The notes beneath the pieces were generated by a model, which saw only the letters and a list, made by a program, of their open reading frames with translations, had not been told where the DNA came from and did no database searches. The position numbers and the translations under genes were made by a program. Shown here piece after piece: positions 1 through 40,479 of a stretch of 40,479 nucleotides of DNA. Positions within the stretch are counted from its first letter, which is position 1. Each line of letters opens with the position of its first letter. This stretch comes from a virus, in the IMG/VR virus record IMGVR_UViG_3300036768_001087, positions 1 through 40,479 of that record; one strand, given 5' to 3'.

Positions 1-746
1 ACCACCGCAAGATCGAAGCCGATCTCATGGTTGAGAATTCGTTCGGCAACCTCATTCTTCCAGAAGACCGGAGATGAGACGACTCCAACCTTGAGGCCCT
101 CAAAGTCCTTTATCAAGATGTTCTTGACAGCCGAATCGGCGTAGATCTTCCTCAGGGAAGCAAGGGCCTCAACTCGACTGTGATAGCTGGTGATGTTAAA
201 GACCTCATGTCCGTGTTGCTGTACGACGTCAAGCATCTCATCCTGAGTGAAGGATGCCGCGAGGTCTGCCAGATACATCCCGTTCTCATGGTCAAATCGT
301 CCGAGGTCGTACGCCTCAAATGCAAACACGAGCTTCGCTCGAAGTATCTTATGATGGTTTGGATCGTCATAATCGACGATCTTAAGATCAAGCCACTCAG
401 GATCATACACACCGGTCATCTCTCCAAGAAGAGATGTCCCGCTGCGCTTCATCGAGAACGTGCAATTGACGTCATCACCGAACCTCTTGACGTTGCTGGC
501 ATGGTGATCAAAGACATGAAACGGTTTCCCACCAGCTGGATCCTTCATCTGTGATGGGCACAGGTCGACAAACCAGACCTCATCGTATGGAGCGGCTTCC
601 TCGGTGGTGAGATCGCACTGGTTCGGGTTCTTAAAGATGATGTTGCTACGTTTACCGCCCGCCCATAGGAACATCAACGCTGAGCCGGTTCCGTCAAGAC
701 ATCCTCGGTGTGTTACTAAAGCGGTCTTAGGTCCCGGCTTGAACAC
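1..746 (-). CDS. DHH-family phosphoesterase (NrnB-like), 3' end outside window
   Basis: I translated this open frame directly; it runs off the left edge, so the C-terminus is missing. The N-terminal motif THRGCLDG (His13, Asp18) and the later FDHH motif (Asp80-His81-His82) are the metal-binding signatures of the DHH superfamily, with a further Asp61 in VDLC. The arrangement resembles NrnB-type oligoribonuclease / cyclic-nucleotide phosphodiesterases, which degrade very short RNAs or small nucleotide signals. The substrate here is unknown. The start is taken as the GTG at 746-744, because an AAAGAG motif lies about 8 nt upstream and no ATG precedes it after an in-frame TGA. The 68-bp gap before it is AT-rich and holds a TATGAT hexamer that could be a -10 element, without a convincing -35 box. 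It follows mazG and probably belongs to the same nucleotide-metabolism block. Confidence 0.8.
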   Translation of the reverse strand, partial: MFKPGPKTALVTHRGCLDGTGSALMFLWAGGKRSNIIFKNPNQCDLTTEEAAPYDEVWFVDLCPSQMKDPAGGKPFHVFDHHASNVKRFGDDVNCTFSMKRSGTSLLGEMTGVYDPEWLDLKIVDYDDPNHHKILRAKLVFAFEAYDLGRFDHENGMYLADLAASFTQDEMLDVVQQHGHEVFNITSYHSRVEALASLRKIYADSAVKNILIKDFEGLKVGVVSSPVFWKNEVAERILNHEIGFDLAV

Positions 747-814
747 AATTTTTTCTCTTTTACAATCAAAAGCAAATCGTCTTAGATCGGATCAGTATCT
801 AGATCATACCACCC

Positions 815-1150
815 CTACCTGTCGTCGCCAGACCCATGCAGGGTCCCCCTCTCGTGTCGAGCGTTAAGCTTCTGGATGTTCCGCTCGGCGACCTCCTCCA
901 TACTCACGCCGAGCTCAGTGCAAAGCGCGGCGATGTACCAGAGGACATCCCCCAGCTCCTTGACGATCGCGGTGACTGCCTCTAGAGAAACGACGCCGCC
1001 GTTGTCACGGAGGATCTTCTTGACTTTCTCTGCCACCTCTCCTGACTCTCCGCAGAGTCCAAGGGCAGGATAGGAAAGGTTTGTCCCCCTGCCAGCATCG
1101 GGATAAACTGCCCAAACCTGAGCCTTACGCTGATAGTCTTCAAAGTTCAT
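815..1150 (-). CDS. MazG-like nucleotide pyrophosphohydrolase
   Basis: A 111-residue all-alpha protein with the MazG metal-binding pattern: an ESGEVAE segment (ExxE) followed by ELGD (ExxD). The family hydrolyses NTPs or dNTPs to the monophosphate plus pyrophosphate. Phage members have been linked to dNTP pool control and to alarmone depletion, and I cannot tell which applies here. The start is set at MNFEDY (ATG 1150-1148), with GAGG about 5 nt upstream. A longer reading from 1228 would overlap the end of nrdA and gives an unlikely Arg-rich N-terminus. It lies 10 bp after nrdA, so it is probably co-transcribed with the ribonucleotide reductase genes. Confidence 0.88.
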   Translation of the reverse strand: MNFEDYQRKAQVWAVYPDAGRGTNLSYPALGLCGESGEVAEKVKKILRDNGGVVSLEAVTAIVKELGDVLWYIAALCTELGVSMEEVAERNIQKLNARHERGTLHGSGDDR

Positions 1151-1160
1151 CTTTGCCTCA

Positions 1161-2855
1161 CTATGCCTCACAGGCCGCGCACTCGTCCTTACTTCGGGAC
1201 GCCAGGTCCCCCCGGAGCACGCCCTCACTTCGAAGGTAATAAAGCGATTTTAACCCACCTTGCCATGCGGCAAGGTGTACCTCATGGATGTACTTCGGAC
1301 TAGCGTTGCTTGCAAAGAACAGGTTGACAGACTGACCTTGGTCGATCCACCTCTGTCGTTGGATCGCCTGCTTGATGATCGCATGCTGGTTAATCTCCCG
1401 AGCAGTCAGGAATACCTTCTTCATCTCATCTGGAATGTCCAACGTCTGGACGCTACCGGCGTTCTCGTTGATGATCCTCCAAGTCTCGTGAGTGTTCCGC
1501 CCGATGCTCTCCAACGCCTGCACCAAAACCTCGTTCTTCTTAATGAACGTACCCTTGGCTGTCTTATGTGAGAAGATGTTTGCGGCCACCGGCTCGATTC
1601 CCGGAGAATGACCGCCAGAGATGATCGAGTTAGAAAACGTCGGTGCCACCGCCATGGTGTGAGTGTTTCGTCGACCGAAGCCTCGACACCACTCGGGTTC
1701 ACCAAGCTCCTTCGCCAAAGCCCGACTCTCTAGGTCTGACTCCTGGCGTATCCATCTGAAGATGGTGGAGTTGAGCATCATAGCATCGAATGAATCGAAC
1801 GGAATGCCCTTCTTTTGAAGGAGGGTGTGCCACCCCAAGACACCTAGACCTAGGGCCCTTCCTTTCACTGCAGACCTAACGGATGCCTCGAGACCCCTAA
1901 CGCCGGTGGCCTTGTCGATGTACTCGCTTAGGACACAATCTAGAAACCTAATCGCTGTGCGGACGACGTCCGTGTCCTTCCACTCATCCCATCGGACCAG
2001 GTTAAGGGAGCTAAGACAGCAGACAAAGGTGTGCTGTGGGTCCGTATGGAGCATGATCTCAGTGCAGAGGTTGCTCGACTTGACCGTCAATCCGTTCTTG
2101 ACGTACGTCTCGGGATTCTCACGGTTCGCCGCATCAACAAAGAGCATGTACGGCTCTCCCGTCTCGACCCTTGCCTGGAGGATAGAGCCCCAAAGCTCAC
2201 GCTTCCGTCTATCTCCGTCGATCAGCTCATTCATCCAGGCGTCGGTAATGACCACGCCGTGGTTGATGTTCAGGCATCGCCGGTTCGGATCACCAACCGG
2301 ACGACGGATGTTGATGAACTCATCAATGTCGGTATGCTCGATCGGCAGATAGAGGACCGCGCTGCCACGCCGGGTAGACCCCTGTGAGACCGAGCTGATC
2401 GTCTGGTCGTAGATCTTAGCCCAGGGAACCACGCCCTCTGACGTTCCGTTACCTGCGATCGGGGAACCCCTCCCGCGGATGTCTCCGATGTAGATCCCGA
2501 CCCCGGCGCCGTTCTTGGAGAGCGTCGCTAGCTCATGGACCTTGTCGAAGATCGAATCAACTGAGTCTCCCACGTGCAGCGTGTTGCAACTGATTGGAAG
2601 ACCGCGAGTGGTACCGAGGTTCGAAGCGACCGGAGACGCCAGACAGAGCCAGTTCCTCCACATCGCGTCGAAGAACTTTTGCTGCCAATGGTCAGGATCG
2701 CTGGTATACGCGGCAGCCGCCGAGGCAACCCTCTGGTACAACTGCCTCGGCGTCTCCCCAGAGAGGAGGTAGCCTCGTGAGAGGGTGTCATAGCCCTCCT
2801 GCGTGAGCCAAGCAGGGGCCTCGCCCTCCGCCTTCAACTGATCGAGTGTCGTCAT
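1161..2855 (-). CDS. nrdA: Class I ribonucleotide reductase, large (alpha) subunit
   Basis: A 564-residue NrdA that reduces ribonucleotides to deoxyribonucleotides for phage DNA synthesis. The active-site cysteines are visible: Cys90 in PISC, the thiyl-radical Cys264 with Glu266 in SSNLCTEI, and Cys280 in CCLSSLNL. The C-terminal CAAC pair (Cys559/Cys562) fits the thioredoxin/glutaredoxin-reducible tail. E. coli NrdA is about 760 residues and starts with an ATP-cone. This protein starts almost directly with the catalytic barrel, so overall activity control by dATP through an ATP-cone is probably absent. Its ATG overlaps the nrdB stop as ATGA, which implies translational coupling and balanced subunit production. 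Confidence 0.95.
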   Translation of the reverse strand: MTTLDQLKAEGEAPAWLTQEGYDTLSRGYLLSGETPRQLYQRVASAAAAYTSDPDHWQQKFFDAMWRNWLCLASPVASNLGTTRGLPISCNTLHVGDSVDSIFDKVHELATLSKNGAGVGIYIGDIRGRGSPIAGNGTSEGVVPWAKIYDQTISSVSQGSTRRGSAVLYLPIEHTDIDEFINIRRPVGDPNRRCLNINHGVVITDAWMNELIDGDRRKRELWGSILQARVETGEPYMLFVDAANRENPETYVKNGLTVKSSNLCTEIMLHTDPQHTFVCCLSSLNLVRWDEWKDTDVVRTAIRFLDCVLSEYIDKATGVRGLEASVRSAVKGRALGLGVLGWHTLLQKKGIPFDSFDAMMLNSTIFRWIRQESDLESRALAKELGEPEWCRGFGRRNTHTMAVAPTFSNSIISGGHSPGIEPVAANIFSHKTAKGTFIKKNEVLVQALESIGRNTHETWRIINENAGSVQTLDIPDEMKKVFLTAREINQHAIIKQAIQRQRWIDQGQSVNLFFASNASPKYIHEVHLAAWQGGLKSLYYLRSEGVLRGDLASRSKDECAACEA

Positions 2856-3835
2856 TGGTCGTCCCAGACCTTAGAGAAGTCAATGACACCACGGGCATAG
2901 TCAGTCACCCGCGAAGCAAAGAAGTCTGCATGGCTGGTCCCCGCGCTGAGCACATCAAACCACTCCATCCTCGACAGGGCCTCCTTCGAGATGTTCCGCC
3001 AATTCTTCTTCAGCCCAAGGTCTCCGAGCTTGGTATTGCAGCGGTGTCTGATGAAGGCCTTCATGTCCTCAGCTGTCAACCCCTCGACGGGTCCTGCCGA
3101 GAAGGCATTGTCGATGAAGGCATCTTCGAGCTCAACGGTTAACCGGGCGGCCTCATAGATCTCACCCTTGAGGTCGTCATCCCAGATATCTGGGTTCTCC
3201 TCGATGAGTGTCTTAAAGAGCCAACACCCAGCATCGGAGTGGAGACTCTCATCCTTCACTGAGAAGGCGATGATTTGACCGAGACCCTTCATCTTGTTGA
3301 AACGACTAAAGTTCAGCAGGATCGCGAAGGATGAGAAGAGATTGACGCCTTCGTTGAAGGCACTAAAGATAGCCAGGCTCTTGGCGATCGTCTCTGGCTT
3401 ACCGCCGCGGGTCTCAATCAGGCGATCGATTTTTGCCTTTGCGGTCGGCTCGTGGAGAAATGCCTCAAAGTCGTCGAGCCCAAGGCTTTGATTGAGGTAT
3501 GCGTATGCCACACTGTGGATCGATTCAAAGGCCCCAAACGTGGCAGCCATCATCTGGATCTCAGGCTTTTTGAACCACTTAGTGACTTGGTTCGTCCAGT
3601 ACTCCTGAATGAAGACCTCAGATTGAGTGAACCCCTTCAGAATCTTACCGACCAGTGACCTCTCAGCGTCGTTGAGGATGAGCTTCCAATCGTTGATGTC
3701 TGAGGCCATGGAGACCTCGGTGTGTAACCAGTGACTCTGCTGCTGTTTCTCCCAGTATTCGAAAGCCTTCGGATATTCGAAGGGACTGTAGACGACACGC
3801 GGCTTAAGGAGATCCGGTCGATTTGCCTTACTCAC
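2852..3835 (-). CDS. nrdB: Class I ribonucleotide reductase, small (beta) subunit
   Basis: A 327-residue ferritin-like radical-generating subunit. Metal ligands are visible as Glu73 (TQSEVF), Glu104 and His107 (FESIHS), Glu162 (NEGVNLF), and Glu196 and His199 (KDESLHS). Tyr111, four residues after His107, corresponds to the radical Tyr122 of E. coli NrdB, so a tyrosyl-radical mechanism is likely. By my alignment the first ligand is Glu where E. coli has Asp84. The start is GTG (3835-3833), overlapping the helicase stop as GTGA. The order helicase-nrdB-nrdA with 4-bp overlaps indicates one operon coupling dNTP supply to replication. Confidence 0.95.
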   Translation of the reverse strand: MSKANRPDLLKPRVVYSPFEYPKAFEYWEKQQQSHWLHTEVSMASDINDWKLILNDAERSLVGKILKGFTQSEVFIQEYWTNQVTKWFKKPEIQMMAATFGAFESIHSVAYAYLNQSLGLDDFEAFLHEPTAKAKIDRLIETRGGKPETIAKSLAIFSAFNEGVNLFSSFAILLNFSRFNKMKGLGQIIAFSVKDESLHSDAGCWLFKTLIEENPDIWDDDLKGEIYEAARLTVELEDAFIDNAFSAGPVEGLTAEDMKAFIRHRCNTKLGDLGLKKNWRNISKEALSRMEWFDVLSAGTSHADFFASRVTDYARGVIDFSKVWDDQ

Positions 3836-5250
3836 TGATCATCGCCCCCGGCTTTCTTCTTGTCACCTACCCGCTCCAGCGGACGCTTGCCGAACTTATC
3901 AAGTCGATCCTTAAGGAAGTTCTTCATTCCATCTTCGCCTGCAGTCTTTATGAACATCGAGATGGGATCCTCGTTGTGATCGAGGACGGTGACTCGGACG
4001 TTTGCTGAAGTCTTCAGCAGGAATGGGAGGACGATGCCGTCTGACCCAAGACGAGACTTGGCGATGAAGAGCTTGCCCGTTCCCTCAACCTTGTCCTGCG
4101 CCGTCCTTGAGACAGTGAGGATGAGGTCGCAGACTGTCGCCTTGGAGTACGCCTCAGCGATGTTAGCGATCGTGACGAGTTCAAGGTCAAGACCGCCGCG
4201 GTTTGTCTGATCAGCTACGATCATGACGCAGTTGAGTTCCTGGGCCAAGCCGCGTAGCTCCTCGTAGTTGCCCTCGAGCTCGTGCCTCTTTTCGCCGTAG
4301 TTCTTGGTGCACCTCAGGAGGTCCGGATAGTCCACGATGATAGCATCAGGCTTGAAGTTCTTCGTCTGCAAGAGGCGCTGGCAATGGGAGCGGATCGTAT
4401 CGACCGTGGCCCGCTTGGTCGGCCATTCCTTGATGATGAAGCGACCCTTGGCCCGTTGCCCGATCGCCTCCTTGACCTTCTCAGGTTGCTTAGAGACATC
4501 GTCAATCGCCATGCCGGAGTACCAGGAGTCTGCACGAAGGCCGATCTTATAGTCTGCCATCTCGAGCGTGACATACAGGACGTTTAGCCCCTGCTCGACC
4601 AGAGCGCAGGCGGCATTTACGAGGAACATCGACTTACCGGCCCCGGTGGGAGCAATAAAGGTAGAGATTGTCTTCCGCTCCCATCCTCCTCCCAGGTACT
4701 TGTCGAGCACGGGCCAACCGGTCGAGATGGGCTCACGTACCGACTTGGCAACACGGGTCTCGATCTCCTTGGTATACTCGTGACCGTGATCCTGCGGAGA
4801 ACCGCGATCGAGAGCCTCCCGGATTGTTCCCGCGATGGCATCGTACCTCTTGCCCTCGATCTGCTCGAGACACTTGCCCAACGCCTGGATGAGCTTCTGT
4901 CGCTTACAGAACTCTAATGAGGAGTCCTGAATGAAGCCTTTGTCACCGTTGAGCGGGGTGGACTTCATCCTATTGACGAAGTCTGTTGCCATGGTGAGCA
5001 TCGCCGGATCACTCTCGGCGTGCTCTGCCTGGACCTGCATCATTACGACGTCGACGCTCGGGAACTCCTTGTACTTTGCCCGATAACTAAAGAAAGCCTC
5101 TGCCATACGCTGAAGATGCGTGTACGTGAAGTATTCACTCTCAAACACATCCGTCATCATCTCAGCATAGAGCGGATCCTCAAACAAGGCCTGTAGGACC
5201 TTCTCCTGATACAGACGACCGAGCTTTTCGAAAGATTCGACGTCGCTCAC
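3832..5250 (-). CDS. Replicative DNA helicase, DnaB/T4 gp41-like
   Basis: A 472-residue RecA-fold hexameric helicase of the DnaB/gp41 superfamily 4 type. Walker A is APTGAGKS (about 200-207) and Walker B is IIVDYPD (about 304-310). A downstream VIVADQTNRGG segment matches the H3 (Gln sensor) region, and the last part carries FIAKSRLGS, where DnaB-like proteins have the arginine-finger/loop region. The N-terminal 170 residues are helical, like the collar domain of DnaB-type helicases. It should unwind the fork 5'-3' in concert with a primase not present in this window. The start is GTG, overlapping the upstream nuclease stop as GTGA. Confidence 0.92.
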   Translation of the reverse strand: MSDVESFEKLGRLYQEKVLQALFEDPLYAEMMTDVFESEYFTYTHLQRMAEAFFSYRAKYKEFPSVDVVMMQVQAEHAESDPAMLTMATDFVNRMKSTPLNGDKGFIQDSSLEFCKRQKLIQALGKCLEQIEGKRYDAIAGTIREALDRGSPQDHGHEYTKEIETRVAKSVREPISTGWPVLDKYLGGGWERKTISTFIAPTGAGKSMFLVNAACALVEQGLNVLYVTLEMADYKIGLRADSWYSGMAIDDVSKQPEKVKEAIGQRAKGRFIIKEWPTKRATVDTIRSHCQRLLQTKNFKPDAIIVDYPDLLRCTKNYGEKRHELEGNYEELRGLAQELNCVMIVADQTNRGGLDLELVTIANIAEAYSKATVCDLILTVSRTAQDKVEGTGKLFIAKSRLGSDGIVLPFLLKTSANVRVTVLDHNEDPISMFIKTAGEDGMKNFLKDRLDKFGKRPLERVGDKKKAGGDDQ

Positions 5251-6326
5251 TGGTCACCCTCCACGCTCTCTGATCTATCAAAAGGCTCACCGACCGACAC
5301 TGTAGACAAAAACTTTTGCCGGCGAAGACGCAGTTCACGGAATGGACCTATAAAATTATTTCCCGAGAACAATATGCCGTCACGCACGACCCGCATGCGG
5401 AAATCCACCTCCTTGCAACCGAGGTCACGATAGAGCGCCTCTCGAGCCTGTCGAGCAGCCGTCGCGCTGAGCATCGGTTCAGATAGATCGACGAGGGTCA
5501 AATTTTCAAGAAATCGAGATTTCTCATCGAGAAGACGCTTTCCGAGCGTACCGGTTAAGCTCTCCGCTGCCTCCAACACCTCGTCTGCCGTGACCCTTCG
5601 CTCCGACAGGAACGGGAATGACTTCGCGGCCATCTTAAACCCAAAGCCCTTAACTCCCTCAATATTATCACTTGCGTCCCCAGACAAGGCCTTCAACATT
5701 CGAAAGTTCTCAGGGAGGACCCCGAATTCTGAGATAAAGGACTGGCGATCGTACATCTTCTTCTTCACCGGTGAGTAGACGCGTATCTCAGACTGTCTTG
5801 GACACGAGCAAGAGCCGGCTACGCAATCTGGTTCATGCGTGATGCCCGCTTGTCTGATGAGCTGCAAGAAGTCCTGGTCCGTCGAGACGATGATGACACC
5901 GTGCGGATGATCCATCTTCCCGGCGATGTACGCGATCAGGTCATCCGCCTCAACGGCGTCTGCCCGCACCTGTGGGATCCCGAGGATGGTGAGCAGCTCA
6001 GAAGAGTCGTTCCTTTGCTTCCGCATGTTCTCCAGGCGCGACTCGGCGGTCTCACCGAAGTCATACTCCTCGTTAAGACGGACCTTTCGGCCCGCCTTAT
6101 ATTCAGCATAGATGCTGCGACGCCTTTGACTGCCGCCCTCACCATCCCACACGACCAAGACGTTCGACGGCCTAAAGTCATTGATGATCTTTCTAACTGA
6201 GATGATCATACCCGTGGTGCCACCAGCGCGCTGACCGTTGACGTCCATGTACGGGGATCTAACGTAGTTTCGGATGAAACAATTGTGTCCGTCGATTAGG
6301 ACAAGAGGTCCCATTACGGTTGCCAT
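5247..6326 (-). CDS. 5'-3' exonuclease / RNase H (FEN/PIN domain)
   Basis: A 359-residue structure-specific 5' nuclease of the T4 RNase H / T5 exonuclease type, which removes RNA primers and flaps at the fork. The PIN-fold acidic residues are visible in IDGHN (Asp12), VEADD (Glu126, Asp128, Asp129) and STDQD (Asp150, Asp152). GDASDNIEGVKGFG (216-229) is the helix-three-turn-helix DNA-binding motif. Residues 164-175 form an insertion with one His and three Cys that could bind a metal; this is not a usual family feature. The start at ATG 6326 is supported by AAAGGAT upstream. It is the first gene of the replication/NrdBA operon. Confidence 0.92.
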   Translation of the reverse strand: MATVMGPLVLIDGHNCFIRNYVRSPYMDVNGQRAGGTTGMIISVRKIINDFRPSNVLVVWDGEGGSQRRRSIYAEYKAGRKVRLNEEYDFGETAESRLENMRKQRNDSSELLTILGIPQVRADAVEADDLIAYIAGKMDHPHGVIIVSTDQDFLQLIRQAGITHEPDCVAGSCSCPRQSEIRVYSPVKKKMYDRQSFISEFGVLPENFRMLKALSGDASDNIEGVKGFGFKMAAKSFPFLSERRVTADEVLEAAESLTGTLGKRLLDEKSRFLENLTLVDLSEPMLSATAARQAREALYRDLGCKEVDFRMRVVRDGILFSGNNFIGPFRELRLRRQKFLSTVSVGEPFDRSESVEGDQ

Positions 6327-6371
6327 TTAGATCCTTTCGGCGGCCAAAAACTGAATCTGCTATCCGTCGGG

Positions 6372-6929
6372 TTATACCTTTTTGAACAGCGGCGTCGGAT
6401 TTACCAACGGACCTTTCACATGGCTTTCAGCCATGACTTTGAGGGAGAACATGTAATTGGGCCAATACTGTCGATAGCAGTCCTTGTTTCTGATGAAGGG
6501 CTTGATGAGCTGCTGATAAAAAGCGAGAGGATTTTTGATTAACTCTACAGGTTCTGTCCTTTGAAGGATGTCACGAATCAGAGGATAGTTCGGAACACCT
6601 TCGACCGGCCAGACGCCCTGGTCGACCTGGGCCTTCACGTTCGGGTCCATGATCGCATGGAGGACCTGGATCTCCGCCGGAGAAATCCTACCAAGGTCGA
6701 TCGCATGGACCTTGTTATGCCAGCTCGGGTGTAGAATGAACGCCTGCTTGCTTGGATCACTAGGCGGCTCAGGTGCCGCCGGAACCCGATAACGGTGGTT
6801 CACCAGCCGTGTCGTCCCGTCGGGGAGACGGACTGGAACGGTCTTGTACGCCCACTTGCCCTTAGGTGGCTTCGCGGGCGGCTTGTAGATGAACGTGACG
6901 AACTGCCCGGGCTCGATCCGAGGAATCAT
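6372..6929 (-). CDS. Hypothetical protein between uvsX and the RNase H gene
   Basis: A 185-residue protein I do not recognise. The N-terminus is basic and proline-rich (KPPAKPPKGKW, about 16-26). The middle has a compact alpha-helical segment (HPSWHNKVHAIDLGRISPAE), and the C-terminal half is rich in aromatic residues (FYQQL, YRQYWPNYMF). I see no catalytic motif, membrane segment or signal peptide. The ATG at 6929 is preferred over the TTG at 6935, because GAGGAC lies 8 nt before the ATG and only 2 nt before the TTG. Its place between uvsX and the nuclease suggests a replication or recombination accessory role, which is inference from position only. Confidence 0.8.
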   Translation of the reverse strand: MIPRIEPGQFVTFIYKPPAKPPKGKWAYKTVPVRLPDGTTRLVNHRYRVPAAPEPPSDPSKQAFILHPSWHNKVHAIDLGRISPAEIQVLHAIMDPNVKAQVDQGVWPVEGVPNYPLIRDILQRTEPVELIKNPLAFYQQLIKPFIRNKDCYRQYWPNYMFSLKVMAESHVKGPLVNPTPLFKKV

Positions 6930-6971
6930 CGACAAGTCCTCGTCGGGTCGATTAACAGAACTGTTCGGACG

Positions 6972-8198
6972 TCACACACCTGCTCCTTCCGACTTACCGC
7001 CATCGTCCGAATCAGGTATCTCAGCCTCCTCATTAGGGACCTCCTCGCCGACACGGACCGGACGCTTCTCATCATACTTTTTCACCAGTAGCCGCTCAAG
7101 CGCGTCTAGGCACCAGTCGCGGACCCGCCTGTCCTCGCGGGCCAGGTTACCGAACTCGGCCTCACGAAACTGGACACCGCGGTCGATCCCCTCGTACTTG
7201 CCCGGCTTGTCCCAGATCCTTCCGGACGGCAACTGATCAAGATAACACCAACCGTTATCTTTCACGATCAGACCTGCGTCATGTAGGACCGTAAACCAGC
7301 TCGCCTCGTCGTCGATTCCAAAGTCAAAGTGAATCTCAAACTTGCAGGTGCGATGGCTCGTCCCGAGACGGCTCTTAATGATACGGGCATTTGTGACCAG
7401 CCCGTAGATCTCACCGCTCTTATCCTTTAGTTTTGTGCTGCTGGATAAACGAACACGGGTCGAGGCATGGTAAGGCAGCGCCTTGCCATATTTTGTGCCG
7501 AACGGATCTCCATAGAGACCGGCATCCATGCGATATGTCAACGGCTGGGTAAAGACCATCGTGATCTGCTCACGACCAATCATGTCGGTGATCTTGCGCA
7601 GGCCGATCGCCATTGCCTTGGCGCCGAGGCCCATCCGAGAGTTGGCATCGTAGCTGCCCTCGATCTCAGCCTGCGGCGGGGTGTTGCCCACCGAGTCCCA
7701 GAGGATCGTGACAGGCGTCGTAGATGACTTTGCCCGTAAGGTCTTGATAATAGCCTCGATCGTCTCAAAGGCCTTTTCGATCGTTCCTGGTTGCACGTAG
7801 ATGAGCTTCTCCAGGTCTACGCCGATCCGCCGCATGAAGTCAGGGTTGGCCGCATTCTCCGTATCAAGGTAGACCGCGATGCCACCTTTCCCCTGAGTGT
7901 TGGCGATAAGGTGGGCACAGACAAGAGACTTGCCGCTTGCCTCCTCACCCTGTAGCTCGGTGATCTTGCCGCAGGGGACGCCGCCGTTACGACGGTTGCT
8001 AATCGCATAATCCAGCAGCGTACTGCCAGTGCTGATGAAGTCCTTCACGTGGGTCGGACTGTCGTCCTTCGAGAGGTCCCACGTGATCTTCTCGGAGTCA
8101 TCCCTGTTGAGAGCGTTACGAAGGGTCCTAACGGTCGACTTCACGTCCATTGGCTTCTCAGGCTCGACCTCTCCGGTCTTCTTCTTATCCCTCGCCAC
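6972..8198 (-). CDS. uvsX: RecA/UvsX-like recombinase
   Basis: A 408-residue RecA-fold strand-exchange ATPase. Walker A is GEEASGKS (84-91), LDTENA follows at the position of the catalytic glutamate (about 111-116), and Walker B is TILWDS (164-169). The segment VFTQPLTYR resembles the region before loop L2. The protein ends in a long acidic, disordered tail (residues about 380-408), as in T4 UvsX and bacterial RecA, where the tail moderates DNA binding. It should act with the SSB in recombination-dependent replication and repair. The start is GTG with AGGAG 7 nt upstream. It overlaps the preceding gene by 14 bp. Confidence 0.93.
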   Translation of the reverse strand: MARDKKKTGEVEPEKPMDVKSTVRTLRNALNRDDSEKITWDLSKDDSPTHVKDFISTGSTLLDYAISNRRNGGVPCGKITELQGEEASGKSLVCAHLIANTQGKGGIAVYLDTENAANPDFMRRIGVDLEKLIYVQPGTIEKAFETIEAIIKTLRAKSSTTPVTILWDSVGNTPPQAEIEGSYDANSRMGLGAKAMAIGLRKITDMIGREQITMVFTQPLTYRMDAGLYGDPFGTKYGKALPYHASTRVRLSSSTKLKDKSGEIYGLVTNARIIKSRLGTSHRTCKFEIHFDFGIDDEASWFTVLHDAGLIVKDNGWCYLDQLPSGRIWDKPGKYEGIDRGVQFREAEFGNLAREDRRVRDWCLDALERLLVKKYDEKRPVRVGEEVPNEEAEIPDSDDGGKSEGAGV

Positions 8199-8697
8199 CT
8201 AGGCTCTCCTGTAGTGCGTACGCGATCTCATCGACGTCGACACCGGTCTCAAACAGACGGGTGATCTCACGCTCCCAGACGTCGCGATAGTCGGCCGTCT
8301 CTGTCCTTGTCGCTAAGAGATCACCGTTGCTGTCCTCAACGGCGATCTGCGTGGCACGCTCGTAGCGTGCGATTCGTAACGTCGAGCCATCATCCCTCGA
8401 CATCTCAGACTCATCGATGCAGAGGCCGTGTGGACGGTCAGTACCCGTCTCGATCGTCTCATCCTGCAACGGAGACTCGTCGAGCTGGTCGGTTCTGACC
8501 GCGATGCCAAGGTCCTCCCCCTCCCTTGCCACAAGCTGAAAGGGCCTGTCTCCCACAAAGACATCGACCCTCCGCAACGCAATCACGATGAGCGCACCAT
8601 CGACTCCAAACACCGTATGGGACATTCGACCGCGTACATCGCAACCATATAACGGTGACAACGGATCGATGACCCGAAACCACTTTTCCTCTTCCAT
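8185..8697 (-). CDS. Hypothetical protein upstream of uvsX
   Basis: A 170-residue acidic protein with no family I can name. It begins with a beta-rich half (VIDPLSPLYGC, ALIVIALRRVDVFVG), continues through a Glu/Asp-rich linker (EDLGIAVRTDQLDESP), and ends in an amphipathic helical segment (EREITRLFETGVDVDEIAYAL). The open frame extends upstream to a GTG at 8772, but that stretch contains a strong GC-rich hairpin and reads as low-complexity residues. I therefore chose the ATG at 8697. Its stop overlaps uvsX by 14 bp, which suggests coupled translation with the recombinase. Confidence 0.75.
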   Translation of the reverse strand: MEEEKWFRVIDPLSPLYGCDVRGRMSHTVFGVDGALIVIALRRVDVFVGDRPFQLVAREGEDLGIAVRTDQLDESPLQDETIETGTDRPHGLCIDESEMSRDDGSTLRIARYERATQIAVEDSNGDLLATRTETADYRDVWEREITRLFETGVDVDEIAYALQESLGGEG

Positions 8698-8734
8698 CAC
8701 ACCATCCACATCACAATCCAATGAACTCAGATAG

Positions 8735-8765
8735 AGAGGGAGGGACCTTCCGACCCCTCCCCTCT
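8735..8765 (-). terminator. GC-rich hairpin after the SSB gene
   Basis: An inverted repeat with a 13-base arm on one side (AGAGGGAGGGACC on the plus strand) pairs with its near-complement across a short loop, with one bulged C. It lies about 20 bp downstream of the SSB stop and upstream of the next start. There is no U-tract on the minus-strand transcript, so it may be a weak terminator or an mRNA 3'-end stabiliser that lets SSB be made in excess. Confidence 0.55.
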
Positions 8766-8785
8766 TGTCCACAAGCGATTAAGAC

Positions 8786-9643
8786 CTAACCGCCACCTTT
8801 CAGCATCGCCTCGAGCTTGGCGATTGTCTCATCGACCGACTTTCCACCCTTGGCGACGGTCTCTCCGTTGTTCGCACCGTGCTCGATACCGGCATCCTTT
8901 GTATCAGCCGGTTCGTTATTCATCGATGCCTTCCATGCGGCAAAGACCTTATCGGCCTCCTCCGTCGAGACCTGTTTCGTGATGTCTGACATCGTCGGAA
9001 TCTTCGTCAAGAGCTCCTTCGCCTTTGCGGGATCACCCTTGATGAGTGGTGAAAACTTCTTCCGCTCCTCAACATCAGTGATGTCGAACGAGGTGGTGTT
9101 ACCCTTCTCACCCTTCTTCTTAAAGGTGACGACGAGGTCAAGCCCGTGCTCAAGTGACGTTAGAACACGAAGGCCACCGCCATCGGGATGGTCCTCGTTC
9201 CAGTCGTCATTGCAGCAGATCTTGAAGACTGCCGTATAGGTCTTCGGCGTCATTTCCCACAAAAACGGCCCCAAGAGATCCGTCGAATCCTTCTTACGCT
9301 CGACCATCGGGATGTAGTACTTGACAGCCGCCTCGAGCTGTTTGCTCCACTCCCAGTCTTTCTTACGGACCGCCTCGGGCTTGTCCTTGCCGTTCTCATC
9401 CTTCCATGACCTCAAATACTTCGATAGATCACAGAACGGACACTCATCGCCCCAGGTCGATGGACAGGCCATCTGACGACCGTTGTCTACGCCGTAGTGC
9501 CACTTGATCACGAAGGCAAGGTCCTCCTCACCCTCAAGCGGCAGGCATCGAACGATGTGCTCGTCCTTCGGCTTCCATTTCTTACTCTTTGGCTTGCCCT
9601 CCTCGAGGGCCTTAAGCTTTGCTTTCAACGCTGCAAGATCCAT
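8786..9643 (-). CDS. Single-stranded DNA-binding protein, T4 gp32-like
   Basis: A 285-residue gp32-type SSB. A basic N-terminus (LKAKLKALEEGKPKSKKWKP) fits the cooperativity domain. A zinc-binding pattern follows: His49, Cys60, Cys68, Cys71 (H-x10-C-x7-C-x2-C), within an aromatic-rich OB-fold-like core. The C-terminal 60 residues are acidic and disordered, but the extreme end reads LEAMLKGGG, which is less acidic than T4 gp32. It coats ssDNA and is expected to partner UvsX and the helicase. The ATG at 9643 has AAAGGATAAG upstream. Hairpins on both sides suggest it can be expressed as its own unit. Confidence 0.88.
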   Translation of the reverse strand: MDLAALKAKLKALEEGKPKSKKWKPKDEHIVRCLPLEGEEDLAFVIKWHYGVDNGRQMACPSTWGDECPFCDLSKYLRSWKDENGKDKPEAVRKKDWEWSKQLEAAVKYYIPMVERKKDSTDLLGPFLWEMTPKTYTAVFKICCNDDWNEDHPDGGGLRVLTSLEHGLDLVVTFKKKGEKGNTTSFDITDVEERKKFSPLIKGDPAKAKELLTKIPTMSDITKQVSTEEADKVFAAWKASMNNEPADTKDAGIEHGANNGETVAKGGKSVDETIAKLEAMLKGGG

Positions 9644-9705
9644 CGTCTTATCCTTTTACGTTTTTCAAGTAGATCCACCTTATCACTGAAGATTCGATGA
9701 CCTAT

Positions 9706-9720
9706 AAGGGTCGCACCCTT
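9706..9720 (-). terminator. Small hairpin after the PD-(D/E)XK gene
   Basis: AAGGGT-CGC-ACCCTT forms a perfect 6-bp stem with a 3-nt loop, immediately after the stop codon at 9721. It sits in the 77-bp gap before the SSB gene. There is no U-run after it in the transcript direction (TATAGG follows), so termination is uncertain. Confidence 0.4.
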
Positions 9721-10494
9721 TTAAGATCTTCTCAACGGCACCACGCCTTGGTATGAGAGCCTAGGGCCCTCAGCAGATGCGCTATCAAATCCTATGAACC
9801 GCGCATATTCCTCTGGTTTGACCAACGTGTAGATATGGTCAGCTATTATGAAGATTCCGTTAAGGGAAGCAAATCCTGCAGCCACGTCATGGGCCGTCAC
9901 ACCGCCTCTGAGGACGTCCTTCGCCGCAGGAAAGAGTGCCGGGATGTGGAGGAACGTCGTGGCCAGCTGCGTCAGTTGTCCGTTGAATCTCTTACTGTGT
10001 CGCCGGTGTAGGGCTTGGTCGATGAACTCATGCATCTGAGTGACTACGTCGAAGCCCCAATCGCAGTCATCGAGAAACCGCTCCAGCGAGATCGCGAATG
10101 CCTTGATCTGGGCATCACGCCTTCCGTAGATCTGCTCGCCGCGCTGCCCGGCCTTGAATCGACGGTCAACGTATCCGCTATCCTGGACGTGGAGGCGCTT
10201 GACCTCGTAGAGGCCTGGTTGGACGTGGTCGACCCCAAGGGTCACCTCGATGTCATGGCTGTGGTAGCGATCTCCGGTCGGGACCGCCTTGATTCCGTCA
10301 GCCTTTAAGGCCTCACAGACGGCCTGTTCATCGTTCGACTTTCGACCCTGGTTGAAGCAAAGCTTGCGCCAGCCGTACTCAGGCTCATCAATAGCCACGT
10401 CCGACGAGGCCCCCACCCCAGTCGAGTCCACCGCCGACGATGTTCTGGTCGAGACGGAAGTCGTCTTCGGTTGCATTTTCGTCTTCAGGGACAT
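9721..10494 (-). CDS. Probable PD-(D/E)XK nuclease-fold protein
   Basis: A 257-residue protein. After a Ser/Thr-rich N-terminus of about 35 residues comes the pattern of the restriction-endonuclease-like fold: Glu56 in a helix (NDEQAVCEAL), Asp81 in HSHDIEV, and Glu97-x-Lys99 in YEVKRL. These are the expected metal-binding and catalytic positions (E...D...ExK). The C-terminal half is helical and unassigned. The assignment comes from pattern reading, not a search. The start at 10494 (GGAG 4 nt upstream) overlaps the kinase-like gene by 107 bp in another frame. A GTG at 10398 would shorten the overlap to 11 bp and remove only the disordered leader. Confidence 0.65.
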   Translation of the reverse strand: MSLKTKMQPKTTSVSTRTSSAVDSTGVGASSDVAIDEPEYGWRKLCFNQGRKSNDEQAVCEALKADGIKAVPTGDRYHSHDIEVTLGVDHVQPGLYEVKRLHVQDSGYVDRRFKAGQRGEQIYGRRDAQIKAFAISLERFLDDCDWGFDVVTQMHEFIDQALHRRHSKRFNGQLTQLATTFLHIPALFPAAKDVLRGGVTAHDVAAGFASLNGIFIIADHIYTLVKPEEYARFIGFDSASAEGPRLSYQGVVPLRRS

Positions 10495-11881
10495 GCTGCT
10501 CCGGCTTCGAAAGGACCAAACGTCCTCCTGCCCAAGCTGAGGAGTTTGACCCCCTCATCTGGGATCGAGGGCCTGCTTGAGGAGCCGCCTGGACTCCAGC
10601 CTCATGTACCTGCATGTCGCCATCCGAAGGACATTTTTGTTCACCGGGGTCATCTCCCGAGATTCCGATGTCGATGAGGATCGGACGACCATCACGAAGC
10701 ATGATGTTCCCAGAGTGAAAGTCCGCTGAGAGCCCGAGCTCCCGGAGCTCACGGAGCATCCCACCCACACCAAACTTCATCATCACCTCGACGACGAGCG
10801 CGCAGAGGTCGCGGTGGCCCGAGCGGACCATGATCTCCTTGACGCTCTCGGCGTCACCATCACGCAGCGCCTTTCCGGCGCCGATCGCCTCGATGATCTC
10901 CACTGCAAGGTCGAACTCCTCACAGTACTGCGGAGGTAGCCTCTCCAGCCCACCCTCCTGGAGGATCATCCAGACGTTCTCCTCGATCTGGTTGACCGCG
11001 TAGATCCTGTGGATGTACTCACACTGCTTACCGACCAGGACGTTGGCCGACTCAGCCTCGACCGGATCGGTGGTGACCTTGATGATCAGTCCGTCGAGTG
11101 TCCGGTACGCCGAACCGTTCCGACCCGACCCGAGGTACTCTAGGTCAGTAAAACTGTCTCCAAGCTCCGAGCGCAGGATGGCATCCAACCTCTGGATGCC
11201 TAGTTCCCTGGAGGGAGCGATGTCGGTGAAGAACTCACGGACGATCGACTCTGCTCGAAGGGCGTCCTTGTACCTCTGGAGCGAGCTGGCGTCCGAGAAG
11301 AGGTGGGGATCGAGGACCCGGTGCATGGCATCCACATCCTCGCTTCCGATAGCCTGTCGGATGCCTTCCACGTCATCTGTGGGGATCTCTGTCGGGACGG
11401 CCAGGATCACGGTGGGGTCGAAGTCCAACATCCCACCAGACACCTCCTGGGAGAAGCTCCTGACGAGCCCGGGATCGGCATAGACCTCAAGGGCCTGGCC
11501 CGGCGAATAGTGGCGGCTTCGTAAGGCAGACTGGACGGCGGCAACGATCGACTGCCCGCCGTCGATGATCCTAAGCTTCCTTTCCGCGTCGGGCATGGAG
11601 GCCCTGAGAAGCCGCTCGAAGGCATCTGGACCAAGGCTGCCCGGCTGGGCGACCACGATCACCTTGGTCCTGTCTGGGATAAGGGTTCGGATGAAGCCGG
11701 TCAGGTTCTTGCCGGGAGGCTCTCCGGGAACGATCACCATCGCGGTGGAGTTCGACCGTCCCTCGCTGAGAGCCTGCATGACATGCAGCCACGCGGCCTC
11801 CCCAAAAAGACGGGCGTGCTCCAACATCTGCTCGGGGGTCTTAAGCCCGGCAGCGAGGTATGCGCGGATGGTCGGATGCAT
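10388..11881 (-). CDS. Degenerate nucleotidyltransferase-fold domain fused to protein-kinase-like domain
   Basis: A 497-residue two-domain protein. Residues about 45-195 follow the plan of a phage cytidylyltransferase-like domain (a VIVPG strand, an ALEVYADPGLVRSF segment, then a VEGIRQAIGSEDVDAM segment). The HxGH active-site motif is replaced by NLTG, so this half is probably inactive. Residues about 245-410 look like a protein kinase or aminoglycoside-phosphotransferase fold: Gly-rich loop GSGRNGSAY (251-259), Lys268 in IIKVT, Glu275/277, catalytic loop SADFHSGNIM (Asp387, Asn392), and LIDIG (Asp404) in place of DFG. The last 90 residues are disordered. GTG (11884) and ATG (11881) starts are adjacent; the ATG gives a TGATG overlap. 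The substrate is unknown. Confidence 0.75.
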   Translation of the reverse strand: MHPTIRAYLAAGLKTPEQMLEHARLFGEAAWLHVMQALSEGRSNSTAMVIVPGEPPGKNLTGFIRTLIPDRTKVIVVAQPGSLGPDAFERLLRASMPDAERKLRIIDGGQSIVAAVQSALRSRHYSPGQALEVYADPGLVRSFSQEVSGGMLDFDPTVILAVPTEIPTDDVEGIRQAIGSEDVDAMHRVLDPHLFSDASSLQRYKDALRAESIVREFFTDIAPSRELGIQRLDAILRSELGDSFTDLEYLGSGRNGSAYRTLDGLIIKVTTDPVEAESANVLVGKQCEYIHRIYAVNQIEENVWMILQEGGLERLPPQYCEEFDLAVEIIEAIGAGKALRDGDAESVKEIMVRSGHRDLCALVVEVMMKFGVGGMLRELRELGLSADFHSGNIMLRDGRPILIDIGISGDDPGEQKCPSDGDMQVHEAGVQAAPQAGPRSQMRGSNSSAWAGGRLVLSKPEQHVPEDENATEDDFRLDQNIVGGGLDWGGGLVGRGY

Positions 11882-12177
11882 CACACGTTGACAAATCCTG
11901 CCAAGATGGAGGCCACGCCGAGGACGAGAGAGACCACGATGCCGATAGAGACGGAGCGGGGGACCTTTCGATCCTCCTCCTTCATCTCAAGGCTCCTAAG
12001 CCTTTGGTCGATCGTGGCTACCTGGACGGTCATGGCGGGACGACCATTGCCCTCAATGAGGATGCACTTGATCTGTTCGATGTCCTCCTTCATGTTCCTC
12101 TGCTCAAGGGCATGCAGCTCCTGGTTGGTGACGAGCCTCTGGAGAAGCTCACGGACGTCTTTCATCTCCTCGGACAT
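11881..12177 (-). CDS. XhlA/holin-like coiled-coil membrane protein
   Basis: A 98-residue protein. Residues 1-70 are charged and predicted coiled coil by heptad reading (MKDVRELLQRL, LEQRNMKEDIEQI, IDQRLRSLEMKEEDRK). A single C-terminal membrane segment follows (about 76-96, SIGIVVSLVLGVASILAGF). This layout is that of XhlA-type haemolysin/holin-associated proteins, which anchor at the inner membrane and help release endolysin. It could equally be another tail-anchored phage protein. The ATG at 12177 has AAGGAT 8 nt upstream and starts 1 bp after the polymerase X-like stop. The neighbours are DNA-processing genes, not an obvious lysis cassette, which lowers confidence in the lysis role. Confidence 0.65.
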   Translation of the reverse strand: MSEEMKDVRELLQRLVTNQELHALEQRNMKEDIEQIKCILIEGNGRPAMTVQVATIDQRLRSLEMKEEDRKVPRSVSIGIVVSLVLGVASILAGFVNV

Positions 12178-12178
12178 A

Positions 12179-12709
12179 TCACAGATCCTTGACAAGCGGC
12201 AGCGCCCAATCAAGCACCTCTTCTCGAAGCGTGGGCGGCATCATCGGCCACCCCAATGCCTCGAAGCACGAGGCCTCGGTCTCTCCTGCGATGAACTTGC
12301 CATCGCTGTCCTGGACCCCTGCCCAAGTGAACTTGAGTCCCCTCGCGTATCCGAACCGACGCATCAGGACGTTATGCAGTCCGCTCCCGGTGGCATGGAC
12401 GATGCAGGAGCCGACCATCCCGTCTGCAGGAGTCCAGAGGTCGACCTTCAACTTGGTCGCCTTGAGCCACGGTACAGCGAGGCTGAACTCCCTGCGGGGA
12501 TATCCGTCCTCAGTCAGACTGAGACCCAGCTCGAGCAGATCCGAGACGACGTCAGACCCGTCGAGGATGACGAGATCGATGTCTCCCATCGTCGGACAAC
12601 CGCGGCGGAATGATCCGCACGGCATGACCCTCTCGGCCCCCAACGTAGAGACGATCTTCTCGACCTCGGCAGCGACCAGATGCCGAGGAAAGCGCACACC
12701 GGATCCCAC
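12179..12709 (-). CDS. Minimal DNA polymerase X family (Pol beta-like) protein
   Basis: A 176-residue nucleotidyltransferase. The signature CGSFRRG (31-37) is followed by GDIDLVI with Asp43 and Asp45, and a third carboxylate lies in KVDLW (Asp90); together these form the two-metal site of Pol beta. The second half matches the Pol X thumb: a GSGLHNVLMRR segment, a GLKFTWAGVQD segment, then EASCFEALG and PPTLREE. The 8-kDa lyase and fingers-leading helix-hairpin-helix domains of full Pol X enzymes (over 300 residues) are absent. Its likely role is short gap filling or end processing. The start is GTG 1 bp after the upstream stop, with GAGG upstream. Confidence 0.82.
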   Translation of the reverse strand: MGSGVRFPRHLVAAEVEKIVSTLGAERVMPCGSFRRGCPTMGDIDLVILDGSDVVSDLLELGLSLTEDGYPRREFSLAVPWLKATKLKVDLWTPADGMVGSCIVHATGSGLHNVLMRRFGYARGLKFTWAGVQDSDGKFIAGETEASCFEALGWPMMPPTLREEVLDWALPLVKDL

Positions 12710-12710
12710 G

Positions 12711-13292
12711 TCAGTACCTCAGGGTTCCATCGGGATTGAGGCCGACAGGACGCTTTGGACGAGGAGTTACGGTATCGGTAATAGGATCCCAATCTACCTT
12801 TGGTTGGAAGCGCTTCGTTGTTAATTGTGGATAGTGTGACGGATTGCGATTGGGATCACCGACGATGCCACCCTGCACCACATCAAAGATAAAGCCGATC
12901 TCACCAAGTGCCTCCCAGTCAGTATAATTGTCATCCCAGAGTTTCTTGATTACATCTTGAACATAGCCCGGTTGTCTGAACCAGGCGTCGATCTTCTTCT
13001 GGTATCTATCGCCGAACAGTTTCTTCGCAGCAGTATCGATGTTCCTGATAAACTCAGGAAGTGTCTTCGAAAAGTGATTGTATAGATCACCTTTCTCGGC
13101 ATTAGGCGCAAGAGGCGGCTCATCCTCCACCCCGAGGTCCTTCATGGTCAGTCCCTGAGTGTTGCGGGGAATACCCTTCGGTTCTGGATAGATCGGAGTA
13201 CCGTCCTTGGTCCAGAATTTCTCGTCCGGAAACCTAGCCTCCGGAAGGAATAACTCAAGGAGGCGCCTAAGATGATGCTTACGGGATGTCAT
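12711..13292 (-). CDS. Hypothetical protein with basic N-terminal helix
   Basis: A 193-residue protein I do not recognise. It starts with a short basic amphipathic stretch (MTSRKHHLRRLLELFLPE), then a Pro-rich linker (30-65), and a helical core (about 70-150) that includes AAKKLFGDRYQKK and a WDDNYTDWEALG segment. The C-terminal 40 residues are Pro-rich and probably extended (DTVTPRPKRPVG). No enzyme motif is visible. Its ATG lies inside the preceding gene (14-bp overlap), so the two are probably co-translated. The short basic leader is reminiscent of the neighbouring protein's MKITRRKLIEMIEEE leader. Confidence 0.8.
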   Translation of the reverse strand: MTSRKHHLRRLLELFLPEARFPDEKFWTKDGTPIYPEPKGIPRNTQGLTMKDLGVEDEPPLAPNAEKGDLYNHFSKTLPEFIRNIDTAAKKLFGDRYQKKIDAWFRQPGYVQDVIKKLWDDNYTDWEALGEIGFIFDVVQGGIVGDPNRNPSHYPQLTTKRFQPKVDWDPITDTVTPRPKRPVGLNPDGTLRY

Positions 13293-13728
13293 GAAGCTGC
13301 CCTCTCCAGAAGAACTTGATCTGACCGGTCGGAGTAACTAGGATGCGCAGCGCATCGGTTGACTCGTTGAACGTCATGATGACCTCACGAGAGCCTGGAA
13401 GGACCTTGGACCTCGGCTCAATCGTGATGGCCTGGACGGTCTTTCCAGAGATCTCATTATTGACAGCCCCAGAGGGATTCTCGCCGGCGTTACCGCTGGC
13501 ATCGATCGCCTCAGCGTCGTCCTCACCCTCTCCGTCGACAGCGGCGGTCTCGAGGTCCTGACCCTTATCGTCGTTCATTCCGCCGTCGATTGGAGGAGCA
13601 GAGGCGATCGGATCGGGTCCGCCGCCCTGCGGCTGCTCACGCCCAGGATCCTCATCGGCAGACTCAAGGAGGGCCACGCGGACCTCCTCCTCGATCATCT
13701 CGATCAACTTTCGCCGTGTGATCTTCAT
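13279..13728 (-). CDS. Hypothetical protein with MKITRRKLIEMIEEE leader
   Basis: A 149-residue protein in three parts. First comes an amphipathic N-terminal helix (MKITRRKLIEMIEEEVR) of a type I recognise in front of many unrelated phage proteins. Then comes a disordered acidic Gly/Pro/Asp-rich middle (about 25-90), and finally a small beta-rich C-terminal domain (SKVLPGSREVIMTF, RILVTPTGQIKFFWRG). Its function is unknown. The ATG at 13728 has no good ribosome-binding site of its own. An 8-codon reading frame with a good SD ends on it as ATGA (see 13725-13751), so translation may depend on coupling. Confidence 0.8.
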   Translation of the reverse strand: MKITRRKLIEMIEEEVRVALLESADEDPGREQPQGGGPDPIASAPPIDGGMNDDKGQDLETAAVDGEGEDDAEAIDASGNAGENPSGAVNNEISGKTVQAITIEPRSKVLPGSREVIMTFNESTDALRILVTPTGQIKFFWRGQLHDIP

Positions 13729-13751
13729 GGCTTACACCACGCCCAGGTCAT
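13725..13751 (-). CDS. Putative 8-codon leader ORF (low confidence)
   Basis: The frame reads M-T-W-A-W-C-K-P-stop. It starts at ATG 13751-13749 and its TGA overlaps the ATG of the next gene as ATGA. An AGAGG ribosome-binding site lies 4 nt upstream and also forms the 3' arm of a small hairpin (13756-13769). The two Trp codons in eight could be chance. It may be a translational-coupling device and not a functional peptide. Confidence 0.35.
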   Translation of the reverse strand: MTWAWCKP

Positions 13752-13755
13752 CTAT

Positions 13756-13789
13756 CCTCTAAATAGAGGAGGGCCCCAGATGGGGGGGC
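13756..13789 (-). promoter_or_regulatory. Two tandem hairpins upstream of the MKIT gene; one sequesters an SD
   Basis: Two stem-loops lie back to back after the IF-3-like gene. One is GCCCC/GGGGC (13773-13789, 7-nt loop). The other is CCTCT-AAAT-AGAGG (13756-13769). In the minus-strand RNA the second stem contains the AGAGG that would serve as Shine-Dalgarno for the 8-codon leader. This could be a weak terminator pair, a stabilising 3' end, or a switch that hides the ribosome site. Confidence 0.45.
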
Positions 13790-13804
13790 TACTGCAGACA
13801 ACTG

Positions 13805-14068
13805 TCAGTGCCTTCGGACCATCAGGTCCATGCTGACGGATCTCGATTCGTCCTTGATCGGACACGCATGGATGTCCACGGGGCACATGCTCAGAAGGCT
13901 AAGCAACAACTTCTTACCGAGGTCCTTGTGGGCCAGCTCGCGGCCAGTGAAAGTCACGGTAAGACGAACGCGGTCTCCCCCCTCCAAAAACTCGATCACC
14001 TTCTTCATCTTGTGTTCGATATCATGCTGACCTGTCACCGGCCTAAATTTGACCTCTTTTAGTTTCAT
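13805..14068 (-). CDS. Stand-alone translation initiation factor IF-3 C-terminal domain
   Basis: An 87-residue protein that reads along its whole length as the IF-3 C-terminal domain: KEVKFRPVTGQHDIEHK, then VIEFLEGGDRVRLTVTF, TGRELAHKDLGKKLL and a final beta strand before MVRRH. These match the bacterial patterns KEIKFRP...D...K, FLEEGDKAKITL and FRGREMAH. In bacteria this domain binds the 30S platform, blocks 50S joining and checks the initiator tRNA. The N-terminal IF-3 domain and linker are absent. The ATG at 14068 has GAGGGG 6 nt upstream, which rules out the longer reading from 14134. It could bias host ribosomes toward phage messages or act as an anti-association factor; this is inference. 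Confidence 0.85.
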   Translation of the reverse strand: MKLKEVKFRPVTGQHDIEHKMKKVIEFLEGGDRVRLTVTFTGRELAHKDLGKKLLLSLLSMCPVDIHACPIKDESRSVSMDLMVRRH

Positions 14069-14149
14069 TGCGACCCCTCGCTTTTGGTGCCGCAAACCCC
14101 TCTCAACGACCTCAATTGGTTCAACACACTGCAAGCACGAATGCCAATA

Positions 14150-14180
14150 CCAGACTCCGCGTATGTACCCGTTAGTCTGG
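14150..14180 (-). terminator. 7-bp inverted repeat between the HD gene and the IF-3-like gene
   Basis: CCAGACT pairs perfectly with AGTCTGG across 17 nt, in the 140-bp gap 14069-14208. There is no U-tract. I see no tRNA, no further ORF with a good start and no clear promoter in this gap. The hairpin may terminate or protect the HD-gene transcript, or may form part of the IF-3-like leader. Confidence 0.35.
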
Positions 14181-14208
14181 CCAACAGATACACGATTGCG
14201 TCTTCAAC

Positions 14209-14826
14209 TCACTCATTTGTTTCGTGCTTCTCCTGCCGACTGGCCCAGTGATCTGCCCAATGTACCACCAGGGCTAGATCTGGCTCTCTGAAAGAGTACT
14301 CACGGTTGCTTTCAGAAGCCATTCCATCGTTGAGACGGATGGCCACAGTCTCCTCATAGTCGAGGGTGATCCCGTGCAGCTGAAGGTTATAGAGAGATTT
14401 CTCCGCATTGGGCATCCATTCGTCCTTGCAGACGTCGTAGTACTCACCCTTCCGTCGCTTCCAGTCCTCCTTGGTCGGGACGTAGTAGGGCTTGCCCGGA
14501 GAGCCGGCCTTTCCAAGATCATGAAAGAGGGCGCAGAACATGACCTTCCACCTTGGCCATCGTCCAGGGGCCAGGGTGTCCGCCAACTTGACAGCGTACT
14601 TGACCACGTTCAAGGAATGGGCTACGAGCCCACACGGGAAGGCATTGTGGAACGCTCGACGAGTCGAGGCCGGAGACATCATGAACTGCTCACCCATGAC
14701 CCCATCCATCATCTTCCTAACCTGGGTCCTCCGAGGCTCGGGGAACGTATCGATGATCGTGTTCACCATCCCGATGTACTCATCAAGCCTATCAGATCCC
14801 TGTCTCCAATACTCGTCTTCAGTCAT
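14209..14826 (-). CDS. HD-domain phosphohydrolase
   Basis: A 205-residue HD-superfamily protein. Metal-binding residues are visible as His60 (AFHNAFPCG), His70 (LVAHSLNVV) and His102-Asp103 (LFHDLGKAG). A later Asp in VVHWADHWAS fits the last ligand. The HNAFPCGLVAHS context resembles HD domains of YhaM-type exoribonucleases and nucleotidases. The family hydrolyses phosphoesters of nucleotides; the exact substrate is open. The ATG at 14826 has GAGG 6 nt upstream; longer readings add no conserved sequence. A small hydrophobic frame ends on its start codon (see 14823-14924). Confidence 0.85.
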   Translation of the reverse strand: MTEDEYWRQGSDRLDEYIGMVNTIIDTFPEPRRTQVRKMMDGVMGEQFMMSPASTRRAFHNAFPCGLVAHSLNVVKYAVKLADTLAPGRWPRWKVMFCALFHDLGKAGSPGKPYYVPTKEDWKRRKGEYYDVCKDEWMPNAEKSLYNLQLHGITLDYEETVAIRLNDGMASESNREYSFREPDLALVVHWADHWASRQEKHETNE

Positions 14827-14924
14827 CCTAGCCTCACCATCCATACCATCGCAGCCCACCAGAGGGATACCACCCCCAGACAGACCAAAGAGACCGCATC
14901 ATACTCATCTAGTCCGTGCCACAA
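14823..14924 (-). CDS. Possible 33-residue single-span membrane peptide (low confidence)
   Basis: A frame in the gap between the zinc ribbon gene and the HD gene encodes a hydrophobic run (AVSLVCLGVVSLWWAAMVW) with an acidic N-side (DEYD) and Arg after it, as in a transmembrane helix. Its TGA overlaps the HD start as ATGA, which is the common join in this genome. No ATG is available. A TTG at 14924 is the nearest start and overlaps the end of the zinc ribbon gene. The SD is weak. It may be fortuitous. Confidence 0.3.
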   Translation of the reverse strand: MWHGLDEYDAVSLVCLGVVSLWWAAMVWMVRLG

Positions 14925-15163
14925 TCCCAGTCTAGCTTGTCGATCCAGTCCCAGTCCATGTCCGTCACATCGGAGCTCACCGAAGTGGGTTGAGCCATCG
15001 TCTGGATCGGACGCTCTGCGTCCGGATCTGGTCTCTTGTTTATCCACAGCGGCTCCGTCTTCTCAGGATCGATGTATCCCTGGACCCTCCGGTCGCAGTC
15101 GTTCGGGCAATAGACCGAGAACGCCAGCGGCTTCATCTCCGCCCCGCAGTCTGGACACCTCAC
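14909..15163 (-). CDS. Small zinc ribbon protein
   Basis: An 84-residue protein. The N-terminus is a four-Cys zinc ribbon (MRCPDCGAEM, then VYCPNDCDR). The C-terminal half is acidic and disordered with a Trp-rich end (DMDWDWIDKLDWDC). Such ribbons bind nucleic acid or act as partners of polymerases. The GTG start (15163) overlaps the stop of the mini DNA polymerase as GTGA, with a good GGAGG-type site upstream. Tight coupling to the polymerase gene suggests a shared function, which is inference. Confidence 0.75.
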   Translation of the reverse strand: MRCPDCGAEMKPLAFSVYCPNDCDRRVQGYIDPEKTEPLWINKRPDPDAERPIQTMAQPTSVSSDVTDMDWDWIDKLDWDCGTD

Positions 15164-16164
15164 CCCTTGGCCTCCGCGTAGTCCCTACCAACCCTCATGC
15201 TAACAGAGTATGGGACACCATTCCGTTCAGATGCCCCTTGCTCGAGCGCTCGGATCACATGGCAGACGTCACCGACGTGATCCCTCTCGACGTCTAGGAC
15301 GAGCTCGTCGTGGACGGTGAACATGGGACGCACATGATCTCCGAAGAGAAATGGAAGCGCACGGGAAAGACCGGCCCGAAACGCGATGGCAGACTTCTCT
15401 TGGACCTGTCGGGCCAGGACGGCACCGCGGACCGGGACCAGCTCCGGGAATCGTTCTGAAAGCTGGTCCTGATACGGCGAGCGTCCACCGTACGCAAACA
15501 CGAAGAGCTCCTTCTTCGCAGCATCGCGATCGACTCCGATGAGGTCGGCCGTCCTGGCATGCGGATCCTCAGCCCCAGCGTATCGCTCCTGAAGGGACGG
15601 AAAGAGCGAGATGATCGAACAGAGATCCATGGCCCTAAAGTCGAGGATGACGACGTCTCGGGTCGGTCCGCCAGCGACGATCATCGATCGATGCTCATGC
15701 GAGATGGTAAGCGGATTGAACGATCCGGGCTCGACTCCGAACCTTCCCGTCACCGTGCCCCTCAACCTCCATCGGACGTGGGCCTTGGCCCCGTTGCGGA
15801 GAGGGATCCCGAGCCTCGAGGCGATCTCCAGAACCAACCCGGCCCTTGTCCAGTCATAAACATCGCCCCAGTCTTGCTCAGAGGCCGTGGCTCCCCACTC
15901 AAGGACAGAGGTCATCCGAAGTGCCTGGGCCCTTTCCAGCGCCCACCTCGGAGCCAAGACCTTGACCGAGTCCGGATCAAGCCCCGCCTCCTTGGCAGAA
16001 CGGATGAAGGGAGCGAGCACGTCAGTGGCCGGATCATCGTAGATCGGACCGAGGGCAGCGACCGCCGGCTTCCCGTCGTCCTTAAACACCGAACGCATCA
16101 ATGGACCGAAGTCCTCACGGACACTATGGAATACGGTATATCTCTCGGCATCGAAGATCCTCAT
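15160..16164 (-). CDS. Compact family A DNA polymerase
   Basis: A 334-residue protein with the catalytic motifs of family A polymerases. TGRF (139-142) is the TGR motif. Motif A is VVILDFRAMDL (Asp175, with Asp180 where Pol I has Glu710). Motif B keeps Arg213, Lys217, Phe221 and Tyr225 at the Pol I spacing R-x3-K-x3-F-x3-Y. Motif C is TVHDEL (His285, Asp286, Glu287). Only about 130 residues precede the TGR motif, and there is no 3'-5' exonuclease domain and little room for a full thumb. Pol I Klenow is about 600 residues. It may be a repair or gap-filling polymerase, or the polymerase half of a split enzyme. The ATG at 16164 has a weak SD. Confidence 0.87.
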   Translation of the reverse strand: MRIFDAERYTVFHSVREDFGPLMRSVFKDDGKPAVAALGPIYDDPATDVLAPFIRSAKEAGLDPDSVKVLAPRWALERAQALRMTSVLEWGATASEQDWGDVYDWTRAGLVLEIASRLGIPLRNGAKAHVRWRLRGTVTGRFGVEPGSFNPLTISHEHRSMIVAGGPTRDVVILDFRAMDLCSIISLFPSLQERYAGAEDPHARTADLIGVDRDAAKKELFVFAYGGRSPYQDQLSERFPELVPVRGAVLARQVQEKSAIAFRAGLSRALPFLFGDHVRPMFTVHDELVLDVERDHVGDVCHVIRALEQGASERNGVPYSVSMRVGRDYAEAKG

Positions 16165-16197
16165 CCGGGCCTATAGAGACATCAAGCATGCAAGATC

Positions 16198-16214
16198 GGT
16201 CCCATGGCTGGACC
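16198..16214 (-). terminator. Weak hairpin after the hub-like gene
   Basis: GGTCC-7 nt-GGACC lies in the 53-bp gap between the hub-like gene stop (16218) and the mini-polymerase start (16164). The stem is only 5 bp and no U-tract follows. It marks the boundary between the tail block and the accessory DNA block. Confidence 0.25.
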
Positions 16215-16217
16215 ATA

Positions 16218-17921
16218 TCACTTCTTCTTGCTGAGCTCCTCTGGGGTCCGGCGGCGACGGGTGTTAAGCGGATCGATGCTCTCAGAGATGACCTTAAAGG
16301 ATGACTTAAAGGATCCTGGCTCCAACGTGTCAGTCTTGCCCCGTACTGTATAGACGCCGCTGATCTCGCTCGAGCCGAAGAACTCGATCCAAAATTGACC
16401 GAAGACCTCAAGGGCGAAGTTACCATGCATCTGGATCTCACCCTCAAGGATGCTAACCGGGATGATCAGCTCTCCGTCTCGCGCCTGGCCCTTCCTGGAC
16501 TCCACGTTCGGTTTCTTCGCATTCTGGACGCGATCCTTCCGGTCCCGATATGCCGAGTCCACCTGTATCGACTGAAAAAGCGGATCGGGTTGGAGGGCAA
16601 AGCTAGCATCCGTGATCAACGTGTTAGCCCGAGCGAACTCTAGGATCGGAACTGACAGCGAACGGAGCTTGGAAAAGATCGCATCCTTGCTCTGCTTCTC
16701 GAGCGCGATGTGATGCTGCCCCTCCTTCAGCCCAAAAGGGTGGGAGCCGACACTGATATCATGGATGATCAGGACCAGTTTTAGTCCGTTCGCCGTCATG
16801 ACGGTGTCCGACTTCATCAGGACGTGTGGCTTCTGGTATGCTGTCTTGACCGGCGGGTGTGCCCAGACGCCCTCCTTGTTCATGATCTGGATGATCATGG
16901 AGATGAAGTTCTGAAGATAGAGTGGACGTCCCTTTGAGAAGTGTTTCTGGAGCAATTCGTTGATGACATCGACGGGGACCTTAAACTCATCGATCCCACG
17001 GTCAGCCATGGGGGAACCGAAGTACTGCTCAGATTGAGGTCCCGCGTCCTTGTTGAATTTCCCGAGGAGGAGGTCGACTCCGGCATAGCCCCAGATCTTT
17101 CCGCCGGCGACAACCATCGGAGCGATGATGTTGTCGAGGATGTCACCCATCAGATAGTACTGGCCGCGACCCTTGACCGGATACTTCGTAAGCTTCTTGA
17201 ACAGACCGACGAGCGCCTTCACGTTGTCGACATCGTCAGGCTTGGCGATCCTGGATCCTATGCTGTTTGCAAAGGCATCAGAGAATCTCATCTCTCGAAG
17301 GGCGATGTCGCCGTTCTCCTTCGCCCTGACCACGACCTTCACCTCCCCGTTCTGGAGGACCCGTAGCTCGTAACTGTAGACATTAAGGAGGATCAGCTGG
17401 GTCGACTTCAAGACAAGTCCGTTCGCAGTGACATGTCCGTGACCGTTAAAGAGCGGATTCTTGACGAGGCTTGGATCACCCTTCCACCCATATTCAAGGG
17501 AGAATGACTTTCCAGCTTGAAGGATCTCCCGCCACGGCACCTTCGAGTCCCTTCCGAAGATGAGGGCCGGATGGTGGACCGTAAAGTCAAGGGTGACGTC
17601 TCGAAAGAACTGCTGTCCGTAGCTCTGTTCGAATTCCACCGTGAGCCTGTTGAGCGACACAAGGGAGCGTTCGATGAACGTGTCGCTGTCGATGCCGAAG
17701 CTGTCGTGAGCCGCCCCGAACTGCGGCGTCTGGATCAGATCGAACATCAGCGGCCTGACGTCGGTGGCAGGCTTTCCGAGCCGGTCGATCTTCTCGATCT
17801 TGATGAAAGGGACGCAGCTGGCCAGCTCGGCAGGCGTGATCGACATAAGGATGTCGAGTGGCTCTTGAGATGAACGAGCGAACGGGTTCACCCCTCTCTT
17901 GAACTTCGGTCCAGAGGACAT
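16218..17921 (-). CDS. Putative baseplate hub structural protein
   Basis: A 567-residue, mainly beta-rich protein without catalytic motifs. Its position directly after the tape measure, the Pro-repeat baseplate protein and the gp53-like wedge protein is where myophages encode hub components (T4 gp27/gp5, P2 gpD). The N-terminal third has a long strand-rich region (FIKIEKID, RLTVEFEQSY, VTLDFTVHHPALIFG). The middle includes a Gly-rich helical segment (IIAPMVVAGGKIWGYAG). The C-terminus is basic (RRRRTPEELSKKK). I cannot link it by motif to one T4 protein. The start overlaps the gp53-like stop as TGATG. Confidence 0.65.
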   Translation of the reverse strand: MSSGPKFKRGVNPFARSSQEPLDILMSITPAELASCVPFIKIEKIDRLGKPATDVRPLMFDLIQTPQFGAAHDSFGIDSDTFIERSLVSLNRLTVEFEQSYGQQFFRDVTLDFTVHHPALIFGRDSKVPWREILQAGKSFSLEYGWKGDPSLVKNPLFNGHGHVTANGLVLKSTQLILLNVYSYELRVLQNGEVKVVVRAKENGDIALREMRFSDAFANSIGSRIAKPDDVDNVKALVGLFKKLTKYPVKGRGQYYLMGDILDNIIAPMVVAGGKIWGYAGVDLLLGKFNKDAGPQSEQYFGSPMADRGIDEFKVPVDVINELLQKHFSKGRPLYLQNFISMIIQIMNKEGVWAHPPVKTAYQKPHVLMKSDTVMTANGLKLVLIIHDISVGSHPFGLKEGQHHIALEKQSKDAIFSKLRSLSVPILEFARANTLITDASFALQPDPLFQSIQVDSAYRDRKDRVQNAKKPNVESRKGQARDGELIIPVSILEGEIQMHGNFALEVFGQFWIEFFGSSEISGVYTVRGKTDTLEPGSFKSSFKVISESIDPLNTRRRRTPEELSKKK

Positions 17922-18223
17922 CAGCGATTGATCTTGTCCAAGATCGACTTGACGTCAGACGGGATCCTGAGCCTGCGACCCGCTGGGATCACGAACGGAT
18001 CTATGATCCTATTGGCGAGTGCGATGGCCCACCAATAATCCTCATCGCCATAGTAACGGTAGGCGATCGCGTCAAGGCGTTCACCTGCTCGATAGATGTG
18101 TTCAAATGTCTCCACTCCATCGAGGATGTCAAATCCGTACGGATCGCGAGCAGCCGGGTCCTGCCACGTGGCGTAGTACCTCCCGTTGATGACCTCAGTG
18201 CCGGCATACCTGCTCCTCCCCAT
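17921..18223 (-). CDS. Baseplate wedge protein, gp53/LysM-like
   Basis: A 100-residue protein. The C-terminal two thirds read as a LysM-like fold: ETFEHIYRAGERLDAIAYRYYGDEDYWW, then ANRIIDPFVIPAGRRLRIP. This is the pattern of T4 gp53 and the P2 gpX-type tail proteins, where a LysM-like domain clamps wedge subunits together around the hub. The ATG at 18223 is preferred over the GTG at 18226, because AAGGAGG lies 5 nt before the ATG. Its start and stop both overlap the neighbours as TGATG, consistent with a baseplate operon. Confidence 0.85.
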   Translation of the reverse strand: MGRSRYAGTEVINGRYYATWQDPAARDPYGFDILDGVETFEHIYRAGERLDAIAYRYYGDEDYWWAIALANRIIDPFVIPAGRRLRIPSDVKSILDKINR

Positions 18224-20295
18224 CACTTCCTCCTTGGTTCACCGAACTTGCTGAACATGCCGGGGACGATCTGGGCTTCCTCGGTAGGGGCATCCTTCGA
18301 TTGCTCAGCGCCGGCAAGCGCACTGTCCACGAAGTTATTACTCTCAACCAGCGGCAACTTGAAGACGCCGAACGCTCCGTTCATGACTCCGACCGGACCC
18401 TCATGGAGGGCCAGGAAGTCGAGAGAGACCTTGAACGACCGCGGAACCTTGAAGCCCTTCTTTAGCTCCCAGAGGGCATCGGCGAAGTCATAGCTGAGTC
18501 CCTTGATGATCCCAGATAGTCCGCCGGTCTCGGTGTTTACCGCATCTCCGATCCTCAAGCGGATGACAGGACCAGACTTTATCAGGGAATCTGAGCCGTA
18601 TGACGGATAGCACATCGAGTCCAGCCAGGTCATCTTCTGATACATGACCTTGAGGTCCTCGGGGGCAAAGGCATGGAGCTCGAAGGAGACGCTATACGTC
18701 CGACTGGTCTGCTTGTACCCGACGACCGGGTCGACCCGGCCGAAGGCGCTGTCCTCCGACCACTCCGGAGAGATGGCCGTGCTGAAGCTGAGGTTCAGCG
18801 GACGAAAATAGATCGTGCGGTATCCCCGCGGGGTCTTCCTCAGGTCGGTGAAGCAGAGTGGGATGCGGGCGTCGTCATCATCCACGAAGCCGGTCGGGTT
18901 ATCGGTCTGTGTGTAGATCGAGCCGTCGGGGTCCTCCCTCTGGCTGATCCGCATCGGGATGATACCGTCGATGAACGCCGAGTTAGCCAGGCCCGCCTCA
19001 CGTGACTGCAGATTCTCACGACCGACGTGATCGCGAACATCGGCCCGGACCAGCTGTGCACCGTCGCTGCCCCTTTCCTGAAAGTAAAGGGAGGCATCAA
19101 AGACCTTGACCGGTATCCCAGCGGTCCGATCAGTCTTCGTACTCATGTAAGGATGGCGTACATCGTCCACGGCCGCATCGATCATCTCATCGATCGAAAA
19201 CTCCTGGCCATCAACCGCCGTTTTTTCAGGAGTGTAAACGTTAACCGCCAGCTCTGGAATTCTAACCGAAAACTCCTGGCCATCAACCGCCGTTTTTTCA
19301 GGAGTGTAGACGTTAACCGCTAGCTCTGGAATTCCGAAAAGATTGACCTTTTGCGCCAAAGCATCGTCCCTCACCAAAGCAATGGTCTGTGCATTCCGGC
19401 CGACCATGGTATCCACGGTCGCATGCACATGCCCCATCGCTCCGGGAAATGACATGGCGAGAAAGTACAACGGATTAAAGATCCGGGCTGCGACCGGATT
19501 CATCGCAAACAGGGCCTCCTGCTGAGAGATGAATTTACCGACGTTTCCGAGACCAACTGTCTGGGTATAATCTCGGAACCAAGCAGCGAGGACCGTCGGG
19601 TCGAGGGCACCGGCTCCCTGGATCGAGATCGAGATCGGACTGATCTGATGGAGGCCGGCCAAGAACGCGCCTAGGGTTCCATCAAAGTCCTTCACGGCGT
19701 TGATGATGGCCGCCAGGGTCGGGACGTTATCCGGACCGCCCTCGAGTAGGACCGGAGGCGGGTCCAGGGCGATCGGGACATCAAAGGGAGTGGCCGGAGG
19801 CGGATCCAGAGTGATCGGGACGTTGAACGGAGCCGCCGAAGGTGGATCAGGGACGATCGGGACGTTGAACGGAGCCGCCGGAGGTGGATCAGGGACGATC
19901 GGGACATCGGACGGAGCCGCTGGCGGTAGGTCCGGGGTCGTCGGAACGTCGACCGGTTGTCTTGGACCGGGATCGAAGGCGACAGGAACGTCGAATGGAG
20001 CAAGCGGAGGTCCGCTCGGGTTGGTAGGAACGTCGACCGGCTTCCGAGGTGGCGCATCAGGTGACGTCGTGACGTCTACGGGCTCTCTCGGGCCCGGGTC
20101 TAGAGAGACCTTGACGTCAACCGTCCCCGCAGGAGGAGGGTCAGGATAGATCTTGACGTCGAATGGGTCCCTCGGCGGCGGAGACGGGTAAATTGGAACG
20201 TCGAAAGGCCTCGCCGGAGGTGGGGAGGGTGAGACGTCGACGTCAACCGGCTCCGCCGGCGGTGGACTTGGAATGATCTTGGGGTCGTCGGCCAT
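18223..20295 (-). CDS. Baseplate/tail protein with Pro-rich repeat stalk
   Basis: A 690-residue protein in clear regions. Residues 9-176 are twelve tandem 14-residue units of the form PDPPPAxPFDVPIV. Residues about 185-320 form a helical segment with Ala/Gly-rich stretches. Residues about 335-385 contain a 24-residue duplication (IPELAVNVYTPEKT). Residues about 400-690 form a beta-rich structural domain (YRTIYFRPLNLSFSTAIS, RTYSVSFELHAFAPEDL) resembling tail-associated baseplate proteins. I cannot name the T4 counterpart. The Pro-rich part probably forms an extended rod or a flexible tether. The ATG at 20295 has GGAGGG 9 nt upstream, inside the end of the tape measure gene. Confidence 0.7.
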   Translation of the reverse strand: MADDPKIIPSPPPAEPVDVDVSPSPPPARPFDVPIYPSPPPRDPFDVKIYPDPPPAGTVDVKVSLDPGPREPVDVTTSPDAPPRKPVDVPTNPSGPPLAPFDVPVAFDPGPRQPVDVPTTPDLPPAAPSDVPIVPDPPPAAPFNVPIVPDPPSAAPFNVPITLDPPPATPFDVPIALDPPPVLLEGGPDNVPTLAAIINAVKDFDGTLGAFLAGLHQISPISISIQGAGALDPTVLAAWFRDYTQTVGLGNVGKFISQQEALFAMNPVAARIFNPLYFLAMSFPGAMGHVHATVDTMVGRNAQTIALVRDDALAQKVNLFGIPELAVNVYTPEKTAVDGQEFSVRIPELAVNVYTPEKTAVDGQEFSIDEMIDAAVDDVRHPYMSTKTDRTAGIPVKVFDASLYFQERGSDGAQLVRADVRDHVGRENLQSREAGLANSAFIDGIIPMRISQREDPDGSIYTQTDNPTGFVDDDDARIPLCFTDLRKTPRGYRTIYFRPLNLSFSTAISPEWSEDSAFGRVDPVVGYKQTSRTYSVSFELHAFAPEDLKVMYQKMTWLDSMCYPSYGSDSLIKSGPVIRLRIGDAVNTETGGLSGIIKGLSYDFADALWELKKGFKVPRSFKVSLDFLALHEGPVGVMNGAFGVFKLPLVESNNFVDSALAGAEQSKDAPTEEAQIVPGMFSKFGEPRRK
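19195..19338 (-). repeat. 72-bp in-frame tandem duplication
   Basis: Two adjacent 72-bp copies (about 19195-19266 and 19267-19338) encode the same 24-residue segment beginning IPELAVNVYTP. The copies differ mainly at synonymous sites (a Val and a Leu codon), plus the junction residues. Each copy carries a CTCCTG...CAGGAG inverted repeat with a 20-nt spacer, which could promote slippage or recombination. Confidence 0.85.
19768..20271 (-). repeat. Twelve 42-bp repeats encoding 14-residue Pro-rich units
   Basis: The reading frame contains twelve consecutive units of exactly 14 residues (42 bp) with consensus PDPPPAxPFDVPIV and no indels, followed by a partial thirteenth. Units 10 and 11 are almost identical (PDPPPAAPFNVPIV and PDPPSAAPFNVPIT), which points to recent duplication; the others have diverged. 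The constant unit length suggests structural selection. Confidence 0.9.
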
Positions 20296-20298
20296 CTC

Positions 20299-23200
20299 TT
20301 AGTCCCTCCCGCGGATCGCGCTCTTGACGATCGCCCGGGCGAGTCTCTGTCCGTCAACGTTGAGCTCGACCACCGTATTGATCGTCCCACCGGTCGCCGC
20401 GACAGCGGCCCCGACCAGATTCTCGCCGGATCGACCAAGCGGGATGACCGCCTCTGGACCAGCCTCACCGATGATCGCCCTTGTGGGACGGGTGACGACA
20501 CCGCCCTTGGCCATGAATGTCGGCTTATGTGACAACATCTCAAAGCCACTTTCACCGTACAGATTGATAAGCTCATCCTTCTTTTTGGTTAGATACAGCT
20601 CGAACGCCTTGGCGGTGTCTTTGATCCCTTCATCCTTCTGGAAGGTCATGAACTGATCAGAGCTCATCACAAGGGCGCGGATCTTCAACGCATGTTCTTC
20701 GATGAGATAGTCCTTCTCAAGCTTGACTAGATCATTCTTTGCCTTGATCTGTTCAAGCTCAGCCTTCCTGATCTTCATGGAGGTATCCAGCTGCTCCTTC
20801 TCCTTAGCAGAGAGCTTCTCGCGCTCCTTCCTGAAAAGCTCAGAGTAATTCTTCTCCATGTCGATCATGGCGTCGATCTTGTTGACGAACGCGGGAGACG
20901 AACCTCTAATCATCTGCATCGCAGCATCCTGCGCGCTACCTGGTCTACCAAGCTGAGCATAAATCCGCATCTCATCACTGAATGAATCAAACTGTCCAAG
21001 CCCGCCACTTTGGCGCGCTCGGCCGGCGGCGACCTCGGCAGCAGCTTGCTCGACGGAAGCCTGCAACATCTGCTTCTTAATGCCAAGATTAGAGACCTCA
21101 AGCTGCGCCAGTTGCTGCTGGAGTATCTTCTCAGTGGCAATGCGAAGATCACTCAAGGACTTCTCATACGTCTGAGAGCTCGTGACGAGAGCTTGCAGCT
21201 TGTCGGCCGACAGATGCGATCCCTCTTTGAGGTTGTTCAACTCGTCCTTGCTGACCTTCGTCTTATCAGCAAAGAGGGAGAGATCACCTGCTCGCTTTAC
21301 CAGCGCTTCCGCCTCCTCCTTCGAGAGGACGATCTCCTTCTCCTTGGAATTGCGAGCCCGCTCCTCAAGCTTCAAGAGCATATTGTTGCTCGCACGCCGG
21401 ACGATATCATCGGCCTTCCTCCGCGCAATGAACGCCTTCTCCATCTGCGCATTTGTCTCACGGAGCTCCATCTCCTCCTTCATCGACTTGGCAAGGCGCT
21501 CTTTGGCGAGGGACAACTCGTCCTTGCCTTCAGTGGCGAAGAGCTTCTCGATTCCTTTGCCGATGAATCCTCCGACGATCGGCCCGAGCACCATCCCAAT
21601 CGGCCCCAAGAAGCTTCCTGCGATCCCACCGATCGATCCCAAGGCATTTCCGGCGATCCCGCCGATCGCCGAACCGATGCCCGCGCCGGTACCACCAAGC
21701 GCATATCCGGCTGCACCTGCAAGACCCGCGGCTCCAACCTTGCTGAACGCTCCCATACCACCGACCATGTTAAAGACCTTTAGGCCGGCCCAGGCGATGG
21801 CGATCTCCTTGATGTGCCCAGAGAGCCTAAACATCAGGTCGACGAACGACTTGAAGAAGGGAGCCAGCTTGATCACAAGGTCACGGACCGTCACGTAGAA
21901 GCTCTTCATGCTCTTGGCGATGTCACCAACCCAGTCGGCGGCCCGACCGCTCATGACGAACTCCTTTAGGGCGGTGCCGGCGCGCTGCAGATCCTTACCC
22001 AGCTCCTCCATGAACGAGCGCCACCGAGGCCTCTCGGCGAGGGACTCGAAGAAGTGCACGACGGTCGACGTGATCTCCTTCATCACATCCCCAAACGAGG
22101 AGAAATCCTTCCCGCCCTCCTTGGCCAGCCCGAGCACCCTAAGCAGTGGGCTGATGGCCTTGGCGATGGCCCGCGTCACCCGATCGAAGGCGTCTGCGAA
22201 GGAGAACATCGTCTGCGCCGTCTTCTGGAGCATCCTCTGCATCATCTCCTTCGCCTTGAGCTCCCTCTTCTGCTTCGCCTCGGCCTTGGCCACGAAGTCG
22301 GTATACGACTCATTGGCGTTCCGACTGTCGAGAAGGGCGGCGGTCTGCTCCTCGGTGAGCTGTAGAATCGTACTAAAGTGACGACGCTGCTTCGGGGTGA
22401 GACTATCGTAGGTCCACCCTTGGGCCAACATCTGCTGACGGATCATGTCCAGACGGGCCGCGGGATCGTCCTCCATCATCAGGTCCATGGAGTTGATCAT
22501 GGTGCCGAACGCCGCGTTCAACTTCGAGGCCTTCTTGGCCGCGTCGTCGAACATGTCAAAGGACTCGACGGTGGCGCGAAGCTGCTCAAGGGAGATGTCA
22601 TACTTCCTGGCCCACGCGGCTCCCTGGACGAGGGTCTTCTGCCCCTCCTTTCCGAAGCGGGCCATGTAGGTGGCGCTCTTCGCGAGGTCATCGGCGAGCA
22701 TGTTGACCGGGATATCGGCCTGGTTGGCCGCCTTGATCGAGACCTTCACGGCCTCGGTTGCATCGTCAACCGACATCCCGATGTTCTCGAAGACCTTCAG
22801 GAGGGTACCGGAGCCAGAACTTCCAAGTCCAAATCCACGCGAGAGCACGAGGCCCAGCTTGGAGAACCCCTCGCCGGCCTTCACGGTGCGCCCCATGGCC
22901 ATCGTGAACTCACCGAACATCTGCATTCCTTCCTGGATGTCGCCGCCGGTCAGGCCACGAATCGTAGAGGACCACTTGATGGCCTCCTTCTGCGCACTCT
23001 CGATCCCCTTGGTCATGGCGCCGAGCTTCATGTTGAAGCCGCCGATGGCCTGGGTCCAGCGCTCCTGTAGCTCATAGACCCTCTTGATCGAGTCGACCAG
23101 GAAGTCGAACGATATGCTGAGGACGGCCGTGTTCAGGCTCAAAAGAGTATCGACGAGCTTCTTGAGGCCGGACTCCACGGCGCCGAGTGGGACCTGGATG

Positions 23201-23496
23201 AGCTGCTTCTTAAACTTCTCGGCCGAGGTCCTGGCGCGCTCAAACTCGCGTACCAGCCTTCGGATCTCGCGAGGGTCGGTCGCCGCCTCGATGTCCACCT
23301 TCAGATCATTCATCGTGTTGGCGAGGTCCTTGGTGGCACGCCGGGCGCTGGCGAACTGTCCCACGAACGCGCCAATCCCACGACCGAGGCCGCTCAGGCT
23401 AGACATGCCCTGGTTCAGGCGGCTGGTGATGTCATTGATGCCGCGTCCGTACGCGTAGTCGACGTTCGCGTCAAAGCTTGATTTGTAGCCGGCCAC
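20299..23496 (-). CDS. Tail tape measure protein
   Basis: A 1065-residue protein that sets tail length and is ejected ahead of DNA. It has long helical regions, a central Gly/Ala-rich hydrophobic stretch (about 600-670, GGTGAGIGSAIGGIAG and FLGPIGMVLGPIVGGFIG), and a coiled-coil segment rich in Lys/Glu (about 680-960). The C-terminal KGGVV followed by IIGEAGPEAVIPLG is typical of tape measures. At the usual 1.5 angstrom per residue it predicts a tail of roughly 160 nm. The start is GTG (23496) with GAGGTAGG upstream. It follows the frameshifted chaperone region, the standard gene order. Confidence 0.93.
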   Translation of the reverse strand: MAGYKSSFDANVDYAYGRGINDITSRLNQGMSSLSGLGRGIGAFVGQFASARRATKDLANTMNDLKVDIEAATDPREIRRLVREFERARTSAEKFKKQLIQVPLGAVESGLKKLVDTLLSLNTAVLSISFDFLVDSIKRVYELQERWTQAIGGFNMKLGAMTKGIESAQKEAIKWSSTIRGLTGGDIQEGMQMFGEFTMAMGRTVKAGEGFSKLGLVLSRGFGLGSSGSGTLLKVFENIGMSVDDATEAVKVSIKAANQADIPVNMLADDLAKSATYMARFGKEGQKTLVQGAAWARKYDISLEQLRATVESFDMFDDAAKKASKLNAAFGTMINSMDLMMEDDPAARLDMIRQQMLAQGWTYDSLTPKQRRHFSTILQLTEEQTAALLDSRNANESYTDFVAKAEAKQKRELKAKEMMQRMLQKTAQTMFSFADAFDRVTRAIAKAISPLLRVLGLAKEGGKDFSSFGDVMKEITSTVVHFFESLAERPRWRSFMEELGKDLQRAGTALKEFVMSGRAADWVGDIAKSMKSFYVTVRDLVIKLAPFFKSFVDLMFRLSGHIKEIAIAWAGLKVFNMVGGMGAFSKVGAAGLAGAAGYALGGTGAGIGSAIGGIAGNALGSIGGIAGSFLGPIGMVLGPIVGGFIGKGIEKLFATEGKDELSLAKERLAKSMKEEMELRETNAQMEKAFIARRKADDIVRRASNNMLLKLEERARNSKEKEIVLSKEEAEALVKRAGDLSLFADKTKVSKDELNNLKEGSHLSADKLQALVTSSQTYEKSLSDLRIATEKILQQQLAQLEVSNLGIKKQMLQASVEQAAAEVAAGRARQSGGLGQFDSFSDEMRIYAQLGRPGSAQDAAMQMIRGSSPAFVNKIDAMIDMEKNYSELFRKEREKLSAKEKEQLDTSMKIRKAELEQIKAKNDLVKLEKDYLIEEHALKIRALVMSSDQFMTFQKDEGIKDTAKAFELYLTKKKDELINLYGESGFEMLSHKPTFMAKGGVVTRPTRAIIGEAGPEAVIPLGRSGENLVGAAVAATGGTINTVVELNVDGQRLARAIVKSAIRGRD

Positions 23497-23507
23497 CCTA
23501 CCTCACC

Positions 23508-23738
23508 TCACTTGACCGGAGCGGTCTTCGTTCCGTTGATCGCTCCCTCGTATGCTTCCTTTCGTGCCGCCGCGTCCCTGTTCATCTGATCGATCCACCA
23601 CCGTCTAACCTCGACCGGCATCCTCCGAGCCTCGGCTAGTCCCACCTCCTTAGCGACGTACCGTAGCTCAAGGAGGAGGTTCACGTTCCTCTCAGAGATG
23701 ATCTTGTTGAACTCCGGATCGTCAATCCTCGGAAGGCC
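23508..23738 (-). CDS. Frameshift-accessed C-terminal extension of the tail chaperone
   Basis: A 76-residue reading frame starting GLPRIDDPEF just after the T7 run and ending 12 bp before the tape measure gene. It is rich in helix formers (NVNLLLELRYVAKEVGLAEA, MPVEVRRWWIDQ) and looks protein-coding, but it has no good start of its own. The upstream part of the frame (to 23858) reads as Arg/Ser-rich shadow sequence. It is best read as joined to the gp26-like gene by a +1 (or -2) ribosomal shift, giving a fusion of about 349 residues. This mirrors the G/G-T tail chaperone arrangement upstream of tape measure genes. A sequencing error in the homopolymer is the alternative. Confidence 0.65.
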   Translation of the reverse strand, partial: GLPRIDDPEFNKIISERNVNLLLELRYVAKEVGLAEARRMPVEVRRWWIDQMNRDAAARKEAYEGAINGTKTAPVK

Positions 23739-24558
23739 AAAAAAACGAGGGTCCGATCGGGATCTCGACCTCGTTCGTCTTTCCGCAGGAAGGGCACTCG
23801 AAGTCCTGCTCCATGTCGACGCCCGGGGCGATCTTGTCCATGTACGCCCTCCAGGCACGAGAGTCCTGGGCCGGAAGGTTCTCGATCGCCCTCGGTAGCT
23901 CAGATCGATCCTTCAGGCCGGCCATTGAGGTCGCCTGGGCCAGCAGCCTCATCGTGACGCCCTGTTCACGACCGGTCTTCTTCCGCAGCGCCTCCATGTC
24001 ACGGTCGAGCTTGTTCACCGTGTAGGCGTCCATGAGCTTGAACCTGACCTCACGGCCGTTACTCGGAAGCTTGAACGAGAACTCATTTGTGCCAGGGCCC
24101 CCGACCGGCTCGACGTCAAGAGTCTTCAGGGTAAGCTTCGAGAGGTCAAAGTCGTAGTCGCTCTCCTCACCGCAGTCTGGGCAGGTCACCCGGGCGTTGT
24201 AGATCGGACCGTAGGCCGACACCCTGATCGAGACGAGGACGGCGTTCCTGTCGCCGACCAACATCGTGTCAGGATCGACAGTCCGGTTCGTGATGCACGC
24301 CTTCATGAGCTCCGTCAGGACGATGCCCTTCTTGATGAGAGCGGGTGAGGCGAGGATGTTCTCCTCCTTCGCCGTCACGGCCTTGATGTCCACCGTCTCA
24401 CAGAGATAGAGCGGCGACTCGGGCGGATAGACGATGCCCCTCGACGGAAGCTTGACGGAGCTAACCGGCGGGGCGTACTCATCGTCTGCCGGATGGGGGA
24501 CGGAAGCCTGATTCCTTGGGTCCGTCGCCTTCCACATGTCTTTGACAGTCTGGTTCAT
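23722..24558 (-). CDS. T4 gp26-like baseplate hub / tail assembly chaperone
   Basis: A 278-residue protein of the T4 baseplate (gp26-like) family: LPSRGIVYPP (37-46), a TAKEENILASPALIKKG segment (62-78), then VGDRNAVLVSIRVSAYG (101-117). Two CxxC pairs (Cys126/Cys129 in CPDCG and Cys255/Cys258 in CPSCG) probably bind zinc. Proteins of this type assist hub and tape-measure assembly. The frame ends SFFWPSED-stop, seven codons after a run of seven T, and a second frame continues downstream. The ATG at 24558 has a GAAAGAG site, preceded by a small hairpin. The gene opens the tail operon after a terminator. Confidence 0.8.
   Translation of the reverse strand: MNQTVKDMWKATDPRNQASVPHPADDEYAPPVSSVKLPSRGIVYPPESPLYLCETVDIKAVTAKEENILASPALIKKGIVLTELMKACITNRTVDPDTMLVGDRNAVLVSIRVSAYGPIYNARVTCPDCGEESDYDFDLSKLTLKTLDVEPVGGPGTNEFSFKLPSNGREVRFKLMDAYTVNKLDRDMEALRKKTGREQGVTMRLLAQATSMAGLKDRSELPRAIENLPAQDSRAWRAYMDKIAPGVDMEQDFECPSCGKTNEVEIPIGPSFFWPSED
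23739..23745 (-). promoter_or_regulatory. Candidate T7 slippery site for programmed frameshifting
   Basis: In the coding direction the zero frame reads TCG TTT TTT TGG CCT. Skipping one T (+1), or slipping back two, moves ribosomes into the frame of the 76-residue extension (FF-GLPRIDD). Homopolymer T runs are permissive for slippage. The zero-frame stop follows 15 nt after the run. Its location, one gene before the tape measure, is where tailed phages place this recoding event. Confidence 0.65.
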
Positions 24559-24572
24559 CTAGAGCTCTTTCC

Positions 24573-24589
24573 GCCGCAAACCAAGCGGC
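24573..24589 (-). promoter_or_regulatory. Hairpin next to the gp26-like gene ribosome site
   Basis: GCCGC-7 nt-GCGGC forms a short stem directly 5' of the GGCGGAAAGAG ribosome-binding region of the gp26-like gene. It could stabilise the 5' end of the tail operon message or position the SD. The evidence is the inverted repeat only. Confidence 0.35.
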
Positions 24590-24607
24590 TTTGAGTAGAT
24601 AGCCCCT

Positions 24608-24673
24608 TCGGGTGGAATGGATCTTGTGCGGTTCCCGGGCGATTCGATCCCTACAGTGATTACGGCCACCCGA
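24608..24673. other. Nested inverted repeats in the tail-operon leader (structured element)
   Basis: An outer perfect 8-bp pair, TCGGGTGG (24608-24615) with CCACCCGA (24666-24673), encloses an inner 5-bp pair, GGATC (24619-24623) with GATCC (24646-24650). It lies in the 182-bp non-coding gap 24559-24740, between the terminator and the gp26-like gene. It superficially resembles a tRNA acceptor and T-arm but cannot fold as one. It may be a structured leader RNA or a protein/DNA binding site. Confidence 0.4.
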
Positions 24674-24682
24674 TGAAGCATG

Positions 24683-24714
24683 AAAAAGAAAAAGGGAGGG
24701 GGTGATCCCCTCCC
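24683..24714 (-). terminator. Rho-independent terminator after the holin-like gene
   Basis: The stem GGGAGGGG / CCCCTCCC (8 bp, 5-nt loop) is followed in the minus-strand transcript by TTTTTCTTTTT. It starts about 25 bp after the stop of the holin-like gene. This is the clearest intrinsic terminator in the window, and it separates the tube/lysis block from the tail operon downstream. Confidence 0.88.
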
Positions 24715-24740
24715 CTCATCCTCTATCTCTTTGCCTGGGT

Positions 24741-24935
24741 TTAGGCAGGCAGCTGCCCAGAGACCGAGGTCGCGGTCTTACCACCGAAGAACGAGCCGAC
24801 GATCGTCATGATCCAACCGATGACCTCCGAATAGGTCGAGCCCTCCACGATGAGGCCCTGGCTGACGGCAATGCCAGCGAGCGCAACTACAACTGCAGCC
24901 CAAAAAGTTGGCTTCTTAAGAACGTCCGTGTTCAT
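24741..24935 (-). CDS. Putative holin (two membrane segments)
   Basis: A 64-residue protein with two hydrophobic segments: about 11-30 (FWAAVVVALAGIAVSQGLIV) and 36-51 (SEVIGWIMTIVGSFFG), joined by a short polar turn (EGST), with Lys7/Lys8 before the first and Lys53 after the second. This size and topology fit a small class II-type holin or an antiholin, which opens or gates the inner membrane for lysis. No endolysin is visible in the window. The ATG at 24935 follows a GGAGGGATAAAG site, with a GC-rich hairpin (24950-24963) just upstream. A strong terminator ends the gene. Confidence 0.65.
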   Translation of the reverse strand: MNTDVLKKPTFWAAVVVALAGIAVSQGLIVEGSTYSEVIGWIMTIVGSFFGGKTATSVSGQLPA

Positions 24936-24978
24936 CTTTATCCCTCCGAGCCGCGCCGGCGGCCTTAACTGATGATAG

Positions 24979-25215
24979 TTAGGGGAGGTCCAAAGAAGGA
25001 TATAGCGCAGACATCAGTTCTGAGGCTGCCCTGTGGACCTCTGGGTAGGTCAGATAGCTGTCAGTCAAGACCCAACCGGCGATCATGTAGGCCTGGGATG
25101 TATCAGTCAAGGCCTTCTCCAGGGCCTCATCCAATCTGAGCCAGAGCTCATCCTCCTCATAATGGGAGGATGGGGAGCATCGATATGGATCATCTCCGAT
25201 CATCCTGTGACCCAT
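24979..25215 (-). CDS. Small hypothetical protein
   Basis: A 78-residue, acidic, mostly helical protein (YEEDELWLRLDEALEKALTD, then AYMIAGWVLTDSYL). I do not recognise it, and there is no signal peptide or confident membrane segment. The start at ATG 25215 is uncertain; a second ATG four codons in (MIGDD) is possible. It lies between the HicB-like protein and the holin-like protein in a run of short genes. Confidence 0.6.
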   Translation of the reverse strand: MGHRMIGDDPYRCSPSSHYEEDELWLRLDEALEKALTDTSQAYMIAGWVLTDSYLTYPEVHRAASELMSALYPSLDLP

Positions 25216-25258
25216 CGCTCATCTCACGCGAAGATCGACCGAGGCCCAACCCTCCACA

Positions 25259-25741
25259 TCAATCAGAAACCTTAAGTGGCTCGGGCGGCACATACCCGTA
25301 CGTATCGAAGCTGACATCTACCTTGAACACGCCGGAGCGGGTCTCGATCCAATAGTCTCCGCTGACAAGCGCCGTCCTTCTCGGCCCCTCGCTGAACCCG
25401 TCCAGGTCAACCAGATCAAGGTAACTTCCCTGACCGCTCTCCCGCATCTTCAATAACCTCTGGTAGGTCGGCCAATCCTCAGACTCAGCTGCCCGAACTC
25501 CGAGGCGAGCGGGGTGGACGACCCTCTTCCGTCGCAATTCAGATCCAGCGTCATCGATCGAAAGATCGTTGATCGAGGACTCGATCACCAGCCGTATCGC
25601 CTCCTCGAGGAGAGCCACGGCGTGATCGGGATGGTCCCCCTGGGTCAGCACATCCACCTGCGGACACCAGACGATCCAGCAGTCAGGGATACTCTTTGAT
25701 TCGAACAGGAGAGCCTCTAGACCTCCGCAGATCCTTCTCAT
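25259..25741 (-). CDS. Protein with HicB-like N-terminal domain
   Basis: A 160-residue protein. Residues about 20-58 (CWIVWCPQVDVLTQGDHPDH, then AVALLEEAIRLVIE) follow the HicB antitoxin partial RNase H fold pattern (WxxxCPxLxVxTQGDxxxxAxxxxxEAI). The remaining 100 residues are unassigned, with a strand-rich end (YWIETRSGVFKVDVSF). No HicA-like toxin (short dsRBD-like ORF) lies beside it. It may be an orphan regulator or a structurally related phage protein. The ATG at 25739-25741 has AAGGAG 11 nt upstream. Confidence 0.6.
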   Translation of the reverse strand: MRRICGGLEALLFESKSIPDCWIVWCPQVDVLTQGDHPDHAVALLEEAIRLVIESSINDLSIDDAGSELRRKRVVHPARLGVRAAESEDWPTYQRLLKMRESGQGSYLDLVDLDGFSEGPRRTALVSGDYWIETRSGVFKVDVSFDTYGYVPPEPLKVSD

Positions 25742-25755
25742 GGTGCGGTCACTCC

Positions 25756-26091
25756 TTAGGGATTGCAGAGTTCAAACTGAGCGTCATCGCCGCCGGCTGT
25801 CTTACAGAACATCGTCCTCCTTCCATTCTTGCAGAGGCCGGGTGGATAGCCGCACTCGTGACTTGGAGGCATGCCCTTAAGGAGGGCGTGACAGCAGGCC
25901 GCCTTCGTCCCGTCGTCAGACCCAGGGACAGAGGCATCGACTACGGCGTCCGGACAGGTGCCGAAGACACCGTCCCCATCGGGCCGGGAGACATCGCCGT
26001 CGATAAGAACTTCAGGATGGACGTTCGGGCCACCTTCGCGAAGATTATCTCCGCAGGCGGAGAGCAAAGCGACGATGAGGACGATCCGCAT
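25756..26091 (-). CDS. Cys-rich secreted lipoprotein
   Basis: A 111-residue protein with a lipoprotein signal peptide: MRIVLIVALLSAC, lipobox LLSAC, with Cys13 as the lipidated residue. The mature part (about 99 residues) is acidic and disordered at first (GDVSRPDGDG, VVDASVPGSDDG), then Cys-rich (ACCHALLKG, GYPPGLCKNG, MFCKTAGG). It could be an outer spanin-like or superinfection-exclusion lipoprotein, or an acquired host protein; nothing decides between these. The start is MRIVL at 26091. An ATG at 26100 (MWDM) is possible, and neither has a strong SD. A terminator-like hairpin precedes it. Confidence 0.65.
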   Translation of the reverse strand: MRIVLIVALLSACGDNLREGGPNVHPEVLIDGDVSRPDGDGVFGTCPDAVVDASVPGSDDGTKAACCHALLKGMPPSHECGYPPGLCKNGRRTMFCKTAGGDDAQFELCNP

Positions 26092-26116
26092 GTCCCACAT
26101 CTTATAACAGAGGAAA

Positions 26117-26146
26117 GGGGTTCGAGCGATGCGCTGCTCGAACCCC
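26117..26146 (-). terminator. Terminator-like hairpin after the tail tube gene
   Basis: A perfect 11-bp stem, GGGGTTCGAGC / GCTCGAACCCC, with an 8-nt loop is followed in the transcript by TTTCCTCTG. It lies 29 bp after the tube protein stop. The plus-strand run of ten C beside it extends the GC block. It probably ends or attenuates the tube transcript before the lipoprotein gene. Confidence 0.7.
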
Positions 26147-26174
26147 CCCCCCAAGCGAGAAGTCCTCTGACGTC

Positions 26175-26663
26175 TCAGAATAGGTGTATGGCCGAGTCGT
26201 ACCTGACCACCAACGAGACCTCGGCGTTATCCGAGGAGGCGTAGTCGAGCTCGCCCATGTTGGTATCCTGGACCCAGGCGCCCTTGATAGCCCACTGTTC
26301 GATGACGGCGCCCTGCGGATCCAACATCTTCAGCGAGAAGTCCCTCTTGTACATCGTGGCGTATCCGCTACGGCCGGTGATCACCTCGTAGCAGAGCCGG
26401 ACCCACTGCATGACCTTCTGGGCAGCCGAAGGAGCGATCGGGTCCTGGAGGGTGATGTTCAGCGGCGAGTAGGCCATCTTACCGGCCACATACCGCTTGG
26501 TGTTGATGTAATCGATGACGGTCTCCTCGAACGTCATCTGCGGACGGGCCCCCGTCTTTAAGGTAAACGCGTCGATGCCGTCGATCTCCATGGTCCAGCG
26601 GAACTTCCGCTTGGGCTCATAGGTGTTCGCCAGCATCTGGTTGGTCTCGAGGATCTCGGCCAT
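26175..26663 (-). CDS. Tail tube protein, T4 gp19-like
   Basis: A 162-residue protein that should polymerise into the inner tail tube. It matches the gp19 pattern: an N-terminal MLANTYEPKRKFRWTMEIDG segment, ARPQMTFEETVIDYINTKRY, the SPLNITLQDPIAPSAAQK segment, then LKMLDPQGAVIEQW and a final VSLVVRYD strand. The length is that of T4 gp19 (163). The ATG at 26663 has AGGAG 10 nt upstream. It is separated from the sheath gene by fibre and acidic-protein genes, unlike T4, where genes 18 and 19 are adjacent. The 99-bp gap before it holds only weak inverted repeats. Confidence 0.92.
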   Translation of the reverse strand: MAEILETNQMLANTYEPKRKFRWTMEIDGIDAFTLKTGARPQMTFEETVIDYINTKRYVAGKMAYSPLNITLQDPIAPSAAQKVMQWVRLCYEVITGRSGYATMYKRDFSLKMLDPQGAVIEQWAIKGAWVQDTNMGELDYASSDNAEVSLVVRYDSAIHLF

Positions 26664-26762
26664 CTGTGTGGTCTCCTGGACTTATGATTGCGACAGTCTC
26701 ATCTGCAGCATTCGGAGAGTACCTAGAGGCGGCGACAGATTGTCGGCTTTCACCCAACAATC

Positions 26763-28187
26763 TCAGGCGTACTCTTCGACGATGACGATGCCCGGCGTCC
26801 CAGCGCCGCCGGCGAGTGCGGTACCATTCGTCGAACATGCACCGGCCCCTCCGGCCCCATATCCAGAACCTGCGAAAACACTGTTTATCTTGGCCCGCCC
26901 TCCGCCTCCAAATGGAGATGATCCGCCGTTGCCACCCAGCGCAGTCGATGAGTTCAATCGAAGACCTCCCACGCCCGGTTGGCCAACATGCGTGATGTCT
27001 ACGCTCACTATCGCCGCGGTTCCGCCAGCTCCGCCATCCACAGTTGCAAAGCTAGACCCTGCAAGCATACCGACGCCGCCGTCACCGCCTCCGACTCCGT
27101 ACGACGTGCCCTGGATAATGATGGAAGTACTTCCCCCTGACCCCCCGTTCCCACCGCTGTTGGTACCGCCCACACCTGACGATCCGATCGTGACAGCTCC
27201 GCCGGTAATCGCCACGCCCGGATCGATCCATGTCTCAAGATATCCGCCTGCCCCGCCACCGCCGCCAGCCGCCGCTACTGAAGCACCACCGCTGATACCT
27301 CCACCGCCGCCACCACCACCCACAAGCCTAATTCGGACGGCTCGGGTACCCTGCGTAGGCGTATAAGTCCCTCCTGCAGTAAAGACCTGATGGCCGATCT
27401 TGAGTCGGCCTGCGGAACCGGCGACCTGGTAGGCCGAACCAGTGAAAGCCACCCCAATGAAGGTCGACCCGGTGAAACCCGACCCAGTGATCGAACCCCG
27501 AACATCGACGCTCCCTGTCACCTGGATGATCGGACCGCTGAATCTCGTGACACCATCCTTCTGGATGACGATGTCTGCAGAACCGCCGTCATCGACATTT
27601 CCGGCCGCTAGATGGAGGGAACCAGTCGCAAGGATGATGGTATCGCCGGCCTGCGTCCCGACCTGATATTGATTCGCCGAACCGGCAACTGCAACGTACC
27701 CATCAGGAACACCCTGTGATCTCCCGATCGCATATGAACCGTATGAGCCCTGGGTGTTCACCATCATGCTAGCATACGGCGCGCCCATTCCGCCTGCTGC
27801 GACATACAAGCCGGCCTTACCGGCCGCCGAGCCTGTGATGTAGACATTCCCACGGATCTGGTGCTGGTCGGTCGTATTGCTGTCGCCAAGAACGGCTCCA
27901 CCAGCTATGAAAAGGTTACCACCTACGTTGGCATCACGAGCAACGGTGATATCTAACGTACCGGTGATAGACCCTGAAACGAGTATCCCGTTGACGTTAT
28001 GTCCGGCCAAAGCCCAGACGGTTCCTCCGTTCTGATTGACCCAAACCCGGCCGTCTTGTGAACGAATAATTGATCCTGACGGTTCAGTGACCACGCCGTT
28101 CGGATTGCTTATGGTCACCGCTGAGATGGTATACTCCATCGAGCCGGTGACGAGACGGATCTTCTCTACTCTAAGGTCAGATGGCAT
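26763..28187 (-). CDS. Tail fibre/adhesin with Gly-rich C-terminal domain
   Basis: A 474-residue structural protein. The first 300 residues are repetitive and beta-rich (repeated ITGS/VTGS/FTGS motifs such as SGSITGTLDI and VRGSITGSGFTGS), as in trimeric fibre shafts. From about residue 300, strings of Gly occur (LVGGGGGGGG, AAAGGGGGAGG) and the protein ends APGIVIVEEY-like (TPGIVIVEEYA). That Gly-rich tip is typical of phage receptor-binding proteins. It overlaps the preceding fibre gene as TGATG, so the two probably form one fibre. Such Gly-rich tips usually vary between relatives. Confidence 0.85.
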   Translation of the reverse strand: MPSDLRVEKIRLVTGSMEYTISAVTISNPNGVVTEPSGSIIRSQDGRVWVNQNGGTVWALAGHNVNGILVSGSITGTLDITVARDANVGGNLFIAGGAVLGDSNTTDQHQIRGNVYITGSAAGKAGLYVAAGGMGAPYASMMVNTQGSYGSYAIGRSQGVPDGYVAVAGSANQYQVGTQAGDTIILATGSLHLAAGNVDDGGSADIVIQKDGVTRFSGPIIQVTGSVDVRGSITGSGFTGSTFIGVAFTGSAYQVAGSAGRLKIGHQVFTAGGTYTPTQGTRAVRIRLVGGGGGGGGISGGASVAAAGGGGGAGGYLETWIDPGVAITGGAVTIGSSGVGGTNSGGNGGSGGSTSIIIQGTSYGVGGGDGGVGMLAGSSFATVDGGAGGTAAIVSVDITHVGQPGVGGLRLNSSTALGGNGGSSPFGGGGRAKINSVFAGSGYGAGGAGACSTNGTALAGGAGTPGIVIVEEYA

Positions 28188-29602
28188 CAGAGGTTACCAG
28201 AGACTGTGATGGCGACGATACCTACGTTTGCGCTGTCGCTAGCATTGTTCTTTGAGACCCTCATCCTGACGATTAGCTCGGCGGGCTTGCTTGAGTTATA
28301 GACGATGGTCCATGTCCTCCGTGCAGACGTCCCTGTGGGCTGCTCATCCTGGGCCACGACCATCGGTGCAGATCTATCGCTCAGCGACGCGCTGACGTCG
28401 AGCCGACACGCGTATTGTCCAGTGTAGATGCGAACGACCCGGGTATCGGTGTCAGCCGGGACCCGAAACATGAACCCCCAGTTCAAGTGGCCCGGTGAGG
28501 TAGTCGACATGAACATCCTTGATCCAAGGTTAGACGAGATGACCGCGTTTCCGATCGTGTCACCCGAGTCAGCTGTGATCGGAGGGTTCTGTGAAGAGAA
28601 CGTCGCCAGGGTGGTCCCGACCCCTCCATGCACCGGCTCGAGACTATCAGCAAGCCATCCGCCTGTCGCCTTTGCCCAGAGGTTCCCTGCAGAGTAAGCC
28701 TTAGGCCTTGCAGAAGAGATCGGGACGATCCAATCAATGTTTCCTTCCTGAGAGACATTCTTCTCACTTGGGTTACTACCCGCGACGCTTATCTGCAGCG
28801 TCCCGGTTGGAACCGACGGAAAATTCCCAAGGACAGGTCCCAACCCACCTGAGATGGCCAGGAAGTCAAGCCTCTCGCCGCTGACAAACGGAGCGGTACT
28901 CACTACCTGGAAGCTTGCCGCGCCCTTGTTCTGGATTCGATAGACCGACGAGCTGGATCCTGTGGTATTCGTGACGAAGACATAGTATTGGGGACCGGCG
29001 AACGGGAACGGCAGGAAGGCCGTGAGGATGTTTCCCTCGGTCCCATTGGCAATCTGACTCCAGGCCTGGCTTGAGGACATCCACGTTAGAAGAGTGGCGT
29101 TGATCGTCCCAGAGAGATTGTTGATCGACGCGGTGATCGCCGTCTGGGCCGCCACAAACGTCGGGGCTGCAGAGAGTGGGTTCCCGACCGTGCCGTCGCC
29201 GCTGAGGGTGCTGTTGTGGCTGACCGCGCTGAGGTAACTCAATGAGTTGAACCGACCGTCGACCGAACCGGAGAGGTTCTTGACCCTTGCATCAAGGGTC
29301 GCCGAGAGGAGGGTGGCTGAGAGGGGGCTGTTCGCAGTTCCGTTACCAGAGATCGTGACGTTGTCGACCTCAACCGTGGAGAGCCCGCCACCGCCGCCCC
29401 CTGATCCGGTCACAGTGAACCACCCGTCCACCCCGAGGACCCGCCCACGGTCAGAGGCCTTCGGGGCGGGGACGTCCCCTCGACGGCCGATCCCGAAGAT
29501 GGTCCGGTAGCCGAGCTCCTCCCTCTCGTTTCTAAGGCGGTTCTCAAGGTCGACGACCATCTTCTTGATCGCGTCGAGCTCCCTCTGGATGAACGGCTTC
29601 AC
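28187..29602 (-). CDS. Tail fibre protein, proximal
   Basis: A 471-residue structural protein. A basic coiled-coil N-terminus (FIQRELDAIKKMVVDLENRL, about 4-23) is suitable for attachment to the baseplate. A Gly-rich hinge follows (TGSGGGGGGLS, about 66-76). Then come repeated LSGTLD/SGNGTANSPLSAT-type elements (about 85-150: NVTISGNGTANSPLSA and NSTLSGDGTVGNPLSA), and beta-rich domains after that. The repeated SGxGTxxxPLSA element is characteristic of phage fibre shafts. The start is GTG at 29602. It precedes the Gly-rich adhesin in the transcript. Confidence 0.8.
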   Translation of the reverse strand: MKPFIQRELDAIKKMVVDLENRLRNEREELGYRTIFGIGRRGDVPAPKASDRGRVLGVDGWFTVTGSGGGGGGLSTVEVDNVTISGNGTANSPLSATLLSATLDARVKNLSGSVDGRFNSLSYLSAVSHNSTLSGDGTVGNPLSAAPTFVAAQTAITASINNLSGTINATLLTWMSSSQAWSQIANGTEGNILTAFLPFPFAGPQYYVFVTNTTGSSSSVYRIQNKGAASFQVVSTAPFVSGERLDFLAISGGLGPVLGNFPSVPTGTLQISVAGSNPSEKNVSQEGNIDWIVPISSARPKAYSAGNLWAKATGGWLADSLEPVHGGVGTTLATFSSQNPPITADSGDTIGNAVISSNLGSRMFMSTTSPGHLNWGFMFRVPADTDTRVVRIYTGQYACRLDVSASLSDRSAPMVVAQDEQPTGTSARRTWTIVYNSSKPAELIVRMRVSKNNASDSANVGIVAITVSGNL

Positions 29603-29623
29603 CGATCTCTACCTAAGAAACAT

Positions 29624-29656
29624 CGGGCGGTATCCTATCTCCTAAGATACCGCCCG
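29624..29656 (-). terminator. Strong 11-bp hairpin between the acidic protein gene and the fibre gene
   Basis: CGGGCGGTATC pairs perfectly with GATACCGCCCG across 11 nt in the 76-bp gap after the acidic AT-hook-like gene. In the transcript, GATGTTTCTTAG follows, which is not a true U-tract. It is a likely terminator or RNA processing/stability element before the fibre operon. Confidence 0.6.
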
Positions 29657-29678
29657 TCTAGGTTGATCTTAGACGATC

Positions 29679-30164
29679 TCAGCGTTTTTCACGCGGCTTG
29701 GCAAGAGCCCGGGCGGCCCTAGCGAAGGCCGACTCACCGAGGGCAGACCGATACCTACCGACCCCCTCCTCTTTAGTGTCGTCGTCCTCCTTCTCGTCGA
29801 CGTCCTTCTTCTTACCGTCGATGGACCCCTTCTTGTTCTTTGATCCAGGTGGACGACCGGGCCCTCTCCTCGGAGCAGGCTCCTCATCCTCATCATCTTC
29901 GTCGAAGTCGAGGTCCATGTCGCCGTCATCTACGGAGACGTCCATGTCACCTGCACCGTCGACATCATCGTCGTCGTCGAAGTCAAGGTCACGTACGGAG
30001 TCCATGTCGATGTCATCGTCGTCCATGTCACCGTCACCGTCCCACTCCAGCGAGGCCGCCAGGATCCGCAGGAGGGACTCGGCATGGTCACGTGGGATAG
30101 TGACCGTGACCGTGGATCCCTCGGTCGACTCCCAAATCTGTTCCCAGACGTTCTTACGCGCCAT
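29679..30164 (-). CDS. Acidic protein with AT-hook-like motif
   Basis: A 161-residue protein. A short folded N-terminus (VWEQIWESTEGSTVTVTIPRD, about 4-25) leads into an Asp/Glu-dominated low-complexity region (about 40-95, many DD/DMD repeats). Then comes a basic PRRGPGRPPGSKNKKG segment with the GRP core of AT-hooks, and a Lys/Asp/Glu linker. The C-terminus is basic and Ala-rich (AFARAARALAKPREKR). Acidic virion or scaffold-like proteins and DNA mimics are possible; I cannot choose. The ATG at 30164 (GAGGA 8 nt upstream) is preferred over longer Arg-rich readings. Confidence 0.7.
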   Translation of the reverse strand: MARKNVWEQIWESTEGSTVTVTIPRDHAESLLRILAASLEWDGDGDMDDDDIDMDSVRDLDFDDDDDVDGAGDMDVSVDDGDMDLDFDEDDEDEEPAPRRGPGRPPGSKNKKGSIDGKKKDVDEKEDDDTKEEGVGRYRSALGESAFARAARALAKPREKR

Positions 30165-30165
30165 G

Positions 30166-30849
30166 TTAAAAGTCCTCGTCTTCGTATCCGCCGTCATCCT
30201 CATCGAAACTATCGAGGTCCGGCGTCGCCTCAAATTTAGGTAGGGTCAGCTCACCGCCAGTCCTCATCGCCCGGCTGATCTCCCGGATGACATCATCGAT
30301 CCAGTCCTGAAGGTCATCATCCCGAGTCCTGACGTTCTCAAGCGCCCTCTGGAGGGCTCCAAGGGTCGCCTTATCCGCGATCACAGTGCCGACCGTCTTT
30401 CCGCCTCGGAGGGCCGGGCTCGGCTTGGCAGGCTGCGCCGTGAACGGAACCTCCTTCTCCGGCTCCTTCTCTGGCTTAGGCGGAGGCTCAGGCTCGTCGT
30501 CCGGCTCCTCAGGGGTCGGATCGTCGTAATCCATGTCTGGACCGAGGTCGTCCTCGTCGTCGTCGACGTCCTCGTCGTCCCCACTGTCCTCGTCATCCTC
30601 GATATCATCGGGCTCGTCCGAGAACTCACCGAGGTCATCCTCGTCGTCCGGCTCCTCAGGGGTCAGATCGTCGTGATCCGTATCCGGGTCGAGGTCATCC
30701 TCGTCGTCATCCCCATCGTCTGGCTGGGCTCCGTCGGTGTGCCTGAAAGGACTTCCCTGCTTGAAGGGACTCCTCTTCTTAGAAAGAGGGGAGGTCGGAC
30801 CTCCCAGGATCCCGGCCTCGATAAGGTTATAGAGCCTAATGAGCTTCAC
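30166..30849 (-). CDS. Strongly acidic protein with MKLIRLYNLIE leader
   Basis: A 227-residue protein. The N-terminal leader MKLIRLYNLIEAG resembles those of the next two upstream proteins. Residues about 40-120 are almost entirely Asp/Glu/Pro, with an internal duplication (DPDTDHDDLTPEEPDDE and GPDMDYDDPTPEEPDDE). A Pro/Lys linker follows, then a helical domain (about 150-205, ATLGALQRALENVRTRDDDL). The C-terminus is acidic. Function is unknown. The start is GTG, overlapping the upstream gene by 14 bp, with AGGAGG upstream. Confidence 0.75.
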   Translation of the reverse strand: MKLIRLYNLIEAGILGGPTSPLSKKRSPFKQGSPFRHTDGAQPDDGDDDEDDLDPDTDHDDLTPEEPDDEDDLGEFSDEPDDIEDDEDSGDDEDVDDDEDDLGPDMDYDDPTPEEPDDEPEPPPKPEKEPEKEVPFTAQPAKPSPALRGGKTVGTVIADKATLGALQRALENVRTRDDDLQDWIDDVIREISRAMRTGGELTLPKFEATPDLDSFDEDDGGYEDEDF

Positions 30850-31255
30850 GAGAACCTAAGCCTCCTACCGGACGGAACACCGACGAAGATGGGCCCGACG
30901 AGGTCCTTCCGTTCAAGACGTTGTCGGGGATCCTCCGCGAGAGCACATCGATCAGACCACGGAAGCGGGCCTGTATGCTCTGTGGAAGATCCGTCGTAAG
31001 CCGTAGGAGCTCATCAACAAGCTCGCCGACGTTCATCCTCTCCCAGTCCTTATCTCCGACAGCACCCTTGGCGAAGATGGACCTTGACCGATCGAGGTCT
31101 ACCTGGGCCCTTTGGGCAGCGCCGGACTGGCCCACCCTCGTCCTCTGTTGAGGGAAGCGCGGATCGCGGGCGACCGACTGCGCGCCGGCCAGCTGCCGGT
31201 TGATGTCATCGAACTGACCCTCGTCGAGGCCATAGATCTCTGTGAGCTTCTTCAT
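30836..31255 (-). CDS. Hypothetical protein with MKKLTEIYGLDE leader
   Basis: A 139-residue protein. The leader MKKLTEIYGLDEGQF is followed by a basic, Gln/Arg-rich linker (about 20-60) and a helical segment (ERMNVGELVDELLRLTTDL, then IQARFRGLIDVLSRRIPDN). The C-terminus is Ser/Gly-rich. No known domain is seen. The ATG at 31255 has a GAGGGAAGAG site; the longer reading from 31285 would lie in the preceding gene. Start and stop both overlap neighbouring genes, so the group of three tagged proteins appears to be one translational unit. Confidence 0.75.
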   Translation of the reverse strand: MKKLTEIYGLDEGQFDDINRQLAGAQSVARDPRFPQQRTRVGQSGAAQRAQVDLDRSRSIFAKGAVGDKDWERMNVGELVDELLRLTTDLPQSIQARFRGLIDVLSRRIPDNVLNGRTSSGPSSSVFRPVGGLGSREAH

Positions 31256-32091
31256 CTCTTCCCTCTCGACCTCTTGAGGTCCCACTCGAGATCACGCATC
31301 GCGTCGTCGCCGCCAGAGCGACCGCGGCGCGGCACCAGACTTCCTCCGAGAAAGTCTCTGAGGTCGTCGATCGCATCCTTGCCGGGAGACTGATCAGATC
31401 CATCCTCCCCGTCGAAGAACTTGCTCAGATCAGGATAGATCGGCTTGGGGACCTTCGGCGGCTGCTCCGGCTCGAACTCATACGGATTCACATCGAACGA
31501 CGGAACCTTCTTCTTGAACAGCCTCGAGAGCATGCCGGGCCTCTTGACGCTGGCGAACATGTCCGGACCGACCTCAGCGCGATCACGTTCCGGCTGGCCC
31601 TTCCTGTTGAGCCTAACGTTGGCCGACCTCGGGGTGCCGAGGTTCGGCATGTCGTAGTCGGGATGGATCCCCATCGGTTCAAACTCGGGACCCTTCATCG
31701 GCTCCGACCTGACCTTGCTCTTCAAGGGAACGCCGGGGTCGGCGATCCTCTGGCCGAGCCTGTCCCAGGCAGACTGGGACCTGTCGAGGTCGGCCTTGAG
31801 GCCCGGATCGAGGGCGATTGGCTCACGAACCGAAGCCTCAGGTTCCTTCGTCCCAGGCCCCTTCACCCCGGCCTTCTTCGTCCCCTTCTTAGGAGGGGTC
31901 GATGGTTCTGCCTTGGGAACTTCCTTGTCTGAAGTCCCCTTGGCCTTTCTGGGGATCCAGGCCATGGCCTCTCCCGGAAGATCACCGCTCAGGATGGCCT
32001 GCCTGATGACCTTTCGGAGAGCGGCCACGTCCCCATCGGGGACGTTGATGGCCATCTCATGAAGACCGTAGATCTCTTTGAGAGTCTTCAC
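31252..32091 (-). CDS. Hypothetical protein with MKTLKEIYGLHE leader
   Basis: A 279-residue, largely disordered protein. The leader MKTLKEIYGLHEMAI precedes a short helical part (VAALRKVIRQAILSGDLPGEA, about 22-42). The rest is Lys/Pro-rich (about 48-90, KKGTKKAGVKGPGTKEPE) and then mixed charged. The C-terminus is basic (MRDLEWDLKRSRGKR). It shares with its downstream neighbour an AxxDLDRSxS element (ADLDRSQSA here, VDLDRSRSI there). That points to partial duplication between the two genes. The start is GTG at 32091. Function is unknown. Confidence 0.75.
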   Translation of the reverse strand: MKTLKEIYGLHEMAINVPDGDVAALRKVIRQAILSGDLPGEAMAWIPRKAKGTSDKEVPKAEPSTPPKKGTKKAGVKGPGTKEPEASVREPIALDPGLKADLDRSQSAWDRLGQRIADPGVPLKSKVRSEPMKGPEFEPMGIHPDYDMPNLGTPRSANVRLNRKGQPERDRAEVGPDMFASVKRPGMLSRLFKKKVPSFDVNPYEFEPEQPPKVPKPIYPDLSKFFDGEDGSDQSPGKDAIDDLRDFLGGSLVPRRGRSGGDDAMRDLEWDLKRSRGKR

Positions 32092-32222
32092 AGGTCTCTC
32101 TGCTCCTGATCGCGCCGCGGCCCGGACATTGCGACGAATCCATCAAGAACAGAAGAACACTCCCGGAACGATCGGGCATCGACGTGAAGCTCCGTGGAGG
32201 GACTCCTGCCAACGTCAGACAT
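32088..32222 (-). CDS. Small hypothetical protein after the sheath gene
   Basis: A 44-residue protein beginning MSDVGRSPSTELHVDARSF, with its stop overlapping the next gene start. The ATG at 32222 has a GCAGG element about 10 nt upstream. A GTG seven codons earlier is an alternative start. There is no recognisable domain. Its tight fit between the sheath gene (40-bp gap) and the tagged protein gene supports it as a real gene. Confidence 0.5.
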   Translation of the reverse strand: MSDVGRSPSTELHVDARSFRECSSVLDGFVAMSGPRRDQEQRDL

Positions 32223-32262
32223 CGTGAGGACCTGCTTCACCTCGATCGTCTTTCCGACCCCA

Positions 32263-34614
32263 TTACGAGCCAAACTCAACGCCGCTTGGAGTGATAACAA
32301 AGTCAATCGTGATGAACTCGGCCGCCCGGGACGGTTCGAGGAAGATCTTGCCCTTCATCTCGTTGCGATCGACGACGTCCGGGGTGTTCGTGGACGAGTC
32401 CATGACAACCTTGAACCGGTTGATGCCCTGACCGCGACGGTACTCCTCAAGGATCGGGTTCACCTTGTTGACGAAGCGGGTCCAGGTGGCCGGGTTGTTC
32501 GGCTCGAAGGCCAGGCCGCGGGCGACGTTTGCCACCGCACGCTTGGCCATGATGAGCAACCGGCGAACGTTGACACGATCGAGCGCCGACGGCCTCATCT
32601 GCAACGTCTTCTGGCCGAAGACCACGATCCCCTCGTTCGGGAACTTCGTGATCGGGTTGATCCGCGCCTCATAGAGGGCATCGCGATCGTCATGATTGAG
32701 GCGATCCACGGTGTCGGTGATGCCGAACTGAGAGAGCCCACCGCGGTTGAGACCGGCCGGGGCGAAGTACGCCTGGGCCACACGATCGTTATATGCCAAG
32801 GCACCCATCACGCCGACCGACGGAGGGACACGCACCTGCCGATTCGTCGCGGAATCGGTAAGGATGACGTCCGGATAGTAACCGGCCGTGTAGTTGTCAT
32901 CGATCTCACGGGCGTTCAGGTTCGCCACGACCTCCTGACGGGTCGAGCCCGTCAGGTCCATGACGTAGAACATGTCCTTCCGCGCATTGACGAGCCGACG
33001 GGCATAGTCGGTAACCTGGATGTTGTGCTGGCCCGGCAACGCCAGGGTGTCGCCCTGGACCTGATCCGGATTCGCGATCGTGTCGATCGCCCTCTTAAGG
33101 GAGACGACGCCGATCACCGTAGAGTCGTCGCTGTTGTTCAGGTACAGCGGATCATTGACCCTGAGATCCCAGCCATCGAAGCCACCATAGAACGGCATGA
33201 CGAACGACTGGATCGCGCCTGAGGCAAAGATCGGTGCATAGCCTGACTGGCTTGTGTTATATGAGTAACGAAGGACGCCGTTGACGTACGTCCCGCTGAG
33301 ATGCTTCAGGGAGAAGTCCTCATCGGTGCCCGTCAACGATGTTCCGAGGATGCCATCCGGGAAGGCACGCATGCGGGACTCGACACCACCCGAAACAAAT
33401 GAAACTCCCCAGGCAATGTCAGTGTTATAGTTCCCGTTGGCGTCGATCTGGTTCGGAGTGTACGGAAGCGATGGGATCTTCGCGATGCCAAAGCCGCCAC
33501 CATTCCCCAGATGTGAACCCGAGAAGAGCTCCTTCGGGTAACCGCGGAAGCCCCAAGGCAACGCCTGCGGCGGAAAGTTCACGTCCGTGTTCAGCTGTGC
33601 CACGATGTAGCGTGAGCGGTTCGGCCAAGTACCCTGTGTGATGACAAACTTACGGGTGTTGGTATCAAACGACTCGACGATGTCACCGATCCGACGAAGG
33701 ACAAAATTCGGTGAGGACGGATCGAGGTTCAGGTTGGCAAAGCGCTCGAGCTCGACCGGACGGGAGTCTGTGTCATAGAAGGAACGGACGACCACGTCAA
33801 ACGAACCGTAAGGCTGGCTCGACGGGGCTGAGCTCGGCTTGACATTGTCGATCTGGATCTTGATCTCGTCGTTGGTGGCGCGGCCGTGTCCGAGGGTAAG
33901 AAACTTGAGGATGTCGTACTCAACGCCACCGAGCGGTTGCGACTTGATCCACGGCGTCTGACCACCAGAGAAGTTGCGGGTGAACGAGGTATTACCGTTT
34001 CCGTTGATCTGGACCGGATACCAGGACGCGCTGACCGCCTGCTTCTTGTAGGGGAAGACCTGGTAGATGTAATGTCCGTAGGTGCCGTACTTCGTCGGGT
34101 CAGTGTTGAGGACCTTCTCGATGTAGTCATCCGAGCTCGTCAGGAAGCTCGCCGTGGCAGCAAACGTGGAACCGAATCGGATGACGAATCTGTTCGCATC
34201 ACCGGCAACACCAGAGACCTGGACTGCCGGAAATGCCTGGTTGGTATGGATCGTGGCGAGCACCGAACCGGTCGTGCCGATGGTGCCTGATGTGTCGACG
34301 ATGCCGATCACGTTTGTGACCGTATAGCCGCTCGTGGCGGTCGTCCCATCGTTATGACCGAGGACCCTAACCACCGTCAGAGATGTGGAGTTCTTTAAAT
34401 AGTTCTTAGCCGCGTACGGGAGCGGAAGCGTCGGAGCGACGCCACCAAAGACCGCCGAGAACTCCGTAAAGTCACGGACGGTGACGGGCATGAAGGCCGG
34501 TCCCTTCTGGGTACGACCGATGAGGATCGCTCCGGGCTGTGGAGCCCCCGCCTGGATAAAGGACTGGTCGATCTCGACGGTCTCGACGCCAGGAGAAAGA
34601 AAGGTCTGCGGCAT
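32263..34614 (-). CDS. Contractile tail sheath protein, T4 gp18-like
   Basis: A 783-residue sheath subunit. The N-terminus has the canonical pattern FLSPGVETVEID, IGRTQKGPAFMPVTVRDFTEFSAVFGG, then AAKNYLKNSTSLTVVRVLG. The C-terminal domain contains AYNDRVAQAYFAPAGLNRGG and NEGIVVFGQKTLQMRPSALD, then RVNVRRLLIMAKRAVANVAR and a final beta strand; these form the conserved handshake region. It polymerises around the tube and contracts on infection. It is longer than T4 gp18 (659), with extra central domains that are probably surface exposed. The ATG has GAGGA 7-8 nt upstream, and the 88-bp gap before it contains a hairpin and probably a promoter. Confidence 0.95.
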   Translation of the reverse strand: MPQTFLSPGVETVEIDQSFIQAGAPQPGAILIGRTQKGPAFMPVTVRDFTEFSAVFGGVAPTLPLPYAAKNYLKNSTSLTVVRVLGHNDGTTATSGYTVTNVIGIVDTSGTIGTTGSVLATIHTNQAFPAVQVSGVAGDANRFVIRFGSTFAATASFLTSSDDYIEKVLNTDPTKYGTYGHYIYQVFPYKKQAVSASWYPVQINGNGNTSFTRNFSGGQTPWIKSQPLGGVEYDILKFLTLGHGRATNDEIKIQIDNVKPSSAPSSQPYGSFDVVVRSFYDTDSRPVELERFANLNLDPSSPNFVLRRIGDIVESFDTNTRKFVITQGTWPNRSRYIVAQLNTDVNFPPQALPWGFRGYPKELFSGSHLGNGGGFGIAKIPSLPYTPNQIDANGNYNTDIAWGVSFVSGGVESRMRAFPDGILGTSLTGTDEDFSLKHLSGTYVNGVLRYSYNTSQSGYAPIFASGAIQSFVMPFYGGFDGWDLRVNDPLYLNNSDDSTVIGVVSLKRAIDTIANPDQVQGDTLALPGQHNIQVTDYARRLVNARKDMFYVMDLTGSTRQEVVANLNAREIDDNYTAGYYPDVILTDSATNRQVRVPPSVGVMGALAYNDRVAQAYFAPAGLNRGGLSQFGITDTVDRLNHDDRDALYEARINPITKFPNEGIVVFGQKTLQMRPSALDRVNVRRLLIMAKRAVANVARGLAFEPNNPATWTRFVNKVNPILEEYRRGQGINRFKVVMDSSTNTPDVVDRNEMKGKIFLEPSRAAEFITIDFVITPSGVEFGS

Positions 34615-34674
34615 TTAAGGTTCCTCGAGCTCTCGAAGCGGTTGACTGGGCAAAAACCCCCGCGTTAAATAGAT

Positions 34675-34697
34675 GGACGGCTCTGTAAAGGCCGTCC
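34675..34697 (-). terminator. Hairpin between the gp15-like gene and the sheath gene
   Basis: GGACGGC pairs perfectly with GCCGTCC across a 9-nt loop, 5 bp after the gp15-like stop. The transcript continues ATCTATTTAACGCGG, with no immediate U-tract. It isolates the highly expressed sheath gene. The AT-rich CTATTTAA beside it may be part of a promoter, but I cannot identify a consensus. Confidence 0.5.
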
Positions 34698-34702
34698 GTA
34701 GC

Positions 34703-35593
34703 CTATTTGGGTCCGAAGATCTTGTCGAGGTCACTCGGATCATCGACGAGATGGACCTCCTCCTCGCCCATCCGCACAGAGAATGCGGTCCTCTCGATCT
34801 GGGCCGCCGGCATCCTTCCGTCAGGATCCAGCTGGAGGGCCACCGGGACACGAAATCCAAACTCAAGTTCGATGATCCGCTCTTGGTCGGTGAACTCATC
34901 CAAGTTCCCCTGGTCGCTCCAATCTCCGTCCAGATAGCCGACAAAGTAGTAGTCGTCAAGCGGCGGACGTGAATCGTAGGCAGACATGCCGTGCGGATCA
35001 AGCTCCGTCGAGCCGTCCCCCGTTGAGACCGGTCGATCGTCCGCGACTCCGAGGCTGATCACGAACGAAGGAACGTCAAAGAACTCAAGCTCCGAGAGGA
35101 TCCTCTCGGTGATCTCGTTCATCTGCTGCATCGACTGTGCTTGGATCGAGGCCCTGTACTCCATCTGCCCGCTGACGGGAAACGGTATGGTCACGATCTC
35201 ATACACCGCAGCGTCCCTCAGACGCCTCTGAGAGAGGGGGCGACGCTGGTCCAGGTTTGCCAGCTGGGAACTCTTCGGAGAGACGAGGCGGGCCACCTGG
35301 AGCCTCGGGACGTTGATCCCGAGGGCCGTCGCCCTCTCGGTTGGATTGAATGACTTTCGGGCGATATGGATCACCGGGAGGATCAGTTGACCGTTGCGAT
35401 CTCGGATACCCGCCCGATCGGCAGCAGAGACCCACCGCTCGCCCGCAGAGAACCTGACAGGGACCTTCCGTCGACTTCCGTCGGGATACGCGACGTGTGG
35501 GTCCACCACCTTGTCGAACCAACGCTTCACACCGCGGTCGACATCCTCCGTCCGGATCGTCCTGACGGTGTACGGTTGGACCCTAGGCGGCAT
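34703..35593 (-). CDS. Tail sheath stabiliser / tail completion protein, T4 gp15-like
   Basis: A 296-residue protein with the layout of gp15-type terminators. A VPVRFSAGERW strand comes near the N-terminus, then LPVIHIARKSF, then YEIVTIPFPVSGQMEYRASI (about 130-150) followed by MQQMNEITERILSELEFFD. A late ELEFGFRVPVAL strand follows. T4 gp15 caps the sheath and tube and joins tail to head. The position between the neck genes and the sheath gene agrees with the T4 order 13-14-15-18. Identification is by pattern, so it is moderately sure. The start overlaps the protease stop as TGATG. Confidence 0.7.
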   Translation of the reverse strand: MPPRVQPYTVRTIRTEDVDRGVKRWFDKVVDPHVAYPDGSRRKVPVRFSAGERWVSAADRAGIRDRNGQLILPVIHIARKSFNPTERATALGINVPRLQVARLVSPKSSQLANLDQRRPLSQRRLRDAAVYEIVTIPFPVSGQMEYRASIQAQSMQQMNEITERILSELEFFDVPSFVISLGVADDRPVSTGDGSTELDPHGMSAYDSRPPLDDYYFVGYLDGDWSDQGNLDEFTDQERIIELEFGFRVPVALQLDPDGRMPAAQIERTAFSVRMGEEEVHLVDDPSDLDKIFGPK

Positions 35594-36495
35594 CAGTCCT
35601 CCCTGTGAAGGGCCTTTCGGATGAACTCACGGATGATCTCATGCGGAATGGCATGGACCAACGACGGAAACCTGGTCGCACCGAGGCTGATCACGCCTAC
35701 GACGCGACCATCGAAAACCACTGCCGATCCTGAGTTGCCCGGAGCCACAAGGCCATTGAAGGCCAGGCCGTCCGGCTTCACGCCGAAGATGCTGCCACGA
35801 CCAGAGAACTTGACATCGGAGGCCACGGCGATCCCGCCGCCCCAAAGCCCGCGGGGACCACCGACCACCTCGCCATGGGCGGCATACTTCGGATCTTTTT
35901 CAGCCACGGGGAGCACCTTACCAAGGTCACCGTTGGCCCCAAGCATGCAGAGATCAGGCCCGTCGAACCCGTCCTCGAAGTCGTCATCGCGGATGACAGT
36001 CGCCCTCTGATACTCCACCCCATTCCTACTGACTAGCGTATGGTTCCTGTTGATGATAGGAAGGTCAATCGTCACGACACCGATGCCATCGGGGTCAACA
36101 TCAAGAAACTCCACGGCATAGGAATCCCTACTCTCGCAGACATGTCCGGCGGTCATCAAGAACGTCTGACCGTCTGACTTGGCGGCCACCCAGCCGGTCC
36201 CGACCCAGCTAACGATAGACGTGTCGGACTGGACCTCCATCTGGGCCATGAGGGTGGTGTGTCTCTCGGTGAGAGGAAGTCGTGGTCCACCAAGGATCCT
36301 GTGAAGAACAGACTCACCGCCCTTCTTCTTGAGATAGGCGTGGTACGGTGTGAGGTCAAGGGTGAGCTCCACCTTGACTTGATAGACCGAATCGCGGACG
36401 TCCTCGATCGAAACCCTATTGTCCCAGGGAAAACAACCGATTGCGCAGGATGTGAGGAGGGTCGACAACAATGTAACGATGAGGAACTTGCGCAT
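35593..36495 (-). CDS. Secreted trypsin-like serine protease lipoprotein
   Basis: A 300-residue protein. The signal peptide MRKFLIVTLLSTLLTSC ends in a lipobox (LLTSC, Cys17). A chymotrypsin-fold protease follows with the full triad: His118 in TAGHVC, Asp181 in GPDLCML, and Ser255 in APGNSGSAVV (GNSGS, as in trypsin/DegP-type enzymes). No PDZ domain follows. It should be lipid-anchored on the periplasmic side and cleave unknown substrates. It sits inside the neck/tail operon, overlapping the gp15-like start. The ATG at 36495 (AAGG 6 nt upstream) is chosen over the GTG at 36498. Confidence 0.9.
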   Translation of the reverse strand: MRKFLIVTLLSTLLTSCAIGCFPWDNRVSIEDVRDSVYQVKVELTLDLTPYHAYLKKKGGESVLHRILGGPRLPLTERHTTLMAQMEVQSDTSIVSWVGTGWVAAKSDGQTFLMTAGHVCESRDSYAVEFLDVDPDGIGVVTIDLPIINRNHTLVSRNGVEYQRATVIRDDDFEDGFDGPDLCMLGANGDLGKVLPVAEKDPKYAAHGEVVGGPRGLWGGGIAVASDVKFSGRGSIFGVKPDGLAFNGLVAPGNSGSAVVFDGRVVGVISLGATRFPSLVHAIPHEIIREFIRKALHRED

Positions 36496-36507
36496 CACAA
36501 CCTTCTT

Positions 36508-37032
36508 TCAGAGGTCGTCTCCAAGCGTCCGTGGTCGGGCGGTCTCGATCGGGTGCGTGTTGTCGACCTCGTCAATACGCACGTTCTCCGCCTTAAACTG
36601 GCCCTCCCTGCTAGGGACGCAGGTGAGCTCATGCTCCAACCTGGCGTTCATCTGACCGAATACCGGCTTGGCCAGGGTAGCAGTCGTGATCTCAAAGACC
36701 ATCTGCCCAAACTCGATGAAGTCACCCTCGCGAGGGACGATGTTCCGCTCGATGCACTCCTGATGGTGTAGGAACACCTTACAGGTGTAGGCAGAGTCAA
36801 TCGTCCCGCCACCGGTGACGGTTGCGTTCTGCGACCAATCGACACGGGCGTTAATCCGGACGGGCTGAAGGTACTCTTTATAGATCGCCTCGTCATAGAC
36901 GTCGTGCACCCGACTCTCCTCGAAAGAGAGGGCATAGTAGATGATCTCCTGCTCGACGGTCCCTTGGATCAACTCTTTGTTCCAACGGTCGATCAAGGAC
37001 AGCTCTCGGCTTGTGATGAACTTACGAGCCAT
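36508..37032 (-). CDS. Putative neck protein, gp14-like
   Basis: A 174-residue protein. The middle carries VFLHHQECIERNIVPREGDFIEFGQMVFEI, then PVFGQMNARLEHELTC. The element EGDxIxFxxxxFEI followed by a FxQ segment resembles T4 gp14 and its phage relatives, which form the neck collar joining head and tail. The N-terminus (FITSRELSLIDRWNKEL) and the acidic C-terminus are unassigned. T4 gp14 is longer (256). It sits between the gp13-like gene and the gp15-like gene as expected. Its start overlaps the previous stop as TGATG. Confidence 0.55.
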   Translation of the reverse strand: MARKFITSRELSLIDRWNKELIQGTVEQEIIYYALSFEESRVHDVYDEAIYKEYLQPVRINARVDWSQNATVTGGGTIDSAYTCKVFLHHQECIERNIVPREGDFIEFGQMVFEITTATLAKPVFGQMNARLEHELTCVPSREGQFKAENVRIDEVDNTHPIETARPRTLGDDL

Positions 37033-37688
37033 CAGGCGTCGCCCTCAGAGTCATCATCCCTTCTTGAGCTGATGGTGGCAGGCGGGACGGGTAGGTCTGG
37101 CTGGGGACGACGGGGGAGCTTGATGCTACGACCCGCCATGAGGGACTGGAGCCGTTCAGCACGCTCCTGCGCGCTTCCCATCGAGGGGGCCCAGGCGATC
37201 TTACGAATGATTCCGACCGGAGCCAAGGTTCCCTTCCGATTAAGAACCCAGTCGATGTCCGCCTCGATAACCACGTCGTAGCGATCGTAGGTAGAAGGGA
37301 TCCGATCGTTGTAGTGTGGACTGACCGGTGCCCTCTGCATCATCACCCTCCCACCATAGTTCTTCTTAACCATAGTCCCGCCTTGTGAGACGCCCGAGAT
37401 CTGCTTTACGGAGTCAGTGACGGCACGGGCGATGGCGACGTCGATATCGTCATGCCAGGCCATGATGTCGCCGTGACTAGAGTCACCGAGCGCAAGGATC
37501 GAAGGATCGAACCTGTATGCACCGACAACCATCCCGCCGTTCTTATCGGGTGGAACGCCGGTAATTCCATCCCGCTCACCGGGGCGACCGACGAAGAGCC
37601 TAAGAAGCTCGTTGTACGGGACAAAACTATCCCCCCGGAACCGACGCTCCTCCTTCAGGATCTCTGACAGTTTCTTCCATGCGGACAT
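37032..37688 (-). CDS. Hypothetical structural protein in the neck gene block
   Basis: A 218-residue protein that I do not recognise. It starts with a charged helix (MSAWKKLSEILKEERRF), has a mixed centre (HGDIMAWHDDIDVAIARAV, YDVVIEADIDWVLN) and ends in a basic, Pro-rich, then acidic tail. No catalytic motif is visible. Its position between the gp13-like and gp14-like genes, with overlap on the latter, suggests a neck or connector function, by context only. Confidence 0.7.
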   Translation of the reverse strand: MSAWKKLSEILKEERRFRGDSFVPYNELLRLFVGRPGERDGITGVPPDKNGGMVVGAYRFDPSILALGDSSHGDIMAWHDDIDVAIARAVTDSVKQISGVSQGGTMVKKNYGGRVMMQRAPVSPHYNDRIPSTYDRYDVVIEADIDWVLNRKGTLAPVGIIRKIAWAPSMGSAQERAERLQSLMAGRSIKLPRRPQPDLPVPPATISSRRDDDSEGDA

Positions 37689-37690
37689 TG

Positions 37691-38845
37691 TTACCCCGTG
37701 TAGATCTTAAGCGGGATCAACGAGAGGACCCGCCTGACATTCTCGGCCTGCTCAGCCTCCTTCGCGGCGATCCTGTCATAGGACATCTCATCGAGGAGGG
37801 CACGAAGCTCGTTCCTAAGGACATCCATCTCTCCCCGGGCGTCGGCAACGAGGTCGCCTCCGTCCAACGAGAGGTCCCCTCCTGGGATCGGAACAGAGCC
37901 GTTTCCGATCTTCCTACGGATCAAGCCGAGGACCTCCTTGCAGAGGGCCAGGGTCATCTTCCAGATCCACTGTCGACCGATCGAGTTGATGTTTGAATAC
38001 GGAATCGTCCCGAACGGGACGTTACTGATGTTCGATGCTCCGAATGAAGACTGGTCGGACGCCAACACGTCGTTCGGATCGATGACGTTGTAAGTCATGT
38101 ACAACGTGTTGTTCTCCTTCGGAGCCGGAAAGATCCGAAGGAGGTTGTTTGCCCCGTGAAGCTCATAGCTGTAGTGAGACCGTCGGACACGGTTCGAGGT
38201 CTCAAACTGCATCCCGCGCAGGACGTCCTCCCAGACCGGAAGGAGGTAGAAGACGCTCTCCGGGGTGAATGACTGGAAGTTAAAGTTCCCATTCAGGTAG
38301 TTGATGGCAGCCGTCGTCCCGAAGAACCTGAATGAGGCGAAGGGAGAGAAGTGGAAGATCTGACGCAACGCGATCCGTGCGGGCAGTCCGTCAGATCCGG
38401 TGGCCCCGATCAGGACGCTCAAGTCATAGTCCTGTTGGCCCGCCTTGAGCTCGATCGAGGCAGAGTGGAGGACCCGGTCTCCGCCGACATAGGCTTCCTC
38501 TCCGAATGGCTGCGCCTGTCTCCTGGCCCACTCAAGGCTTGCCCGAGGGTACCTGTTCTGTCCGCCTGACAGGGTACCCGTGGCAGCGCCGAGAAAGGCG
38601 GCCAGCGATGACTTGGCCTGGTTCGCATTGACGATGGCCGAGTACTCGACGCAGGCCTCCTCGAAGCAGGTGTAGACGTCCTTAGAGGTCAGCTCAACCT
38701 GGACATGGGTGTCATCCTCGTTGGCCCCGGGAAGACCGCCGCCGAGCTTCACCGCGACGTACTTCACCAGCCTATCGGCGTCGGCAGCGAACGCTACGTC
38801 GGCGTCGAATAGGCCAAAGGCGGTGGATCCGGAGGTGAAGGCCAT
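37691..38845 (-). CDS. Neck / head completion protein, gp13-like
   Basis: A 384-residue protein resembling gp13 neck proteins of T4-like phages. The C-terminal third reads WIWKMTLALCKEVLGLIRRK, then PIPGGDLSLDGGDLVADARGE and RNELRALLDEMSYDR, which matches their helix, PIPG-loop, helix pattern. Upstream are SVFYLLPVWEDVLRGMQFET and HYSYELHGANNLLRIFPAP, strand-rich segments of the same family. It is longer than T4 gp13 (309). Gene order (gp13, x, gp14, protease, gp15) supports a head-tail joining role. The ATG at 38845 is clear. Confidence 0.75.
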   Translation of the reverse strand: MAFTSGSTAFGLFDADVAFAADADRLVKYVAVKLGGGLPGANEDDTHVQVELTSKDVYTCFEEACVEYSAIVNANQAKSSLAAFLGAATGTLSGGQNRYPRASLEWARRQAQPFGEEAYVGGDRVLHSASIELKAGQQDYDLSVLIGATGSDGLPARIALRQIFHFSPFASFRFFGTTAAINYLNGNFNFQSFTPESVFYLLPVWEDVLRGMQFETSNRVRRSHYSYELHGANNLLRIFPAPKENNTLYMTYNVIDPNDVLASDQSSFGASNISNVPFGTIPYSNINSIGRQWIWKMTLALCKEVLGLIRRKIGNGSVPIPGGDLSLDGGDLVADARGEMDVLRNELRALLDEMSYDRIAAKEAEQAENVRRVLSLIPLKIYTG

Positions 38846-38863
38846 GATCTTAGATAGCTGTCA

Positions 38864-39940
38864 TCAGTTGTTGGTCTCCATGTACACTGAGACCACATCG
38901 AGGGCGACGGCTGTGGCGGACGAGCCGTTTCCCCTCCAAAGCTGCGGTGCTAGCAGTTGAGTTGATGACGGGAGATCAGTCGTTATGAAGCCCGCAGCGA
39001 CGTGCCCGGTGTTGATCCTCTCGACACGCCATCCGATGGCGGTTCCGGAAGGAGGACAGAACAGGGCGACCTCGTAATAATCGATGTTCCTAGTATTTGC
39101 CGGGAAGTTGGGTCCAAGGCCAATAACCGTGGCGGTCGTCGCTCCTCTGGCCATGACCGCCAATTCTGCCTGGTTCGTATCTGCCCCTACGCCCCAGGCG
39201 TTGTTAAAGCTCGAAGGATTCGCTCCAGATCCGGTGAAGGCAGTATTCTGTGCAGTCATTCCGACCCAGACCTTTGCGGTAGACACGGCCGCAGCATCGC
39301 TGTTAAAGAAGCGGAAGACGACCGTAAACCCGCTGGCCATCGTGAACTGGGTCTGTGCAGAGAAGACTGCGCTTACGCTGCCGGCGGCGGCCGCTGAGAC
39401 CACCCCCAATCGTCTAGCCATGGTAGCCACGTTCGTGGCACTCACAGTTCTCGCGGTCAACGTTCCTGACGTGGACGGGGTGGTCAGGCCCCACGCTGAC
39501 ATCGCCACGTTTGAATTTCCTGGATGAGTCCAGATGCCGATTTTCTTGCTCGAGAGCATGGGCTGGAGAGGGATGACCATCCCTGATGGCTCTCGAACGG
39601 AGAGCATCTGTCGACCCGCGAGGTCACGGTCAAAAAGCTTGATCCTTCCTGGGTCAGGAACCGAAGGGAAATCCTCAAGCGACGAGGAGACCAGCATGAG
39701 GTACTGGCCATCGCTCTTCACCATCGCAATTCCCGCGAACGATCCACTGCTGTTGTACTGGACCTCTCCGGTATTTCCTCCCGGCGATCCGCCGCCGCCT
39801 CCTCCCGTGATCGTCACGGTAGCCAGGTCTGAGCTGACCGTGGCCCCTACAGCCGTTCCAACAAAGTTGAATATTCCGGCCCGGCCTTGCTCCGTCCCCT
39901 CGTCCTGGACAATGATCCTCGGTCTCCTATAGAGAGGCAT
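38864..39940 (-). CDS. Fibre-like structural protein
   Basis: A 358-residue protein. A short N-terminal part (MPLYRRPRIIVQDEGTEQGR) leads to GTAVGATVSSDLATVTITGGGGGGSPGGNTGEVQ, a Gly-rich hinge after a strand as in phage fibre and collar proteins. The rest is Ala/Ser/Thr-rich and beta-rich (ARTVSATNVATMARRLGVVS, VWVGMTAQNTAF), consistent with a carbohydrate-binding or jelly-roll head domain. The exact place in the virion is unknown; a whisker, short fibre or head fibre is possible. Its start overlaps the previous stop by one base (TGATG-type). Confidence 0.65.
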   Translation of the reverse strand: MPLYRRPRIIVQDEGTEQGRAGIFNFVGTAVGATVSSDLATVTITGGGGGGSPGGNTGEVQYNSSGSFAGIAMVKSDGQYLMLVSSSLEDFPSVPDPGRIKLFDRDLAGRQMLSVREPSGMVIPLQPMLSSKKIGIWTHPGNSNVAMSAWGLTTPSTSGTLTARTVSATNVATMARRLGVVSAAAAGSVSAVFSAQTQFTMASGFTVVFRFFNSDAAAVSTAKVWVGMTAQNTAFTGSGANPSSFNNAWGVGADTNQAELAVMARGATTATVIGLGPNFPANTRNIDYYEVALFCPPSGTAIGWRVERINTGHVAAGFITTDLPSSTQLLAPQLWRGNGSSATAVALDVVSVYMETNN

Positions 39941-40479
39941 CAGACGAACTCCGTAACCCTAGCGCTTCCCGTAGCAGCTGTCCAGAGGATGTCTACGCGA
40001 CCGGTATAGCCATATGGAACCTCGTAGTAGTCATCCGGAAAGAGCTTCGTCGAAAAATCGTTGGTGGACACAGGCCCACCAAACTTGATGTAGGCATTCG
40101 CAACCGAATCGTTATAGATCGTCATGCCGAGACGAGATGAGTTAGTTGGCTTTAACAGCTGACTGGTGACCGAGGCTGTGAGTGCAGTCACCGTCGGAGT
40201 GCTCGCCCTCTGGGTCCTGGTGGGGATCGGATTGGCTTCGGAGACCGCCACACCTCCGACTAGGTGTCCGACCAACGATCCAGACAGGGCTGTGACCGAG
40301 GGCGAGTTAGAGATCGAAACGCTAGTGACAGGGTTCGAGACCGTGACGGTCGGAGCAGAGGCCAGCGTGACGCTTCCGGTGATCGGCAGCGGGTTTGACG
40401 CCGCGACCGGATTCCCTGCGTTCAAGATCGCAACGACGGATCCGGTGAGGGTCGTCACCGACGTCACCGGGTTAGCGAC
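39940..40479 (-). CDS. Repetitive fibre-shaft protein, 5' end outside window
   Basis: The C-terminal 179 codons of a gene that continues past the right edge. A GTG lies at 40467, but the frame stays open upstream with the same repeat (NPVTSV), so the start is outside. The visible part is made of Val/Thr/Ser-rich repeats (NPVTSVTTLTGSVVAIL, NPVTSVSISNSPSVTALSGS, LVGHLVGGVAVSEANPIP). It ends in a compact domain (LGMTIYNDSVANAYIKFGG, then YEVPYGYTGRVDILW) that resembles a small beta-sandwich fibre tip or virion decoration. It directly precedes the other fibre-like gene and overlaps its start. Confidence 0.7.
   Translation of the reverse strand, partial: VANPVTSVTTLTGSVVAILNAGNPVAASNPLPITGSVTLASAPTVTVSNPVTSVSISNSPSVTALSGSLVGHLVGGVAVSEANPIPTRTQRASTPTVTALTASVTSQLLKPTNSSRLGMTIYNDSVANAYIKFGGPVSTNDFSTKLFPDDYYEVPYGYTGRVDILWTAATGSARVTEFV

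What the first reader, a model, noticed from the sequence alone, without database searches (positions are those of the whole stretch)
23508..24558. Programmed +1 (or -2) frameshift at a T7 run linking a gp26-like chaperone to a C-terminal extension
The gp26-like frame ends 15 nt after TTTTTTT, while a coding-quality frame of 76 residues continues from exactly that point to 12 bp before the tape measure gene and has no start of its own. Tailed phages commonly recode at this locus, mostly by -1. The -2 shift of Mu and the +1 shift of some Listeria phages are the exceptions. Here the shift needed is +1 or -2 on a pure T run, and the upstream partner is a gp26-type zinc-ribbon protein and not a classic G protein.
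Basis: partly seen in the sequence, partly recalled or inferred. Interest (0 to 1): 0.72.

Follow-up and report, generated by a model that had tools for sequence, protein, structure and literature searches.

The report
+1 frameshift in phage tail chaperone
A tail-assembly helper gene of an uncultured contractile-tailed virus very probably makes a second, longer protein when ribosomes slip forward one base at a run of seven Ts, and the same two-frame layout occurs in more than 150 related viral loci, so it is real recoding of a known kind (in the less usual direction) and not a sequencing error.

Summary
On the minus strand a T4 gp26-like gene (24558-23722) reaches CCC TCG TTT TTT TGG CCT and stops 14 nt past the T7 run, while the +1 frame stays open for 76 codons to 11 bp before the tape measure gene. 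It is not a sequencing error: of 153 dereplicated homologues, 151 have the same break at the same Phe-Phe position with an open +1 extension. The junction reads TTT TTT TGG in 119, TTC TTT TGG in 11, TTT CTT TGG in 10 and TTT TTT TAC in 6. The extension evolves as protein (third-position excess in 50 independent pairs) and is predicted as a three-helix domain. Homologues with a broken T run favour +1 ribosomal slippage over -2 slippage or polymerase slippage. The products are best read as short (TAC-N) and long (TAC-NC) tail assembly chaperones. T4-type chaperones and their frameshifts are already published. Cyanophage Syn9 and three jumbo phages read here use -1 at T TTT TTC in the same place. 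What appears new is a very widespread +1 branch with a TTTTTTTGGC signal. Expression, slippage efficiency and function were not tested.

The parts
23722..24558 (-). Frame-0 ORF, 278 aa: gp26-like tail assembly chaperone, short form (TAC-N), with two CxxC zinc-ribbon knuckles
   Evidence: PF12322 E 1e-17 and phrog_150 E 1.7e-20; homologues
23739..23745 (-). T7 slip site. Codons TTT (23745-23743) and TTT (23742-23740, proposed P site), then T of TGG (A site 23739-23737)
   Evidence: conserved among 153 dereplicated homologues; second codon TTT 140 against TTC 2, p 3e-16
23508..23738 (-). +1-frame extension, 76 aa plus stop (TAC-C domain); the fused product reads ...IGPSFFGLPRIDD...
   Evidence: open frame; nearly invariant G1, L2, P41, R45; third-position excess; AlphaFold2 pLDDT 86.9, three helices
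23722..23724 (-). Frame-0 stop TGA, shortly after the TTT TTT TGG junction; a spacing of 3-6 codons in 152 of 153 homologues
20299..23496 (-). Tape measure protein gene, 1065 aa (GTG start), directly downstream
   Evidence: length and position; phrog_1047 4.5e-5 and weak local matches to tape measure families
26175..26663 (-). Tail tube gene upstream (tube - chaperone - tape measure order)
   Evidence: phrog_4542 tail tube protein 7.7e-35
24691..24717 (-). Terminator-like hairpin (11 pairs) followed by TTCTTTTTCA, upstream of the chaperone gene
   Evidence: consensus match only, and shuffled sequence gives 2 such sites on average

Best explanation
This is a T4-type (gp26-like) tail assembly chaperone gene expressed in two forms. 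Most ribosomes stop after FFWPSED and make the short chaperone. A minority slip +1 at TTT TTT TGG: the tRNA-Phe in the P site re-pairs from the second TTT onto the overlapping TTT one base downstream while the Trp codon UGG waits in the A site, and translation continues as ...FFGLPRIDD..., adding a 76-residue helical domain. By analogy with lambda gpG and gpGT, the short form would coat the tape measure protein and the long form would recruit tail tube subunits. Shown here: the two-frame arrangement, its deep conservation, purifying selection on the extension, and conservation of the slip codons. Inferred: that slippage happens, that it is +1 on the ribosome, its efficiency, and the chaperone roles.
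For: 151 of 153 dereplicated homologues (24-67% identity) have an open +1 frame right at the slip (median 74 codons), and the frame-0 stop follows within 3-6 codons in 152 of 153. The nearest relative found, L097 (67%), has TTT TTT TGG CCT and a homologous extension (33 of 76 aligned residues identical). Extension differences at codon positions 1/2/3 over 50 independent pairs: 1112/715/1952. The second Phe codon is TTT in 140 and TTC in 2, against 998:351 elsewhere in these genes (p 3e-16). FFGL is invariant across 23 fused products (these were chosen for having T7). The extension is predicted with pLDDT 86.9. TTC TTT T and TTT CTT T junctions arose several times (at least 4 and 3 label changes on the starred branches of a FastTree) and still keep the +1 frame. 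Gene order is tube - chaperone - tape measure. Four T4-type relatives, cyanophage Syn9 and three jumbo phages, show the same split in the -1 frame at T TTT TTC, so recoding at this spot is a property of the family.
Against: No protein or reporter data. No stimulator was found: no conserved upstream Shine-Dalgarno-like element (45 of 153 have any weak match), and the downstream 86 nt fold no better than shuffles (z +1.05). The window and most relatives have T7 itself, which allows -2 or transcriptional slippage. Two homologues (L052, L163) open in -1 instead. Foldseek matches of the extension to annotated tape measure and tail assembly chaperones are weak (E above 0.4). Relatives were found with gp26-like queries from this branch, so the frequencies describe this branch of the family only.
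Confidence: 0.9

Rival explanations
1. -2 ribosomal frameshift (Mu-like): tRNA-Phe moves back two bases within T7, giving FFFGLP.
For: T7 allows perfect re-pairing two bases back in the window and in most relatives.
Against: In 11 dereplicated relatives the site is TTC TTT TGG, where -2 would place tRNA-Phe on TCT; these arose several times. Streptococcus GXN1 has TTC TTT C, where +1 re-pairs well and -2 does not.
Confidence: 0.06
2. Transcriptional slippage: the RNA polymerase adds or drops bases at T7 and ordinary translation reads the altered mRNAs.
For: A homopolymer of seven is present in most homologues.
Against: 25 of 153 homologues have no T run longer than 4 at the site, and all but one of these (L163) keep the same +1 extension; seven is short for efficient bacterial slippage (general knowledge).
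Confidence: 0.03
3. Sequencing or assembly error: the gene is one continuous frame and one T is miscounted.
For: Homopolymers are error prone; raw reads are not available here.
Against: The same break occurs in 151 of 153 homologues, including named complete genomes, and also where no homopolymer exists.
Confidence: 0.01
4. The extension is a separate small gene with its own start (coupled re-initiation).
For: GTG codons exist in the +1 frame of the window, and public annotations call truncated ORFs here.
Against: Homology begins at the slip (GL directly after FF), the +1 frame is open upstream for a median of only 9 codons, and 125 of 153 have no ATG upstream; no conserved start.
Confidence: 0.02

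Closest known systems
T4-type tail assembly chaperones with frameshift (TAC-N/TAC-NC; Vladimirov, Gautam and Davidson, Virology 2022, 566:9-15)
   Different: A citing paper describes the poly-T signal as -1 (PMC12846349), and Syn9 and three jumbo phages read here use -1 at T TTT TTC; this branch uses +1 at TTT TTT TGG. The 2022 paper itself was not held, so whether it mentions +1 cases is unknown.
Phage T4 gp26 and gp51
   Same: PF12322 covers both gp26 (215 bits) and gp51 (178 bits), and gp51 carries an extra C-terminal part
   Different: T4 encodes short and long forms as two separate genes without a frameshift
Phage lambda gpG/gpGT
   Same: Two-frame chaperone gene just before the tape measure gene
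   Different: -1 shift; sequence relation not tested
Haloarchaeal myovirus HSTV-2 chaperone locus
   Same: Predicted +1 shift at the same locus in a myovirus (PMC5009743)
   Different: Archaeal virus; sequence relation not tested
E. coli prfB (RF2) +1 frameshift, CUU UGA C
   Same: P-site slip on a YUU U; the TTT CTT TGG C variants resemble it closely
   Different: A-site is a Trp codon and not a stop; no upstream Shine-Dalgarno element found

Membership tests
Frameshifted tail assembly chaperone (lambda G/GT, T4-type TAC-N/TAC-NC) | Gene lies between the tail tube and tape measure genes, directly before the tape measure | tested here: met
   tube at 26663-26175, tape measure from 23496
Frameshifted tail assembly chaperone (lambda G/GT, T4-type TAC-N/TAC-NC) | Upstream protein belongs to the T4 gp26 family (T4-type only) | tested here: met
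   PF12322 1e-17, phrog_150 1.7e-20
Frameshifted tail assembly chaperone (lambda G/GT, T4-type TAC-N/TAC-NC) | Second coding frame overlapping the 3' end, without its own conserved start, at a slippery sequence | tested here: met
Frameshifted tail assembly chaperone (lambda G/GT, T4-type TAC-N/TAC-NC) | Both short and long products are made at a fixed ratio and are needed for tails | not testable with these tools
   needs expression or mass spectrometry
Canonical -1 frameshift (X XXY YYZ) | Extension lies in the -1 frame | tested here: not met
   only 2 of 153 open in -1 rather than +1; in the window the -1 frame closes soon after the slip
prfB-type +1 frameshift | In-frame stop in the A site and an upstream Shine-Dalgarno-like stimulator | tested here: not met
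   A site is TGG in 141 of 153 and TAC in 6; no conserved upstream element

The most novel reading that the evidence does not exclude
TTTTTTTGGC (with its TTCTTTTGGC and TTTCTTTGGC variants) is an autonomous +1 ribosomal frameshift signal that needs no RNA structure or Shine-Dalgarno stimulator and is used by a large, mostly uncultured branch of T4-type myoviruses. Their relatives use -1 at the same codons, so the direction of recoding flipped within one gene family while the two-product outcome was kept.
Probability: 0.55. Interest if true: 0.6.

Novelty: new variant of a known kind. Interest (0 to 1): 0.45.

Why it matters
No general motif for +1 frameshifting is recognised (PRFect paper). 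A site conserved across over 150 loci, apparently without stimulators, would give a clean +1 model and a search motif. It would also correct annotation: these extensions are now split off as truncated hypothetical ORFs or missed. And one gene family that uses -1 shifts, +1 shifts and gene duplication (T4 gp26/gp51) to make the same pair of proteins is a good case of solution swapping.

Tried and rejected
A PDB sequence search with the fused protein gave no relative. Foldseek of the extension gave only weak matches, though some are named tape measure or tail assembly chaperones. Profile comparison with T4 gp51 was weak (probability 8%), and with T4 gp26 moderate (48%). Stimulatory RNA structure was looked for in the window and not found. 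tblastn with the tape measure protein found only short local matches. The 2022 Virology paper is not in the library, so its content is known only from citing papers and, beyond that, from memory of its abstract. Syn9's gp26 was first sought in the wrong regions and then found by family search.

Full report
What is there. The window is a 40,479-base IMG/VR virus record of a contractile-tailed phage: sheath at 34614-32263, tube at 26663-26175, tape measure at 23496-20299. Between tube and tape measure lies a 278-codon gene on the minus strand, 24558-23722, that matches Pfam PF12322 T4_baseplate (E 1e-17) and phrog_150 baseplate hub (E 1.7e-20), the family of T4 gp26. Near its end it reads GGA CCC TCG TTT TTT TGG CCT TCC GAG GAT TGA. 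From the same T7 run the +1 frame reads GGC CTT CCG AGG ATT GAC and stays open for 76 codons until 23508, 11 bases before the tape measure start.

It is not an artefact. Searches with the protein and with alignments of its relatives brought in about 180 loci from IMG/VR, bacterial and archaeal genome contigs, and named phages. After dereplication 153 remained, the window included. In 151 the +1 frame is the open one directly from the slip site (median 74 codons; three of these reach the contig end early); in two (L052, L163) the -1 frame is open instead. The frame-0 stop lies 3-6 codons beyond the junction in 152 of 153. The search patterns of the two large viral scans lay far upstream of the junction, so the motif was not selected for by the search; in the smaller genome scan one pattern covered the junction in protein. 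Named phages with the +1 layout include Microcystis phage Mel-JY01, Flavobacterium immuto phages, Bacillus SP-15, Listeria LIS04, Streptococcus GXN1, Streptomyces BRock and a 484-kb uncultured phage. Their annotations give the extension as separate or truncated hypothetical ORFs or omit it.

The extension is protein. In 50 independent pairs differences fall at codon positions 1/2/3 as 1112/715/1952. Among 71 extensions G1, L2, P41 and R45 are nearly invariant, and AlphaFold2 gives three helices with mean pLDDT 86.9. The nearest relative found, L097, has the same TTTTTTTGGCCT and a homologous extension, 33 of 76 aligned residues identical.

Direction and mechanism. The junction is TTT TTT TGG in 119, TTC TTT TGG in 11, TTT CTT TGG in 10, TTT TTT TAC in 6, and seven others. 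The second codon is TTT in 140 and TTC in 2, while elsewhere in the same genes the ratio is 998 to 351 (p 3e-16); the first codon is less constrained (139 to 13). That is what a +1 move of the P-site tRNA-Phe from TTT onto the next TTT requires. A -2 move needs T at the bases that TTC TTT T breaks, and those sites arose several times (at least four label changes forced by starred branches of a FastTree). Twenty-five of 153 have no T run over four, which speaks against transcriptional slippage. TGG, and the C that follows, are conserved partly because both frames use them (Trp-Pro in frame 0, Gly-Leu in +1). No upstream Shine-Dalgarno-like element is conserved and no downstream structure is predicted in the window, so the signal may act alone with a slow Trp codon in the A site. 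This last step is inference.

Function. T4-type gp26 is the short tail assembly chaperone and T4 gp51 the long one, according to Vladimirov, Gautam and Davidson 2022 (Virology 566:9-15), which PMC12846349 and PMC10885494 cite; that paper was not held, and the assignment of gp26 and gp51 by name rests on memory of its abstract. Consistent with this, PF12322 hits both T4 proteins and gp51 continues past the domain. In cyanophage Syn9 and in Agrobacterium Atu_ph07, Pseudomonas 30-3 and Serratia BF the gp26 gene ends at T TTT TTC and the extension lies in -1. So the break sits at the same Phe-Phe in all, with the direction depending on lineage. The window belongs to the +1 branch. By analogy with lambda gpG/gpGT the long form would link the tape measure to tube subunits; that is inferred.

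Verdict. The system is a known kind (frameshifted tail assembly chaperone). The +1 direction with a TTTTTTTGGC signal, conserved over a large and mostly uncultured branch, was not found in the papers that could be searched and is rated a new variant, with the caveat that the key 2022 paper could not be read.

Noticed in passing
window 24717-24691 (-): A terminator-like hairpin precedes the chaperone gene; Bacillus phage SP-15 also has an annotated terminator between its tube and gp26-like genes. It may lower chaperone transcription relative to the tube.
   Followed up: partly
L052 and L163 (around locus position 3238): Two homologues keep the Phe-Phe-Trp-Pro end but have the extension in the -1 frame; L163 reads TTC TTC TGG, which is not an obvious slippery site.
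   Followed up: partly
LR756511.1, L010/L198: A 595-kb phage gp26-like gene runs past the usual end, and how its extension is made is unclear from the frames read here.
   Followed up: no
window 16164-15160 (-): Only the last part of this 334-aa ORF matches DNA polymerase A (PF00476, just under the cut-off; phrog_17). The polymerase may be divergent or split across ORFs.
   Followed up: no
window 26143-26152: A C10 run just after the tail tube gene, the longest homopolymer in the window.
   Followed up: no
window 24935-24741 (-): Short ORF of 64 aa with a hydrophobic segment, holin-like by eye; no Pfam match.
   Followed up: partly
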